A stretch of DNA of 55,476 nt, taken from Desulforamulus putei DSM 12395. Its GTDB lineage: Bacteria; Bacillota; Desulfotomaculia; Desulfotomaculales; Desulfotomaculaceae. Within the stretch, counting starts at the first letter, position 1. Every line of letters starts with the position of its first letter. The notes beneath the pieces were generated by a model. It saw nothing but the letters and a program-made list of their open reading frames with translations, was not told the origin of the DNA and did not search any database. The DNA is taken from contig NZ_FQUY01000020.1 of the NCBI RefSeq assembly GCF_900129195.1, positions 1 through 55,476 of the forward strand, in the 5' to 3' direction. The position numbers were made by a program, and so were the translations under genes. Shown piece after piece: positions 1 through 55,476 of the stretch.

Positions 1-40
1 CATCAATTCCACAACAGATGGGGTAAACGATTTTTAACAT
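1..40 (-). CDS. IS110-family transposase, N-terminal 13 residues (runs off the window)
   Basis: Reading down from the ATG at 40-38, the frame gives MLKIVYPICCGID and then leaves the window. This is the usual opening of IS110-family DEDD transposases, where the first catalytic Asp lies in the CGID(V) motif. A good ribosome-binding site (AAGGGAGA, complement of 46-53) sits about five bases upstream. The rest of the element lies outside the window. The family call rests on only 13 residues, but the long structured leader next to it fits this family well. Confidence 0.72.
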   Translation of the reverse strand, partial: MLKIVYPICCGID

Positions 41-87
41 TAAAGTCTCCCTTCGTAAGAAATTATTGAGAAAAGCAGGCATTGACT

Positions 88-290
88 GACTGTCCAGCTA
101 TAAACGAGTTGTTTATACAAAGATAAGTCTTCGTGCTCTGAAGGCACACTTATTTGTGCTTGAAAGGACAGTCTACACATATAAAAATACGGTCTGCTCC
201 CAAAGGAACAGCGCACTCACCTCCACGTGATTTGTAGTTGCCTGTTATCTCAATAAGATAGTTTTAAAACAAAACAAGCTCATAGGCAAC
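88..290 (-). ncRNA. Putative IS110 bridge RNA (structured 5' non-coding end of the element)
   Basis: Read on the minus strand, upstream of the transposase start, the sequence folds into successive stems. GTTGCCT/AGGCAAC (290-284 with 243-237) encloses TATCT/AGATA. CTGTTCC/GGGAGCAG lies at 211-194. A closing stem GACTGTCC/GGACAGTC (173-166 with 95-88) encloses a long hairpin (156-118) and a perfect 7-bp hairpin TATAAAC/GTTTATA (117-99). IS110-family elements are known to encode a bridge RNA in the non-coding end next to the transposase, with separate loops that recognise target and donor DNA. Position, length (about 200 nt) and multi-loop shape fit. The exact ends and the loop assignments are inference. 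Confidence 0.55.
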
Positions 291-319
291 GTTTCATTCC
301 GTTTTGTGCCTTGAGCTTG
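275..319 (+). promoter_or_regulatory. Leader hairpin just before the coiled-coil gene's ribosome-binding site
   Basis: The left arm at 275-288 pairs with the right arm at 307-319 (13 bp with one bulged T). It ends two bases before an AAAGGA ribosome-binding site at 322-327. Bases 284-290 can instead pair with 237-243, so two mutually exclusive folds exist. The hairpin may also mark the IS110 boundary, as a subterminal inverted repeat with one arm in the element. No function is shown. Confidence 0.35.
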
Positions 320-339
320 CGAAAGGAATGGTTATAAAA

Positions 340-828
340 ATGGATGAAATGCTAAAAGCCATTCTGAATGCAATAAAGACTGTTCAGGAAGAAGTAACCG
401 GCATGAAAGCAGAAATCTCCGGTATGAAAACAGAAATTGTCGGTATAAAAACAGAAATCGCCGGTATGAAAACAGAAATTACTGATATGAAAGCGGATAT
501 TGCCGGTGTGAAAGCACAGGTTTCTAGTTTGGAAGCAGAGGTTTACGGTATCAAACTAGAAATTAACCATATGAAAAATGACATCAACGACCTGAGATCG
601 GCCGTTAAGCGGATTGAAGAAAGACAGCATCGTATGGAGGCCAAACAGGATATTATTTACGAGCAAACGGCCAGGCTGACCGAAAACCATGAGGAAACAA
701 GGAAGAGGATCTCTGAATTAGAACATGACAATTATTATACCATGGCAATGATCAGCCGGCACGAAGCCAGGTTTATCGCCATGAGAAACAAAGAAAAATA
801 TGAGGAACTGAACAACAAAGGGGCTTAA
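340..828 (+). CDS. Heptad-repeat coiled-coil protein of unknown function
   Basis: About 162 residues from the ATG at 340, chosen because AAAGGA at 322-327 is correctly spaced for it; an in-frame ATG at 328 is too close. From about residue 20 to 100 the protein is a run of seven-residue units of the type GMKTEIA, each starting with a hydrophobic residue followed by K and an acidic pair. The corresponding DNA is a degenerate 21-bp tandem repeat. The C-terminal third is charged and helical (RIEERQHRMEAKQD). There is no signal peptide, membrane segment or catalytic motif. This implies a long parallel coiled coil. I do not recognise a named family. The gene is isolated between an IS110 end and the convergent purD. 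Confidence 0.75.
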   Translation: MDEMLKAILNAIKTVQEEVTGMKAEISGMKTEIVGIKTEIAGMKTEITDMKADIAGVKAQVSSLEAEVYGIKLEINHMKNDINDLRSAVKRIEERQHRMEAKQDIIYEQTARLTENHEETRKRISELEHDNYYTMAMISRHEARFIAMRNKEKYEELNNKGA

Positions 829-850
829 TGCCCCTTTGTTGTTCAGTTCC
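804..850. terminator. Bidirectional terminator shared by the coiled-coil gene and purD
   Basis: A perfect 21-bp inverted repeat (804-824 with 830-850) has a five-base loop. It contains the last codons of the coiled-coil gene and the stop codon of purD, which converge here. T-rich sequence follows the stem on the minus strand (complement of 786-799), so it should end purine operon transcripts. Confidence 0.75.
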
Positions 851-2111
851 TGTTGATGGCCCTTTGTCCGATATCTTTTCTATAATGGGCTCCCTCGAAA
901 TCAATGGCTGCCACTCCCTGGTAGGCCCGGGCAATGGCATCGGGTATGTCCTTACCGGTGGCAGTTACACCGAGCACCCGTCCGCCAGCGGTCACGATTT
1001 TTCCTTCCCGCCGGGCAGTCCCGGCATGGAATACTTCCACACCGGCGGGCACCTGATCCAGGCCCTTGATTTCTTTCCCTTTTTCATACTTGCCGGGATA
1101 TCCCCCGGCAGCCATGACCACGCAGACCGCCGCTCCCTCTTTCCATTGGATGGGTTGCTGGGCCAGGCGTCCCTCCAAAATGGCTTCGATGATGTCCACC
1201 AGGTCTGTCTCCAGCAAAGTCAACACAGGCTGGGTCTCGGGGTCGCCAAACCGGGCATTGAATTCCAGCACCTTCGGCCCCTCCTGGGTAACCATCAGCC
1301 CGGCATACAAAACACCCCGGTAATGTCTGCCCTCGGCCGCCAAGGCCCTGACGGTGGGATAAAGTACTTCCCTCTCCACCACTTCCGCCAGTTCCGGCGT
1401 GTATACCGGCGCCGGTGCGTAGGCCCCCATGCCACCGGTGTTGGGGCCGGTATCGTTGTCCCCCACCCGCTTGTGGTCCTGGGCAGCCACCATGGGAACA
1501 ACGGTTTCTCCGTCCACAAAGGCCAGCACACTGACTTCTTCACCCTGTAAAAACTCTTCAATCACAACTTTGTCTCCGGCCCGTCCAAAGGCCCGCTCGG
1601 CCATAATGATGTCTACAGCCGCCAGGGCTGTCTCATCGTCCATGGCAACTATGACGCCCTTGCCCGCCGCCAAGCCGTCGGCTTTAATGACGCAGGGCGC
1701 GCCATGCTTTTTAACATACTCCCGGGCTTCCTCCGCTTTGTCAAAGGTGGCGTAACGGGCCGTGGGGATGTTGTATTTGGCCATCAGGTCCTTGGCCATG
1801 GCTTTGCTGCCTTCGATTTCAGCAGCTGCCCGGGAAGGACCGAATATCTTCAAGCCTTCTTTTTGAAACAAATCCACAATACCATTGGTCAGGGGTATCT
1901 CCGGTCCCACCACCGTTAAATCAATTTGTTCCCCTTTGGCAAACTCCAGCAGTCCGTTGATATCTTCCGCCGGAATGTTCACACAGGTGGCCAGGCTGCC
2001 GATCCCGGCATTTCCCGGCGCGCAAAAGATCTGCTCCACCCTGGGACTCTGCCGGAGTTTCCAAACCAGTGCGTGTTCCCGGCCACCGCCGCCAACCACT
2101 AGAATTTTCAT
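843..2111 (-). CDS. purD: Phosphoribosylamine-glycine ligase (GAR synthetase)
   Basis: Catalyses the second step of de novo purine synthesis: phosphoribosylamine + glycine + ATP to GAR. About 422 residues, the normal length. The N-terminal domain starts MKILVVGGGGREHALVWKL. An ATP-grasp fold follows, with KADGLAAGKGV near residue 145 and the metal/ATP segment EFNARFGDPETQ near 285. The start is the ATG at 2111, with GGAGTGG five bases upstream. This is the last gene of the pur operon, 81 bases after purH. Its stop codon lies in the 21-bp palindrome that also ends the convergent gene. Confidence 0.97.
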   Translation of the reverse strand: MKILVVGGGGREHALVWKLRQSPRVEQIFCAPGNAGIGSLATCVNIPAEDINGLLEFAKGEQIDLTVVGPEIPLTNGIVDLFQKEGLKIFGPSRAAAEIEGSKAMAKDLMAKYNIPTARYATFDKAEEAREYVKKHGAPCVIKADGLAAGKGVIVAMDDETALAAVDIIMAERAFGRAGDKVVIEEFLQGEEVSVLAFVDGETVVPMVAAQDHKRVGDNDTGPNTGGMGAYAPAPVYTPELAEVVEREVLYPTVRALAAEGRHYRGVLYAGLMVTQEGPKVLEFNARFGDPETQPVLTLLETDLVDIIEAILEGRLAQQPIQWKEGAAVCVVMAAGGYPGKYEKGKEIKGLDQVPAGVEVFHAGTARREGKIVTAGGRVLGVTATGKDIPDAIARAYQGVAAIDFEGAHYRKDIGQRAINRN

Positions 2112-2192
2112 GTAATCCACTCCACAAGATAAAATAGTCGTTTTGAAAACCGAAGTTATTTAAATAAGGTTCGCTAAACAGAACCTGACAAA

Positions 2193-3734
2193 TCAGTGTT
2201 TAAAATGCCGCAGACCGGTGAACACCATGGCGATGCCATGCTCGTTGCAGGCCTGAATGGATTCCTCATCCCGAATGGAGCCGCCCGGTTGAATGATGGC
2301 AGTAACACCTGCTCTGGCCGCTTCATCCACAGTGTCCCGGAAGGGGAAGAAAGCATCGCTGGCCAGTACAGCGCCTCTGGCCTTGTCGCCGGCCTGCTCA
2401 AAGGCGATGCGTGCGGCACCCACCCGGTTCATTTGACCGGCGCCGACGCCGATGACCTGGCCGTCTTTGGCAAGCACGATGGCGTTGGACTTCACATGCT
2501 TTACCACCGTCATGGCAAACATCATTTCTTTAAGTTCTGCCGCCGATGGCCGGCGTTCGGTCACAACCTTCAGCTCATCCGGATTGGCAACCACCCTGTC
2601 GGCCTCCTGCACCAGCAGCCCACCGTTTACCTTTCTCACTTCCAGAACATCACTGGTTTGTCCGGTCAAATCGCCGGTCCTGAGAAGCCGCAGGTTTGCT
2701 TTCTTCTTTAATATCTCCAGGGCCTCGGCGGTAAAGTCCGGCGCCACCACTGCCTCCAGGAAAATCCGGGACATCTCGCCGGCGGTGTCGGCGTCCACCG
2801 TTCTGTTGCATGCCACAATACCGCCAAAGGCGGAAACGGGATCCGCTGCAAAGGCCTTTTTATAGGCCGTAACCAGCGATTCAGCCATGGCGGCGCCGCA
2901 GGGGTTGTTGTGTTTAATAATCACCGCGCAGGGATCGCTGAATTCCCGCACCAGTTCCAGGGCGCTGTTGGCATCCAGAATGTTATTATAGGAAAGTTCC
3001 TTGCCGTGCAGTTGTTCCGCGTTGGCAATACAGGGGCCGGTAACGGAAGGATCCCTGTAAAAGGCGGCTTTCTGATGGGGGTTCTCCCCGTAGCGCAGGT
3101 CTTGCGCCTTTACCAGTGACAGGTTGAATTCCGGCCGAAAATCCTCTGTGCCGATGACTCCGTTCAGATAATTGGCAATGGCCGTATCGTAAGCGGCGGT
3201 ATGGGCAAAGGCCTCCCTGGCCAGCTCCAGGCGCAGGGAAGGGGTAAGTTCTCCGTCCTTCTCCAGTGCCTCCAGTACCTGGCCGTAACGCTGCGGGTTC
3301 ACCACAATGCCCACGCAGGCATGGTTTTTGGCGGCCGCCCGCACCATGGTGGGGCCGCCGATATCTATGTTTTCGATGGCATCGGCCAATGTTACTCCGG
3401 GTTTGGCAATGGTTTCACGGAAGGGATAGAGGTTGACCACCACCAGGTCAATGGGGGTAATTTGATGTTCCTTTAACTGGTTTAAATGTTCTTCGGTCCG
3501 CAGGGCCAGAATACCGCCATGAACATTGGGATGCAGGGTTTTCACCCGGCCGCCCAGGATTTCCGGAAAACCGGTTACATCAGAAATATAGATCACCGGC
3601 ACCCCGGCCTCCCGCAGGGTTTTGGCCGTCCCGCCGGTGGAAACAATTTCAACCCCTAGGGCGGACAGCCGCCGGGCAAATTCCACCAGCCCGGTTTTAT
3701 CCGATACACTAATTAAAGCGCGTTTAATCTTCAC
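2193..3734 (-). CDS. purH: Bifunctional AICAR transformylase / IMP cyclohydrolase
   Basis: Catalyses the last two steps to IMP. About 513 residues, matching the usual length. The N-terminal MGS-like IMP cyclohydrolase domain begins [12 protein letters not shown]. The C-terminal transformylase domain carries the [15 protein letters not shown] motif and the KHNNPCGAA motif with the catalytic Lys-His pair. The start region reads GTG GTG TTG GTG. The last GTG (3734), or the TTG at 3737, has the best spacing from AAGGGG inside the end of purN, so the gene overlaps purN by about 11 bases and is probably translationally coupled to it. Confidence 0.96.
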
Positions 3735-4362
3735 CAACACCACGCCCCTTGTTTTTATCAATGAATACTTTTCTTCCTTGCACCCGCAAACGTCCCTGGG
3801 CAAACAGCTTAACGGCCTCGGGATAAAGCCGGTGCTCCTGTTGGAGAATCCTGGCGGCCAGGGTTTCTTCCGTATCGTCATCCAAAACTGGCACCGCCGC
3901 CTGCAAAATAATGGGTCCGGTATCCATGCCTTCGTCCACAAAATGAACGGTACAGCCGGAAATCTTGACCCCGTAGGCCAGAGCATCCCTTTGACCGTGC
4001 AAGCCGGGAAAGGAAGGCAGCAGGGCGGGATGAATGTTCATAATCCTGTTGGGAAAGGCCTGCAGCAGGGGTTCCCCCACCAAACGCATGTAGCCTGCCA
4101 GACACACCAGTTGAACCCCGTGGTCTTGCAAAATCTTCACCACCGCTCTTTCGTAATCCCCTTTGCTCGCAAAGGCCTTCAGGTCTACGAAATGGGCAGG
4201 GATGCCCGCTGATTTAGCCCTTTCCAGGGCATAGACCCCGGGCTTGTCACTGATGACCACCACCACTTCCGCCGGGACCAAACCCTGGTTGCAAGCGTCC
4301 ATAATGGCTTGCAGATTGGAACCACGGCCCGAGGCCAGTACGCCAACTCGTAATTTTCCCAT
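3724..4362 (-). CDS. purN: Phosphoribosylglycinamide formyltransferase (GART, folate-dependent)
   Basis: Transfers a formyl group from 10-formyl-THF to GAR. 212 residues. The N-terminal [16 protein letters not shown] binds the phosphate. The catalytic Asn and His are in [11 protein letters not shown] (about residues 105-115), and the catalytic Asp is in [10 protein letters not shown] (about 143-152). The gene lies between purM and purH and overlaps the purH start. No formate-dependent PurT is seen in the window, so PurN appears to be the GAR transformylase of this operon. Confidence 0.96.
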
Positions 4363-4415
4363 GTTTTTAATCTCCCAGGAAACAAATAATTAGTGTGAAA
4401 ATAGATATTTTTGAA

Positions 4416-4445
4416 GGCCATTGGCTTTTGGCCATTAGCCATTGG
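4416..4445. repeat. Degenerate GGCCATTGG-type repeat at the end of purM
   Basis: The stretch GGCCATTGG CTTTT GGCCATTAG CCATTGG is made of short related units, similar in style to the MITE-like insert at 10106-10315. It supplies the last codons and the stop of purM (ending YTNG) and part of the purN-purM gap. It may be a fragment of the same dispersed repeat family. Confidence 0.4.
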
Positions 4446-5487
4446 TATACTCCACCAACGGGTCCCCTGCTTCAACCCTGCCAATGAGGTAGGCGGCTTC
4501 ACCCCGCTTGTCCAGTTCCTGCAGTACCGCCGGCGCCTGTTGCGGGGGCACCACCAGAACCATGCCGATGCCCATGTTGAAGGTGCGCAGCATTTCCTCT
4601 TCGGCCACCCGGCCGATCTGCTGGATCAACCGGAACACAGGCGGCACCGGCCAGGCTGCACGGTCCAGTACCACCTTCACCTCCCGGGGCAGGATTCTGG
4701 GAATGTTTTCCGTCAAGCCGCCCCCGGTAATATGGGCCAGCCCCTTAATCTCAAACCTTTCCAGCAGGGGCAAAACCGTTTTCACATAAATGCGGGTGGG
4801 AGTCAGCAGTTCTTCCCCAACGGTGCGACCCAACTGCTGCACATAGGTGTCCACCCGGTATCCCGCCACTTCCAGCAAGGCCTTGCGGGCCAGGGAATAC
4901 CCGTTGCTGTGCAGTCCCGAGGAGGGTAAACCGATCACCCTATCCCCGGCGGCGATGCTTTTCCCGTCAATAATTTTGCTGCGGTCCACAATACCCACGG
5001 CAAAGCCGGCAATGTCGTACTCTTCCTCGGCATAAAAGCCCGGCATTTCAGCGGTTTCCCCGCCGATTAAGGCACAACCGGCCTGGCGGCAGCCCTCGGC
5101 CACCCCGCTGACAATGTCGGCCACCCTTTCCGGAACCAGCTTCCCGACAGCCAGGTAATCCAGGAAAAACAGCGGTTCCGCCCCTTGCACCAGAATGTCG
5201 TTAACGCACATGGCCACCGCATCAATGCCGATGGTGTTATGAATACCTGTTAACTGGGCCACCCTTAATTTTGTGCCCACTCCGTCGGTGCCGGAGACCA
5301 GGACCGGTTCCCTGTATTTGCCGGGTTCCAGGGCAAACAGCCCGCCGAAACCGCCGATATCCGCCAGCACCCCCGGGCGGAAGGTGCTGCGCACCGCCTG
5401 TTTCATAAGATGTACCGCCCGGTTGCCGGCCTCTATGTCCACCCCTGCTCCGGCATAGGTGAGGGGTTGTGATTTTGGCAGTGACAT
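4435..5487 (-). CDS. purM: Phosphoribosylformylglycinamidine cyclo-ligase (AIR synthetase)
   Basis: Closes the imidazole ring: FGAM + ATP to AIR. 350 residues. The family motifs are [16 protein letters not shown] at the N-terminus, [14 protein letters not shown] near residue 65, [11 protein letters not shown] near 140 and [15 protein letters not shown] near 250. The start is the ATG at 5487, shortly after GGGGGGT. It sits 12 bases after the purF stop in the pur operon. The last few residues come from a degenerate repeat, so the natural C-terminus may have been altered slightly. Confidence 0.97.
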
Positions 5488-5499
5488 GGGTACACCCCC

Positions 5500-6924
5500 C
5501 TATTCCAAACTATACTTGCCGCTTTCCTTTGGCCTGGGCACTTCCACCGGGTAGTTCCCGCTAAAGCAGGCGGTACAGAAATGATTTTGCTTAGGCGCAA
5601 AGATATCCAGCAGTCCTTCCAAACTGAGGTAATGCAAACCGTCCGCGTTGATGCTGCGCCGGATCTCTTCCAGAGGCATCTTGGCCGCAATGAGCTCCTG
5701 TTCATCCGAGGTGTCAATGCCATAGTAACAGGACCGCAGTACCGGCGGGGAACTGATGCACATGTGCACTTCCCTGGCCCCGGCCTGCCGCAGCATGGCC
5801 ACCAGTTTTTGGCTGGTGGTGCCCCGCACGATGGAGTCATCCACCATCACCACCCGCTTTCCCTGCAGGACTTCCCGGATGGGGTTTAACTTCAGCCTGA
5901 CTCCGATTTCCCGCATTTCCTGGGTGGGCTGAATGAAGGTCCGGCCAATATAACGGTTCTTCATCAACCCTTCTTCAAAAGGGATCCCGGATTCCTCGGC
6001 ATAGCCCCTGGCCGCGGCGGTGCCGGAGTCCGGCACCGGGATGACAATGTCCGCTTCCACCGGGTATTCCCTGGCCAGCTGGCGTCCCATCTCCCGGCGC
6101 ACCTTGTTTACATTGAAAGTATCCATGGTGCTGTCCGGCCGGGCAAAGTAAATATATTCAAAAATACAATGGGCCGGATTTTGCGCCTTAAAACCCTGGG
6201 TGGAAGTCACCCCTTCACGGTCAATACGAATAATTTCTCCTGGTTCCACATCTCGTATAAAGGCGGCCCCCACCGTAGTTAAGGCGCAGGATTCGGAAGC
6301 TATCACATACCCGTCCCCCAGGCGGCCCAGGCACAGGGGCCGGAAGCCGTGGGGATCCCGTGCTGCGTACAGGGCGTTCTCGGTAATGATTAACAGGGAG
6401 TACGCCCCCTTAACATCAATCATGCATTTCATCAGGGCTTCTTCCAGGCTGTTGGCATTGTACCTGGCAATCAGGTTTACCAGCACCTCGCTGTCGGTGG
6501 AGGACTGGAATACCGAACCGGTGGAGGCAAGCTGGGACCGCAGGTCGGTGACATTGGTCAAATTCCCGTTGTGAGCCAAGCCCAGCATGCCTTTGGCATA
6601 ACGAAACACCAGCGGCTGCGCATTGAGGGGCTGGCTGGCCCCGGTGGTGGAATAGCGAACATGGCCGATGGCCATGTGGCCGGAGAATTTGTCCAGGCTG
6701 TGCCTGGTAAACACCTCCGTCACCAGGCCCATTCCTTTGTGCAGCTGTACCTGCCTGCCGTCCGCCACCGCGATGCCGGCGCTTTCCTGCCCCCGGTGCT
6801 GCAGGGCATACAAACCGTAATAGGTTATCCTGGCCACGTCCATCCCGGGAGCATAGATGCCAAATACGCCGCATTCTTCAACAGGCTTGTCCGGGAGCGC
6901 AAAGGGATTTACTTCATTAAACAT
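5500..6924 (-). CDS. purF: Amidophosphoribosyltransferase (glutamine-PRPP amidotransferase)
   Basis: Commits PRPP to purine synthesis. 474 residues. A 17-residue propeptide precedes the N-terminal nucleophile Cys in [11 protein letters not shown]. The glutaminase domain follows ([16 protein letters not shown]). The phosphoribosyltransferase domain carries the PRPP motif [13 protein letters not shown] near residue 355. C-terminal cysteines, including [11 protein letters not shown] and C in NPAHCIFEY, match the oxygen-sensitive [4Fe-4S] ligands of the Bacillus-type enzyme. Its start overlaps the end of purL by 16 bases, which suggests coupled translation. Confidence 0.97.
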
Positions 6925-9134
6925 GCAATCGCCCCCCGCCAGGTTTCTTCTATTTTTTTCACGGGCAGGTTTACCAGGTTACCGCCGCAGCCGGTGCAGC
7001 CGGGATTCACCACATTAATAATCAGTGAATCGCCCCCCACTGTTCCCAACTGGGTATAGGGAACGCCGGCATCCACCAGTTTCTTCACCAGTTCAACACC
7101 TTTATGCCGGTCGACGCTGATGATGATGCAGGATTGGGACTCGCCGAACAGCAGGGCGTCTCCCCTGAAACGGCGCACCATGGTGATGTCAGCCCCAATG
7201 CCGCCGGAAATGCAGCATTCGGCCAGGGCCACGGCCAGTCCCCCTTCGGAACAGTCGTGGGCCGATTTAATGAGCCCGCTCTTGATTTCATCCAGCACAA
7301 ACCGCTGTACTTTTTTCTCCAGCTCTAAATTGAGGGCCGGTGGTTTTCCTTTTTCCAGGCCGAACTGTATTTTCAAATATTCGCTGCCGCCCAGTTCCGG
7401 CAGGTTTTCGCCGATGAGAAAAATGGCGTCTCCCGCTTGCTTGAAGCCCTGGGTGCATACTTTATCCAGATCCTCTACCAGGCCCACCATGCCGATGGTG
7501 GGGGTGGGATAAACCGCGTTGCCCCTGGTTTCGTTGTAAAAACTCACGTTGCCGCCGGTCACAGGGGTTTCCAGCGCACGGCAGGCCTCGGCCATGCCTT
7601 CAATGCACTGCCAGAAGGTCCACATGACTTCCGGCTTTTCCGGGTTGCCAAAGTTCAGGCAGTTGGTAACAGCCAGGGGTTTGGCGCCGGAACAGACCAG
7701 GTTGCGGGCAGCCTCCGCCACCGCAATGGCAGCGCCGGTTTTGGGGTCCAGGTAGCAGTAACGGCCGTTGCAGTCAGTGGTCATGGCAATCCCTTTGCGG
7801 GTGCCCTTCACCCGCAGAACCGCAGCATCGGAACCGGGTGTTACCACCGTATTGAGGCCTACCATATAATCGTATTGCTTGTAAGCATACTCTTTGCTGG
7901 CAATGTTGGGGGAAGCCAGTAATTTCAGCAGCACCTCGTTATAGTCGTGGGGCATGTTAAGGGAATCCACCGGGTAGTTTTGCACTTCCTCCAGATAAGC
8001 CGGCACCCGGGTGGGACGGTGATAAACCGGCGCCTGTTCTGTTAAAGCCCTGGCCGGAATCTCCGCCACCACCTGGGAACCTTCCTTTATACGAAGAATA
8101 CCGTCACCGGTGACCCGGCCCACCACCACAGCGTCCAAATCCCATTTGGCAAAAATCTCTTTTACCTTTTCTTCAGTCCCTTTTTCCACCACCAGCAGCA
8201 TGCGCTCCTGGGATTCCGAAAGCATCACTTCATAGGGGGTCATGCCCTCTTCCCGCCTGGGCACCAAGGCCAGATCCATTTCCAGGCCTGTGCCCGCCCG
8301 GCTGGCCATTTCACAGGAAGAACTGGTAAGGCCCGCCGCCCCCATATCCTGAATACCCACCACATAACCTGTTTTGATGACTTCCAGGCAGGCCTCCAGG
8401 AGGAGTTTTTCCATAAAGGGGTCTCCCACCTGAACGGCGGGACGTCTTTCAGCCGCTTCTTCGGACAGCTCCTCGGAGGCAAAGGTGGCCCCGTGGATAC
8501 CGTCACGGCCTGTCTTGGCGCCTACCACCATGACCGGGTTGCCAATGCCGGCGGCCACCCCTTTCTTGATATCCTTCTGGTCAATTAAACCCACGCACAT
8601 AACATTGACCAGGCAGTTGTCTTCGTAGCTGTCCGCAAAATAAACTTCACCGCCGACGGTGGGTACACCGATGCAGTTGCCGTAGCCGCTGATGCCGGCC
8701 ACCACGCCGTCAAACAGGTAGCGCACCCGGGGGTTGTCCAATTCACCGAAACGCAGACTGTCCAGCACTGCCACAGGTCTGGCCCCCATGGTGAAAATAT
8801 CCCGTAAAATGCCGCCCACGCCGGTGGCAGCGCCCTGGTAAGGTTCAATGGCGGACGGGTGATTGTGACTTTCGATTTTAAAGACCACTGCCTGTCCGTC
8901 GCCGATATCCACAATGCCGGCATTCTCGCCGGGTCCCTGTAAGATAGCCGGTCCCTCGGTGGGAAGCGTTTTTAAGGCCGGTCGTGAGGTTTTATAGCTG
9001 CAGTGTTCCGACCACATGACGGCAAAGATGCCCACTTCCACATAGTTAGGTTCCCGGCCTAATATTTCCACGATTTTTTCATATTCAGAGTCGGTGAGGC
9101 CCATTTCTCGCCATACTTTGGGGTCCATTACCAT
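6909..9134 (-). CDS. purL: Phosphoribosylformylglycinamidine synthase, large subunit
   Basis: The ATP-dependent synthetase subunit of the three-part FGAM synthase (PurL-PurQ-PurS). 741 residues, the small-PurL size of Bacillota and archaea; the proteobacterial single-chain enzyme is about 1,290. Motifs include [16 protein letters not shown] near residue 38, [21 protein letters not shown] near 86 and [19 protein letters not shown] near 266. The ATG at 9134 directly follows the purQ TAG, with GAGGAGG in the end of purQ as ribosome-binding site. A CTGCGG cluster at the C-terminus (GCTGCGG) is unusual but was not interpreted. Confidence 0.97.
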
Positions 9135-9836
9135 CTAGCCGCACCTCCTCTGCCAGAAATCCAGTAGGGATTGAAAGATGAGTTGTCCATCGGTATTGCC
9201 CAGAACTGCCTCGGCACAGCGTTCGGGGTGAGGCATCATGCCCAGCACGTTGCCCTGCTCGTTGCAAATGCCGGCGATGTTGTTGAGAGAACCATTGGGG
9301 TTGGCTTCCGGGGTTACTTCCCCGTGGGGGTCACAGTAGCGGAATATAACCTGCTTATTTTCCTCTAACTGCCGGAGGGTCTCAGGGTCGGCATAGTAGT
9401 TTCCTTCACCATGGGCAATGGGGATTTTGATGACCTGCCCTTCCGAAGCCCGGCAGGTAAAGGGGGTGGTATTGTTTTCAACTCGCAGATAAGTGTCATG
9501 ACACAGGAACTGCAAATTTTTATTGCGGTGCAGGGCGCCGGGAAGCAGTCCGGCCTCGGTCAGGATCTGGAACCCGTTGCAAATGCCCATCACCATGCCT
9601 CCCCTGCGGGCAAACTCAATCACCGGCTTCATCACCGGCGAAAACCTGGCCACTGCGCCGCATCTCAAATAGTCTCCGTAGGAAAAGCCCCCGGGCAGTA
9701 CGATACAGTCAAAGCCATCAACACTGCCGGATTTATGCCAAATGTATTCCACCGGCTGCCCGGTTACGGTTTGAATGGCATGCAGGCAGTCGGCGTCACA
9801 ATTGGAGCCGGGGAAAACCACCACTCCAAATTTCAC
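9135..9836 (-). CDS. purQ: Phosphoribosylformylglycinamidine synthase, glutaminase subunit
   Basis: A class I glutamine amidotransferase that feeds ammonia to PurL. 233 residues. [15 protein letters not shown] opens the protein, [20 protein letters not shown] follows near residue 50, and the nucleophile elbow is GICNGFQIL near 85. The C-terminal His-x-Glu of the triad is in [10 protein letters not shown] near 205. It ends immediately before the purL start and lies three bases after purS, in the conserved order purS-purQ-purL. Confidence 0.97.
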
Positions 9837-9839
9837 CCT

Positions 9840-10088
9840 TTACACCTCCACCAGTTCAAATGTATAATCTTCAATCACCGGGTTCACCAGCAGCTTATCA
9901 CACATGTCCCTGACCTGTTTTTCCGCTTCGGCCCGGTCGGCAACCTCCAAATCCACCACCATGTAGCGCCCGATGCGCACCTCCTGTACGTTATGGTAGC
10001 CCAGGGCATACAGAGACTTCCGCACCACGCTGCCCTGCGGGTCCAATACACTTTTCCTAAGGGTTACGTAAATCTTAGCTTGAAACAC
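9840..10088 (-). CDS. purS: Phosphoribosylformylglycinamidine synthase, PurS subunit
   Basis: A small structural subunit that bridges PurL and PurQ. 82 residues starting FQAKIYVTLRKSVLDPQG, typical of PurS. The GTG at 10088 is chosen because GAGGAGG lies eight bases upstream. An upstream in-frame ATG would add about 13 residues encoded by the neighbouring inverted repeat and has no ribosome-binding site. The gene follows a 250-base gap after purC that is filled by the MITE-like repeat. Confidence 0.95.
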   Translation of the reverse strand: MFQAKIYVTLRKSVLDPQGSVVRKSLYALGYHNVQEVRIGRYMVVDLEVADRAEAEKQVRDMCDKLLVNPVIEDYTFELVEV

Positions 10089-10105
10089 GTCAAACCCTCC
10101 TCTTA

Positions 10106-10315
10106 TTAGCCGTCGGCTATCAGCCATCAGCCTTCAGCTTTTTAGGTTTCATTTTATTAAAATGTTTTACTCTTATGAGTAAGAATCATATTTTTCGTCT
10201 GTTGTTGTATTTAGCTTTCCAGTTAGGATAAATAGCCTTGCCTCATTTTGGCAGCCAATGGCCACCAGCTCAAAAACCAAAAGCTGATGGCCGATGGCTG
10301 ACGGCTGATGGCTAA
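10106..10315. repeat. MITE-like inverted-repeat insert between purC and purS
   Basis: About 39-bp imperfect inverted repeats (10106-10146 and 10277-10315, roughly 34 matches) are built from GCCATCAGCC-like units. They flank a 130-base AT-rich spacer that contains its own perfect hairpin (TTACTC/GAGTAA). No coding frame is supported. In the mRNA it would form one long stem inside the operon, between the purC stop (10339) and the purS ribosome-binding site. Similar units recur at 4416-4445. Confidence 0.65.
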
Positions 10316-10338
10316 ACCCCAAAGGAATACCTATCAGC

Positions 10339-11046
10339 CTACTCCCCCGTCAATCTCCTTAGAACCTCCCGGTAGGCTCCTTCCACGTTGCCGAGGTCCC
10401 GGCGGAAGCGGTCTTTGTCCAGTTTCTCACCGGTGGTTTTGTCCCAGAAGCGGCAGGTGTCCGGGGAGATTTCGTCCCCTAACAGCACCTGGCCCTTGTG
10501 AGTGCCAAACTCTAATTTGTAATCAATTAAATCAATGTTGACCGGAGCTAAATACTCCCGCATGATTTCATTAACCTTCAGTGCAGTTTCCTTGATAAAT
10601 TCCATTTGTTCAGGGGTGGCCAGTTCCAGTGCAGCAATGTGGGAAGCGTTGATTAAGGGGTCGCCCAGGGCATCGTCCTTATAATAATATTCAAGCACGG
10701 TCCTGGGCAGAATCGTTCCCTCGGGCAAACCAATTCTTTTCGCCAGGGAGCCTGCCACAATGTTACGTACCACAACTTCCACCTTGATGATTTGCAAAGC
10801 CTTGACAATCATCTCACGGTCGCTGACCAGTTCCACAAAGTGGGTGGAGATGCCCTTGCTTTCCAGCAGTTGGAAAAACACTGCCGATACTTTGTTGTTG
10901 ATAATTCCCTTGTTGTCGATGGTACCTTTCTTTTGCCCGTTAAAGGCGGTGGCATCGTCCTTGTACTCCACCCAGAAATAATCCGGGTTGTCGGTGCGGT
11001 AAACCTTTTTGGCCTTACCCTCATAAATCATTTCCAGCTTTTGCAT
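10339..11046 (-). CDS. purC: SAICAR synthetase
   Basis: Condenses CAIR with aspartate using ATP. 235 residues, the usual bacterial length. The N-terminal [14 protein letters not shown] is the ATP-binding signature. The motif [14 protein letters not shown] is near residue 95, and [11 protein letters not shown] followed by [13 protein letters not shown] near 175-210 binds the substrate and metal. The start is the ATG at 11046, with GGGGGAAG upstream. It is 30 bases after purB in the operon. Confidence 0.97.
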
Positions 11047-11076
11047 CTGAGAACTCTTCCCCCTTTTACTTCATTT

Positions 11077-12369
11077 TTACAGACCGAAGCGTGCATAGAT
11101 TTCATCGATGTGCTTCAGGTGGTAGCTATAATCAAACAGCCCCGCCAGTTCCTCACTGGTTAAGTGGGCCTTAATGTCAGCATCACCCTCCAAAAGATCC
11201 AGGAACCTGGTGCCGGTGCGCCAGGCTTCCATGGCATTGCGCTGTACCAGTTCGTAGGCCCGTTCCCGGGTCAACCCTTTGTCCACCAGGGCCAGGAGCA
11301 CCCGCTGGGAAAAGACCAGGCCAAGGGTTTTCTCCAGGTTTCGTTTCATGTTTTCCGGATAGACCAGCAGCTTTTCCATAATGCCGGTAAACCTGTACAA
11401 CATGAAATCCAGTGCGGTGGTGCTGTCCGGGATAATGACCCGCTCGGCGGAAGAGTGGGAAATGTCCCGCTCGTGCCAGAGGGTTACATTCTCCAGAGCG
11501 GCCATGGCATTGGCCTTTACCACCCGGGACAGACCGGACACGTTTTCAGCCGTAATGGGGTTCCGTTTATGAGGCATGGCCGAGGAACCCTTTTGCCCCT
11601 GGTTGAAGTATTCTTCCACTTCCAAAATGTCTGTTCGCTGCAAATTGCGAATTTCTGTGGCAAATTTGTCAAGGGAGGCAGCGATGACAGCCATGGTACA
11701 CAGGTACTCCGCATGACGGTCCCGCTGGATAATTTGTGTGGATACTCTGGCAGGTTGCAAACCCAGTTTCTTGCACACATATGCTTCAACCCGGGGGTCA
11801 ATATTGGCATAGGTGCCCACAGCGCCGGAGATAGCGCCCACACTGACGGTCTTAATGGCGTGCTGTAGTCTCTCGATATTCCGTTCGGTTTCCGCCACCC
11901 AGAGCAGCATCTTGAGGCCAAAGGTCATGGGTTCGGCATGAATGCCGTGGGTGCGACCAATCATCAAGGTATACCTGTGTTCTTTGGCCTTTTCCAGCAG
12001 CGCCTGGCGGAGGCGTTCCAGCCGTTGCAGGAGCAGTTCCCCCGCTTCCTTCATGCGCACACACTGGGCGGTGTCCACCACATCGGAGGAGGTCAGGCCC
12101 ATGTGAATGTATTTGGCATCTTCGCCGACGTTCTCCGCCACGCAGGTTAAAAAAGCAATGACATCATGGCGGGTGACTTCTTCAATTTCCAGAATGCGCT
12201 CTACCGTGAAAGAGGCCCGGCGTTTAATGTTTGCCAGCGCTTCTGCCGGTATTTGGCCCAACTCAGCCATGGCTTCGCAGGCGGCAATCTCCACATCCAG
12301 CCATTTCTGAAACTTATTTTGGTCCGACCAGATCTGCTTCATTTCAGGCAAAGTGTAACGTTCAATCAT
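11077..12369 (-). CDS. purB: Adenylosuccinate lyase
   Basis: Acts twice in purine synthesis: SAICAR to AICAR + fumarate, and adenylosuccinate to AMP. 430 residues, all-helical fumarase superfamily. The signature loop GSSAMPHKRNP is near residue 263, and TSSDVVDTAQ near 88 and GRTHGIHAEPMTFG near 139 supply active-site residues. The ATG at 12369 lies after a GGAGG at longer-than-usual spacing. It is 30 bases downstream of purE. Confidence 0.97.
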   Translation of the reverse strand: MIERYTLPEMKQIWSDQNKFQKWLDVEIAACEAMAELGQIPAEALANIKRRASFTVERILEIEEVTRHDVIAFLTCVAENVGEDAKYIHMGLTSSDVVDTAQCVRMKEAGELLLQRLERLRQALLEKAKEHRYTLMIGRTHGIHAEPMTFGLKMLLWVAETERNIERLQHAIKTVSVGAISGAVGTYANIDPRVEAYVCKKLGLQPARVSTQIIQRDRHAEYLCTMAVIAASLDKFATEIRNLQRTDILEVEEYFNQGQKGSSAMPHKRNPITAENVSGLSRVVKANAMAALENVTLWHERDISHSSAERVIIPDSTTALDFMLYRFTGIMEKLLVYPENMKRNLEKTLGLVFSQRVLLALVDKGLTRERAYELVQRNAMEAWRTGTRFLDLLEGDADIKAHLTSEELAGLFDYSYHLKHIDEIYARFGL

Positions 12370-12399
12370 ATATAGAAAGAATCCTCCGTTTCCTTACTG

Positions 12400-12918
12400 T
12401 CACTGTTTGACGCTCAGATAACCGTCTACGCCCAATTCCTTCAACCTGGCGTCTTTGGCCTCCACTTCGCCGGCCAGTTCTTCCTTGAACCGATGCAGTT
12501 TTTGCCGCACGGTGTCATCCGATAAGGCGATGATTTGGGCTGCTAATATGGCGGCATTTTTGGCGCCGTTAATGGCCACCGATGCCACCGGAATCCCCGG
12601 GGGCATTTGCGCAATGGAATAAAGGGCATCCACCCCATCCAGGGCGCCGGATTTAACCGGCACCCCGATGACAGGCAGAACGGTGTGGGCTGCCAGGACA
12701 CCCGGCAGGTGCGCCGCCAGTCCGGCGGCTGCAATGATGACTTTTAGTCCCCTTGACTCGGCGGTCCTGGCATATGCCGCAGTTTTATCCGGCGCCCGGT
12801 GGGCGGAGGAAATGCTCAATTCATAGGAAATACCGAACTTCTCCAGGGTTTTCACAGCATCTTTCATCAGGGGCAGGTCAGAATCGCTGCCCAGCACAAT
12901 ACCAACCAGTACTGACAT
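12400..12918 (-). CDS. purE: 5-(carboxyamino)imidazole ribonucleotide mutase / AIR carboxylase
   Basis: Gives CAIR, the substrate of PurC. 172 residues from the ATG at 12918, with AAGGAGG seven bases upstream. The phosphate loop is IVLGSDSDLP, followed by SSAHRAPDK near residue 42 and GLAAHLPGVLAAHT near 70. The C-terminal part has INGAKNAAILAAQ instead of the shorter common form. No purK (N5-CAIR synthetase) occurs in this otherwise nearly complete operon, so PurE may use CO2 directly or PurK may be encoded elsewhere. Confidence 0.93.
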   Translation of the reverse strand: MSVLVGIVLGSDSDLPLMKDAVKTLEKFGISYELSISSAHRAPDKTAAYARTAESRGLKVIIAAAGLAAHLPGVLAAHTVLPVIGVPVKSGALDGVDALYSIAQMPPGIPVASVAINGAKNAAILAAQIIALSDDTVRQKLHRFKEELAGEVEAKDARLKELGVDGYLSVKQ

Positions 12919-12953
12919 GGCCAAACCTCCTTAAAATTAAATATTTATTCACC

Positions 12954-14327
12954 TTATTCACCGGCCAGGAAAATGAAGCGTGTGATAACCAGGACAAACA
13001 GGATATACATCAGCCAGTGAACTTCCCTGGCACGGCCGGCGAGAACCTTTAAAGCAGTGTAGAAAATAATACCCGCTGCAATACCATTGGCAATACTGTA
13101 AGTAAAGGGCATTAAAGCAAAGGTCATGAAGGCAGGAAAGCCTTCGGTAAAGTCATCGAAATCAATTTCCCGGACAGCGGAAACCATCAGCACTCCTACG
13201 ATGATTAAGGCCGGTGCAGTGGCAGCGCTGGGGATTAATCCGGCCAGAGGCGCCAGAGCCAGGGCCAGCAGGAACAAAACACCGGTGGTGACAGCAGTCA
13301 GGCCTGTCCGTCCGCCTTCACCGATACCGGCGGCGCTTTCTACATAAGCAGTTACGGTGCTGGTACCCATCAAAGCGCCAAAGGAAACACCCAGTGCATC
13401 CACCAGCATGGCCCTGCCGATTTTAGGAGACTGGCCGTTTTTGTCCAGCAGCCCCGCTTTATCGGCGGTTCCTACCAGAGTTCCAAAGGTATCAAATAAT
13501 TCCACAAAAGTAAAGGTAAACACAACAGTCCAGATACCCATATGCAGGGCGCCCATAATATCCAGCTTGCCTACATAAAGATTGCTGAAATCCGGTAAAG
13601 CAAAAGGAGTAAAGTTTTCAGGAATGATGGTAACACCCAGTGGAATACCAATGATGGTAGAAACCAGAATACCGATCAGCAGGGATCCTTTCACCCGGTT
13701 GGCCATTAACACTGCAGTGACGGCCAGGCCGATCAGCGTTAACAAGGTGGCAGGGTTATGAAATGAGCCCAGGAAGATGTTCCACTCGAAAAATTTCAGG
13801 GTTGCTACCCCACCTTTTTGCAGGGCCTCTAATGTTGGAGGAATGACGGGACCTGCTTTAACAATGGTAAGTTCAGACAGTTTTAAGCCGATAATGGTAA
13901 TAAATAAGCCGATACCGACCGTGATGGCCCGTTTGAGTGAGTTTGGCACAGCCACAACCAGAATCTGACGCACCTTGGTAACCGTAAGAATAACAAAGAT
14001 AATACCGGAAATAAACACCGCGCCAAGGGCCACCTGCCAGGGCATCCCTACATGCTGGGCGGCCACAGCGGCAAAAAAAGCATTAAGACCCATACCGGGT
14101 GCCAGGGCAATGGGGAAATTAACAAACAGACCCATGGCAATGGTTACTACACCGGCTGCCATGGCTGTGGCAAAAAACACAGCATTCTTATCCATACCGG
14201 TGGCAGACAAGATGTTGGGGTTCAAGAACAAAATGTAGGCCATGGTCATAAAAGTCGTCAGGCCGGCCACCACTTCTGTCCTTACGGTGGTTTTGTTCTC
14301 CTTGAGCTTGAATAACTGTTCCAGCAC
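12954..14327 (-). CDS. pbuG: NCS2/AzgA-type hypoxanthine/guanine permease
   Basis: An integral-membrane purine base importer. 457 residues with about 12-14 hydrophobic segments. The opening EVVAGLTTFMTMAYILFLNP is typical of the AzgA/PbuG branch of NCS2 proteins, and STVTAYVESAAGIGEGGRTG (around residue 325) is the conserved substrate-site segment. The start is a GTG at 14327 with AGGAGG about ten bases upstream. It is the first gene after the guanine-PRPP riboswitch, 35 bases before purE, so uptake and de novo synthesis share one control. Whether it prefers hypoxanthine, guanine or adenine cannot be told. Confidence 0.9.
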   Translation of the reverse strand: MLEQLFKLKENKTTVRTEVVAGLTTFMTMAYILFLNPNILSATGMDKNAVFFATAMAAGVVTIAMGLFVNFPIALAPGMGLNAFFAAVAAQHVGMPWQVALGAVFISGIIFVILTVTKVRQILVVAVPNSLKRAITVGIGLFITIIGLKLSELTIVKAGPVIPPTLEALQKGGVATLKFFEWNIFLGSFHNPATLLTLIGLAVTAVLMANRVKGSLLIGILVSTIIGIPLGVTIIPENFTPFALPDFSNLYVGKLDIMGALHMGIWTVVFTFTFVELFDTFGTLVGTADKAGLLDKNGQSPKIGRAMLVDALGVSFGALMGTSTVTAYVESAAGIGEGGRTGLTAVTTGVLFLLALALAPLAGLIPSAATAPALIIVGVLMVSAVREIDFDDFTEGFPAFMTFALMPFTYSIANGIAAGIIFYTALKVLAGRAREVHWLMYILFVLVITRFIFLAGE

Positions 14328-14453
14328 TTTCCAGATTTCCTCCTTAATTTAGTAAGTTTTCAGTGGCCCGGGTTCGTTTTTCCAGGTTATTATGACCCCT
14401 AGAAGATTTATCATGCAGGTTCAGAATTTTACACCACAGACCAAAACAAAAAA

Positions 14454-14504
14454 GCCCAGAACGATAGGTTTCATTCTAAGCAGAGTGAAACCTACCGCCT
14501 GGGC
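14454..14504 (-). terminator. Riboswitch-controlled intrinsic terminator
   Basis: On the minus strand GCCCAG (14504-14499) pairs with CTGGGC (14459-14454). Inside is the stem GTAGGTTTCA/TGAAACCTAT, and the hairpin is followed by a run of T (14453-14448). The first GCCC belongs to the 3' end of the PRPP aptamer, so ligand binding and termination exclude each other. Confidence 0.85.
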
Positions 14505-14596
14505 TTTTATCCCTATCGGTGTAGCGTAAAACGCCTGTACCGCTCGGACCAAACCAACCCTCCCCAAGGGGTTGCGGAACCCTAGGTACACTTTCC
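14495..14596 (-). promoter_or_regulatory. PRPP riboswitch (ykkC-type subtype 2 aptamer)
   Basis: The minus strand carries the ykkC-class landmarks in order: CTAGGGTTCCG, GGTCCGAG, ACACCGATAGGGATAAAAGCCC. The aptamer sits directly after a guanine aptamer and before a terminator that uses its 3' GCCC, and it precedes purine genes. This is the arrangement described for PRPP riboswitches in tandem with guanine riboswitches. PRPP should stabilise the aptamer and allow read-through. The ppGpp subtype is the main alternative; context favours PRPP. Confidence 0.82.
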
Positions 14597-14599
14597 CTC

Positions 14600-14662
14600 C
14601 CGTAGTCAGGCAATTACGGTTGCCCGGTAGAAACACTTGAGCCAATTCCCAAGCATATACGG
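14600..14662 (-). promoter_or_regulatory. Guanine-type purine riboswitch aptamer
   Basis: The minus strand shows P1 CCGTA/TACGG, the J2/3 hallmark GTTTCTACC, P3 GGGCAACCGTAATTGCC and then GACTACG. A C at the specificity position (GAC rather than GAT) indicates guanine or hypoxanthine rather than adenine. It is transcribed first, five bases before the PRPP aptamer begins, and should favour termination when guanine is abundant. Confidence 0.88.
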
Positions 14663-14684
14663 AATGATTGCTTTGTACAATCCA

Positions 14685-14713
14685 ATACTAGCAAGACTGT
14701 GTACATTTGTCAA
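14685..14713 (-). promoter_or_regulatory. Sigma-A promoter of the permease-pur operon
   Basis: On the minus strand TTGACA (14713-14708), a 17-base spacer and TAGTAT (14690-14685) lie just ahead of the guanine aptamer and after the guaA stop codon. The perfect -35 box and optimal spacing make this the likely start of the whole operon. Confidence 0.8.
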
Positions 14714-14762
14714 CGAGCCAGGACAATTTTTTACATGAGTTGCTTTGTTAATTTTTTTCAAC

Positions 14763-16304
14763 CTACTCCCATTCAATGGTTCCCGGAGGTTTGGAGGTGA
14801 TGTCGTAGACCACCCGGTTGATTTCTTCCACCTCGTTCACCAGGCGGGTGGAAATGTTGGCCAGCACGTCATGGGGAATGCGGGCCCAGTCGGCGGTCAT
14901 GCCGTCGTGGCTGTAGACCGCCCGCACTACGATGGCGTAGGCATAGGTACGGCCGTCACCCATCACGCCGACGCTGCGCATGTCTGGCAGCACCGCAAAG
15001 TACTGCCAGATCTCCCTGGCCAGACCTGCCTTTTTAATCTCATCGGTCACCACAAAGTCGGCCTCTCTTAAAATCTCCAGCTTGCCTTTGGTAATTTCCC
15101 CGAGGATTCTTACCGCCAGACCGGGGCCAGGGAAGGGTTGACGCCAGACAATCTCCTCCGGCAGACCCAGTTCCTCCCCTAACCGGCGCACTTCATCCTT
15201 AAACAGCCAGCGCAGGGGTTCAATCAGTTCAAACTTCATGTCTTCCGGCAGGCCGCCCACATTATGGTGGGATTTGATTACTGCGGCTGTAGCGGTGCCG
15301 CTTTCAACAACATCCGGGTACAGGGTTCCCTGCACCAGGAAATCGATGTCTCCCAGTTTTCTGGCCTCTTCTTCAAAGACACGGATAAACTCAGTACCAA
15401 TAATTTTACGCTTTTGTTCCGGGTCGGTGACACCTTTGAGTTTCTCCAGGAACCGCTCCGAAGCATCCACATGCACCAGCTTGATATTAAACCGGTTACG
15501 GAAGGTATCCACCACCTGCCGGGCTTCGTTTTTCCTTAACAGCCCGTGGTCCACAAACACGCAGGTTAATTTGTCTCCTACCGCCCTGTGCACCAGCACC
15601 GCGGCCACCGAAGAATCCACGCCGCCGCTCAGGGCACACAGTACCTGGCGGTCTCCCACCTTTTGTTTAATCTCCTGCACCGCTTCCTCCAGAAAGGAAC
15701 CCATGTTCCAGGAGCCGGTGCAGCCGCAAATGTCAAACAAAAAGCTTTTAAGAATCTCCATTCCCTTGGGGGTGTGGACCACCTCCGGGTGAAATTGCAC
15801 GGCATATAACTTTTTCTCCGGATTGGCCATGGCAGCCACGGGAGCTTTTTCCGTTCTGGCGATGACCTGAAAGCCCGGCGGCACCTCTTCAACCCGGTCG
15901 CCATGGCTCATCCAGCATTCCTCATCGGCAGTGAGGTTTTTAAAAATATTGTCGCACTGCATCACCTGCAGGTTGCTGCGGCCATACTCGTGATGTTCGG
16001 CGGCAACCACTTTCCCCTTCAATTGGTGAGTCATCAACTGCATACCGTAACAAATGCCCAGTACGGGAATACCCAGTTCATACACCGCCGGGTCAACGGT
16101 GGGCGCGTTTTCCAGGTAAACGCTGGAGGGACCGCCGGAAAAGATGATGCCCCTGGGGTTTTTCCCCTTAATCTTGTCAATGGAAACGTTATGGGGTTCG
16201 ATTTCACAATAAACATTACAATCCCGAATGCGGCGGGCAATGAGCTGGGTATACTGTCCGCCGAAATCCAGAACCAGGATGAGCTCCTGCTCAGCTAAAG
16301 ACAT
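14763..16304 (-). CDS. guaA: GMP synthase (glutamine-hydrolysing)
   Basis: Converts XMP to GMP. 513 residues. The N-terminal class I glutaminase domain has the nucleophile Cys in [10 protein letters not shown] (about residue 83) and the catalytic His in [12 protein letters not shown] (about 172). The ATP pyrophosphatase domain has the P-loop [12 protein letters not shown] (about 228), and the C-terminal dimerisation domain ends in [10 protein letters not shown]. The ATG at 16304 follows GGAGGAATCAAG. It lies 25 bases after hpt and is transcribed with it. Its stop is only 50 bases before the promoter of the next operon. Confidence 0.97.
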
Positions 16305-16329
16305 CTTGATTCCTCCGTTCAGTAAAAAC

Positions 16330-16872
16330 TTAACCCTTGTATATTTCCTGCTTCAGCACAGCAATGTAAGGTAAGTTACGATAGCGTTCGTTGTAGTCCA
16401 AACCGTAACCAACCACAAACTCATCGGGGATGCTGAACCCGTTATAATCAATGGGAACCTCCACTTTGCGGCGGTCGGGCTTGTCCAGGAGAGTGCAGAC
16501 CTTTAGGGTAGCGGGACCCCGGGATTTCATATTTTCCAGCAGGTACTGCAGGGTGAGCCCGGTATCCACAATGTCCTCCACGATAATAACATGCTTTCCT
16601 TCAATACTCTTGTCCAGGTCCTTCAGTATGCGGACAACGCCGGAGGAAACCGTGCCGGACCCGTAGCTGGAAACAGCCATAAAATCAAAATAGGTCGGTA
16701 TGTCAATGTTGCGCACCAGGTCTGCCAGGAAGATCATGGCCCCTTTCAGAATGCCAACCATGAGGATGCTTTCGCCCTGGTAGTCCTGAGTAATTTGCCG
16801 ACCCAACTGTTTTACCCGTTCATTAATTTGCTTCTCATCTAAAAGTATTTTCTCCACATGGGGATGCATCAT
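16330..16872 (-). CDS. hpt: Hypoxanthine(-guanine) phosphoribosyltransferase
   Basis: A salvage enzyme making IMP/GMP from bases and PRPP. 180 residues from the ATG at 16872, with AAGGAGTGA just upstream. A longer in-frame reading would start inside the promoter region. The PRPP motif is [14 protein letters not shown] (about residue 100), with [19 protein letters not shown] before it and the base-specificity segment [20 protein letters not shown] at the C-terminus. It is the first gene of hpt-guaA. Confidence 0.95.
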
Positions 16873-16905
16873 CTTCACTCCTTGCCAGTCATTGCCTACC
16901 AAATG

Positions 16906-16935
16906 AGCATAACAAAAAAACCTTTTTTTCGTCAA
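16906..16935 (-). promoter_or_regulatory. Probable sigma-A promoter of hpt-guaA
   Basis: On the minus strand TTGACG (16935-16930), an 18-base spacer with A- and T-runs, and TATGCT (16911-16906) lie about 35 bases before the hpt start codon. Confidence 0.55.
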
Positions 16936-16986
16936 TAGTTGAACTTTAAGTTTCCTTTGTTTAGATTTTCCGATATTCCGATAAAA

Positions 16987-17011
16987 ATGCCGTTCCCATG
17001 AGAAACGGCAT
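16987..17011 (-). terminator. Intrinsic terminator after the membrane-anchored protein gene
   Basis: An 8-bp stem, ATGCCGTT/AACGGCAT (16987-16994 with 17004-17011), is followed on the minus strand by TTTTTAT. It lies 9 bases after the stop at 17020. Confidence 0.7.
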
Positions 17012-17019
17012 AGAAAACT

Positions 17020-17745
17020 TTACCCGGGTTGATTTTGTTTGGTTTCTACCGGCACCTCAATCTTCAGGTTCCGGTCGTAATCCCATATCTTGATTAGAAT
17101 TTCCAGCCCGCCGGTACCGGTGTCTGCCTTGTTTGCCCTGATCATGGCCTGGCGAATGTTCATTTCCTTTTTATCCACCCAAACCTTATAATAAAAACCA
17201 TCAAATTGGTCTTCTAAAAACACATTCTCCACATTGGGCGTCAGTTCAAAGACCAGGCACTTGTCTCCGTCCAACTTTTCTTCGCCCACCAGGGCCAGTT
17301 CCGGGATATCTTTAAAATTAAAATTGGCCAAAGGGTTTAACTCTGAAAAAAACAATTCCGTTTGCGACAGTTTTAAATCCTTCAGGGTCAGCCATTTGCC
17401 GGAGAAGGGATCCTTCATGTAGGTGTTGTCTTGCACCTGGGTAAATTCCACCGGTGTTTTCAGGACCGTACCTTTGATATGAACCTTATCCGGCATCACC
17501 CGCTCCCCTTCCACCTTGCTGTAAAACTCATGTTCCCCCAGGAGTTTTGATTCCACCACAAAGCGAAAACTGCGGCTGGCAAAGGTGTTATCCAGGGCCG
17601 TTGTAAAGATTTTTTCCTGGTCTACCCGACCGGTTCCCGAAAACAACCGGCTGCTTAAAAAAACAAGTGCAATAATAATTCCAGCCACAGCCGCCATTGG
17701 GCCGAGCCGGCGCCTGTTGAAAAATATCCATCTCGGTGTGAGCAC
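17020..17745 (-). CDS. Membrane-anchored protein with lipoprotein-like (LppX/LolA-type) beta domain
   Basis: 241 residues. After a short basic N-terminus there is one hydrophobic segment (about residues 17-36, MAAVAGIIIALVFLSSRLF) with no lipobox Cys, so an uncleaved signal-anchor is likely. The extracellular part is rich in alternating beta strands (RFVVESKLLGEHEFYSKVEG; MPDKVHIKGTV; KCLVFELTPNVENVF). This resembles bacterial proteins that measure or carry lipids (LppX/LprG, LolA). The resemblance is from pattern only. The GTG start at 17745 follows GGGGGGA. It is a single gene with its own terminator. Confidence 0.7.
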   Translation of the reverse strand: MLTPRWIFFNRRRLGPMAAVAGIIIALVFLSSRLFSGTGRVDQEKIFTTALDNTFASRSFRFVVESKLLGEHEFYSKVEGERVMPDKVHIKGTVLKTPVEFTQVQDNTYMKDPFSGKWLTLKDLKLSQTELFFSELNPLANFNFKDIPELALVGEEKLDGDKCLVFELTPNVENVFLEDQFDGFYYKVWVDKKEMNIRQAMIRANKADTGTGGLEILIKIWDYDRNLKIEVPVETKQNQPG

Positions 17746-17854
17746 AAAAAATCCCCCCAGGCTAAGTTCTTTCTAAAATAATACTGTTGAATCTTCTGCT
17801 TTATACCAATAACACATGAAAAAGACGCCAGGGGTAACAATAAAAGGGAGTCAA

Positions 17855-17863
17855 TGGTATAAT
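17855..17863 (+). promoter_or_regulatory. Extended -10 promoter element (TGGTATAAT)
   Basis: TGGTATAAT is a perfect extended -10 about 37 bases before the GTG start of the MazG-like gene. No good -35 box is seen, as is common with extended -10 promoters. Confidence 0.55.
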
Positions 17864-17899
17864 GTACCTGTTGGAGTTCATACAATCGGGAGGGGTTCT

Positions 17900-18229
17900 G
17901 TGAGTCTCAAGGACATGCAAAAGGATGTACACCAATGGATCAGCCAGTTTGAGGAGGGTTACTGGCATCCCCTGTCCATGCTGGCCCGCTTGACCGAGGA
18001 AGTGGGTGAACTGGCCCGGGAAGTGAACCACCTGTACGGCCAAAAGCCCAAAAAGGAAGGGGAACCGGAGGGGAACCTCGCTCTGGAGCTAGCGGACATT
18101 TTGTTTATCGTCGGCTGTTTTGCCAATTCATTGAATATTGACCTAGACAAGGCCTTCCAGGAAATGATGGAAAAATACCGGCAGCGGGACGGCAATCGCT
18201 GGACGCGCATTCAGCCGGAGGAAAAATAA
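17900..18229 (+). CDS. MazG-like nucleotide pyrophosphohydrolase
   Basis: 109 residues from a GTG at 17900 with GGGAGGGG five bases upstream. It is an all-alpha NTP pyrophosphatase of the MazG/YpjD type. The metal-binding Glu residues are in RLTEEVGELAREV (ExxE) and the second pair in ALELADILFIV (ExxD). Such small single-domain enzymes hydrolyse non-canonical or excess dNTPs to NMP + PPi. The substrate cannot be deduced. It lies directly upstream of the next gene and is probably cotranscribed with it. Confidence 0.85.
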   Translation: MSLKDMQKDVHQWISQFEEGYWHPLSMLARLTEEVGELAREVNHLYGQKPKKEGEPEGNLALELADILFIVGCFANSLNIDLDKAFQEMMEKYRQRDGNRWTRIQPEEK

Positions 18230-18248
18230 AGTGCGGAGGTATATGCAG

Positions 18249-18680
18249 ATGGCTAAGGCGGCTTTCATTAAACAGTCCGGCATGCATCCCCTTTCCCTGC
18301 TGGACAGGCTAACCAGGAACTTTATGCAAGAGGATTTTATCTTGTACCAGGAATACCGGAACCTTGACCTTTTATTAAGCAGGATGGAATCCCTCAGCCG
18401 GCGTGCCGACGGCGGGAAGCGGCCGGTCTTTGTTTTATTTGCGGGAGGAGACTGCGCGTTCATCAATACATTAAAAGAAAACAGCAACCTTTTACAGACC
18501 ATTTCTCCCGGTGAAAAGGAGCAAACCCTGGTTGTCTTTCAACAGGAAGTCTTGGAAGGTATCCTGGGCCTCAGTCCCCGGGAGCAAGCGGAAAACGTCA
18601 TTTACACCGAAGACCTGGCCGCGGCCCTGCAGGCCGTAGATGATGGACAATATTCCTTCGTCTTTTTACTGAATGAATAG
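18249..18680 (+). CDS. Unknown protein, weak similarity to DUF1015 C-terminal region
   Basis: 143 residues from the ATG at 18249, nine bases after GGAGG; a GTG at 18231 and an ATG at 18243 are less well placed. The parts VFQQEVLEGILGL and ENVIYTEDLAAALQAVDDGQ resemble the end of DUF1015-family proteins, where a Leu-rich helix is followed by a Y-x-x-D segment. The usual 400-residue protein is not present, so this could be a stand-alone domain or a chance likeness. No signal peptide. It probably shares the MazG promoter. Confidence 0.55.
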   Translation: MAKAAFIKQSGMHPLSLLDRLTRNFMQEDFILYQEYRNLDLLLSRMESLSRRADGGKRPVFVLFAGGDCAFINTLKENSNLLQTISPGEKEQTLVVFQQEVLEGILGLSPREQAENVIYTEDLAAALQAVDDGQYSFVFLLNE

Positions 18681-18726
18681 CTGCTGTCAGGAGGATGAAG
18701 CGGAAAATCCAATCGGCAAAAACAAA

Positions 18727-18773
18727 CAGAGGTGAGAAGGAAATTCCTTAACGGAATGACCGTCTCACCTCTG
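18727..18773. terminator. Bidirectional terminator between unknown gene and fliY
   Basis: A perfect 11-bp stem, CAGAGGTGAGA/TCTCACCTCTG (18727-18737 with 18763-18773), has an inner ATTCC/GGAAT. On the minus strand it is followed by TTTGTTTTTG, a fit end for the 25-kb flagellar operon. Confidence 0.8.
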
Positions 18774-18782
18774 CTGTTACTT

Positions 18783-20006
18783 TTAAAACCTTTTATTGCC
18801 CAACCTCTGAATTCTTTCCATGGGGCTAATGATATTGGTAATGCGAACGCCAAAGTTTTCGTTAACCACCACCACTTCCCCGGTGGCCACCAAAGTTCCG
18901 TTTACCAACACTTCCACCGGTTCATCGGCCAGGGCATCCAATTCCACCACTGAACCGGGCGCCATCTTTAATACATCCTTGATGGGGCGTCTCGTTCTGC
19001 CCAGAACAACGCTGACCCGCAGGGGGATATCCAGGATCAAATCCAGGTTCCTTTGCTCCAGGGATCCCAGAGACAAAGGTTTATATTCCGGTTGGGCGGC
19101 GGGTTGCTGCGGCAAAGGCGTCGGGGCCGGCGGGGGGCTGCTCTCCCGGGCTAACATCCCTGCCTCCAACTCCTGCGGGCCGGGTACGCCCGGTGATGCA
19201 ACTTTCGGCTCCTCAGGCTGCGATTCCGGCATGCCCATGATATCCCTTAAAAGAAGATTCGCTTCTTCTTTGGCTGTCTCCACACTCATGATCTGCATGA
19301 TATCGGTATCAACCAGATCACCGATCTTCATATTAAAGGAGACAACTACGATAATGTCCTCGATTGTTTCCGGCGGCTGCGCCAGGGGATCTTCCTTTGT
19401 TTTCAAAAGGTTGGTCTCCGGCGGTGAAATGTTGATGGGCCGGTGGAACATCTGTGACAGGGAGGTGGCGGCGGTGCCAATCATCATGTTCATGGCCTCG
19501 GAGGCGGCACTGATTTCCATCTCTGAGATTTCCTCGGACATGGGGGTGCCGTCTCCCCCCATCATCAGGCTGGCCATGGTGGCAGCGTCATTTAAACGAA
19601 TGACCAGCAAATTATATCCGCTCAGCCCTTCGCTAAAATCAACCTTAATGACCAGATAAGGAACATCAAAGGAAGCAAACAATTCCTTCTTGGTTAGAAT
19701 TCTCACACGGGGGCTGGTGATACTGACCCGCTGGTTTAAAATTTCCGATAAGGTCGTCGAAGCAGACCCCATGGAAATATTGCCGATTTCCCCCAGGGCA
19801 TCCATCTCTTCCGGGGTCATTAAACCGGTTAGATCCAGGTCTTGCAAGCCGTCCCCCGGCGTGTCCGGACTGCCTGCCGGTTCCTCCGGCGGGACTCCGG
19901 CGCCTTCTGCCGCCGCTTCTGTTGCCGATAATGGGTCCTGGTTGCTGCCCATGGTTTGGGCTCTCATTAATGCATCAATTTCTTCCTGGCTTAAAAGTTT
20001 AGACAA
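18783..20006 (-). CDS. fliY: Flagellar motor switch phosphatase FliY (CheC-FliN fusion)
   Basis: 407 residues. The N-terminus MSKLLSQEEIDALMRAQ resembles the FliM CheY-P binding peptide. Two CheC-type phosphatase sites follow, DALGEIGNISMGSA (about residue 70) and ISAASEAMNMMIGTA (about 170), each with E-x-x-N. A Pro-rich linker leads to a C-terminal SpoA/FliN domain (LDLILDIPLRVSVVLGR to the end). It should dephosphorylate CheY-P at the C-ring. The TTG start overlaps the end of fliM by 8 bases. It is the last gene of the super-operon. Confidence 0.95.
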   Translation of the reverse strand: MSKLLSQEEIDALMRAQTMGSNQDPLSATEAAAEGAGVPPEEPAGSPDTPGDGLQDLDLTGLMTPEEMDALGEIGNISMGSASTTLSEILNQRVSITSPRVRILTKKELFASFDVPYLVIKVDFSEGLSGYNLLVIRLNDAATMASLMMGGDGTPMSEEISEMEISAASEAMNMMIGTAATSLSQMFHRPINISPPETNLLKTKEDPLAQPPETIEDIIVVVSFNMKIGDLVDTDIMQIMSVETAKEEANLLLRDIMGMPESQPEEPKVASPGVPGPQELEAGMLARESSPPPAPTPLPQQPAAQPEYKPLSLGSLEQRNLDLILDIPLRVSVVLGRTRRPIKDVLKMAPGSVVELDALADEPVEVLVNGTLVATGEVVVVNENFGVRITNIISPMERIQRLGNKRF

Positions 20007-20991
20007 TTTCCCACGCCTCCTCGGCCAGTGAGGTCACCTGAACTGCCAGACTCTGGCCGACCGTTCCCACTTGGACTTTATATTTAAGCTCATCATCCAC
20101 ATACAAATCAAGGTCCTGGGTATACCCCCTGTTCAGGGGTAATACATCCCCCACCTGAAGCTGCAGGAATTCTTTTACACTGATATCTGCATGTCCTGCC
20201 ACCACGCTGATCTCAACATCAGACTCACCCAGCCAGAACTCCAGCGCCCGCAGGTCCTTCTCTTCCTGCTCGGTCTCCCTGATAAACTGGTTGGCCATGG
20301 TAAATCTGGAAAGTACAGAGTCAAGCAAACTGTAAGGCAGACAGAGATTGATAAGTCCTCGCACCTCCTCTCCCACACCGGCGGAAAAGGTGATCACCGC
20401 TACGATATCGTTGGGCGATATCAACTGGTGCAGGTGCGGGTTGGCATCAATTGATTCCACCTTGGGAGTAATGCTGACAATATCTTTCCAGGTGATGGTT
20501 AAGTGATCCAACAGTCTTTTGATAATACGGTTGGCTACAGAAAGCTCAATATCCGTAAGTTCCCTTACCTTTAAAGGCATTTCGCCGGGACCCCCGAACT
20601 GCAGGTCAATGACAGGAAATAAAAATTGCAGGTTGGTTTCCATCAGGGCTGTCCCTTTCAGGGGCGCTAGGCTGAAGATGGTCATCACCGTCGGAGTGGG
20701 CACTGAATTGATAAACTCTTCATATGTAAATTGCCCTATGGAAGCTACTTCAATGGAAATGGTGGACCTCAGATAACCCGATAAAAAGTTGGAGAGCAGC
20801 CGGGCATAACCCTCGTGTAAGACCTGGAGGGTGCGCAGCTGTTCCTTGGTAAATTTATTCGGCCTGCGGAAATCGTAGAGCTTTAACTTTTTATGCTCCT
20901 TAGCTTCGACCGCCTCCTGTGGTACATCACCTGCCATCAAGGCCGCCAACAGCGAATCTATTTCCCCCTGGCTGAGAACATCCTTGGACAA
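19999..20991 (-). CDS. fliM: Flagellar motor switch protein FliM
   Basis: 330 residues. The N-terminal CheY-P-binding segment is SQGEIDSLLAAL, the middle CheC-like domain includes SGYLRSTISIEVASIGQ and FSLAPLKGTALME, and the C-terminal SpoA domain (VVAGHADISVKEFLQLQVGD) packs with FliN/FliY. The TTG start at 20991 follows AAGGGGGG. FliM and FliY both start with TTG and overlap, suggesting fixed stoichiometry. Confidence 0.96.
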   Translation of the reverse strand: MSKDVLSQGEIDSLLAALMAGDVPQEAVEAKEHKKLKLYDFRRPNKFTKEQLRTLQVLHEGYARLLSNFLSGYLRSTISIEVASIGQFTYEEFINSVPTPTVMTIFSLAPLKGTALMETNLQFLFPVIDLQFGGPGEMPLKVRELTDIELSVANRIIKRLLDHLTITWKDIVSITPKVESIDANPHLHQLISPNDIVAVITFSAGVGEEVRGLINLCLPYSLLDSVLSRFTMANQFIRETEQEEKDLRALEFWLGESDVEISVVAGHADISVKEFLQLQVGDVLPLNRGYTQDLDLYVDDELKYKVQVGTVGQSLAVQVTSLAEEAWEIV

Positions 20992-21029
20992 CTTCTACAC
21001 CCCCCTTAAAACAGGCATTGGCTGGCTCA

Positions 21030-21398
21030 TTACCCTCTGGACAGCACACGCTCGACCGCCTGCAGGATGCGGTCCTGTTGAAAGGGCTTAACGATAAAGT
21101 CCTTGGCGCCGGCCTGAATAGCTTCCATAACCATGGACTGCTGCCCCATGGCGCTGCACATAATGATATTGGCGTTGGGATCCACGGCCCGGATGGCCTT
21201 GACACCCTGAATACCGTCCATTTCAGGCATGGTAATGTCCATGGTCACCAAATCCGGCTTTAATTCCTTATACAGTTGCAGCGCCACAGCGCCGTTTTCC
21301 GCTTCCCCCACCACTTCATAACCGTTTTTGGTGAGTATATTTTTAATCATCATACGCATAAAAGCAGCATCATCCACGATAAGAATACGCTTACTCAT
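21030..21398 (-). CDS. cheY: Chemotaxis response regulator CheY
   Basis: 122 residues, a single receiver domain. The acidic pair is in RILIVDDAAFMR, the phosphoacceptor Asp in LVTMDITMPEMDG, the conserved Ser in IIMCSAMGQQ and the Lys in FIVKPFQQ. The start is the ATG at 21398 with GGGGG upstream; an earlier in-frame start would add eight residues. It sits between cheC and fliM. CheY-P should bind FliM and FliY. Confidence 0.95.
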   Translation of the reverse strand: MSKRILIVDDAAFMRMMIKNILTKNGYEVVGEAENGAVALQLYKELKPDLVTMDITMPEMDGIQGVKAIRAVDPNANIIMCSAMGQQSMVMEAIQAGAKDFIVKPFQQDRILQAVERVLSRG

Positions 21399-21418
21399 TC
21401 TACGAATCCCCCTAATCA

Positions 21419-22036
21419 TTAAAGTGTTAGTCCTAAAGAGTTAAATAGGGTTTGCAGTGAACCCTGGTCGGTGAACAAGAAAAAGTGACCCTTGATTTGC
21501 TCCTGGTTTTCAAACAGCAACGTTTCTATGGTTAAAATGTGTTCCTCGACGTAACCGCCGGCCACCAGCGAGGCACTTAACACGGCGCCCAGCATGTCGG
21601 TGGCAAACATGGGAACGGTAGGAATCATGGTTAATCCGGTCATGCTGCTGATGGCGCTGAGAAAAGAACCTGTTAAAACATTGCCGATTTCTTTTACCAC
21701 CGATTCTCCCATTTCGTCCAGTTCTCTGGTGGTTCCCTTTTCCATGCCCATCAGCATATCCACCAGATTGAATGTACTTTCCAGATTAAATATAAACAGG
21801 ATCTGGCCTGGCACATCCCCGTCCAATCGCAGGCTCACGCAACTCACCACTTCTTCCAGCCCGCCAATCAGGTTCATCACCTCTTCCAACGAAAGGAACC
21901 TGCTCTGGGGAACTGCCATATCGATACGTTTATTGACCATGGTAGCCAGAGCGGTAGCTGCATTACCAAGACCTATATTGCCAATTTCCTTCAGTACGTC
22001 CATATGGGTCTCTGTCAAAACTCGGTTACCGGCCAT
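21419..22036 (-). CDS. cheC: CheY-P phosphatase CheC
   Basis: 205 residues. Both CheC phosphatase helices are present: KEIGNIGLGNAATALA near residue 16 and VVKEIGNVLTGSFLSA near 110, each with E-x-x-N. The protein works with CheD in adaptation, where CheD binding raises its phosphatase activity. Here it lies two genes from cheD. No SpoA domain, which separates it from FliY. Confidence 0.94.
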   Translation of the reverse strand: MAGNRVLTETHMDVLKEIGNIGLGNAATALATMVNKRIDMAVPQSRFLSLEEVMNLIGGLEEVVSCVSLRLDGDVPGQILFIFNLESTFNLVDMLMGMEKGTTRELDEMGESVVKEIGNVLTGSFLSAISSMTGLTMIPTVPMFATDMLGAVLSASLVAGGYVEEHILTIETLLFENQEQIKGHFFLFTDQGSLQTLFNSLGLTL

Positions 22037-22068
22037 TTCATCCCATCCTTTCAGCCACCGTCAACTGA

Positions 22069-22839
22069 TTATTTTTTTCGGTAGAAACACGGAGAAACCT
22101 TTTCAAAGCCCATTTCTGCATAATTAAAGATCGTTTCACTGCCGCCGATAAACAAGTACCCTCCGGGGTTCAAAGATTGAGCAAATTTGAAGTTCACCTT
22201 ATCCTGGGCTTCCCGGGTAAAATAGATGGTCACATTTCTACAGGCAATCAAATCGTATCCTCTAGGATAATTATCGGCCAGCAGGTTATGCTGCTTAAAG
22301 GAAACTTTCGATTTTATTTTACCGGAGATGTGATATTTCCCCTGTTCGAGGGTAAAATATTTGGCCAGCCGTTCCTTTGACACATTTCTTACGGCATCCG
22401 CACCGTAGCTGCCCACCGCCGCCGCCTGCAGGATGGTGTTATCGATATCCGTGGCATCGATTTGATGCCTTTTCCCGGGAGATATCTCTTCCAGAATGAT
22501 AGCAATGGTATAGGGCTCACACCCGTTGGAACAGGCCGCACTCCAGATTTTCAGACTGCCCCTTTTCTGTATCAACTCCGGTAATACTTTGGATTCCAAG
22601 GTTTGAAACATTTTAACATCCCGAAAGAATTCCGAGACATTGATGGTGAGATAGTCCAAAAACTCATGCCAGGCATTTCGGTTGCTGTTCAAGTAGTTAA
22701 AGAAAACCTGATAATCCGCATACTGCTTGCGGGTTAATAAATTATCCAAACGTCTTTTCAGCTGGTTCTCTTTATAACTGTTAAGATCCAAACCAAAGGT
22801 TTGATAAACCCTCTCCTTAAAACGTTCAAAATCTGTCAT
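22069..22839 (-). CDS. cheR: Chemoreceptor glutamate methyltransferase CheR
   Basis: 256 residues. The N-terminal helical domain is followed by a SAM-binding domain: WSAACSNGCEPYTIAIILEE near residue 118 (the usual GEEPYS reads GCEPYT), DIDNTILQAA, and CRNVTIYFTREAQ near 205. Methylates chemoreceptor glutamates. The gene lies between cheD and cheC. No receptor genes are in the window. Confidence 0.94.
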   Translation of the reverse strand: MTDFERFKERVYQTFGLDLNSYKENQLKRRLDNLLTRKQYADYQVFFNYLNSNRNAWHEFLDYLTINVSEFFRDVKMFQTLESKVLPELIQKRGSLKIWSAACSNGCEPYTIAIILEEISPGKRHQIDATDIDNTILQAAAVGSYGADAVRNVSKERLAKYFTLEQGKYHISGKIKSKVSFKQHNLLADNYPRGYDLIACRNVTIYFTREAQDKVNFKFAQSLNPGGYLFIGGSETIFNYAEMGFEKVSPCFYRKK

Positions 22840-22840
22840 T

Positions 22841-23341
22841 TTATATCACCTTTATGGGAGATCCGATTGTTCGTATCGTTACCTGCCCGTTGGAAGTATC
22901 AAAGATCATGGTGCGGCCCCGGTTACCGCCCAGTTCTTCGGCCAAGATGCGGATCCCTAGTCTGCTTAAGATTTCACGGGCCATGGCTGCGTTTCGCTGC
23001 CCGATGTTTAACACAAATTTCTCGTCCAGACCCGAGAACATCTGGGCACCCCCTGCCAGTTTAGCAGTTAACCGGCTCGGGTTCCCACCTTTGCGTTTAA
23101 TCTCTTCGATCATAAGCGGAATCCCTGTATCCGCAAACTTTGCGGGTTTGGTTACATTGTTAAATTGGGTACTGTCGGGAAGCATGATGTGTAAAAGCCC
23201 CCCTACCTTGGCAACAGGATCGTACAGCGCCACCCCAACACAGGAACCCAGACCCAGGGTTATCAGTCGATGGGGGGATGATGCCACCTTGTAATCGGCG
23301 ATGCCCACTTGGATTTCCGCATTTCCCTTTGACAGCTCCAT
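22841..23341 (-). CDS. cheD: Chemoreceptor glutamine deamidase CheD
   Basis: 166 residues. The catalytic Cys is in ITLGLGSCVGVALYDP (about residue 33) and the His in GGLLHIMLPDS (about 51), with a conserved Thr region after it. Deamidates receptor Gln residues and activates CheC. Its start ATG at 23341 lies 60 bases after flgG; its end is one base from the cheR start. Confidence 0.95.
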   Translation of the reverse strand: MELSKGNAEIQVGIADYKVASSPHRLITLGLGSCVGVALYDPVAKVGGLLHIMLPDSTQFNNVTKPAKFADTGIPLMIEEIKRKGGNPSRLTAKLAGGAQMFSGLDEKFVLNIGQRNAAMAREILSRLGIRILAEELGGNRGRTMIFDTSNGQVTIRTIGSPIKVI

Positions 23342-23401
23342 GTCTGCCCCCCTTAAGGTTATGATATCATGCAGTTTCTTTATATTTAAGGTAAATTCAC
23401 C

Positions 23402-24205
23402 TTATTTTCGCAAATTATTTGCTCTGTCCCACATTTCATCGGCGGTCTGGATGGTGCGGGAATTGGCGGCATAGGCTCGCTGAGCCTCAATCATGCCGAT
23501 CATTTCCACTGCCAGATCCACATTGGAGCGTTCCAAATAACCAGACCGTATGTACCCAATGCCCTCTTCGCCGGGTGTTCCGGAGGTTGCCTCCCCGCTG
23601 GCTGCCGTTGGCATATACAGGTTGTTCCCTTTGCTCAGCAGATTGGCCGGAGCCGGAAACGTATATAACTGAATGGTACCCACGGGATCAGTATCAATTG
23701 AACCGTCTTTTTTGATGCCGTAGACGTTACCCTTCTCATCCACTTTATATGATTGGTATTCTTCCGGATTCAGCTCGCCGTCCCAATCCAGCTTATAACC
23801 GCTTGCATTGACCAGAACCGGTTCGTCGTCGACGGTGGTGATGTAAAAGGACCCGTCTCTGGTGTAGTATTCTTTGTCATCCTCCCCTGTGACAGGTATC
23901 ACCTTGAAAAATCCCTGCCCTTCGATGGCTAAATCCAGGTCGCGTCCGGTTTGCAATAAGTCACCCTGGTCAAAGATCCTGGCAATGGAAACCGTCCTAA
24001 CGCCGGATCCTCCTTCCGGTCTGGGATCAGAGGCGGTTGGAATACCCTCATCCCCCAGGGCTTGCCGGACCATATCGGCAAAATTGACCCTGCTTTTTTT
24101 AAAGCCGGTGGTATTGATATTGGCAATGTTATTACCAATGGTATCAAGCTTTAACTGGTGTGCCCGCATGCCGGAGGCCCCGCTGGCCAGGGTCTTAATA
24201 ATCAT
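23402..24205 (-). CDS. flgG: Flagellar distal rod protein FlgG (FlhP-like)
   Basis: 267 residues from the ATG at 24205. The N-terminal rod motif is LDTIGNNIANINTTGFKKSR. The C-terminal FlgG-type end SRTIQTADEMWDRANNLRK is strongly conserved. The middle domain (DLDLAIEGQGFF; YYTRDGSFYI) matches FlgF/FlgG/FlgE. In Bacillus subtilis the equivalent pair is flhO-flhP outside the main operon; here the pair lies directly downstream of the sigma factor gene. Confidence 0.9.
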   Translation of the reverse strand: MIIKTLASGASGMRAHQLKLDTIGNNIANINTTGFKKSRVNFADMVRQALGDEGIPTASDPRPEGGSGVRTVSIARIFDQGDLLQTGRDLDLAIEGQGFFKVIPVTGEDDKEYYTRDGSFYITTVDDEPVLVNASGYKLDWDGELNPEEYQSYKVDEKGNVYGIKKDGSIDTDPVGTIQLYTFPAPANLLSKGNNLYMPTAASGEATSGTPGEEGIGYIRSGYLERSNVDLAVEMIGMIEAQRAYAANSRTIQTADEMWDRANNLRK

Positions 24206-24243
24206 TTCATCACCCACTTATTTAAATTTTTTCAAATACGCAA

Positions 24244-25017
24244 TTACTTCACGCGCCCTACCTGATTGATGGCTTTATCCAGCAGTTCATCGTTCACTTG
24301 TACCAATTTCTGACTGGATTCGTAAATACGGGCCACAGGGATGATATCAATCATTTCCTGTACCGGGTCCACGTTGGATTTTTCCAGCCACCCCTGCAGC
24401 ACCGTGGTATTGGTAGCCGGTTCAGCAGTCCCGTCGGGGTCAACAAAATAATTGCCGTCCGTCTTTTTAAGCAATGCAGGGTCCGCAAACTCAACAATCC
24501 GGAGTTTATCCACTTCCTCGGCTTCTTTTCCCTCCCCTGCGAAAATGGCGCCATCCTCCCGTATAACCAGGTGTTCCGGATCTTCAACGGTAATGGGACC
24601 TCCTTCGCCCAGTACCCGATATCCTTCACTGGTTAAAAGATTGCCTTCGGCATCCACCTGGAAGGAGCCGTCCCGGGTATAGAATTGTTCGCCGCTGTCA
24701 TTCTCCACCGCAAAGAACCCTTTGCCCTCCAGCGCCACATCGGTGGGGTTCCCCGTTTCCGTCAGGGGGCCGGGCTTAAAATCAATATGAACCTGCGTTA
24801 TCATATTGCCCAGATTTCCCTGGCCGATGGGCTGCCGCTTGCCGCCGGGACCGTTGGCCTCCAATGCCAGCTGCAGGGTTTCGGAAAACCGGTTTTCCAG
24901 CACGTTATTCTTCTTGTACCCGGGTGTGGCCAGGTTCGCCAGGTTATTTGAGATATTATTCAATTTCGCCTGTTGAACATCCAGGCTGTTCATGGCGATA
25001 TAGAGCCCGCGTAGCAT
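24244..25017 (-). CDS. flgF: Flagellar proximal-rod type protein FlgF (FlhO-like)
   Basis: 257 residues from the ATG at 25017, chosen for its GGAGG ribosome-binding site; a longer reading would run back into the sigma-factor gene. It begins MLRGLYIAMNSLDVQQ and has SNNLANLATPGYKK, the rod signature, then DVALEGKGFFAV and FYTRDGSFQVD. The C-terminus differs from FlgG. FlgF versus a second FlgG cannot be settled by inspection. Confidence 0.85.
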   Translation of the reverse strand: MLRGLYIAMNSLDVQQAKLNNISNNLANLATPGYKKNNVLENRFSETLQLALEANGPGGKRQPIGQGNLGNMITQVHIDFKPGPLTETGNPTDVALEGKGFFAVENDSGEQFYTRDGSFQVDAEGNLLTSEGYRVLGEGGPITVEDPEHLVIREDGAIFAGEGKEAEEVDKLRIVEFADPALLKKTDGNYFVDPDGTAEPATNTTVLQGWLEKSNVDPVQEMIDIIPVARIYESSQKLVQVNDELLDKAINQVGRVK

Positions 25018-25031
25018 GTCCTTCCCTCCAA

Positions 25032-25787
25032 CTAACGATTTAACATATCCTGCAGGGTCTTCCGTAATTTTTTCATCACCTGGGTATGCAGCTGGCAAAC
25101 CCTGGATTCCGATACCTCCAACACATGACCGATTTCCTTTAAGGTTAAACCTTCCCAGTAGTACAGCGACAGGATGAGCTTATCCCTTTCTCCCAGCTTC
25201 TCAATGGCCAGTGTCAAAAGCTTTTTGTTTTCCTTTTCTTCTACAATACTCAGGGGATCCGGGCTGTTGATGTCCTCCACGGTTTCCAGCTTGCTCATGG
25301 CGCTGCCGTCATGGCCGGCCATTTCCTCATCCAGTGATTGAAAATACATCCGGTTGGCCTGCCAAATCAATTGATGCAGTTCCTCCAGGGAAATACCCAT
25401 TTCCTTTGCCAGTAATTCATCGGAAACAGCTTTCCCTTTTTCTCTTTCCAGGCGCTCCCGGGTACTTTTCAGAACCTGAAACTTTTGCCAGGTGGTCCGG
25501 GGCAGCCAATTCTGCCGACGTACTTCATCCAGCATCGCCCCCCGGATCCGGTGATAGGCATAGGAATCAAAGCTGTTGCCCATGGCGGGATCAAATTTAT
25601 CCAGAGCTTCCATAAGTCCGATGACCCCGTAGCTCTCCAGATCCTCCCTTTGAATAAAGGAGGGCAGCTTGACTGCCACGCGGCCGGCCAGATGCTTGAC
25701 CAGGGGCAGGTAGTGAAGGATTAGTTGCCGCCTGGCTTCCTCATCCCGGGTTTGTATAAACTTTTCCCAAGCCAGATTTATCGACAT
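25032..25787 (-). CDS. sigD: Flagellar RNA polymerase sigma factor (FliA/WhiG/SigD family)
   Basis: 251 residues from the ATG at 25787 with GGAAGTGG upstream. Region 2 includes YGVIGLMEALDKFDP and FDSYAYHRIRGAMLDEVRRQ followed by WLPRT, typical of sigma-28. Region 4 has LTLKEIGHVLEVSESRVCQ. It should direct late flagellar genes such as the fliD and fliW promoters at 49052-49127. No anti-sigma FlgM gene is in the window. Confidence 0.95.
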   Translation of the reverse strand: MSINLAWEKFIQTRDEEARRQLILHYLPLVKHLAGRVAVKLPSFIQREDLESYGVIGLMEALDKFDPAMGNSFDSYAYHRIRGAMLDEVRRQNWLPRTTWQKFQVLKSTRERLEREKGKAVSDELLAKEMGISLEELHQLIWQANRMYFQSLDEEMAGHDGSAMSKLETVEDINSPDPLSIVEEKENKKLLTLAIEKLGERDKLILSLYYWEGLTLKEIGHVLEVSESRVCQLHTQVMKKLRKTLQDMLNR

Positions 25788-25802
25788 GCTACCCACTTCC
25801 AG

Positions 25803-26465
25803 TTACTGTCTGCGTTTTATCTCCGCCATACGTTCAAAAACAAAAGCCATAATCAAATCCTGCTGGGCCGGTCTGATATCCAAAAATTTGAATCCCACAT
25901 GATACACCTTTGTATCTTCAGCAACCAGCTGGCATCGAACAGCCTGGGCCTGTAACTTAAATTCCTGCTGTTTTTTCTTGGTCTTTATATTCAGCGTAAA
26001 GGTTAACAGAACCATGGTTCCTTTGTAAATGGGCTCCTTAACGGCTACCTTCATTCCACCGCCGCTTATATCAACGGTGTAAGCTTTTTTGATAGTAGCT
26101 GTATCCTTTTCATGATGCGGAGCATACTGCACCTCGATCATTACAGGCACCCGGACAAACTCCCGCATTTGAATTCTTTTAATGTCCGAATCCAGGGGGT
26201 GTTTTAATATATACATGGGGAGCCTGTCCTGCTCCATTTTCCTGCCGATGGCTTCGGTAACAAAGACATAGGCGCTGTCTTCCCCAATGTATTTCACATT
26301 GACCCGCTGCCCGCGGCTCAGCACCAGCGGTCGATTACCGGCATAGGGGATGGGTATGTAAATGCCCCCGGCGTCAATGTCATAAACCGAACTGACGTAC
26401 TGTTCGTTCTCATCCATAGGAAAAACAGTAACCTTCTGACCTACTTTTAGCTTTTCTACTATCAC
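25803..26465 (-). CDS. YcgR/PilZ-type c-di-GMP-binding flagellar brake protein
   Basis: 220 residues from a GTG at 26465 with AAGGGAG seven bases upstream. The N-terminal YcgR-like domain is followed by a PilZ domain with the RxxxR motif in IQMREFVRVPV (about residue 115) and D-x-S-x-x-G in YTVDISGGGMKVAV (about 150). These bind c-di-GMP, and such proteins slow the motor. It lies between flhG and the sigma factor, which links second-messenger control to motility. Confidence 0.9.
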   Translation of the reverse strand: MIVEKLKVGQKVTVFPMDENEQYVSSVYDIDAGGIYIPIPYAGNRPLVLSRGQRVNVKYIGEDSAYVFVTEAIGRKMEQDRLPMYILKHPLDSDIKRIQMREFVRVPVMIEVQYAPHHEKDTATIKKAYTVDISGGGMKVAVKEPIYKGTMVLLTFTLNIKTKKKQQEFKLQAQAVRCQLVAEDTKVYHVGFKFLDIRPAQQDLIMAFVFERMAEIKRRQ

Positions 26466-26478
26466 GCCCTCAGCTCCC

Positions 26479-27330
26479 TTACCCAAACAAACGCATTAGC
26501 TTACCGAAAAAACCTTGCAGTCCCAGGGGCTCTTCCTCCCTGCCTGAAATCAAGCGGTTGGCGATTTTTGCCAAATTCTGTGACGCCGGGGTGGATGGGG
26601 CCATCTTGACAAAAGGCTGCTGCTGCTTGACGGCCTGCACCACCGTGCTGTCTTCCGGCAGGTACCCCAGGTTGATCAAACGAACTTGCAAAAACTGACC
26701 TGTGGTTGTTTCCATAGAGCGATAGGTCCGCCAGGCTTCCTTTTCGTCCATGGCACGGTTCACAACAACCATTATTTCGTTATGAACATTATATTTTGAA
26801 AGAACCTTAATTAACCCATAGGCATCCGTAAGGGAGGTGGGCTCCGGCGTGATCACCACCACCACTTCGTGAGCCGCCGCCACAAATCCCAACACCGTCT
26901 TGGAGATACCGGCGCCGGTATCCACCAGCACAAAGTCAAAGTTGCGGTCCAGTTCCTGCAGTCCCCGCCCCAGCCGCTTTCTCGCCTGATAATCCAGGTT
27001 GGCCAGTTCCACAAATCCGGATCCACCGGAAATAATTTGTATGCCCGGAGGAGAAGCCGCCAGAATTTCGTCCATGCTTTTGCCCTTAAACAGGTAGTCG
27101 TACAGGGTGTATTGGGGCACGATGCCCAGCAACACCTCGGCGTTTGCCATACCCAGGTCGGCATCAAAAATTGCTACCCGGTAACCACGGCGATTTAATT
27201 CAACGGCCAGATTTACCACCAGGTTGGTTTTGCCGACACCGCCCTTGCCGCTGGTTACGGCGATAACTCTGGCCCCGGAGTCACTTCGCTTGTTGACTGT
27301 TTGAAGGAAGTTATGATTCGGACTCCTCAT
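26479..27330 (-). CDS. flhG: MinD-like ATPase FlhG (YlxH), flagellar number regulator
   Basis: 283 residues from the ATG at 27330 (AGGAG 11 bases upstream). The deviant Walker A is TSGKGGVGKTNLVVNLA, followed by AIFDADLGMANAEVLLG and VLVDTGAGIS. The C-terminal amphipathic tail (LQGFFGKLMRLFG) probably binds membrane. FlhG stimulates FlhF GTPase and sets flagellar number and placement. It overlaps the end of flhF by 20 bases. Confidence 0.94.
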   Translation of the reverse strand: MRSPNHNFLQTVNKRSDSGARVIAVTSGKGGVGKTNLVVNLAVELNRRGYRVAIFDADLGMANAEVLLGIVPQYTLYDYLFKGKSMDEILAASPPGIQIISGGSGFVELANLDYQARKRLGRGLQELDRNFDFVLVDTGAGISKTVLGFVAAAHEVVVVITPEPTSLTDAYGLIKVLSKYNVHNEIMVVVNRAMDEKEAWRTYRSMETTTGQFLQVRLINLGYLPEDSTVVQAVKQQQPFVKMAPSTPASQNLAKIANRLISGREEEPLGLQGFFGKLMRLFG

Positions 27331-28591
27331 AACGATCGGCACTCCTAAACAATAAATTGGCTAACTTCTTGGGATGAGCCTTTTCCAAGTCATCTGGAAT
27401 GCTCTGCCCGTCGGTATAATAGGCGATGGGTAACCCGGTGCGGCTCACTACATTCAGCATGGAGCCCAGTGTTTCGGTTTCATCGGTTTTGGTAAAGATA
27501 AATTTATTGAAATGGGCAATGCGAAAATCCTTGATGGTACGGAACAGATCCCGGTCTTTGGTGCTGGCATTGAGCACCAGGAAAATGTCCTGTTCACCGG
27601 GTATGACCTCCAAAAACCCCTTCAGTTCCAGTACCTGCCCGGTATTTTTGGAAGAACGGCCAACGGTATCAATTAAGAGGTGATCCTTATCGGCATGTTT
27701 CTCAATGGCCTGGCGCAGTTCGGCGGGGGTCATGACCACTTCCACCGGCACGTCAAGGGTTTCCCCATAGACCTTCAGTTGATCGGCACAACCGTAACGA
27801 TAGGTATAAATGGTAATTAAAGCCACTTTTTTCTTTTGCAGCAGTTTAAATCGGGTGGCCAGTTTCGTCAGCGTGGTGGTTTTTCCAACGCCGGGTTGCC
27901 CCACAAAGGTCATAAAACGGGCGTCCTCTTCCCTGCGGTAAGCAGATTTTAAAACCTCGGCAGTTTTGTTGATTAAAGACAACTCAATCATATCATCGGA
28001 CACGTATTCCCTGACTTCCCGCAGGGCCGCCTCCAGCAGGGCCCTGGCTACGCTCTCCTGGATATCCATATCCAGCAGTTTGTCAAGCCAGCGCCGGTAT
28101 ACATGATTGTTTCTGCCACGCAGTTCCATGCCTTTCACCTTCGTTCCAAGGTCTGTTTCCGCCATCTGCAGCAACGCCTCGTCCAGTAAAGGTTGAAAAC
28201 GGGTTTCCGGCAGCTTCACCCGCTCAACCCGCCCGTTAAATGTCTCATAAGAAGGGCTCTGACTTCTCATCAGTTGATAATTTGCATAGTGTGTTTCCTG
28301 AACGGTTGCACTTCTATGCTCCGGCATACCGGGAGATTCCGGCACAATGGCCGGTTCCGGCCGGGACTTTACCCTTGCTCCGGCTTCCGCTGCCGGAGGA
28401 AGTTTTTTCATTTCCGGCACCGGGGCGTCATCCAGCACCGCTGTAACCTCCAGCATCCTGCGGAACCAGCCCAGCCAGCCGGGGCCTTTAATTTTATAAC
28501 TGCTCACAATAACCGCCTCAGGACCCAAATCCTGCTTAATGAGCTGAATGGCTTCTTGCATCTGGCTGACGGTATATTTTTTTATCTTCAA
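27311..28591 (-). CDS. flhF: SRP-type GTPase FlhF
   Basis: 426 residues. The basic N-terminal B domain (MKIKKYTVSQMQEAIQLIKQ) and a Pro-rich linker lead to an N-G GTPase domain. G1 is VGQPGVGKTTTLTKLATRF near residue 220; DTVGRSSKN and FTKTDETETLG supply G3 and G4. It places the flagellar base. A TTG start at 28591 overlaps the flhA stop by four bases and has only a weak ribosome-binding site, so translation is probably coupled to flhA. Confidence 0.95.
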   Translation of the reverse strand: MKIKKYTVSQMQEAIQLIKQDLGPEAVIVSSYKIKGPGWLGWFRRMLEVTAVLDDAPVPEMKKLPPAAEAGARVKSRPEPAIVPESPGMPEHRSATVQETHYANYQLMRSQSPSYETFNGRVERVKLPETRFQPLLDEALLQMAETDLGTKVKGMELRGRNNHVYRRWLDKLLDMDIQESVARALLEAALREVREYVSDDMIELSLINKTAEVLKSAYRREEDARFMTFVGQPGVGKTTTLTKLATRFKLLQKKKVALITIYTYRYGCADQLKVYGETLDVPVEVVMTPAELRQAIEKHADKDHLLIDTVGRSSKNTGQVLELKGFLEVIPGEQDIFLVLNASTKDRDLFRTIKDFRIAHFNKFIFTKTDETETLGSMLNVVSRTGLPIAYYTDGQSIPDDLEKAHPKKLANLLFRSADRYEESES

Positions 28592-30660
28592 TCAATGCTC
28601 ACCGTCCCAATGGCTTCCACTTCTACGTTGGCCGGTATTTCATTTAAGGAGAGCACCGCCAGGTTTGGCAGGTACCTTTCAATTAACCGTCTGAAGGGCA
28701 AACGAACCCTGGGGGAGCAAAGCAATACCGGGTTGGCGCCCCGCATGGTCACATCTTCCACCACAGTATTTAGTTTGTCTAACAGTTTTCTTACCAATTG
28801 CGGCTCCAAAACAGGGTAGGCGCCAAATTGCGTCTGTTGTATCGCATCTTGAATGGTTTGCTCCAGCCTGGGGTGCAACGTAATGACGGACAGTTTCCCC
28901 CGGTCGTCCGTATATCGCTGGCAGATGGTACGGGACAGGCTCTGGCGGGCGCTGTCCGTCAGGTAATCGGGGTCTTTGTTTATTCTGGCGCCGTCTGCCA
29001 GGGCCTCTAAAATCGTTACTAAATCCCGGATGGGAACTCTCTCCTTCAGTAAGTTCTGCAAAACCTTTTGAATCTCACCCAGGGAAAGCATATCCGGCAC
29101 CAGTTCTTCCACCACCGCCGGGTTCTTTTCCTTGACCACGTCAATGAGTTCTTTTACTTCCTGCCGTCCCAGCAGTTCGTGGGCATGCCGCTTGAGGATT
29201 TCCGTCAGGTGGGTCACCAGAACCGTGGAGCAGTCAACCACCGTAAACCCGTTGAGTTCCACAAACTCCCTGTCCTGCCCGGTGACCCACCAGGCGGGCA
29301 GGTTAAAGGTGGGTTCCGTGGTGGGAATGCCGTTAAACTTCAAATCCTGTCCTAGGGGGTCCATGGCCAGGTGGTGGCCCGGCATCAGTTCACCGCTGGC
29401 CACTTCCACGCCGCGGATTTTAATGACATAGGCATTATAAGGCAGCTGCATATTATCCCGGATGCGGATGGGCCGCACCAGAATGCCCATTTCGGAGGCA
29501 CACTGCCGGCGAACGGCCGCCAGTCTCTGGAGCAGGTCGCCGCCCTGTGATTCATCCGTAAGAGAGATTAAATTGTAACCAATTTCAATTTCCAGCGGAT
29601 CAACCTGAAAATAGCTGAAAACATTTTCCGGCTCCCGCTTTTGCATTTTCTGGGCTTGCAGGGCCTGGGCCTGCTGCTCCGACAGGGCTTTCTTCTTTCT
29701 TTCCCTGGTTATGGTTTTGGAGGAATAAAGCAGCACCGCCGCCATAGACAGGATTAAAAGGTTGGGCATGGCCGGGATCAAGCCGATGAGGCCCAGAATA
29801 ATGCCTGCCAGCAGCAGCACTTTAGGAAAGTTTAAAAATTGTTTGGAGATATCCTTACCAAAGGTGCCGTCGGAGGTGGCTCTGGTCACCAGGATACCCG
29901 CAGCCGTAGAAATCAAAAGGGCCGGGATCTGGGCCACCAGCCCGTCACCAATGGTTAATATGGTAAACTTTTTCAAAGCCTCGTCCATGGGCATGCCCAG
30001 TTGGACCACACCAATGACAAAACCGCCTAAAATATTGATCAAAAGAATGACAATCCCGGCAATGGCATCGCCCCGCACAAATTTGCTGGCGCCGTCCATG
30101 GCCCCAAAGAAGTCTGCTTCCCTTTGCAAGCGTTCCCTTCTGGCCCGGGCCTCATCTTCGGTAATCAGACCGGAGTTGAGGTCGGCGTCAATGCTCATCT
30201 GCTTACCCGGCATGGCATCCAGGGTAAACCGGGCGCCCACTTCGGCCACCCGGCCGGAACCGTTGGTAATCACCACAAATTGAATCACGGTGATGATAAT
30301 AAAAACCACTGCGCCGACCACATAGTTGCCGCCAACCACAAACTGGCCAAAGGCTTCAATAACCTTTCCGGCAGCGCCCTCCCCCAGGATCAGGCGGGTA
30401 GAGGAAATATTGAGGGCCAGCCGGTACAACGTGGTCACCAGCAGCAGCGACGGGAAAATGGAAAACTGCAGTGGTTCCGTGGTAAACATGGTGATCAGCA
30501 TAATCACCAGCCCCAGAGACATGCTGAGAATGAGGAAAAAGTCCAGCAGGCCGGGGGGCAGGGGAACAATAATCAGCAGCACAATGCCGATAATCAGGCC
30601 GGCAATGATGAGGTCGCTATACTGTTTTAAATTGGCTGCCAGGGATGTGGGTGCTGCCAC
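28588..30660 (-). CDS. flhA: Flagellar export gate protein FlhA
   Basis: 690 residues. Eight hydrophobic segments occupy the first half. The conserved FHIPEP-type cytoplasmic loop contains KQMSIDADLNSGLITEDEA and ERLQREADFFGAMDGASKFV (about residues 155-195). The large cytoplasmic domain begins near 340 and docks chaperone-substrate complexes. A GTG start at 30660 follows GGAGG. It lies between flhB and flhF. Confidence 0.97.
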   Translation of the reverse strand: MAAPTSLAANLKQYSDLIIAGLIIGIVLLIIVPLPPGLLDFFLILSMSLGLVIMLITMFTTEPLQFSIFPSLLLVTTLYRLALNISSTRLILGEGAAGKVIEAFGQFVVGGNYVVGAVVFIIITVIQFVVITNGSGRVAEVGARFTLDAMPGKQMSIDADLNSGLITEDEARARRERLQREADFFGAMDGASKFVRGDAIAGIVILLINILGGFVIGVVQLGMPMDEALKKFTILTIGDGLVAQIPALLISTAAGILVTRATSDGTFGKDISKQFLNFPKVLLLAGIILGLIGLIPAMPNLLILSMAAVLLYSSKTITRERKKKALSEQQAQALQAQKMQKREPENVFSYFQVDPLEIEIGYNLISLTDESQGGDLLQRLAAVRRQCASEMGILVRPIRIRDNMQLPYNAYVIKIRGVEVASGELMPGHHLAMDPLGQDLKFNGIPTTEPTFNLPAWWVTGQDREFVELNGFTVVDCSTVLVTHLTEILKRHAHELLGRQEVKELIDVVKEKNPAVVEELVPDMLSLGEIQKVLQNLLKERVPIRDLVTILEALADGARINKDPDYLTDSARQSLSRTICQRYTDDRGKLSVITLHPRLEQTIQDAIQQTQFGAYPVLEPQLVRKLLDKLNTVVEDVTMRGANPVLLCSPRVRLPFRRLIERYLPNLAVLSLNEIPANVEVEAIGTVSID

Positions 30661-30678
30661 TTATCGCCAACCTCCAAT

Positions 30679-31743
30679 CTACATTCCCTTCCGGTTCTTT
30701 AACCGGTAGACCATGGCCAGTATTTCCGCCACGGCCTGGTACATTTCCACAGGAATGGCCTGCCCAAGCTCCACATTGGTATACAGCAATCGGGCCACCT
30801 CGACGTTTTCAATCACAGGTACCTTATGTTCCTTGGCAATTTCCCTGATCTGTTTGGCCAGCCGGTCTGTTCCCTTGGCCACCACAACGGGGGCCTCCAT
30901 GGGCGGTTCATACTTTAAGGCCACCGCATAGTGGGTGGGGTTGGTAACAACCACCGTGGCCCGGGGCACTTCCTTGCGGACCAAATTCATCAACAACTGG
31001 CGCTGGCGCCTGCGCAGCCAGCCCTTGATTTGCGGGTCTCCTTCTGTCTGCTTGTATTCCTCTTTAACTTCCTGTTTGGTCATCCGCATTTGCTTTTGAA
31101 AGGCATACCGCTGATAGATTAAATCCAGCAGAGCAATGCCCAAGTAAACCGCAGCTCCCCACAACATCACTTTAAGGGCTACGGTAAGCACTTGATTCAG
31201 CATGGTTTGCGGGGGGGAGTGGAAAATGGCCAGCAGGTTGGCCAGTTCGCCCATCACCGCCGCGTAAACCGCCCATCCCACAACAAGGATCTTTAACAGT
31301 GACTTGACCAGTTCAAACAGGGCGCGGCCGCTGAATATGTTTTTAAAACCGGTGAGCGGATTCAGCTTATCCAACCTGGGCTTAACGGCCTCCGGGGCAA
31401 ACAAAAAGCCAATCTGCGCCATATTGGCCCCTAAGGCCACCGCCACCAGCACCATAAAAAAGGGAATGAACACTGAAAAAAAGTTAATGGTAAAATCCAT
31501 AAGCAGTTGGACTAGATAACTGTCCGGCTGCCGCTGGTGTACAAAACTATTAAAGTATGTATAAAAATATTTCCGGGTTTGGCTAATCAGACTGTCTTTG
31601 GACAAAAGCGCAAAGAGACCGGCCACCAGCAGCAGGATCGCCCCGTTCAGGTCTGCACTTTTCGGCACCTGACCTTTCCGCCTGGCTTCCTGCAATCGCC
31701 TGGGCGTCGCCTGTTCGGTTTTTTCCTGAGAACCTTCTGGCAT
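30679..31743 (-). CDS. flhB: Flagellar export specificity switch protein FlhB
   Basis: 354 residues. A basic N-terminus (EKTEQATPRRLQEARRKGQV) precedes four membrane segments. The autocleavage site NPTH lies in VVVTNPTHYAVALKYEP (about residue 265). Cleavage switches export from hook to filament subunits. The ATG overlaps the fliR stop (TGATG). Confidence 0.97.
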   Translation of the reverse strand: MPEGSQEKTEQATPRRLQEARRKGQVPKSADLNGAILLLVAGLFALLSKDSLISQTRKYFYTYFNSFVHQRQPDSYLVQLLMDFTINFFSVFIPFFMVLVAVALGANMAQIGFLFAPEAVKPRLDKLNPLTGFKNIFSGRALFELVKSLLKILVVGWAVYAAVMGELANLLAIFHSPPQTMLNQVLTVALKVMLWGAAVYLGIALLDLIYQRYAFQKQMRMTKQEVKEEYKQTEGDPQIKGWLRRRQRQLLMNLVRKEVPRATVVVTNPTHYAVALKYEPPMEAPVVVAKGTDRLAKQIREIAKEHKVPVIENVEVARLLYTNVELGQAIPVEMYQAVAEILAMVYRLKNRKGM

Positions 31744-32510
31744 CAGGCCAACCCCTTCATGAGAAGTAAAAGATCCTTTTGTAAGGTATCAAACATATAT
31801 TTAAAAAGGGAGGTCAAAGCCGGTAACAGGATGGCCAACGCCGAGACCCCCACCGCAATTTTCAAAGGAAAACCCAGTTGGAAAATGTTTAACTGGGGCG
31901 CTGTTTTTCCGATCAAACCCATGGCCAAGTCGGTGATTACCAAAACGGCCACCACCGGCGCGCAAATTTGCACCGCCAGGGCAAAGGTATCGGTAAAAAT
32001 CCGGATGATTAACAGAGTGACTTGCCCGTTAATCCCCGCCGCCGTTAACGGCACCAGTTCGTAGCTTTTCACCAGCGCTCTGATCAGGGCATGGTGCCCG
32101 TCCACATTCATGAATAAAACCAGCGTCATAAAGAAGAGAAACCGGGAAAGCAGTGTATTCATACTGCCGCTCAGGGGGTCCATCACCGCCGCCATGGCAA
32201 AACCGATTTGAAAATCCAACAGCTGCCCGGCAATCCTTATTGCGTTAAAAACAAAGGTACATACCAGTCCCAGGGCCAGCCCGACCCCCGCCTCACTGAG
32301 CGCTGCCACGGCAAACCCCCACGTCCCGCCGGGAAACTCCGGAGAAGGCGGCATTACCATGGGAGTTACCAGCGCTGCCAGGATAAAGGAAAGCCCGGCC
32401 TTCACCAGGGGAGGAATCCCCGGCACGGCATAAAGGGGGCAGGAAAAAACAAAGGAAGCCATCCGTATCAATACCAGAAAGAAAACCGTGATTAAATCAA
32501 AATTCAGCAC
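31743..32510 (-). CDS. fliR: Flagellar export gate protein FliR
   Basis: 255 residues, polytopic (about six segments). The N-terminal part has RMASFVFSCPLYAVPGIPPLVKAG, typical of FliR. The GTG at 32510 is preferred because AGGAG is eight bases upstream; a GTG at 32519 lies inside that ribosome-binding site. It forms the export gate with FliP and FliQ. Confidence 0.95.
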   Translation of the reverse strand: MLNFDLITVFFLVLIRMASFVFSCPLYAVPGIPPLVKAGLSFILAALVTPMVMPPSPEFPGGTWGFAVAALSEAGVGLALGLVCTFVFNAIRIAGQLLDFQIGFAMAAVMDPLSGSMNTLLSRFLFFMTLVLFMNVDGHHALIRALVKSYELVPLTAAGINGQVTLLIIRIFTDTFALAVQICAPVVAVLVITDLAMGLIGKTAPQLNIFQLGFPLKIAVGVSALAILLPALTSLFKYMFDTLQKDLLLLMKGLA

Positions 32511-32521
32511 TTCCTGCACTC

Positions 32522-32791
32522 CTAGCGGACCAGATTGGGAATTTGCTCATATAACCGGGTGGTAAACTTAACAGCAATATTTAAAAGCCACCCGGCGGCC
32601 ACAATTAAAGTTACAAAGACCGCCACCATTTTGGGCACAAAGGACAGGGTTTGCTCCTGAACCTGGGTGGTGGCCTGCAGGATCCCGATGATCAGTCCCA
32701 CCAGCATAGCTATTCCCAGAGCGGGGAGGGAAAGAATTACCACCATCATTAAGGCTTCCCGAGCCAGGTGCAATACGTATGTTTGAGTCAC
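32522..32791 (-). CDS. fliQ: Flagellar export gate protein FliQ
   Basis: 89 residues with two membrane helices separated by a short polar turn (ATTQVQEQTLSFVPK), the classical FliQ layout. A GTG start follows GGAGGGC. It lies 11 bases after fliP. Confidence 0.96.
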   Translation of the reverse strand: MTQTYVLHLAREALMMVVILSLPALGIAMLVGLIIGILQATTQVQEQTLSFVPKMVAVFVTLIVAAGWLLNIAVKFTTRLYEQIPNLVR

Positions 32792-32802
32792 AACAAGCCC
32801 TC

Positions 32803-33591
32803 CTACCTAAAGCTCTCCACCAGGGATTTAACCACCAGGTACCAGCCGTCCACCATCACAAACAACAGCAATTTAAAGGGCAATGCCACCATCACCGGCG
32901 GCAGCATAAACATCCCCATGGACATCAGGATGCTGGCCACCACCAGGTCAATAACCAGAAACGGTACGAATAGAATAAAACCAATTTGAAAGGCCGTCTT
33001 CAGCTCGCTGATCACAAAGGCAGGCACCAAAACAGACATGGGAACTTCTTGAATATTTTGGGGCTTGTCCATCTTGGCCACACTGAGGAACAAGCCCAGG
33101 TCCTTTTCCCGGGTTTGCCTGGACATAAAGTTTCTCAGTGGTTCCGCCGCTTTATCCATGGCCTGTTCATAGGTCAGTTGATTGGCTAAATAAGGTTGTA
33201 TGGCATTCCTGTTAATATCCTGGTACACAGGAGACATGATAAAGATGGTAAGAAAGAGGGCCAAACCGATCAACACCTGGTTGGGCGGTGTCTGTTGGGT
33301 GCCCAGGGCGCTGCGTAAAAAGGAAAGCACCACAATAATCCGCGTAAAGGAAGTCAACATCATTAAAAATGCAGGGACCAGCGACAGCAGGGTTAAAAAG
33401 ATTAACAGTTTGACACTGTCAACCACCTGCTGGGGTTGGCTGGCTGTCTCTACATTTAAGTTAATATTGGGTATCGGAATCAAGGGTTCAGCTGCAACCC
33501 CAGACGGTAGCATAAACAGAAACAATGCTGTCAAAACAATTAAGATAAACCTGCTACTTTTTTTCCTCCTGATCACGTTCCGGACACCCAC
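32803..33591 (-). CDS. fliP: Flagellar export gate protein FliP
   Basis: 262 residues. A signal peptide (FILIVLTALFLFMLPSGVAA) is followed by LSLVPAFLMMLTSFTRIIVV and LRSALGTQQTPPNQVL, the FliP signatures, and then further membrane segments. A GTG start at 33591 overlaps the fliO end by 38 bases, with AAGGAG upstream. Confidence 0.96.
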   Translation of the reverse strand: MGVRNVIRRKKSSRFILIVLTALFLFMLPSGVAAEPLIPIPNINLNVETASQPQQVVDSVKLLIFLTLLSLVPAFLMMLTSFTRIIVVLSFLRSALGTQQTPPNQVLIGLALFLTIFIMSPVYQDINRNAIQPYLANQLTYEQAMDKAAEPLRNFMSRQTREKDLGLFLSVAKMDKPQNIQEVPMSVLVPAFVISELKTAFQIGFILFVPFLVIDLVVASILMSMGMFMLPPVMVALPFKLLLFVMVDGWYLVVKSLVESFR

Positions 33592-33976
33592 TCCCGCTCC
33601 TTCCCTGCCGGCGCAGCCCGGACAGGTATTGTTGTGATAACTTTATCTGTTGGGACAAAATTTCTCTAAAATCCGTCACCGGCCCGGGACCTGCGCCCGG
33701 GCCGGAAACCGGTTCCGGTAAAGAGTCAAATTCTTTTAACAATGAAATGCTGTTTTCCTGGAAAGCCACCAAATAATAGCGTCCTCCCAGTTCCACCAGG
33801 GTCAGCCCGCCCTTGGACCCCAGGGGTAAATGCTCCACAATCCTCATATGCCGGGCCCCGGCGGTAAACCCCCTGCTCCGGGCCAACCCGTATTTGATGG
33901 TAAAGTAGGCCAGCACAAGGACCAGCGGCAGCAGCGTTATCAATTTGATGAACAACCAGAGGGTTTCGCTATCCAT
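33554..33976 (-). CDS. fliO: Flagellar biosynthesis protein FliO (FliZ of Bacillus)
   Basis: 140 residues. One N-terminal membrane helix (LWLFIKLITLLPLVLVLAYF) is followed by a small cytoplasmic beta domain with MRIVEHLPLGSKGGLTLVELGG, typical of FliO. The charged tail is not conserved. It scaffolds assembly of FliP. TAATG overlap with fliN. Confidence 0.92.
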   Translation of the reverse strand: MDSETLWLFIKLITLLPLVLVLAYFTIKYGLARSRGFTAGARHMRIVEHLPLGSKGGLTLVELGGRYYLVAFQENSISLLKEFDSLPEPVSGPGAGPGPVTDFREILSQQIKLSQQYLSGLRRQGRSGSGCPERDQEEKK

Positions 33977-34365
33977 TACTCACTCTCTCGCCTGATATTT
34001 TTAGGGGGGAGGATTTTATTGATCCTTACCGCAAAGTTATCGTTAACAACAATTATTTCCCCCAGGGCTGTTTTTTTCTCGTTCAAGTAAATATGAATGG
34101 CATCACCGGCGGATTTCTCAAGGTCAATGACGGAGCCAACATCCAGATTCAGCACCTCGCGGAATTTCATGATTTTTTCTCCCAGTTCAGCGCTGATGGT
34201 AACCTTAACATCCTCAATATGAGCCAAACCGGTTTTTATGGCTCTCCCCTGTTGTTGTAAGGAATCCAGAGGAGGAAAGCGGACCTTTTTTACGGCCGCT
34301 TCCCCCCTGCTCTGTGTTCCGTCCAGCTCACTCAGAAACTGTTCTATTTCTTTTTCCGTCATCAT
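33976..34365 (-). CDS. fliN: Flagellar motor switch protein FliN (single SpoA domain)
   Basis: 129 residues. A short N-terminal helix (TEKEIEQFLSEL) and linker are followed by a SpoA domain: VKVTISAELGEKIMKFREVLNLDVGSVIDLE, then IVVNDNFAVRINKI. It lies between fliL and fliO, where Bacillus has fliM-fliY-cheY. The window also carries FliY, which ends in another FliN domain, so there are two FliN-type proteins. Confidence 0.92.
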   Translation of the reverse strand: MMTEKEIEQFLSELDGTQSRGEAAVKKVRFPPLDSLQQQGRAIKTGLAHIEDVKVTISAELGEKIMKFREVLNLDVGSVIDLEKSAGDAIHIYLNEKKTALGEIIVVNDNFAVRINKILPPKNIRRESE

Positions 34366-34378
34366 GATTCAATCACCC

Positions 34379-34855
34379 TTACTGAGTGAGATATTCCGAA
34401 AAGTAAACCCGGTGAATCTGGCCCTGGTGGAGATTCTTGTTAATCTCTGTTTTTAACTCTTCTGCCACTTTATCAATGCTGTCCGGCGGCTGCACATCCG
34501 CCAGTTTCTTTTTACGGATGACCCGAATGATACAGTCTTGCAGAACTACTTTGTTCTTGGAGAGTTCCTCGCCCAGCTTTTTGTTTTCCTTACTTTCTTC
34601 GTATTCCAGCACCGGGGTGAGTCGCATAAAATTGCTGCCACCGGGATCAGCAAGGTTCACCAGCAGGCTGCCCATACTGAAGGTAACCAGTTTTTCAGGG
34701 TCCGGGCCTGATTTTTTCTCACTGGCGAGGGTACTTTTCAAGTAGATATAGCCCCCTACACCCAGACCGGCTAAGAAGAGGAGAATGATTAAAATAATCA
34801 GCAAGGTCTTTACGGTAAAGAATTTCTTCTTTTGCACCTGCGGTGCTGCCGCCAC
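34379..34855 (-). CDS. fliL: Flagellar basal body-associated protein FliL
   Basis: 158 residues. A short cytoplasmic N-terminus and one membrane helix (TLLIILIILLFLAGLGVGGY, about residues 15-35) are followed by an extracytoplasmic stomatin-like domain ending in HRVYFSEYLTQ, the FliL hallmark. A GTG start follows AAGGGTGAG. Only 51 bases separate it from flgE, so no flbD/swrD gene fits between them. Confidence 0.93.
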   Translation of the reverse strand: MAAAPQVQKKKFFTVKTLLIILIILLFLAGLGVGGYIYLKSTLASEKKSGPDPEKLVTFSMGSLLVNLADPGGSNFMRLTPVLEYEESKENKKLGEELSKNKVVLQDCIIRVIRKKKLADVQPPDSIDKVAEELKTEINKNLHQGQIHRVYFSEYLTQ

Positions 34856-34906
34856 TTTTTACTCACCCTTTACATGTTAGGATTTGTCCGCTAACTATTT
34901 ATACTA

Positions 34907-35698
34907 CTATCGTTTGAGCTGGATAAGTTCCTCCAGCAGCGTGTCAGAAACCGTGATGACCCTAGCGTTGGCCTGATAACCGCGCTGGGTGGTGATCATG
35001 TTGGTAAATTCTTCGGTTAAGTCAACGTTGGACATTTCCAGGTAGCCTGACTCAATGGTACTGCTGCTGCCCGGGTTAGCAAGTGTGCCGCCGGTGGAGC
35101 CAGATTCTGGAGTTTCAATATATAAGTTACCCCCTTGTTTCTTTAATCCACCGGGGTTAGGAAAAATTGCTAAGCCAATTGCGCTAGTTGGACTGATATC
35201 AGCTCCGGTATCGTCTTTTATAGTAATGGTTCCATTTTTAGCTATGTTAAGTGAAGCGATATAATTGGGAGGTGTGGGCATACTGATTTGGATGGGAGCC
35301 TCTGCGGTGTCGCATAATTTTAATCCTTGCGAGTTTACCAGGTAGCCGTCTTTGTCAATGAAGAAAACACCCTCCCTGGTATAGTACTTTTGCCCGGCGT
35401 CATCTTGCAATTCAAAAAAACCATCGCCCTGGATGGCTAGGTCAAGGGGCCTGCCAGTGCTCTGTAAGGGACCCTGGGTAAAGTTATTATTTACACTTCC
35501 TACTTTCACTCCGGTACCTACTTGGACTTGACCCAATACCGGGTTGGTGCCAATAAATTGACTTAAAGAATCTTGAAAATTAGCCCGTGATGATTTATAA
35601 CCCGTTGTATTTACATTGGCTATGTTATTGCCAACCACATCCATGCGGGTTTGGTGGTTGCGCATGCCCGATACACCAGCATATAAAGAACGAATCAT
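34907..35698 (-). CDS. flgE: Flagellar hook protein FlgE
   Basis: 263 residues from the ATG at 35698 (AAGGAGG 11 bases upstream). It begins MIRSLYAGVSGMRNHQTRMD and has VVGNNIANVNTTGYKSSRANF, then LDLAIQGDGFFEL. The C-terminus is EEFTNMITTQRGYQANARVI. Length and position after flgD match the short Bacillus-type hook protein rather than the 400-residue enterobacterial form. Confidence 0.88.
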   Translation of the reverse strand: MIRSLYAGVSGMRNHQTRMDVVGNNIANVNTTGYKSSRANFQDSLSQFIGTNPVLGQVQVGTGVKVGSVNNNFTQGPLQSTGRPLDLAIQGDGFFELQDDAGQKYYTREGVFFIDKDGYLVNSQGLKLCDTAEAPIQISMPTPPNYIASLNIAKNGTITIKDDTGADISPTSAIGLAIFPNPGGLKKQGGNLYIETPESGSTGGTLANPGSSSTIESGYLEMSNVDLTEEFTNMITTQRGYQANARVITVSDTLLEELIQLKR

Positions 35699-35783
35699 TT
35701 TGCCCATTTCCTCCTTTTTATTATTTCCCACCTCTGTCGGTCAGTGGGTAGGGCAGCTTCCTTACGGGCCAGCTGCGTAAAAC

Positions 35784-36191
35784 TTACTTAATAATGACCG
35801 CACTGTCAATATTGGTAAATACATGTTCTTCCATGCTCTTGCCATCCATTGCGGTAACTATAGTACGGTTCGTAATATTGGTTATCAACGCCATGTCACG
35901 GTACAGTATCAGTGAATCCCGGGACCCTTTGGCGGCAGCCTTTTGTACAGCGTTGCTTATCTTAGTAAAATCTTCCTGTGAGAGAAAAATACTTCTTTCC
36001 TGAAGCCTTTTCTCTGCATGAGCTGATAGTTTAACTCCCTGTGGTCGGCCTAATTCTTGCTGTAACAGTTCGTTGAAAGAACAATTATAATGTTGATTAG
36101 CTCGCTCCTGTTTTCTTATCTGAGTTTGGTTTAACTGTTGCGATATTCTCCTGCTACCAGTAGGTGCCGCCGGGTAATTATTTAGACTCAT
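35784..36191 (-). CDS. Flagellar operon protein, TIGR02530-like
   Basis: 135 residues. The conserved part is VKLSAHAEKRLQERSIFLS followed by a domain ending in TIVTAMDGKSMEEHVFTNID. Members of this small family are typically found between flgD and flgE in Bacillota; their role is unknown, perhaps hook assembly. The start overlaps the flgD stop by 14 bases. Function unassigned. Confidence 0.82.
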   Translation of the reverse strand: MSLNNYPAAPTGSRRISQQLNQTQIRKQERANQHYNCSFNELLQQELGRPQGVKLSAHAEKRLQERSIFLSQEDFTKISNAVQKAAAKGSRDSLILYRDMALITNITNRTIVTAMDGKSMEEHVFTNIDSAVIIK

Positions 36192-36600
36192 CAGGTGTAC
36201 CCCTTTCTACGGCAGTAACCTGTTCTAAGGTGTAGGGATTCCCAGCCACCCAGATCTTGACGCCATTTTCACCCATGGTGGCTTTTTCTACGGTTCCCGT
36301 CAACAGCTGTTCGCCATTTTGCAAGGTTACTTTAAAGCCAATCAAAAAGGACGCCTGGTTAAATTGTTGCAATGTATATAATTTTTCTATATTAGTGTTC
36401 AAATTGGTCATTTGTTCTAAAGATGTAAATTGAGCCATTTGCTCGATAAACTTGCTGTTATCCATAGCATTGGTGGGATCCTGGTACCTCAGTTGAGCAA
36501 CCATAATTTGCAAAAAAGCATTTTTATCCAGCGTTTTAACAGGATCCCTTAGCTTTTTATCAGTGTAATAAAGAGTGTTATTGGTCTGATTAACTTCCAT
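36178..36600 (-). CDS. flgD: Flagellar hook capping protein FlgD
   Basis: 140 residues. The N-terminal export region and DKNAFLQIMVAQLRYQDPTNAMDNSKFIEQMAQ are diagnostic. Only the conserved core is present; the Tudor/Fn3 domains of enteric FlgD are absent, as is usual in short Bacillota forms. It should act as the scaffold on the growing hook. Confidence 0.94.
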   Translation of the reverse strand: MEVNQTNNTLYYTDKKLRDPVKTLDKNAFLQIMVAQLRYQDPTNAMDNSKFIEQMAQFTSLEQMTNLNTNIEKLYTLQQFNQASFLIGFKVTLQNGEQLLTGTVEKATMGENGVKIWVAGNPYTLEQVTAVERGTPDESK

Positions 36601-36614
36601 GGCCTTCTCCCCCC

Positions 36615-38354
36615 TTACACAATAATATTAAGCCCGGTGTGTGCTGTTAAGGAATGATCGGTAGACTCATTATCCTCAGTTACGCTAAATTGATTGTATG
36701 ACCCCGCAGAAACAGTTTGCCTTGTTTGGTAACCCTGTCTGGTCTGTCCGAACGGGTTTTGATTATCTTGCCAGCCCTGCTGGCCCATAAATACAGCAGC
36801 CTCACTTAGTCGAATATTTTGTTGCGCCAGGATTTCTTTAAGTTGTGGCAGAGAAGACTCCAATGCTTCCTTCGCTAACCCTGAAGCAGTAACAAACTGG
36901 GCAGCAAGCTCCCCTTTGGACCATGTTAACTTAACAGTCACTTCGCCCAGCCGCTCCGGCTGCAGTTTAATCTTAAAGGTGGTCTCGCCGGGGCTTTGCT
37001 GCACCACCATTGCCCGGACCATCTCCATTATCCGGCTCGGCAATTGTGCCATAGTGACTTCCCTAACAGGTAGCATTGTTTGGCCCAATTCGGCTGGTCT
37101 AGTTGGTAGATGATGTAGGGGATCACGGCTGCTCGGCAATTCTTTAATTTGTTTAAAGGTTATTTTTTGTATTGAATCTTCCTTCTGCCGACTATCAGAT
37201 TCCAGGGAAATTTGCTTCTCCATAGTTGATGACATCTTTGTCCAGGGTGGTTGAACAGTCACCTGGAATGCTGCTTTTGTTTCTTTAAGGAGGTGTTGCT
37301 GTTCCTTTGCTTGAGATTGCCATATTAGATCATTTTGCTCAGACTCAAGGGAAGCTAGATAATCTTCGCCACTTGTCAGGGGAGTTAATAATGGTCCCTT
37401 ATCAGGTAAGTTAACAGTCATGCTACTTTTATCTCGGCTATTTATTTTTTCAACTGGTAGTAAAATATAATTGTTACCGTTTCCTATTATTTCCTTTGTT
37501 TCCTTGCCCTCTGAATTAATAACCTCCTCTTGTCCCGTATCCTGACGGGTAAACTGGACTAGCATACTTCCACCATTGACCCGTTCGTGAACCTCTTGAT
37601 ATTGCGCATTGGCAATCTGCCCGGAATCATTCAGGGCTTTAACATTTGGAAAGAGATAATCCCTCTGCATTAAAACAGGTTGGTTTTTGGGTACAGTCAA
37701 CTCATACGTTACATTAGAGGAATTAACTTCCATAGGTAAACTAATCTGTGGATTAAATGGTCTAGCTACCTCTATCGGTTGTGTTTGAGGAAGATTATCC
37801 TTTGCTACCGATGCCTGTTCCTGCCGGGCAGTCTCTATCGATACAGTAATATTACTTTTATCGCCTGTTAGACCGGGATCAACTTCCAGGACAGCTGCCA
37901 AGTTGCTTTTTATCCCGGAACTTGCTTTTGTAACAAAATCATTGTTGCTAGTGGTAGGAAGCTCTCCCCCTTGTTCGTTAACTGTATTAGACAATAATTC
38001 GCCATATGGAACCCGAATCTCTGTATATGGTAGAGGCATAACACAGTTTTCTTCTTTGTTATCCCCAACCGTAACAAGGATATCCTGCTGCATAGTTTTA
38101 TCTGCAGCATCATTAGAAATGTATGGGTTTGGAGGCTGCACCATCTGATAAACAGCTAAATAACTTTGTGTTACAGCGTCCCGCAACATACATTTTCCAA
38201 TAGGTGTTCCTGTTTTTTCCTCCGGCGGCCGGTTTTCATTATCCGAATCTAAAACCATAAGTAGTTGCAGTAAATCGCCAAAACCTTCTCCCATAGACTT
38301 ACTAATGTTTACCTGACTTGTTCCCTGTTGGGATATAACCCTGCCTATTTCCAC
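36615..38354 (-). CDS. fliK: Flagellar hook-length control protein FliK
   Basis: 579 residues. The first 420 are low-complexity, Gln/Ser/Asn-rich and poorly conserved, as expected for a molecular ruler. The conserved C-terminal hook-length domain (about 435-525) includes FKIKLQPERLGEVTVKL and LPQLKEILAQQNIRLSEAAV. A Gln-rich tail follows. The ruler part is AT-richer than its neighbours. Confidence 0.93.
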   Translation of the reverse strand: MEIGRVISQQGTSQVNISKSMGEGFGDLLQLLMVLDSDNENRPPEEKTGTPIGKCMLRDAVTQSYLAVYQMVQPPNPYISNDAADKTMQQDILVTVGDNKEENCVMPLPYTEIRVPYGELLSNTVNEQGGELPTTSNNDFVTKASSGIKSNLAAVLEVDPGLTGDKSNITVSIETARQEQASVAKDNLPQTQPIEVARPFNPQISLPMEVNSSNVTYELTVPKNQPVLMQRDYLFPNVKALNDSGQIANAQYQEVHERVNGGSMLVQFTRQDTGQEEVINSEGKETKEIIGNGNNYILLPVEKINSRDKSSMTVNLPDKGPLLTPLTSGEDYLASLESEQNDLIWQSQAKEQQHLLKETKAAFQVTVQPPWTKMSSTMEKQISLESDSRQKEDSIQKITFKQIKELPSSRDPLHHLPTRPAELGQTMLPVREVTMAQLPSRIMEMVRAMVVQQSPGETTFKIKLQPERLGEVTVKLTWSKGELAAQFVTASGLAKEALESSLPQLKEILAQQNIRLSEAAVFMGQQGWQDNQNPFGQTRQGYQTRQTVSAGSYNQFSVTEDNESTDHSLTAHTGLNIIV

Positions 38355-38390
38355 TCATATCACCTCCTTTCATAAGTTGTCATGTAACAA

Positions 38391-38825
38391 CTAATTAATC
38401 GTTCTGATATAACGCGAAGTAGCCAATTCATCAATTTCCTTTTGCTCTAAATAGAATTCAAGTTCTTTATATTCTTGTACTTGTTTTTCCTTTAACTTCT
38501 CCAAGATCATTCGTTCCTGTCTGGCCTTTAAAGCAGCCTCCTTGCGCAGCTGCACTATCTCCTGGGCCCGTTGTAAAAGTCTTTGCTGACATTGTATGTT
38601 TTTTTGCAAATGCTCCAAATAAATTAAAGATTGCATATGCTCGCCGGGATGCCTGATGCTTTCAGTATAGGCGATGGTCTGCTGCATTTTTCCCTTGCTT
38701 TCATTTAATTCTCTCTCACACCTGGCGCATTCCTGCTGGGCCTTGGCCAGTTCCAGCAAAGCCTGTTCTTCTTGCTTGATTTTTTGCTGCAGCACCTGTT
38801 CCAGCCGGAAGTGGAACTTTTTCAA
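38391..38825 (-). CDS. fliJ: Flagellar export chaperone FliJ
   Basis: 144 residues of two long antiparallel helices (FHFRLEQVLQQKIKQEEQAL; RQERMILEKLKEKQVQEYKE), the FliJ coiled coil that sits in the FliI ring like the gamma subunit of F-ATPase. It follows fliI by two bases, with the usual gene order. Confidence 0.92.
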   Translation of the reverse strand: MKKFHFRLEQVLQQKIKQEEQALLELAKAQQECARCERELNESKGKMQQTIAYTESIRHPGEHMQSLIYLEHLQKNIQCQQRLLQRAQEIVQLRKEAALKARQERMILEKLKEKQVQEYKELEFYLEQKEIDELATSRYIRTIN

Positions 38826-38827
38826 GG

Positions 38828-40159
38828 TTATCTACCCCCTGCCGCCAAGGCTGCTAAATGGTTTAAGGTCTCTTCGTATCCGCTGTATTCGGATGGAGAC
38901 TGTTTGAGGAAGCTAATGATCCTGTCATGTTTCTCTATAGCTTCATCAATCTTGGGGTTGGACCCTTTAACATAAGCCCCGATATTAATTAAGTCCTCCG
39001 ACTGTATGTAAGTTGCCAGCAAATCTCTGATGATCCCGGCCTGGACCTTGTGTTCCTCGGAAGCGATATCCGGCATCAGGCGGCTGACGCTTTGCAGTAT
39101 GTCGATGGCCGGGTAATGGTTGCTGGCAGCCAGTTTACGTGTTAAAACAATATGGCCGTCCAAAATACCCCTAACGGCATCGGCAATGGGTTCATTCAAG
39201 TCGTCCCCGTCTACCAGAACCGTATAAAAGGCGGTAATGGAACCTTTTGGCCCCATCCCGGAACGTTCCAGCAGCTTCGGCAGCAGGGCAAAGACCGAAG
39301 GGGTATAACCCTTGGTGGCCGGCGGTTCGCCCACCGCCAGGCCCACTTCCCGCTGGGCCATGGCAAAACGGGTTACTGAATCCATCATCAGCATGACATC
39401 CAGACCCTGATCGCGAAAGTATTCAGCGACGGCGGTCGCCACAAAGGCGCCTTTCAGTCTGACCAGAGCGGGTTGATCGGAGGTAGCTGCTACAATAACA
39501 GACCGGGCCATCCCCGCGGGGCCAAGGTCTTCCTCAAGGAATTCCAATACTTCACGGCCCCGTTCGCCAATCAACGCAATCACGTTTACATCGGCACTAC
39601 CATGCCGGGCAATCATCCCTAAGAGGGTACTTTTTCCTACACCGCTGCCGGCAAAAATACCAATGCGCTGACCTTTGCCGCAGGTGAGCAAGCCATCCAC
39701 CGCCCGGACCCCGGTAGGCAGTACGGTATGAATTCGCTGCCTTTTGAGGGGATGGGGAGGACGGTTATCCACAGGAAACTCTTCGCCCGGGCCAACATCC
39801 ATGGCTCCATCGATGGGTCTCCCCAGGCCATCCAGAACCTTGCCCAATAAATGATGACCAACTTTAACGGTAAGGTTGCGGCCGGTAGGAACCACGGCGC
39901 TGCCGGGGAAGATACCCCTTAATTCTCCCAAGGGCATCAGCAGCGAATGCCGATCCCGGAAACCCACCACTTCGGCCCTGACAGGCTCCGCTTCCTCCTG
40001 TACCACAATGTCGCAGACTTCGCCTATGCGGGCAATGATCCCCTGAACCTCAATCATCAGGCCGATGACCCGGGTCACTTTACCAATGGGTTTGATCACT
40101 CTGGCCCTGTTTACCCTTTCTTTATAAGGAGCAAGGTTAATATCAACCTTAACCTCCAT
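38828..40159 (-). CDS. fliI: Flagellum-specific ATPase FliI
   Basis: 443 residues. Walker A is GIFAGSGVGKSTLLGMIAR (about residue 167) and Walker B ends in VMLMMDSVTRFAMAQREVG (about 255). The export-ATPase segment GEPPATKGYTPSVFALLP is typical. It powers delivery of substrates with FliH and FliJ. Confidence 0.97.
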   Translation of the reverse strand: MEVKVDINLAPYKERVNRARVIKPIGKVTRVIGLMIEVQGIIARIGEVCDIVVQEEAEPVRAEVVGFRDRHSLLMPLGELRGIFPGSAVVPTGRNLTVKVGHHLLGKVLDGLGRPIDGAMDVGPGEEFPVDNRPPHPLKRQRIHTVLPTGVRAVDGLLTCGKGQRIGIFAGSGVGKSTLLGMIARHGSADVNVIALIGERGREVLEFLEEDLGPAGMARSVIVAATSDQPALVRLKGAFVATAVAEYFRDQGLDVMLMMDSVTRFAMAQREVGLAVGEPPATKGYTPSVFALLPKLLERSGMGPKGSITAFYTVLVDGDDLNEPIADAVRGILDGHIVLTRKLAASNHYPAIDILQSVSRLMPDIASEEHKVQAGIIRDLLATYIQSEDLINIGAYVKGSNPKIDEAIEKHDRIISFLKQSPSEYSGYEETLNHLAALAAGGR

Positions 40160-40163
40160 CGGT

Positions 40164-40880
40164 TTATTCCTCCCGGCCGTACAACGCCTTTAATACTTCC
40201 TGCCACCGGGTTTCCAGGGTGGCATCCACTTGCCCCTGGTCTGTCTCTATGCGACAGCCCCCGGGCTTAATACCGTTATCCACCAGGACGTTTAATTCTA
40301 CTTTCCCCGGTAACCCCTGTAACAATTGATTCTTGCCCTGTTCTATAATGGCAAGATCGGCATGGTTTACATAGATATTGACCAAGGGCCTGTTCTTAAC
40401 CAGCTCCATACATTCCCTGGCAATTTCCATCACCGTCTGTGGTTCAACAGCAAGCTGAGTCATGACCACCCGTTCGGCAATATCCACCGCCAGGTCAACA
40501 ATTTCTGATTCCATTTTTTCCAGGGTGTGTCGGAATGTGTCCTGCGCCTGAAAAAGCACTTCCCGGGCCTGCCGGCGAATTTCTTCGGCCTCTTTTTCCG
40601 AAGCGGTTATGCCCTCCTGCCAGCCGTCTTGCCTGGCCTGTTCCTTGATTTGCCGGGCCGAAAGCGCCGCCTCTGCCCGGGCTTGCTCAATGATTTCGGC
40701 TGCCTCTCGCCTGGCCCTGGCAATCATTTCTGCCGCCTGCTGCCTGGCCATCATCAGGAGTTCTTCAGGGGTGGGATGTCCACTTTCCTCAGAGGGCGGC
40801 AGAGAAAGCTGCCGTAACGGCAAAACCTGATCAGCCTGATCCACAGGAGCGCTTTTGATGACCCTAAACAAGTATTGCAT
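40164..40880 (-). CDS. fliH: Flagellar assembly protein FliH
   Basis: About 238 residues. A long charged Ala/Gln/Arg-rich helix (ARREAAEIIEQARAEAALSA) is followed by a C-terminal domain like the V-ATPase E subunit (VNIYVNHADLAII; KPGGCRIETDQGQVDATLET). The start is uncertain: the ATG at 40880 abuts GGGGAGG, while the TTG at 40871 has better spacing. Either overlaps the end of fliG. Negative regulator and stator of FliI. Confidence 0.92.
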   Translation of the reverse strand: MQYLFRVIKSAPVDQADQVLPLRQLSLPPSEESGHPTPEELLMMARQQAAEMIARARREAAEIIEQARAEAALSARQIKEQARQDGWQEGITASEKEAEEIRRQAREVLFQAQDTFRHTLEKMESEIVDLAVDIAERVVMTQLAVEPQTVMEIARECMELVKNRPLVNIYVNHADLAIIEQGKNQLLQGLPGKVELNVLVDNGIKPGGCRIETDQGQVDATLETRWQEVLKALYGREE

Positions 40881-41874
40881 CCTCCCCACCGCGGGAAATG
40901 ACGATTTCTCCGGCTTCTTCCAGGCGCCTGATCACATTTACAATGCGCTGCTGGGCCTCTTCCACTTCCTTCAGCCGGACAGGCCCCATGTATTCAATTT
41001 CTTCCTTCAGCATGTCTGCCGCACGCTTGGACATGTTCTTGTAGATACGGTTATTAACCTCCTGGTTGGCGCCTTTCATAGCCAGCGCCAGGTCTTTATT
41101 ATCCACTTCACGCAGTACCTTTTGAATAGATATATCATGCAGCTTGACAATATCTTCAAAAATGAACATCATACGGCGTACTTCTTCAGTGAGATTGGGG
41201 TCGACCCGCTCCAGCTGCTCAAAGATGGCTTTCTCTGTAGCGCGGTCTACCCGGTTGAGAATATTCACCAGGCACTGGATGCCCCCAACCACCGTTTCCT
41301 CATGCTGGGCCACCGAGGCCAGCTTCTTCTCCAGAACCTTCTCCACCTCTTTGGCCACATCGGGCGAAATTCTGTCCAGAATAGCCACCCGCCTTGCAAC
41401 TTCACTTTGTATTTGCGGGTCCAGCTCGGATAAGATAACTGCCGCCTGGTCGGGTTTTAAATAGGACAAAACAAAGGCGATGGTTTGGGGATGCTCCTCC
41501 CGGATAAAACTTAAAATATGCCTGGGATCGGTTTTGCGCAGGGAGCCAAAGGGAACCGATTGCATGGTGGAACTGATTCTTTCCAGTATTTCGGCGCCCT
41601 TTTGGTAGCCGTAGGTTTTTTCCAATAACTCCCTGGCATAGTTAACGCCGCCGTTCAACAAATAATCGCGGGCCTGAATTAAGTAGATAAATTCTTCAAT
41701 GACTTGTTTTTGAATGTCATTAGGAACCTTATCCATTTCAGCAATGGCGGCGGTAATTCGTTCAACTTCCTCCTCGGTAAATTCATGCTTTAAAAGTTTG
41801 GAAGAGATATCGGCTCCCAGGGAGATAAGTAATATAGCTGCTTTTTGTTCGCCGGTAAGTTTATCGTAATTCAT
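40864..41874 (-). CDS. fliG: Flagellar motor switch protein FliG
   Basis: 336 residues. Begins YDKLTGEQKAAILLISLG. The middle ARM domain carries EEHPQTIAFVLSYLKPDQAA (with the EHPQ motif that binds FliM). The C-terminal torque domain has MKGANQEVNNRIYKNMSKRA and charged residues that face MotA. It lies between fliF and fliH. Confidence 0.97.
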   Translation of the reverse strand: MNYDKLTGEQKAAILLISLGADISSKLLKHEFTEEEVERITAAIAEMDKVPNDIQKQVIEEFIYLIQARDYLLNGGVNYARELLEKTYGYQKGAEILERISSTMQSVPFGSLRKTDPRHILSFIREEHPQTIAFVLSYLKPDQAAVILSELDPQIQSEVARRVAILDRISPDVAKEVEKVLEKKLASVAQHEETVVGGIQCLVNILNRVDRATEKAIFEQLERVDPNLTEEVRRMMFIFEDIVKLHDISIQKVLREVDNKDLALAMKGANQEVNNRIYKNMSKRAADMLKEEIEYMGPVRLKEVEEAQQRIVNVIRRLEEAGEIVISRGGEDAILV

Positions 41875-41886
41875 GGTTCTAACCCC

Positions 41887-43434
41887 TTATTCCCTTAGCC
41901 ATACTTTCAGCACGGAAGCCACATCATCAGGTCGTTCTTCCGCCAAGTTCTTTAATTGCTTCTGTTTGTCCTTTGGCGGAGGAATTTCCCACTGAGGTTC
42001 TTCCTCATCCGCAGGCTGCGCAGCTTCTTCTACCGATAAACCCAGGGTTTCTTCAATTTGCGGCTCAGCCTTCTTCTTGCGGCGCCGGATAAAGAAAATC
42101 ACAAGAGATAAAAGCAGCAGTAAACCGCCTGCAGCAGCCGCAATCATCATATATAACTGTTCCTTGTTCTTTTGTTGCTTTGCCTCCAAATCTTCTCCCA
42201 GATCGTACAGGCTCCGGTCAAAGGGCATGGAGGAAACGGTAATTTGATCGCCCCGCCGCGGGTCAAAGCCTATGGCAGCGGTTACAATCCGTTCCACCTG
42301 GGTTTTATCCAGATTCTTAATGGATTCGTCCAGCACCACAGCGGTGGAAAGTCTTAAAACCCTGCCGGGGGCTTGTACCACGGACTCTACCCTTGTGCCA
42401 TGCTGGTAATTCTTGATGTCATCGGATTTTTGGTAGCTGCTCTGACCGGCAGAGATTTGTCCGGGGATGCTCTGCCCGGGCATTTGCGTGGTAGAGCCGG
42501 GGATGCCGCCGCTGCTTCCGTCGGTACCGCTTTCTTTGGTACTGCGTTCGCTGACAACTGGACCGGGCACAACTTCGGTGGTGTTGGTTTGCTGCTGGTT
42601 AAAATCCAGTTCCGCCGTCACCATGGCCACCGCTTTATTGGGCCCCAGCACCTTGGACAGCATGGTCTGCACCCGGTTCTCCAGTTCTTTTTCAAAGGCC
42701 CGGCGGATTTGCTGCTGGCGTTCTACGGCAGTTCCGGTAAAACTACCTGCTGCTGTACCGGCGGGGTCTTTCAGAAATTCGTTTAATACATTACCTTCCG
42801 TGTCGATGATATGTACATTTTCGGCTTTCAGCCCTTCTACACTGCCCACAATCAAATCGTTCAGGCCTTTAACCTGTTCCGGCTTCAGTTTGGCGCCGGG
42901 TTTCAGCTTAATCACCACCGAGGCCGAGGCGGTCCCTTCATCCTCGAGAAAGACACTTTTTTGCGGGATCACCAGGTGAACTCTGGCCTGGTCTACCCCT
43001 TCCACCTTGGTGATGGTGCGCCTGAGCTCCTCCTGCAGGGCCCTTTGATAAGCGATTTGCTGCTCGAAATCGGTTTCCCCGAATTTACTCTTGTCGAACA
43101 ATTCAAAACCGTGGTCTACTCCTGTCAGTAGTCCGTCACTGGCCAGCTTAACTCTTATTTCATCCACTTTCTCCTTGGGAACCAGGATGGTCGTTCCCTG
43201 GTTGGTTAGCTGGTATGGGATCTTTTGACTCTCCAACTGGGCCACGATCTCGCCGGCATCCTTGGGTTCCAAGTCCCCTAATAAAACAGCATAATCGGGG
43301 CGGATAAAAACGGTACCCAAATACACTGAACCTGCCAGGATAACTGCACTAACCAGAATGATCAAGGCTTTTCTCTTTTGATTTGTTTCCTGCCACCGCT
43401 GTTTTAATTTATCCAGCAGGTCTCGAAAATTCAC
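41887..43434 (-). CDS. fliF: Flagellar MS-ring protein FliF
   Basis: 515 residues. Two membrane helices (about residues 24-43 and 435-455) flank the periplasmic ring-building motifs. The secretin-like N-terminal half has YAVLLGDLEPKDAGEIVAQL and RVHLVIPQKSVF. The C-terminal tail (DVASVLKVWLRE) binds FliG. The first structural ring of the motor. Confidence 0.97.
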   Translation of the reverse strand: MNFRDLLDKLKQRWQETNQKRKALIILVSAVILAGSVYLGTVFIRPDYAVLLGDLEPKDAGEIVAQLESQKIPYQLTNQGTTILVPKEKVDEIRVKLASDGLLTGVDHGFELFDKSKFGETDFEQQIAYQRALQEELRRTITKVEGVDQARVHLVIPQKSVFLEDEGTASASVVIKLKPGAKLKPEQVKGLNDLIVGSVEGLKAENVHIIDTEGNVLNEFLKDPAGTAAGSFTGTAVERQQQIRRAFEKELENRVQTMLSKVLGPNKAVAMVTAELDFNQQQTNTTEVVPGPVVSERSTKESGTDGSSGGIPGSTTQMPGQSIPGQISAGQSSYQKSDDIKNYQHGTRVESVVQAPGRVLRLSTAVVLDESIKNLDKTQVERIVTAAIGFDPRRGDQITVSSMPFDRSLYDLGEDLEAKQQKNKEQLYMMIAAAAGGLLLLLSLVIFFIRRRKKKAEPQIEETLGLSVEEAAQPADEEEPQWEIPPPKDKQKQLKNLAEERPDDVASVLKVWLRE

Positions 43435-43453
43435 AATACCACCTCAAAGGGGA

Positions 43454-43744
43454 TTATAACTGCATGCGAGATATTTCCTGGTAAGCTTCAACAATTTTAT
43501 TTCTCACTTCAACCGCCAGCTGCATGGTGAGTTTTGCTTCCTGCATGGCAATGGTAACTTGGTGTATATCCTGTATTTCGCCCACCAGAAACTTTTGCAT
43601 GGCTTCATCAGCTTTTAACTCCGTCTGATTGAGCCTGGCAATGGCGTCATTTAATACCCCGGCAAAGCCGGTATCTCCTGCGTATTTTTCTTTAGAAATA
43701 ACCTCCAGTATTGGTAACGGCATGGGCGCCGGCAAAACTTTCAT
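43454..43744 (-). CDS. fliE: Flagellar hook-basal body complex protein FliE
   Basis: 96 residues. The C-terminal half VTIAMQEAKLTMQLAVEVRNKIVEAYQEISRMQL is characteristic (conserved MQLAVxVRNKxxEAYxEI-x-MQ). Links the MS ring to the rod. In the conserved order flgB-flgC-fliE-fliF. Confidence 0.95.
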   Translation of the reverse strand: MKVLPAPMPLPILEVISKEKYAGDTGFAGVLNDAIARLNQTELKADEAMQKFLVGEIQDIHQVTIAMQEAKLTMQLAVEVRNKIVEAYQEISRMQL

Positions 43745-43757
43745 TAATTCCTACCCC

Positions 43758-44195
43758 CTACCCGCGGGAAATTTCCAGGGCCTTAAGAGCCATGCTTTTG
43801 GCTGCATTCAAGGCCGTTACATTGGCTTCATAGGTCCTGCTGGCGGTAATCATGTCTACCATTTCATTTACAATGTTAATGTTGGGATAAGCAACATTGC
43901 CCTGTTCATCCGCCAGCGGGTGATTGGGGTCGTTAACGATCCTCGGGGGAGCCGGGTCTTCCACAATGGCCTTTACCCTGACCCCTAACCCTCTGGGTTC
44001 TTTCTCATCGGCCGCCATGGTTTGCCGCAGTTGTTCTGCAAACAAAGGAACTTTTCGACGATATACAGGGCTGGCGGGGTCATTGGGACGGCTGGCTGTG
44101 TTCATGTTGGCAATGTTGTTGGCAATCAGGTCCAGCCGTAAACGCTCAGAAGTCATCCCGGAAGCGCTGATGCGAAAGGTATCAAATAATCCCAT
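43758..44195 (-). CDS. flgC: Flagellar proximal rod protein FlgC
   Basis: 145 residues. The N-terminal rod motif is LDLIANNIANMNTASRP, and the C-terminal end MVDMITASRTYEANVTALNAAKSM is typical of FlgC. Short insert between, as usual. Confidence 0.96.
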   Translation of the reverse strand: MGLFDTFRISASGMTSERLRLDLIANNIANMNTASRPNDPASPVYRRKVPLFAEQLRQTMAADEKEPRGLGVRVKAIVEDPAPPRIVNDPNHPLADEQGNVAYPNINIVNEMVDMITASRTYEANVTALNAAKSMALKALEISRG

Positions 44196-44201
44196 CCTGC
44201 A

Positions 44202-44600
44202 TTACCTCCTGCCGCCGATTACGATCCCAAGAATGTTATAGCGATCTATCAGCCCCTGGCTGATCACGTCATATTGAATGGTGGTGGCAGCCAGATTCAC
44301 CATTTCCTCGTCTATATCTACGTTATTGCCGTCGTAACGCATGGTCGTGTCCTTGACCTGCTTAACCTCCGGTTTTATTGCCGCACCGGATACTCCGATA
44401 TGCAGCGGGTGGGTTCCCTTGAGGGGGGCCCCGCTGCTATTGATGGCAGCCTTGAGTTGATCTTCAAAACTGACATAGGATTTCTTGAAGCCCGGCGTAT
44501 TTAGATTGGCTACGTTATTGGCAATCACCCGCTGCCGCAAAGCGCCGGCATCCAGTCCTTTTTTCAGAACATTCATAACGGGGCTGTCAAAAATATTCAT
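44202..44600 (-). CDS. flgB: Flagellar proximal rod protein FlgB
   Basis: 132 residues from the ATG at 44600, chosen because GAGGATGG is suitably spaced; an upstream in-frame reading has no ribosome-binding site. It has QRVIANNVANLNTPGFKKS and ends in IQYDVISQGLIDRYNILGIVIGG. First gene of the flagellar super-operon. No clear promoter or c-di-GMP riboswitch was seen in the 200 bases upstream. Confidence 0.95.
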   Translation of the reverse strand: MNIFDSPVMNVLKKGLDAGALRQRVIANNVANLNTPGFKKSYVSFEDQLKAAINSSGAPLKGTHPLHIGVSGAAIKPEVKQVKDTTMRYDGNNVDIDEEMVNLAATTIQYDVISQGLIDRYNILGIVIGGRR

Positions 44601-44750
44601 ACCATCCATCCTCGTTCTCAAATTTCTTGAATTATGCACTAAAGATTTACGTTAATATTACGATAAAATGGTTAAGGGGAATACTGACGTAGTGTTAAAA
44701 AATATGAAAATACTCCACCATATGATAAAATTCTACTTTGTTGTAAAAAA

Positions 44751-44765
44751 ACCCTTCCGCAGGGT
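44751..44765 (-). terminator. Small terminator-like hairpin upstream of flgB
   Basis: ACCCT/AGGGT (44765-44761 with 44755-44751 on the minus strand) is followed by seven T. It stands between the stronger hairpin at 44809-44839 and flgB, so it is either a second terminator for the DegT-family gene or an attenuator in the flagellar leader. Confidence 0.5.
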
Positions 44766-44808
44766 TGATTGGCAATAAATTTTATAAGAAAGCTTCGCAA
44801 TCTTGAAA

Positions 44809-44839
44809 AAACGTCTGTACTATAATAGTACAGACGTTT
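44809..44839. terminator. Bidirectional terminator after the DegT-family gene
   Basis: A perfect 13-bp stem, AAACGTCTGTACT/AGTACAGACGTTT, has loop ATAAT. T-runs follow on both strands. It isolates the DegT-family gene from the flagellar super-operon. The remainder of the 377-base gap 44601-44977 is AT-rich, with only the small hairpin at 44751-44765. Confidence 0.8.
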
Positions 44840-44977
44840 ATTTTTTTGTCTTTGTTCACTATCATCTGTTATATCAAATTTGTAGTATTTTGTCGGGATA
44901 TTTCTTCTAATTTTATTGTAAAATAGGCTAATATGTCCATATGTAACCATAAGACTCGGGTCTAAATATTCTTGGGA

Positions 44978-46084
44978 CTAAAGTCCTGTGCCGGAAGTTT
45001 TCCCTGCTGCCAATGCTTCCTTGAGCAAACGGACTGTTTTTATCATCATTTGATCATCATAATTGGGAAACGTGGGAAGATTGATTACCCTGCTGTAATA
45101 AACCTCCGCTTGAGGGCACAGGGGTCCTTCGATGGTGCAAATGTCCGGGTGTCCCTGCCAGAGATAAATGGGATGCAGGTAGATGGGATAAAACTGTACA
45201 CCTACCGGAATACCCTGCTCTAAGAGTTTTTCTACGATCTGCCTGCGTCTGGCCACAAGTTCTTGTCCCTTCAGTAAGATGGGAAAGCTATACCAGGCCG
45301 GCTCGCCAAAACCCCACTGCAACGGTAACTCCAAACCTTCTTCTCCTTTGAGTGCTTCGTAATACGCAGCCGCCATTTCCCGGCGGCGGGCTTGCATAAG
45401 ATTGGCCTCCTGAAGTTGCCGCAACCCTATCTCGGCCTGCATACTTGTCATACGGTAATTAAACCCGATTTCCTGGGCTTCAAAATGCCAGGGCCCTTCA
45501 TCTTTCACCAGCGCTTCCTTATCCAACTTCATCCCGGTATCACGGAACAATGTTAGCCAGTGATAATATTCCTCTGAATTTGTTACCACCATACCGCCCA
45601 GTTCTGTACAGACACCCTGGGGGTGGGAAAAATCAAAAACCGTTAAAGGGCTGACCGTTCCGATTTTCAGCCCCTTATATGTAGCCCCCAATGCCTGTGA
45701 GGCATCTTCAATAAGGACAATGTCCTTGCCTTCTATGAGTTTTTTAAACCCTTCCATATCACAGGGCTGTCCGGCATAATGGGTGGCAATAACAGCTTTT
45801 GTGTTGTCGGAAATCCGCCACTTTACCGCTGCGGGATCCAGGCAGCCGGTTTGGGGATCTACATCTGTATAGATAGGCACACCATCCAGGTAACGAATGG
45901 CATGGGCCACTTCCGGGTGAGCCAGGGGGGACAAAATCACCTCGTCTTTATGGCTAACCCCGGCGGCATACAGCGCAGCATGCAGGGCCGCCGTACTGTT
46001 GGCAACAGCCACCGCGTATTTGGCGCCAATATAGTTGGCAAAGGCGGTTTCAAATTCTCTGACCTTTTGCTCTCTGTTGTTCAT
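44978..46084 (-). CDS. DegT/DnrJ/EryC1/StrS-family protein lacking the PLP lysine
   Basis: 368 residues. The fold-type I aminotransferase pattern is clear: ANSTAALHAALYAAGVSHKD near residue 29, IEDASQALGATYKG near 135, and TELGGMVVTN. In sugar aminotransferases the segment before GEGG reads FSF-x3-K; here the ungapped equivalent is FDFSHPQ, so the Schiff-base Lys is replaced by Gln and the following GEGG reads ELGG. Family members normally add amino groups to nucleotide sugars, for example for flagellin glycans. This one may be a non-PLP variant or use a different chemistry. It has its own promoter and terminator inside the flagellar locus. Confidence 0.85.
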   Translation of the reverse strand: MNNREQKVREFETAFANYIGAKYAVAVANSTAALHAALYAAGVSHKDEVILSPLAHPEVAHAIRYLDGVPIYTDVDPQTGCLDPAAVKWRISDNTKAVIATHYAGQPCDMEGFKKLIEGKDIVLIEDASQALGATYKGLKIGTVSPLTVFDFSHPQGVCTELGGMVVTNSEEYYHWLTLFRDTGMKLDKEALVKDEGPWHFEAQEIGFNYRMTSMQAEIGLRQLQEANLMQARRREMAAAYYEALKGEEGLELPLQWGFGEPAWYSFPILLKGQELVARRRQIVEKLLEQGIPVGVQFYPIYLHPIYLWQGHPDICTIEGPLCPQAEVYYSRVINLPTFPNYDDQMMIKTVRLLKEALAAGKTSGTGL

Positions 46085-46125
46085 TTAGATTGGCTCCTTA
46101 TTTTGTAGAGATTGTCAGATTTTAT

Positions 46126-46155
46126 TATATACCAAAATTGGGCCTGTATTGTCGA
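46126..46155 (-). promoter_or_regulatory. Likely sigma-A promoter of the DegT-family gene
   Basis: On the minus strand TCGACA (46155-46150), an 18-base spacer and TATATA (46131-46126) lie about 40 bases before the start codon and just after the flaG terminator. Confidence 0.5.
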
Positions 46156-46168
46156 TAAAAATATCAGA

Positions 46169-46193
46169 GCCTGCCCCAAACAAGCAGGCAGGC
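46169..46193 (-). terminator. Terminator of the fliD-fliS-fliT-flaG operon
   Basis: GCCTGCC/GGCAGGC (46193-46187 with 46175-46169 on the minus strand), then TCTGATATTTTTAT. It follows the flaG stop by about 15 bases. Confidence 0.65.
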
Positions 46194-46207
46194 CTGTAAT
46201 ACGCTGT

Positions 46208-46591
46208 TCAGGCAAATTTATCCACCACAAGTCCCAGCATTTCTTTAAAATAAGCTACCATATTAAGCACTCTTTCCGGCGGAATCTCCCTGATTACAGA
46301 ATGATCCTTGGTATTGATGATTTTAACGATATACTCGCCGCTCTTCTCGTGCAGCTGAAAGCGCAACTCCGTATTATAAGTTTCCATGGTCTTGTTCATT
46401 TTGTTTACGGCCTGCTGCACTTGATCCGGGTTTAATTCCTGCTGTTTCGCCTGGATACCCGACGTAACATCCTCATCTTTATTAGCAGGAGTATCTGCTC
46501 TATCGGCTTCCTGTGTGGACATTTGCTCTTTGTACACAGGACGTTGCATATAATCCTGAACTTTAACCACCGAGCCGATCCCCTCCAACAT
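46208..46591 (-). CDS. flaG: FlaG family flagellar protein
   Basis: 127 residues. The variable, charged first half is followed by the FlaG core: QLHEKSGEYIVKIINTKDHSVIREIPPERVL and a hydrophobic amphipathic C-terminus (MVAYFKEMLGLVVDKFA). FlaG proteins influence filament length; the mechanism is unclear. Last gene of the fliD operon. Confidence 0.88.
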   Translation of the reverse strand: MLEGIGSVVKVQDYMQRPVYKEQMSTQEADRADTPANKDEDVTSGIQAKQQELNPDQVQQAVNKMNKTMETYNTELRFQLHEKSGEYIVKIINTKDHSVIREIPPERVLNMVAYFKEMLGLVVDKFA

Positions 46592-46615
46592 TGCTTCCTC
46601 ACCTCCCGCACCAGC

Positions 46616-47056
46616 TTATTTTTTCTTATCAATAAAATAGCCAAACCTCTGCGGTTGCTGCGCGGGTCCATAGGCCTGCCGCATTGCTTTACTACCCGTT
46701 AAATCCTTAAGTTTTTGTTTAACGTTCATAAACTCACGATCAAGGTTGGCTTTATTTTCTTCGTCCTGAGCAATAATTTGCTTCAGTAAATGGTTTATTT
46801 CTGCTTGCAAAGCCGCCGGCTGTTCTTTGTTGGCAAAGGGCTCCGACAACTGCTCTTGGGCCAAGTTAATTTGCCGGTCTGTCTGGTCAACCTCATCCAT
46901 CACCAATTGCCTTGCGTTCAATAGTTGTGTCAATTTATCTATATCTTGATTTTTAATTGTCTCAGCCTGCTGGAGTGTAAGATCCAGTATTTTCTGCAGT
47001 TTAAGTTTTTTCTGGTTGTATAGTTCTGATAATTGCTCCACTGTACTAACTCCCAA
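46616..47056 (-). CDS. fliT: FliT/FlgN-like flagellar export chaperone
   Basis: 146 residues, almost wholly helical with repeated Leu/Gln heptads (EQLSELYNQKKLKLQKILDL; LNARQLVMDEVDQTDRQINL). Size, coiled-coil character and position directly after fliS fit FliT (FliD chaperone) or FlgN (FlgK/FlgL chaperone). Sequence conservation is too weak to decide. It overlaps the fliS end by 11 bases. Confidence 0.7.
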   Translation of the reverse strand: MGVSTVEQLSELYNQKKLKLQKILDLTLQQAETIKNQDIDKLTQLLNARQLVMDEVDQTDRQINLAQEQLSEPFANKEQPAALQAEINHLLKQIIAQDEENKANLDREFMNVKQKLKDLTGSKAMRQAYGPAQQPQRFGYFIDKKK

Positions 47057-47438
47057 CTGAAGCGCCGGTCTTTACCTGCTTGACAGCCTGCACCCAGGTA
47101 TCTCTGATTTCTTCGGCATAACCGGTAATTTCCTGGAGAATTTCTTTATCCTTTTTTAGATTAGCCTCCAGTAAACGACGGTTCATATAATCATACATGA
47201 GATTTAAATTTTGACCCACTTCATACCTTGTGTCCAGGGTATTCATTAAATGAGCAATAATATCCTGGGCATGGATAATTGCCTGATGGGCCGACTGGAT
47301 ATCCTTTTTATCAACGGCCTCTTGGGCCAGCTTCAAATCCTTCACCAAGCGATTATAGAGCATGGTGGTTAATTCTTCCGGGCCAGCGCTTAAAATGGCA
47401 TTTTGCTGGTAGCTTTTATATGGATCTTTGGCAATCAT
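47046..47438 (-). CDS. fliS: Flagellin export chaperone FliS
   Basis: 130 residues. Typical opening DPYKSYQQNAILSAGPEELTTMLYNRLVKDL and the helix with LNLMYDYMNRRLLEANLKKD. FliS keeps flagellin unfolded until export. Flagellin itself is not in the window. Confidence 0.95.
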   Translation of the reverse strand: MIAKDPYKSYQQNAILSAGPEELTTMLYNRLVKDLKLAQEAVDKKDIQSAHQAIIHAQDIIAHLMNTLDTRYEVGQNLNLMYDYMNRRLLEANLKKDKEILQEITGYAEEIRDTWVQAVKQVKTGASVGS

Positions 47439-47465
47439 ACCGCTTTCCCTCCGATTTTCTATTTT

Positions 47466-49019
47466 TTATGCTTTTCCGCCGAACTGCTGGGCCAGCCAGG
47501 CGCTCTGGCTGTTCATCTGGTTAATGGCCTTTTCTAAAGCAGTGAACTTTTTCCAATAGCTGTTTTCAATGGTTTTTAGTCTATCCTGCCAGGAAGCTAT
47601 TTCTTTATCCAATCCGCTGATTTTTTTACCCAATATGCTGTTGTCAACCAGACTGTAACCGGAGGAAGAACCGGCTTTGTCCTTGATGGTATTGATGGCA
47701 TTTGTTAATTCATCGTACAGACGCACAGCCAGTCCCTTATTGCTATAAGTATCTGAAGAATTGGTAAATAGCTCCATAACAGCTTTAGGATCTGCCGCTA
47801 AAGCTTCTTTTAGTTTGGTTTCATCAATATACAACTTACCCTTTTCGGAATAACTCAAAGTCTTAATACCTATCTCAGCCAAAGTATCGTACTTGGAATT
47901 GCTTACCCCGGATACTAGTGACGTCATAGTGCTGCGCATCTTACTCACTATACCGGATAACAGGGAATCGTTTTTTAACAAACCGCTCTTGGCTTTCTCT
48001 TCCCACTTCTTTTCCTGGTCATCACTTAGCTGTTCCCTTTGCTCATCGGTTAAAGGCAGGTAATCCCTGTAACGTTCCTCACTGAGTTTACTGTTAATTT
48101 TATCCAGGGTGGCATTGTAAAGGTCGATAAAGGATTTAATGGAGTTAAATACCGCATCTGTGTCATTGGTGACATTGATGTTAACGGTCTCGGTGGTCGA
48201 TGTGCCGGTTAAGGTAAAATTAATGCCGGCTAATGAAAACTGGTTGCTGGTTTGTGTCGTTACGGTCACTCCGTTAAAAACAAATTCAGCGTTGGTGCCT
48301 GTTACTTCAGATCCCCAATCAAACCCATCTACGGGGTCACCGTTTTTATCCAGCTTTAGTTTGTCGCCAAATAATTCATTTATTTGCGTTTCGAAACCCG
48401 CCACTGCATCAAAGTCAATCTTTTGATTGGCGCCGGTGGAACTAGAAAAAACAAACATACGGTTAATTGTTTTATCAAAAAAAGCGGTAACCCCGGCGCT
48501 GGTTTTGTCATCGCTCATTTTGGCAGCATTTATTTTGGAAATTAAGGAATCAATGGTCTCGTTATCAACGTCAACCTCAATTTCCTTACTGCCATTTACC
48601 TTAAACTTGATAATACCCCCATAACTTAGAGAAAGCTGATCCTTTAAGTTTGTTGCATCTTTATTAAACGCTACATCCTCCGAACTGTTCAATTTAGCGG
48701 TACTGGCTAAAGAGATAACTTTCAGAGTATAATTTCCCGGCACAGCCGATGAAGTAGCGGTAGCTTTGACAATACTTTCATTGGAGGAGGAAGCCTTTTT
48801 CACTAAATAGGTTCCCTGCAGTTTCATGTTAAAAACATTATCCCGCAAAGAACGGAGGGAATTGTTTATATCCCGGTAATCATCCCGCTGCCACTCGGCA
48901 ATTTGTTTGTTCTGTTTAATTTTGTCTACCTTCATGCGCTGAACCTTCATCAAGTCGCTGACCATCTGGTCTATATCCAAACCGGAGGCTAAGCCGCCAA
49001 TCCGCAAATTGGAAGACAT
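47466..49019 (-). CDS. fliD: Filament cap protein FliD (HAP2)
   Basis: 517 residues from the ATG at 49019 (AAAGGCGGGA upstream); a longer in-frame start would cross the promoter. The N-terminus RIGGLASGLDIDQMVSDLM is diagnostic. The middle is beta-rich, Thr/Ser/Asn-rich and variable. The C-terminal coiled coil carries DKEIASWQDRLKTIENSYWKKF and LEKAINQMNSQSAWLAQQF. Preceded by a sigma-28-like promoter. Confidence 0.95.
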   Translation of the reverse strand: MSSNLRIGGLASGLDIDQMVSDLMKVQRMKVDKIKQNKQIAEWQRDDYRDINNSLRSLRDNVFNMKLQGTYLVKKASSSNESIVKATATSSAVPGNYTLKVISLASTAKLNSSEDVAFNKDATNLKDQLSLSYGGIIKFKVNGSKEIEVDVDNETIDSLISKINAAKMSDDKTSAGVTAFFDKTINRMFVFSSSTGANQKIDFDAVAGFETQINELFGDKLKLDKNGDPVDGFDWGSEVTGTNAEFVFNGVTVTTQTSNQFSLAGINFTLTGTSTTETVNINVTNDTDAVFNSIKSFIDLYNATLDKINSKLSEERYRDYLPLTDEQREQLSDDQEKKWEEKAKSGLLKNDSLLSGIVSKMRSTMTSLVSGVSNSKYDTLAEIGIKTLSYSEKGKLYIDETKLKEALAADPKAVMELFTNSSDTYSNKGLAVRLYDELTNAINTIKDKAGSSSGYSLVDNSILGKKISGLDKEIASWQDRLKTIENSYWKKFTALEKAINQMNSQSAWLAQQFGGKA

Positions 49020-49051
49020 AGTATCCCGCCTTTCAGAATTTCCTACAGATA

Positions 49052-49078
49052 AATTCGGCTGTTTGCTGTGAATCTTGA
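49052..49078 (-). promoter_or_regulatory. Sigma-28-like promoter of the fliD operon
   Basis: On the minus strand TCAA (49078-49075), 15 bases, then GCCGAATT (49059-49052), close to TAAA-N15-GCCGATAT. It lies about 33 bases before the fliD start. Confidence 0.55.
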
Positions 49079-49100
49079 GCATATTGTGTTACATTAGAAT

Positions 49101-49127
49101 TAAAAGAATTAAATAAGTAATCGAAAA
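49101..49127 (+). promoter_or_regulatory. Possible sigma-28-like promoter of fliW-csrA
   Basis: TAAA (49101-49104), 15 bases, then ATCGAAAA (49120-49127), which keeps the CGA core of the sigma-28 -10 box. It is 21 bases before the fliW start and faces away from the fliD promoter. Confidence 0.35.
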
Positions 49128-49147
49128 CAACAAGGAGGCCATTAAAA

Positions 49148-49570
49148 GTGGATCAAACAGCCATCTGCGGTGTTAAAATAATCTTTGAGCAGGGCATACC
49201 AGGATTTGAAAACTTGAAGGAATTTTTTATTTCCAAGCCCTTTGCCGACAGTCCCTTTTATTACCTGCAGGCAGCCCAACAAGCTGATATTTGTTTTTTA
49301 TTAATCAACCCCTTTGAAATTACCAAGGCCTATGAATTTAACCTGCCGGAGCCGGTTCAGGAAGTGCTGGAGATAAAGGAACTGTCCGATGTGGCAGTTT
49401 TTAATGTCGTTAATGCGCGGGAAGGTCTGGATAACGCCACCGTTAACCTGCAGGCCCCGGTGGTCATCAATGTGCGCGGCCTGAAAGGTATGCAGGTGGT
49501 TTTGAACGAGCCAACCTGGCAATTGCGGGAACCCTTAAAAAACCTGCTGCAGGGAAAGGTGGGGCAATGA
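49148..49570 (+). CDS. fliW: Flagellar assembly factor FliW
   Basis: 140 residues from a GTG at 49148 with AAGGAGG nine bases upstream. FliW hallmarks are IIFEQGIPGFENLKEFFI near residue 10, CFLLINPF, and VNLQAPVVINVRGLKGMQVVL near 105. It binds flagellin or, allosterically, CsrA, so free flagellin controls its own translation. Overlaps csrA by four bases (ATGA). Confidence 0.96.
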   Translation: MDQTAICGVKIIFEQGIPGFENLKEFFISKPFADSPFYYLQAAQQADICFLLINPFEITKAYEFNLPEPVQEVLEIKELSDVAVFNVVNAREGLDNATVNLQAPVVINVRGLKGMQVVLNEPTWQLREPLKNLLQGKVGQ

Positions 49571-49818
49571 TGCTGATACTTTCGAGGAAAAAAAATGAAG
49601 CTATCCATATAGGAGACAATATCATTGTAACCATCCTGGATGTTTCTGGTGAAACAATCAAAATTGGCATTGATGCCCCTAAAAATATACAGATCTTTCG
49701 CAGCGAAGTGCTGAATGCCATTCAGCAGGAAAACAAACAGGCTGCTTCTTACCAGGTAAATATGCTAGAAATTAACAAACTGCTGGGTAAAGAAAGCATA
49801 CGGAGGGAGGTACAATAA
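49567..49818 (+). CDS. csrA: Carbon storage regulator CsrA
   Basis: 83 residues with a C-terminal extension beyond the classical 61, as in other Bacillota. MLILSRKKNEAIHIGDNI opens the protein and APKNIQIFRSEVLNAIQ carries the RNA-binding strand (Arg near residue 45). Two tandem ATGs leave one residue in doubt. It should repress flagellin mRNA translation and be relieved by FliW. Confidence 0.97.
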   Translation: MMLILSRKKNEAIHIGDNIIVTILDVSGETIKIGIDAPKNIQIFRSEVLNAIQQENKQAASYQVNMLEINKLLGKESIRREVQ

Positions 49819-49886
49819 TGATGAATATGATCCCCTTAAAAGCCAACAAACCTGGCTTTAACGGAATGTTTAATCATGTACGTTGA
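49818..49886 (+). CDS. 22-residue ORF coupled to csrA, probably the start of a truncated gene
   Basis: The csrA stop overlaps an ATG (TAATG) preceded by GGAGGGAGG. The frame gives MMNMIPLKANKPGFNGMFNH and ends after 22 codons. The strong ribosome-binding site and coupling suggest that a real third gene once followed csrA. The rest was lost where the MNT remnant begins. Product unknown. Confidence 0.45.
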   Translation: MMNMIPLKANKPGFNGMFNHVR

Positions 49887-49992
49887 TGAGAAAACAATTT
49901 TAACGATCAAGCAGTACCTGACAGAAAAAATATCCCCTTATTTAAAATTTCGCACTCTTTGTCTCAGGAAAGCGCCGGGCGCTTTTGGATAA
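49876..49992 (+). pseudogene. Remnant of MNT-type nucleotidyltransferase (antitoxin) N-terminus
   Basis: The frame from the ATG at 49876 reads YVDEKTILTIKQYLTEKISP and then YLKFRTLCLRKAPGAFG before a stop. The first 25 residues look like the helix that precedes the GSxxR motif of MNT-domain proteins, but that motif and everything after it are missing. Together with the HEPN-like piece that follows, it looks like a decayed MNT/HEPN pair. Confidence 0.45.
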
Positions 49993-50022
49993 TTAATTGA
50001 TTCACTTGATTCCAAGGTAATC

Positions 50023-50208
50023 ATGTCCGCCGCAAAATACCAACTTATCTTAGCCATTGAAGCAGCCCAGAACATCTGCACCCACTTAGCCGCCAGGGTG
50101 TTTGCCAAATGTAAATTAATGGTTGTTCCTTTGTATTATATGATAAATCCCTGTGAGAAGAAGAAGCGAAAAAGAGATATCTTTGGGTGGCGGATGTCAT
50201 TTACCTAA
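50023..50208 (+). pseudogene. Remnant of HEPN/DUF86-type (HepT-like) gene
   Basis: SAAKYQLILAIEAAQNICTH followed by LAARV resembles the central helix of HepT-like HEPN proteins (A-I-E-A-x3-I-x-x-H). The frame then degenerates into a basic run (EKKKRKRDIFG), and no R-x4-6-H catalytic motif follows. No ribosome-binding site. The 50209-50339 stretch holds only a CCTAAT/ATTAGG palindrome. Confidence 0.45.
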
Positions 50209-50339
50209 CGATGTACTAGCTCTATAAAATGCAATAATGCAAACCTAATTTATATTAGGCTATCTTCCACTTCGATAAAAATCTTCACAAATACAGTACC
50301 TGGTATACGGGGTAACCGTTAATCATTTACCTTAACCCC

Positions 50340-50366
50340 GACTCAAGAGAACCGTCCCCTTGATTC
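50340..50366. repeat. Dispersed 26-bp repeat, copy 1
   Basis: GACTCAAGAGAACCGTCCCC then TTGATT; nearly identical copies lie at 54034-54059 and 54347-54372. The ends pair imperfectly (TCAAG/CTTGA), as in REP-like elements. It lies directly upstream of the promoter of the MNT gene. Confidence 0.8.
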
Positions 50367-50385
50367 GGATGGTGGTATATTGTGT

Positions 50386-50391
50386 TATAAT
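50386..50391 (+). promoter_or_regulatory. -10 box of the MNT/HI0074-type module
   Basis: A perfect TATAAT lies 23 bases before the TTG start. TTGATT at the end of the 26-bp repeat is a possible -35, but the 20-base spacing is too long for a strong promoter. Confidence 0.4.
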
Positions 50392-50414
50392 ATACAGTGA
50401 GGGGGGAATTTGCC

Positions 50415-50843
50415 TTGACTACGCCGTTTATTCGTCTTTCTACCACAAACCCGGTGTTGCGCCGACAGGAATGGCGGCCATGGAAAAAACTTGGCTATCG
50501 GGTACTGGCTGAAGACGGTATAACTGTTTATCATGAACAGGAAGCAATTAAGCAATGTATCTTGCGGGCATTTTCGCATATAGATGCTGATATTTTTTTG
50601 TTTGGTTCCCGCGCAGCCAGAACAGCACATCCAAAGTCAGATTATGATATTGGGTATTATACCGAAAAAAAAATTCCTGCCCACATACTGTCAAACTTAA
50701 AAGAACAATTAGAGGAAATGCCAATCCCAGCACGGGTTGATTTGGTTGACTTCTCCAGCCTTGCCCCGGACTTTGTACGCATTGCCTTAAAAGGAGGTAT
50801 TGAGATATGGAAACAAAAAAAGAAGAACTCGCTTTTCACATAA
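50415..50843 (+). CDS. MNT-domain nucleotidyltransferase (antitoxin of an MNT/HEPN-like pair)
   Basis: 142 residues from a TTG at 50415 with GAGGGGGG upstream. The first 50 residues (RRQEWRPWKKLGYRVLAEDG) are a variable extension. The MNT core is DIFLFGSRAARTAHPKSDYDIGYY, with the GS motif and the two metal-binding Asp, then a third Asp in ARVDLVDFSS. Members of this class add AMP to or neutralise their HEPN partner, the next gene, which it overlaps by 37 bases. Confidence 0.85.
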   Translation: MTTPFIRLSTTNPVLRRQEWRPWKKLGYRVLAEDGITVYHEQEAIKQCILRAFSHIDADIFLFGSRAARTAHPKSDYDIGYYTEKKIPAHILSNLKEQLEEMPIPARVDLVDFSSLAPDFVRIALKGGIEIWKQKKKNSLFT

Positions 50844-51199
50844 GCCGCCTGGAAAGAGCATTGGCTACACTGGATGAAATATTAGAACAACCTTTTTCTG
50901 TTATAATCAGGGATGCAACCATTCAGCGTTTTGAATATTGCTTTGAATTATCCTGGAAGCTATTAAAAAAAGCATTAAAAATAGATGGCATCGATGTAAA
51001 CTCCCCTCGTCAGACAATCCGGGCCGCATTTGAAACCGGATATATTGATGACATTGATATCTGGTTTGAAATGCTGGAAGACCGTAATATGACTTCTCAT
51101 ACTTACGACCCGGATATTGCCAATCAGGTCTATGAGAGCGCCAATCGGTTACCGGAAGAAATTCGCAAAGTCCTTAAAATTTTGGCAAAAAGCAGATAA
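50807..51199 (+). CDS. HI0074-type nucleotidyltransferase substrate-binding (HEPN-like) protein
   Basis: 130 residues, all helical. RFEYCFELSWKLLKKALK near residue 42 and SPRQTIRAAFETGYI near 64 are typical of the HI0074/NTase_sub_bind family. EMLEDRNMTSHTYDPDIA near 90 carries the conserved R-N-x3-H motif. ATG with GGAGG upstream. It probably forms the toxin or partner half of the pair. A short hairpin (CCGATA/TATCGG) follows the stop. Confidence 0.85.
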   Translation: METKKEELAFHISRLERALATLDEILEQPFSVIIRDATIQRFEYCFELSWKLLKKALKIDGIDVNSPRQTIRAAFETGYIDDIDIWFEMLEDRNMTSHTYDPDIANQVYESANRLPEEIRKVLKILAKSR

Positions 51200-51269
51200 G
51201 CCTCCAAGGCTTCCCGATAGTGAGGTTAAATATCGGCGACTAGGATTTGTCAATTTGTTCTACCGGCGC

Positions 51270-51400
51270 TGACATCCTCCCACGGCTGAAGCCCGTGGGG
51301 TTCCACGGAGCCGTGGTACAAACGGTTTTATATTTTGCGGCTGCTCAGAACAGGCTTAGGAGGCCTGTTTGAACGTCCCCTGTCCACGGCCTAGCGGTGT
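51270..51400 (-). ncRNA. Putative omega RNA (reRNA) of TnpB
   Basis: The 3' end of tnpB plus the element's right end is where omega RNAs of IS605 elements are encoded. This stretch has CCACGG/CCGTGG (51316-51303) and the right-end hairpin CCCACGGG-CTTCAG-CCGTGGG (51299-51279), ending in GGATGTCA at about 51270. The guide would be the flanking sequence beginning GCGCCGGTAGAAC. Assigned by position and structure only. Confidence 0.5.
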
Positions 51401-52639
51401 GGTTTTTCTCCACACGAACAGGTTGACCGCAGGGCGTGCCAGTGCGCCCACTACTCCCGACCAGTCCAGGCAGGACCCTAGTCCGGTCTCACGGAGATAT
51501 CTTCGCAAAATGTTATACGCGCCAACTAAGTCAGCGTTGAAAGCTTGTTTGCAGTGGATGAACAGTCCCCGGTGCACACGGGCTTTTTTGACCCTCTTAC
51601 TGCATACTGGGCAAGTAGTGCTGGTGTTCTTTTCAGAAACCTTTACCACCCGGATACCGGCCAGCGCCGCCTTATAAGTGAGCAGGCTGATTATCTTACT
51701 AAACGGCCAGGCGTGGAGCTTCTGGTTGCCCACATCTCCCCAGTTCTTGTCCGTGCGAATACCTTTTAATTCGCCGACTGCGATGGTAAAGACGTTGTGA
51801 GTTATCGCCAGGTTAACTAGCCATTTAGTTAGCACATGTAGATAGTGGTTATGCTGCCTGCCCCACTTGACGTTAAGCTCGACGCATTTTTTGCTGGTGG
51901 ATTTGGTGCATTTGGCCTTCTCCTTCTGAAAATACCGGTCAATAGCCAAAAGTTCCCCGCCCGGCACGGTGAAAGAAAAACCGTCGGTGATTAACCCGGC
52001 CACAATGTTCACGATACCCAGGTCAAGGGACATGATGTTTCCGGTTTCGCGATACTTGATTGGGACCTTGTGGGTGATGTGCAGATACCAGTCTCCGGTT
52101 TTATGTTTGTACACCAGCTTGACCTGCTGTACCTTACCCAGGGCGGTGTCTGGCGGAAGCTGGTATTCCAGTATGATTTCCCACCTGCCGTATGTCTTGG
52201 GCAGTTTCAGCTTCGCCCGGTTGTCTGGCAGTATTTCAAAAGCTTTCTGCTTAAAAGTTACCGTGCTGAGCATATCTTTCTTCCTGAACCCCGGCGGGCG
52301 GGCCTTTTTGTCGCCGTTCTTCCGGTGAGAGTACCATGAACGGTAGGAGTCGTCCTGTTCACCCAGGACTTCCTGAGCGGACTGGGACGGCAGGAGCTTG
52401 TACCAGCGGTTGCCTTTGAGTTCCCGACACTGCTCCGCAAAGCCAGGTATCTTGCCAGTTTCGTCCCAGACAATGCACCGATGGTGGTTGGCCACATTCC
52501 ACAGCTTTGTAGCGAAAAAACCTAAAAGCCCCAAGAGCAAGGCATCTTGGTCAGAAAGGTTCAATACTTTTATTCTGGCCGTAAGGGTCTGCATCGGTAC
52601 ATTGCTGCTAGACTTTTTTTTGCGTGCCAGTTCAATCAC
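51356..52639 (-). CDS. tnpB: RNA-guided endonuclease TnpB (OrfB), IS200/IS605
   Basis: About 427 residues from a GTG at 52639 that overlaps the tnpA stop (GTGA), with AAAAGGGG upstream. The RuvC-like Asp is in MSLDLGIVNIVAGL, the Glu in IAVGELKGIRTDKNWG and the last Asp in NADLVGAYNILRRY. The zinc finger has CPVC, but the second knuckle reads HCKQAFNAD, with only one Cys where CxxCG is usual. It may be a subfamily trait or a lost ligand. Helps retain the element; not needed for transposition itself. Confidence 0.92.
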   Translation of the reverse strand: MIELARKKKSSSNVPMQTLTARIKVLNLSDQDALLLGLLGFFATKLWNVANHHRCIVWDETGKIPGFAEQCRELKGNRWYKLLPSQSAQEVLGEQDDSYRSWYSHRKNGDKKARPPGFRKKDMLSTVTFKQKAFEILPDNRAKLKLPKTYGRWEIILEYQLPPDTALGKVQQVKLVYKHKTGDWYLHITHKVPIKYRETGNIMSLDLGIVNIVAGLITDGFSFTVPGGELLAIDRYFQKEKAKCTKSTSKKCVELNVKWGRQHNHYLHVLTKWLVNLAITHNVFTIAVGELKGIRTDKNWGDVGNQKLHAWPFSKIISLLTYKAALAGIRVVKVSEKNTSTTCPVCSKRVKKARVHRGLFIHCKQAFNADLVGAYNILRRYLRETGLGSCLDWSGVVGALARPAVNLFVWRKTTPLGRGQGTFKQAS

Positions 52640-53034
52640 CCCCTTTTCTTCTGCATTTCGATGTACTTGCGAATGGTGTCGGAGGAAATGTTGCCGGCAG
52701 TAGAAACAAAATAGCTCCGCGTCCACATGGACGGCATCCGTGCGATATGGTCAAACTCCCGACGGAGATGGTGCGAGGATGTACCCTTGAACCGTGCTAC
52801 TATTTCATGCGGTGCCAATGTAGGGGGCGCATTGACAAACAGGTGCAGGTGGTCCGGCATGATCTCCAGGGCCAGGATTTCCAACTCTAACTTCTCGGCT
52901 ACCTCCCTGATCAGTTCTCTGAGCCTGGTTTCGACGGGGCCGACCAGCACCTTGCGCCGGTAGCGCGGGCACCATATGAAGTGGTAGTTTACCAGCGATA
53001 CGGACGTGTGTTTGTGTCTATATTTTTGCTCCAT
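52636..53034 (-). CDS. tnpA: IS200/IS605 transposase TnpA (Y1 HUH)
   Basis: 132 residues from the ATG at 53034, the normal length. The HUH metal motif is in IMPDHLHLFVNAPP near residue 65 and the nucleophile Tyr in SSDTIRKYIEMQK near 125. YHFIWCPRYRRKVLVG near 19 is typical. It cuts and rejoins single-stranded element ends at the flanking hairpins. Confidence 0.95.
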   Translation of the reverse strand: MEQKYRHKHTSVSLVNYHFIWCPRYRRKVLVGPVETRLRELIREVAEKLELEILALEIMPDHLHLFVNAPPTLAPHEIVARFKGTSSHHLRREFDHIARMPSMWTRSYFVSTAGNISSDTIRKYIEMQKKRG

Positions 53035-53093
53035 AGCTATATTATAGCTGTTTTGGAACAAAGACGCAACAAATGTTCGGGAAAATATATAAG

Positions 53094-53138
53094 CCGCGCT
53101 TTCATCCCACGGCTGAAGCCGTGGGCTTTCCCGCGCGG
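53094..53138. repeat. Left-end hairpin of the IS200/IS605 element
   Basis: Nested palindrome: outer CCGCGC/GCGCGG (53094-53099 with 53133-53138) and inner CCCACGGC/GCCGTGGG (53106-53113 with 53118-53125), the form bound by TnpA dimers. Confidence 0.75.
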
Positions 53139-53196
53139 ATTTTGTAAAGTGCCAGGGATTACCTTGAGCCTGGTTCCCCCGAGCCGAGCAAAATTC

Positions 53197-53225
53197 TTGA
53201 CTTACGTTAATGACAATGATATTTT
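53197..53225 (+). promoter_or_regulatory. Possible promoter of the mntA-hepT module
   Basis: TTGACT (53197-53202), 17 bases, TATTTT (53220-53225), about 47 bases before the mntA start. The -10 is poor, so the call is tentative. Confidence 0.35.
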
Positions 53226-53271
53226 TAACATATACCAAATTTTAGTGGAAATTAAGATGGAGGAATTGTTT

Positions 53272-53553
53272 ATGAATCCAACGGAATGCATATTAGAGAA
53301 TATGTCAGAACTGCGTAATGCTTATCGGGTTTCCAGTCTCGGAATTTTCGGCTCATTTGCAAGGGGCGAAGCTAATGAATCGAGCGATGTAGATATACTA
53401 GTGGAATTTAGTGACAACGTGGATCTGTTTCATTTTATCAGATTGCAGTATCATTTGTCAGAAATTCTTGGGCGAAAAGTGGACCTAGTTACGCCGGAAG
53501 CATTAAAACCCGAAATAAAAGACCGAATTCTTCAGGAGGTCTTGTATATATGA
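53272..53553 (+). CDS. mntA: MntA-type nucleotidyltransferase antitoxin
   Basis: 93 residues from the ATG at 53272 with GGAGGAA upstream. The core is SLGIFGSFARGEANESSDVD, with the GS motif and paired metal Asp, and a third acidic site in GRKVDLVTPEAL. Minimal MNT proteins of this length AMPylate and silence HepT RNase toxins. It overlaps the downstream hepT start (ATGA), so both were coexpressed. Appears intact. Confidence 0.9.
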   Translation: MNPTECILENMSELRNAYRVSSLGIFGSFARGEANESSDVDILVEFSDNVDLFHFIRLQYHLSEILGRKVDLVTPEALKPEIKDRILQEVLYI

Positions 53554-53894
53554 CAAGAGATGCACTCCTATACCTCAACGATATCTTTGAATCAATTGAA
53601 AAGATTCTGCAGTAGTATACCGCAAATTTGACTTTTAAAGAATTTGCTGCAAATAGCATGGTAATAGATGCCGTAATTAGAAACTTTGAAATCATAGGGG
53701 AAGCAGCAAGCCGCATTCCTGATGACATTCTGTCCGCGTATCCAGAAGTTCCGTGGTTTGAAATGAAAGGCATGCGTAATATCATGGTGCATGAATATTT
53801 TCGCGTTGAACTTAAGATTGTCTGGGTAACAATACGTCAATCCTTACCTGCACTGCTGCCGGTGATTAATCGAATAATAGCAGAGAGGCAATGA
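53550..53894 (+). pseudogene. hepT: HepT (DUF86) RNase toxin gene interrupted by an amber codon
   Basis: The frame from the ATG at 53550 encodes 114 residues but has TAG at codon 22 (53613-53615), within KILQ-stop-YTAN. After the stop the HepT sequence continues uninterrupted, including NFEIIGEAASRIPDDIL and the R-x4-H RNase motif in MKGMRNIMVHEYF. A single C-to-T change from CAG would explain the stop. An internal ATG at 53658 might yield a shortened protein. Inactivation of the toxin with retention of the antitoxin is the simplest reading. Confidence 0.85.
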
Positions 53895-53991
53895 TTAACC
53901 TAAAACGACCTCGATTTCTTCCAGAACTGCCATCCTCTGTGCCGCCCAAACTAGCTTCAGGTAATCTTCGTTGTAAACTTACGGTGTAAAA

Positions 53992-54036
53992 CACGCTTAT
54001 TTGTTCGGGTCATTTGCTCGTGACGAACATATAGAC
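53992..54036 (+). pseudogene. Short MNT remnant (GSFAR motif)
   Basis: One frame reads HAYLFGSFARDEHID, the MNT GS motif with its flanks, without start or continuation, and runs into copy 2 of the 26-bp repeat. Probably a scrap of another MNT gene. The rest of 53895-54458 has no supported gene, only the two repeats and a hairpin. Confidence 0.4.
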
Positions 54037-54059
54037 TCAAGAGAACCGTCCCCTTGATT
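54034..54059. repeat. Dispersed 26-bp repeat, copy 2
   Basis: Matches copy 1 over all 26 bases; preceded by ATA, as is copy 3 (ATAGACT). Confidence 0.8.
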
Positions 54060-54346
54060 TACTGGCAGGTCCCCGCCAGCTCCAGCATCCTACTGATGAT
54101 TTCATATCGCTCGTTCATCTCTTTTTCCTCACTTCGCTGTTTAAATTAAGCCAAACGCGCCAAGAATTCCTTCGATCTATTACAACCAGCCAGGGAAGAA
54201 TTTCATTAAAACTGCCATTTAGACCCCTATGTCGCAAGTGCGACACCGTCAGGGGATGAAAAACAATTTTTCAGGTTAGAAAATGAACCCAAAAAGCACT
54301 TATACTTGGTTTAGTAGCGGCAGGCACCTTTTGGTAATGTAGTATA

Positions 54347-54372
54347 GACTCAAGAGAACCGTCCCCTTGATT
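54347..54372. repeat. Dispersed 26-bp repeat, copy 3
   Basis: Same 26 bases as copies 1 and 2, in the same orientation. Followed by a second GC-rich hairpin, AAGGGG/CCCCTT, near 54393-54408. Confidence 0.8.
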
Positions 54373-54411
54373 CATTAGATTCATTTTTTGTGAAGGGGCA
54401 GTCCCCTTTTG

Positions 54412-54453
54412 TTAGTTATAGCCAGTCCCCTGATGGGTCCTGGCTATAACTAA
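54412..54453. terminator. Long hairpin downstream of the truncated HEPN-like gene
   Basis: A perfect 14-bp stem, TTAGTTATAGCCAG/CTGGCTATAACTAA (54412-54425 with 54440-54453), with CCC/GGG inside the loop. It begins six bases after the HEPN-like stop on the minus strand. No long T-run follows, so it could be a repeat rather than a terminator. Confidence 0.45.
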
Positions 54454-54458
54454 TACGA

Positions 54459-55055
54459 TTACGGATGAAGGTCTTTCTCAATCTCAAACAAGATATCTTG
54501 CAATGCTTTATTAAAGGCGACTTGAACAGCTAAGCATTTTTCTAACTGTTTTATAGGTGGTTCAGGAAGTGCTTTTTCATTAATTCCATACATAATTACA
54601 GTTACAGGATCCTTTCCGTTCTTAATACCAGGTGCTACTTTTTTAACTTCCCATCGGGTAATCTCAGGATCAAATCGGTGGGTATGACCGTGACGTAATT
54701 GGTCAAATGCATGTAGCGAAGATTCTAAAGGAGCAAGTATTTTTTTAAACCTATCCACATTATCTAATCTTTCAACAACTTTCTTGAAACTTACAGCCTC
54801 TTGTCCCCTTTTAAATGCCTCAGCCAGGTTAAGCTCCTTATAGACATTAACCAGTTGTGCCAACTTCTCTGCCAGTGAAAAAGCCCGGTCAGCAGCACTA
54901 TCAATAAAGTAAGATACATGTGGTTCGTAGAATGCTTCTGAAGGGTTTTTGTGATACAACCCTTCATTGTGTTTGGCAAGATAAAAATGCAGCAAACGGA
55001 AGTTAATTTTTAGAGCACCCCTGCTCCCATATTTACCATCTAATGGTAGGGTGGT
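54459..55055 (-). pseudogene. 5'-truncated HEPN-like (Cthe_2314-type) gene
   Basis: The open frame runs from 55055 to 54459 (about 198 codons) with convincing protein sequence from the outset (PLDGKYGSRGALKINFRLLH, then EPHVSYFIDSAADRAFSLAE), but has no ATG and no ribosome-binding site. The only late start, TTG at 54995, lacks one too. RHGHTHRFDPEITRW carries an R-x4-6-H motif, as in HEPN RNases, and overall the sequence resembles the Cthe_2314 HEPN family as I remember it. The N-terminus was probably lost when the neighbouring element inserted. Confidence 0.55.
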
Positions 55056-55101
55056 TTAGCATCCTGACCTGAACATTTTACTTTCAAAGATAGTCCGGCG
55101 G

Positions 55102-55226
55102 CCTTGACATCCACCCTGCGCGTGGTTATTTAGCAGCACCGACGGGGCGGCTCCGGGAAACATGATAGATTACATATCCCGTCGGACTGTCAATTATACC
55201 ACGCGCAGGGCACCCGTCTGTCAAGG
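55102..55226. repeat. Nested 125-bp palindrome next to the IS21-type end
   Basis: Three nested arm pairs: CCTTGACA/TGTCAAGG (55102-55109 with 55219-55226), CCCTGCGCGTGGT/ACCACGCGCAGGG (55114-55126 with 55198-55210) and CCGACGGG/CCCGTCGG (55139-55146 with 55178-55185). Both outer arms contain TTGACA, and on the minus strand one is followed after 20 bases by TATAAT (55198-55193). It may be an element end or an outward promoter. No gene is seen in 55056-55320. Confidence 0.7.
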
Positions 55227-55246
55227 CTACCCTTCGGCGCCTCCTG

Positions 55247-55268
55247 CTCTGAGGTACTTACCTCAGAG
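55247..55268. repeat. Perfect palindrome downstream of istB
   Basis: CTCTGAGGTA/TACCTCAGAG with a two-base centre, 53 bases after the istB stop. No T-run follows on either strand, so it is more likely a protein-binding or element-end signal than a terminator. Confidence 0.5.
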
Positions 55269-55320
55269 GCCCACCAAAAAACATAATTTAAAAAACTCTA
55301 TAACAAAGCACCTCCGTAAT

Positions 55321-55476
55321 TTAAGAATTTATGGGCGAATCTATAAGCCGGTGACTGGGACCGGTGAACATCAGTAAATGACTATGATGGATAAGCCGAT
55401 CTATAATTGCCGCAGTCATAATTTCATCATAAAAGATACCGTTCCATCGGCTGAATTCAAGGTTCGTTGTAATAAT
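55321..55476 (-). CDS. istB: IS21-family helper ATPase IstB, C-terminal 51 residues (partial)
   Basis: The frame entering at 55476 reads IITTNLEFSRWNGIFYDEIM and continues TAAIIDRLIHHSHLLMFTG before TAA at 55323-55321. The TNLEFSRW and IDRLxHH motifs belong to the AAA+ domain of IstB-like proteins that partner IS21 transposases. The Walker motifs lie outside the window. Confidence 0.88.
   Translation of the reverse strand: MITTNLEFSRWNGIFYDEIMTAAIIDRLIHHSHLLMFTGPSHRLIDSPINS

Follow-up and report, generated by a model that had tools for sequence, protein, structure and literature searches.

A predicted tandem guanine-PRPP riboswitch before the permease-pur operon of Desulforamulus putei and class-wide strand sharing between its P1 and P0 helices

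Which signals does the leader between guaA and a purine permease gene of Desulforamulus putei DSM 12395 read, and how much of purine metabolism stands behind it? We considered this locus within the window, the whole stretch of 55,476 nucleotides analysed (contig NZ_FQUY01000020.1). The leader occupies 14448-14713 on the minus strand, where an initial annotation had placed a promoter, a guanine aptamer, a ykkC-type aptamer and a single terminator. All four were found, using Rfam matches, a consensus scan and folding. The putative promoter (14685..14713, minus strand) reads TTGACA at 14713-14708, followed by 17 nt and TG.TAGTAT with the -10 end at 14685, and scores 10/12 in the consensus scan. 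By itself the match is little proof, since 9000-15000 holds 8 promoter-like sites on both strands, near the shuffle level of 5.5 +/- 2.4. The same hexamers precede the related gates of the genus. Downstream lies a purine aptamer (14583..14682, minus strand; Rfam RF00167, Purine), with P1 strands at 14664-14658 (5') and 14604-14598 (3'). The C at 14605, within GACUAC, is what we take to be the equivalent of C74, placing the aptamer in the guanine class. The second aptamer, of ykkC subtype 2b (14494..14596, minus strand), matches RF00442. The covariance search proposed in the annotation returned 72.8 bits (E 5.1e-11) for the purine model and 63.2 bits (E 6.3e-9) for the ykkC model, the latter only 0.2 bits above the cut-off of 63. 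RF00442, named Guanidine-I, was the sole ykkC model returned, and at relaxed E the search gave, besides both aptamers, weak unrelated matches only (E 0.1-0.84). A joint pattern of the purine 3' side and the ykkC 5' motif has a single match in the window, against none in 0/100 shuffles.

Between the P1 stem of one aptamer and that of the other lie 7 nt (14597-14591, Rfam alignment); the published distance in tandem aptamers, as given in PMC5912903, is 5-7 nt. An intrinsic terminator (14448..14504, minus strand) follows, with a stem at 14504-14454 (-32.4 kcal/mol, z -7.2) and six U at 14453-14448. It is the only terminator, it overlaps the PRPP aptamer, and there is none between the two aptamers. 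Its 5' arm starts with GCCC (14504-14501) of the ykkC P3 stem, as the annotation had it for this locus. The aptamer stretch alone folds no better than shuffles (z -0.78, 46/200 as good); the whole leader does fold better (z -3.92).

The ligand of the second aptamer turns on few bases. A single base, G96 in the Thermoanaerobacter mathranii structure as described in PMC6031431, distinguishes PRPP from ppGpp aptamers. We located this position by our own count from the conserved CAC and CCC, as the second base after P3. It is G at 14499 in the window, and G in 130/130 tandems scored (124 non-redundant) among the matches listed; P3 was not readable in 6 of the 136 tandem loci (L039, L044, L065, L073, L106 and L116). 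Ten ppGpp-type control RNAs of relatives carry A (nine) or a deletion (one) there; the following gene is ilvE in 6/6 checked, and 7/10 have a T-box at the Rfam cut-off. The subtype base, which the annotation had named as a check, is that of the PRPP type and not of the ppGpp type. Sensing of ppGpp or guanidine would have in its favor that the Rfam model matched is Guanidine-I, at threshold, and that the scaffold is common to all ykkC subtypes. RF00442, however, also matches PRPP- and ppGpp-type RNAs, and a tandem in a relative (L171) scores 80.6 with it, so the match decides no subtype and the score alone is no separator. The window core reads ACACCG before P3 and AGGCGG after, unlike the CACGG and GGGAG of 13 guanidine-type RNAs (13/14 readable), and the genes downstream are purine genes. 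We consider either ligand extremely unlikely and reject both on the core bases. To judge by G at 96, unlike the ppGpp controls, and a core unlike the guanidine type, the second aptamer belongs with the PRPP type. Elsewhere, three genomes hold a further ykkC-like type that resembles none of the guanidine, ppGpp and PRPP types (L193, L194 and L195), with AGCACC or GGCACC before P3 and GGCCC or GGUCC then GAGGGG after.

Tandem guanine/PRPP switches answering to two ligands have indeed been described before, as the annotation had noted (PMC5912903). Sherlock 2018 reported an IMPLY-like output for the Bacillus megaterium codA gate and left the structural mechanism open, offering a steric clash as one possibility (as given in PMC5912903). 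The window gate is a well-supported new example of these gates by its sequence. Like them, it has a guanine aptamer directly followed by ykkC-2b, one shared terminator overlapping the PRPP aptamer, and purine genes downstream. Unlike them, its first gene is a permease, and a second gate in the same genome stands before a nucleoside transporter-xpt operon. It likewise resembles the T. mathranii PRPP aptamer as described in PMC6031431, with G at 96, a P0 helix built from the aptamer ends, and P0 and guanine P1 predicted to be exclusive. There, the P0/P1 proposal came from the predicted secondary structure of one gate (Knappenberger 2018, PMC6031431).

In the window, the P0 5' strand (14592..14600, minus strand) has 3 nt (14600-14598) in common with the 3' strand of guanine P1, and the P0 3' strand UUUCACUCU (14482..14490, minus strand) also lies within the terminator 5' arm. 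The duplex (14592-14600 / 14490-14482) has 8 pairs at -6.8 kcal/mol with one G.A mismatch and is among the weaker ones of the tandem set; the mismatch and the 3 nt common to P1 set it apart from the T. mathranii aptamer as shown in PMC6031431. With both aptamers, the subtype base, the shared strands, the terminator and the operon all read from the DNA itself, the window leader is very probably a tandem guanine-PRPP transcription-termination riboswitch with IMPLY logic, in which P1, P0 and the terminator contest the same strands. Ligand binding, direction and logic we infer from the gates published for B. megaterium and T. mathranii. Guanine would close the P1 helix of the first aptamer. P0, which closes the PRPP aptamer, would need the 3' strand of that P1 helix for its own 5' strand. 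Holding P1 would leave both the 3' strand of P0 and the GCCC of P3 free to build the terminator, and the permease-pur operon would be off. PRPP would close P0 and P3, break the terminator and compete with P1, turning the operon on despite guanine. With no ligand, P0 should still be able to form, making the default on. By this analogy the operon is most likely off when guanine is plentiful and PRPP is short.

Rather than relying on one predicted structure, as was done for T. mathranii in PMC6031431, we counted strand sharing over 124 tandems. Of the 136 tandem loci, six are second copies (L136, L144, L145, L148, L156 and L157); these were kept in the 130 and left out of the 124 used for P0 pairing and overlap counts. 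The P1 3' strand, commonly UACGAGU, is followed directly by GAAA; GAGUGAAA is able to pair with UUUCACUC, a conserved stretch that comes after the PRPP P3. When P0 strands were redealt among partners, the strands' own pairing was stronger, at -8.46 kcal/mol against -7.29 +/- 0.20 (0/2000; 68 unique combinations). For the half of P0 contested by P1, a test that dropped 5 more of the 124, the values are -5.13 against -4.12 +/- 0.21 kcal/mol (0/5000; 53 combinations). Since the shuffles ignore the relatedness of the tandems, these P0 pairing figures are strong indications and not probabilities. The GAAA/UUUC core is nearly invariant and therefore uninformative, its pairing being reached by 1000/1000 shuffles. 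The distal pairs covary, for example GAGGG/CCUUC (L111) and GGAUGG/CGCCGU (L078). Among the 19 combinations with unusual 3' strands, L064 is unpaired in the P1-overlapping register, and in L090 and L104 most foreign strands would do as well as the true partner.

In 123/124 non-redundant tandems among the matches listed, P1 and P0 have 2 nt or more in common, an overlap favored by the short stretch searched for P0; the P1 5' strand was located through best pairing, which favors P1. In 98/117 tandems with a U run, among the matches listed, half or more of the P0 3' strand falls inside the terminator arm. The predicted terminator reaches the P3 strand in 79/117 and does not in 38/117, again among the matches listed, so that the use of GCCC by the terminator holds in the window but not everywhere in the class. 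The single-sequence fold of the window aptamers prefers another P0 register, AGUG/CACU plus ACCU/AGGU, which leaves guanine P1 intact. Such a register would suit an arrangement in which the two aptamers exclude each other sterically, the possibility offered by Sherlock 2018 (as given in PMC5912903). Across the class, however, AGUG/CACU is paired in 76.2% against 72.5 +/- 1.5% (equalled by 20/1000 shuffles) and ACCU/AGGU does not exceed the shuffle level (equalled by 951/1000), whereas the P1-contested register is paired in 86.5% against 79.7 +/- 1.5% (0/1000). These register tests, like that of P1 covariation, used the 111/124 tandems of one length class, 65 unique here and 64 for covariation. 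The alternative register is seen in the window's own fold and is not supported across the class, and we regard the steric explanation as unlikely. Covariation of the contested pairs beyond shuffles instead supports the P0/P1 model of Knappenberger across the class.

A gate before permease-pur is present in 9/9 genomes of the genus, the window's included. Is its guanine input of any consequence, or does the operon in practice answer PRPP only? Outside the genus, 11 loci in four other families of the order (L174, L176, L178, L179, L182-L185, L187, L197 and L200) carry a PRPP-type switch before purE or a permease; they have the same ykkC-2b core, no Rfam purine match was found in 11/11, and guaA is upstream in 10/11. 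One genome of the genus, G007 (L192), has a gate that retains P1 with a much shortened guanine aptamer. That genome is 72% complete and its operon is frameshifted, so the loss may be an assembly fault. The window guanine aptamer, by contrast, is complete at 72.8 bits, and the guanine P1 strands covary, with 62 cells in which both sides had changed, where shuffles gave 17.9 +/- 8.1, a result that locating the 5' strand by pairing favors. A guanine input that is non-functional or dispensable therefore appears very improbable to us, and we retain the two-ligand gate. The PRPP-only switches sit at the same site, mostly behind guaA, and the guanine input was thus gained or lost at a site that appears to be a single orthologous one. 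Tandem gates also occur in records titled Ktedonobacterales and Chloroflexi (L037, L044 and L065), beyond the Firmicutes to which Sherlock 2018 assigns the class, as stated in PMC5912903.

Behind the window gate, the first gene encodes an NCS2-type purine permease (12954..14327, minus strand; Pfam Xan_ur_permease, 140.3 bits); its substrate is presumptive, as it has no NCBIfam match. Then follow purE, purB, purC, purS, purQ, purL, purF, purM, purN, purH and purD (843..12924, minus strand; NCBIfam models over cut-off), tightly ordered on one strand and forming the de novo path to IMP. The annotation had one switch governing base import and the entire de novo pathway. The permease does come first and eleven pur genes follow, but the pathway runs only to IMP: both guaA (14763..16304, minus strand; NCBIfam GMP synthase, 843 bits), which immediately precedes the gate, and hpt, also upstream, fall outside it. 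In the gap between purC and purS (window 10105-10350) lies a long imperfect inverted repeat whose arms measure 37 nt and are 84% complementary; with 48 other partial copies elsewhere in the genome, it is a dispersed repeat inside the pur operon.

Control of the permease only, with purE onward served by its own promoter, was a further concern, also raised by the annotation. Three promoter-like sites do lie on the minus strand inside the permease gene. Their number is near chance, given the count of such sites over the 6 kb noted above, and for the 2/3 sites compared in seven relatives (site 14026 is not among them) the hexamers are not conserved and drift with codon choice. In the window and the seven relatives alike, permease and purE are only some 15-30 nt apart. 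Other tandems stand directly before purE (11/107), purL (5) and purD (4) among the matches listed in the census below. A second promoter before purE was looked for and is not supported at the 2/3 sites compared; a separately driven purE is, in our judgment, very unlikely, and we take the gate to act on the permease and the pur genes together.

Our tandem census comprises at least 118 named loci, with a first gene visible in 107 and 11 truncated before any gene could be seen; it is a sample whose proportions are not population figures, and its pattern misses divergent tandems such as L188-L191. First genes were labelled by their best BLAST match in a small reference set, with family models applied to a subset. 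Among the matches listed, xpt is first in 39/107 tandems, and pbuX is second in 33/33 of those with a recorded second gene. A gene of the NCS2 permease family comes first in 33/107, with a pur gene next in 21/25 with a recorded second gene, so that the order seen in the window is a common one, and pbuX alone is first in 7/107 (both among the matches listed). Rarer first genes, within the same listed matches, are a Bmp transporter (2, plus L104 by Pfam), PNP-like (2) and adenine deaminase (1). Three first genes stayed unlabelled (L037, L065 and L104), the last being a Bmp protein by Pfam. Some relatives have a further gate before an adenine deaminase and a xanthine-dehydrogenase-like gene.

The second gate in the window's genome (G000:C30:45252-45433) faces, across an antisense cold-shock gene, a Bmp-type ABC (nucleoside) transporter operon whose last gene is xpt, and presumably drives this operon through the cold-shock gene. 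The cold-shock (Csp) gene lies antisense between the second-gate terminator and the bmp operon in six genomes of the genus (L005:10536-10733, minus strand; also L150, L152, L188, L189 and L190), and it is not at that place in L144, L145 and L203 of another family. From its position, an open gate would read antisense through the Csp gene. In the gates before bmp of G005, G008 and G001 (L188, L189 and L190), the purine aptamer scores 69.6-71.5 bits and reads UUUCUACA...UAACUAC. The two positions that we take to be C53 and G72, which pair with each other at the base of P3, are both A. An altered ligand or weakened binding is possible in these three species.

According to PMC5912903, the genes linked to tandems, besides codA, only include steps up to IMP, and the logic proposed is AMP synthesis during the stringent response, with GMP-specific genes left alone. 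The words 'xpt' and 'permease' do not occur in the main text of that paper, nor were they found in the consulted portion of the 2022 review PMC9481103. No statement linking the tandem guanine-PRPP gate to xpt or a permease was found in the titles and abstracts of a partial literature search, though the authors may know of it. The targets in our census appear broader than those published, with xpt, pbuX, permease and nucleoside importers besides the steps to IMP. Gates before xpt, pbuX and nucleoside importers suggest a simpler rule, in which the supply of PRPP is set against the demand for it. The gate likely serves to keep import, salvage and synthesis of purines in step with the PRPP that they consume.

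Guanine riboswitches act in the PurR regulon of B. subtilis. That regulon includes the pur operon, pbuG and xpt-pbuX and is induced by PRPP, as described in PMC8789054, and these overlapping targets come close to the gene list of the gate. Unlike that pair of regulators, one RNA would here do both jobs, and a PurR-type repressor over cut-off was found in 0/60 genomes of the clade, the window's included. PurR is present, however, in 39/49 other gate carriers searched, from 50 loci taken out of the census, so the gate is no simple PurR replacement. An anti-correlation between gate and PurR, true in the clade, is ruled out as a general rule by these carriers.

The type of switch was already known, and the interest of the window gate on its own is modest. 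What is added is a wider target list and class-wide support for strand sharing, whose counts turn a model of one structure into a prediction for the class. The families with a PRPP-type switch alone at the same site are natural controls for what the guanine input contributes. A rule of PRPP supply against demand is a testable alternative to the published AMP and stringent-response rationale. Taken together, our results allow a reading that we hold to be evenly poised: the gate may be the RNA counterpart of the regulon formed by PurR and guanine riboswitches and not a device of the AMP branch. PRPP-consuming supply by import, Xpt salvage and de novo synthesis would then be matched to PRPP through a three-way contest of P1, P0 and the terminator for two strands, and in Desulforamulus-like bacteria, which showed no PurR over the cut-off, purine genes would sense PRPP mainly through the gate.
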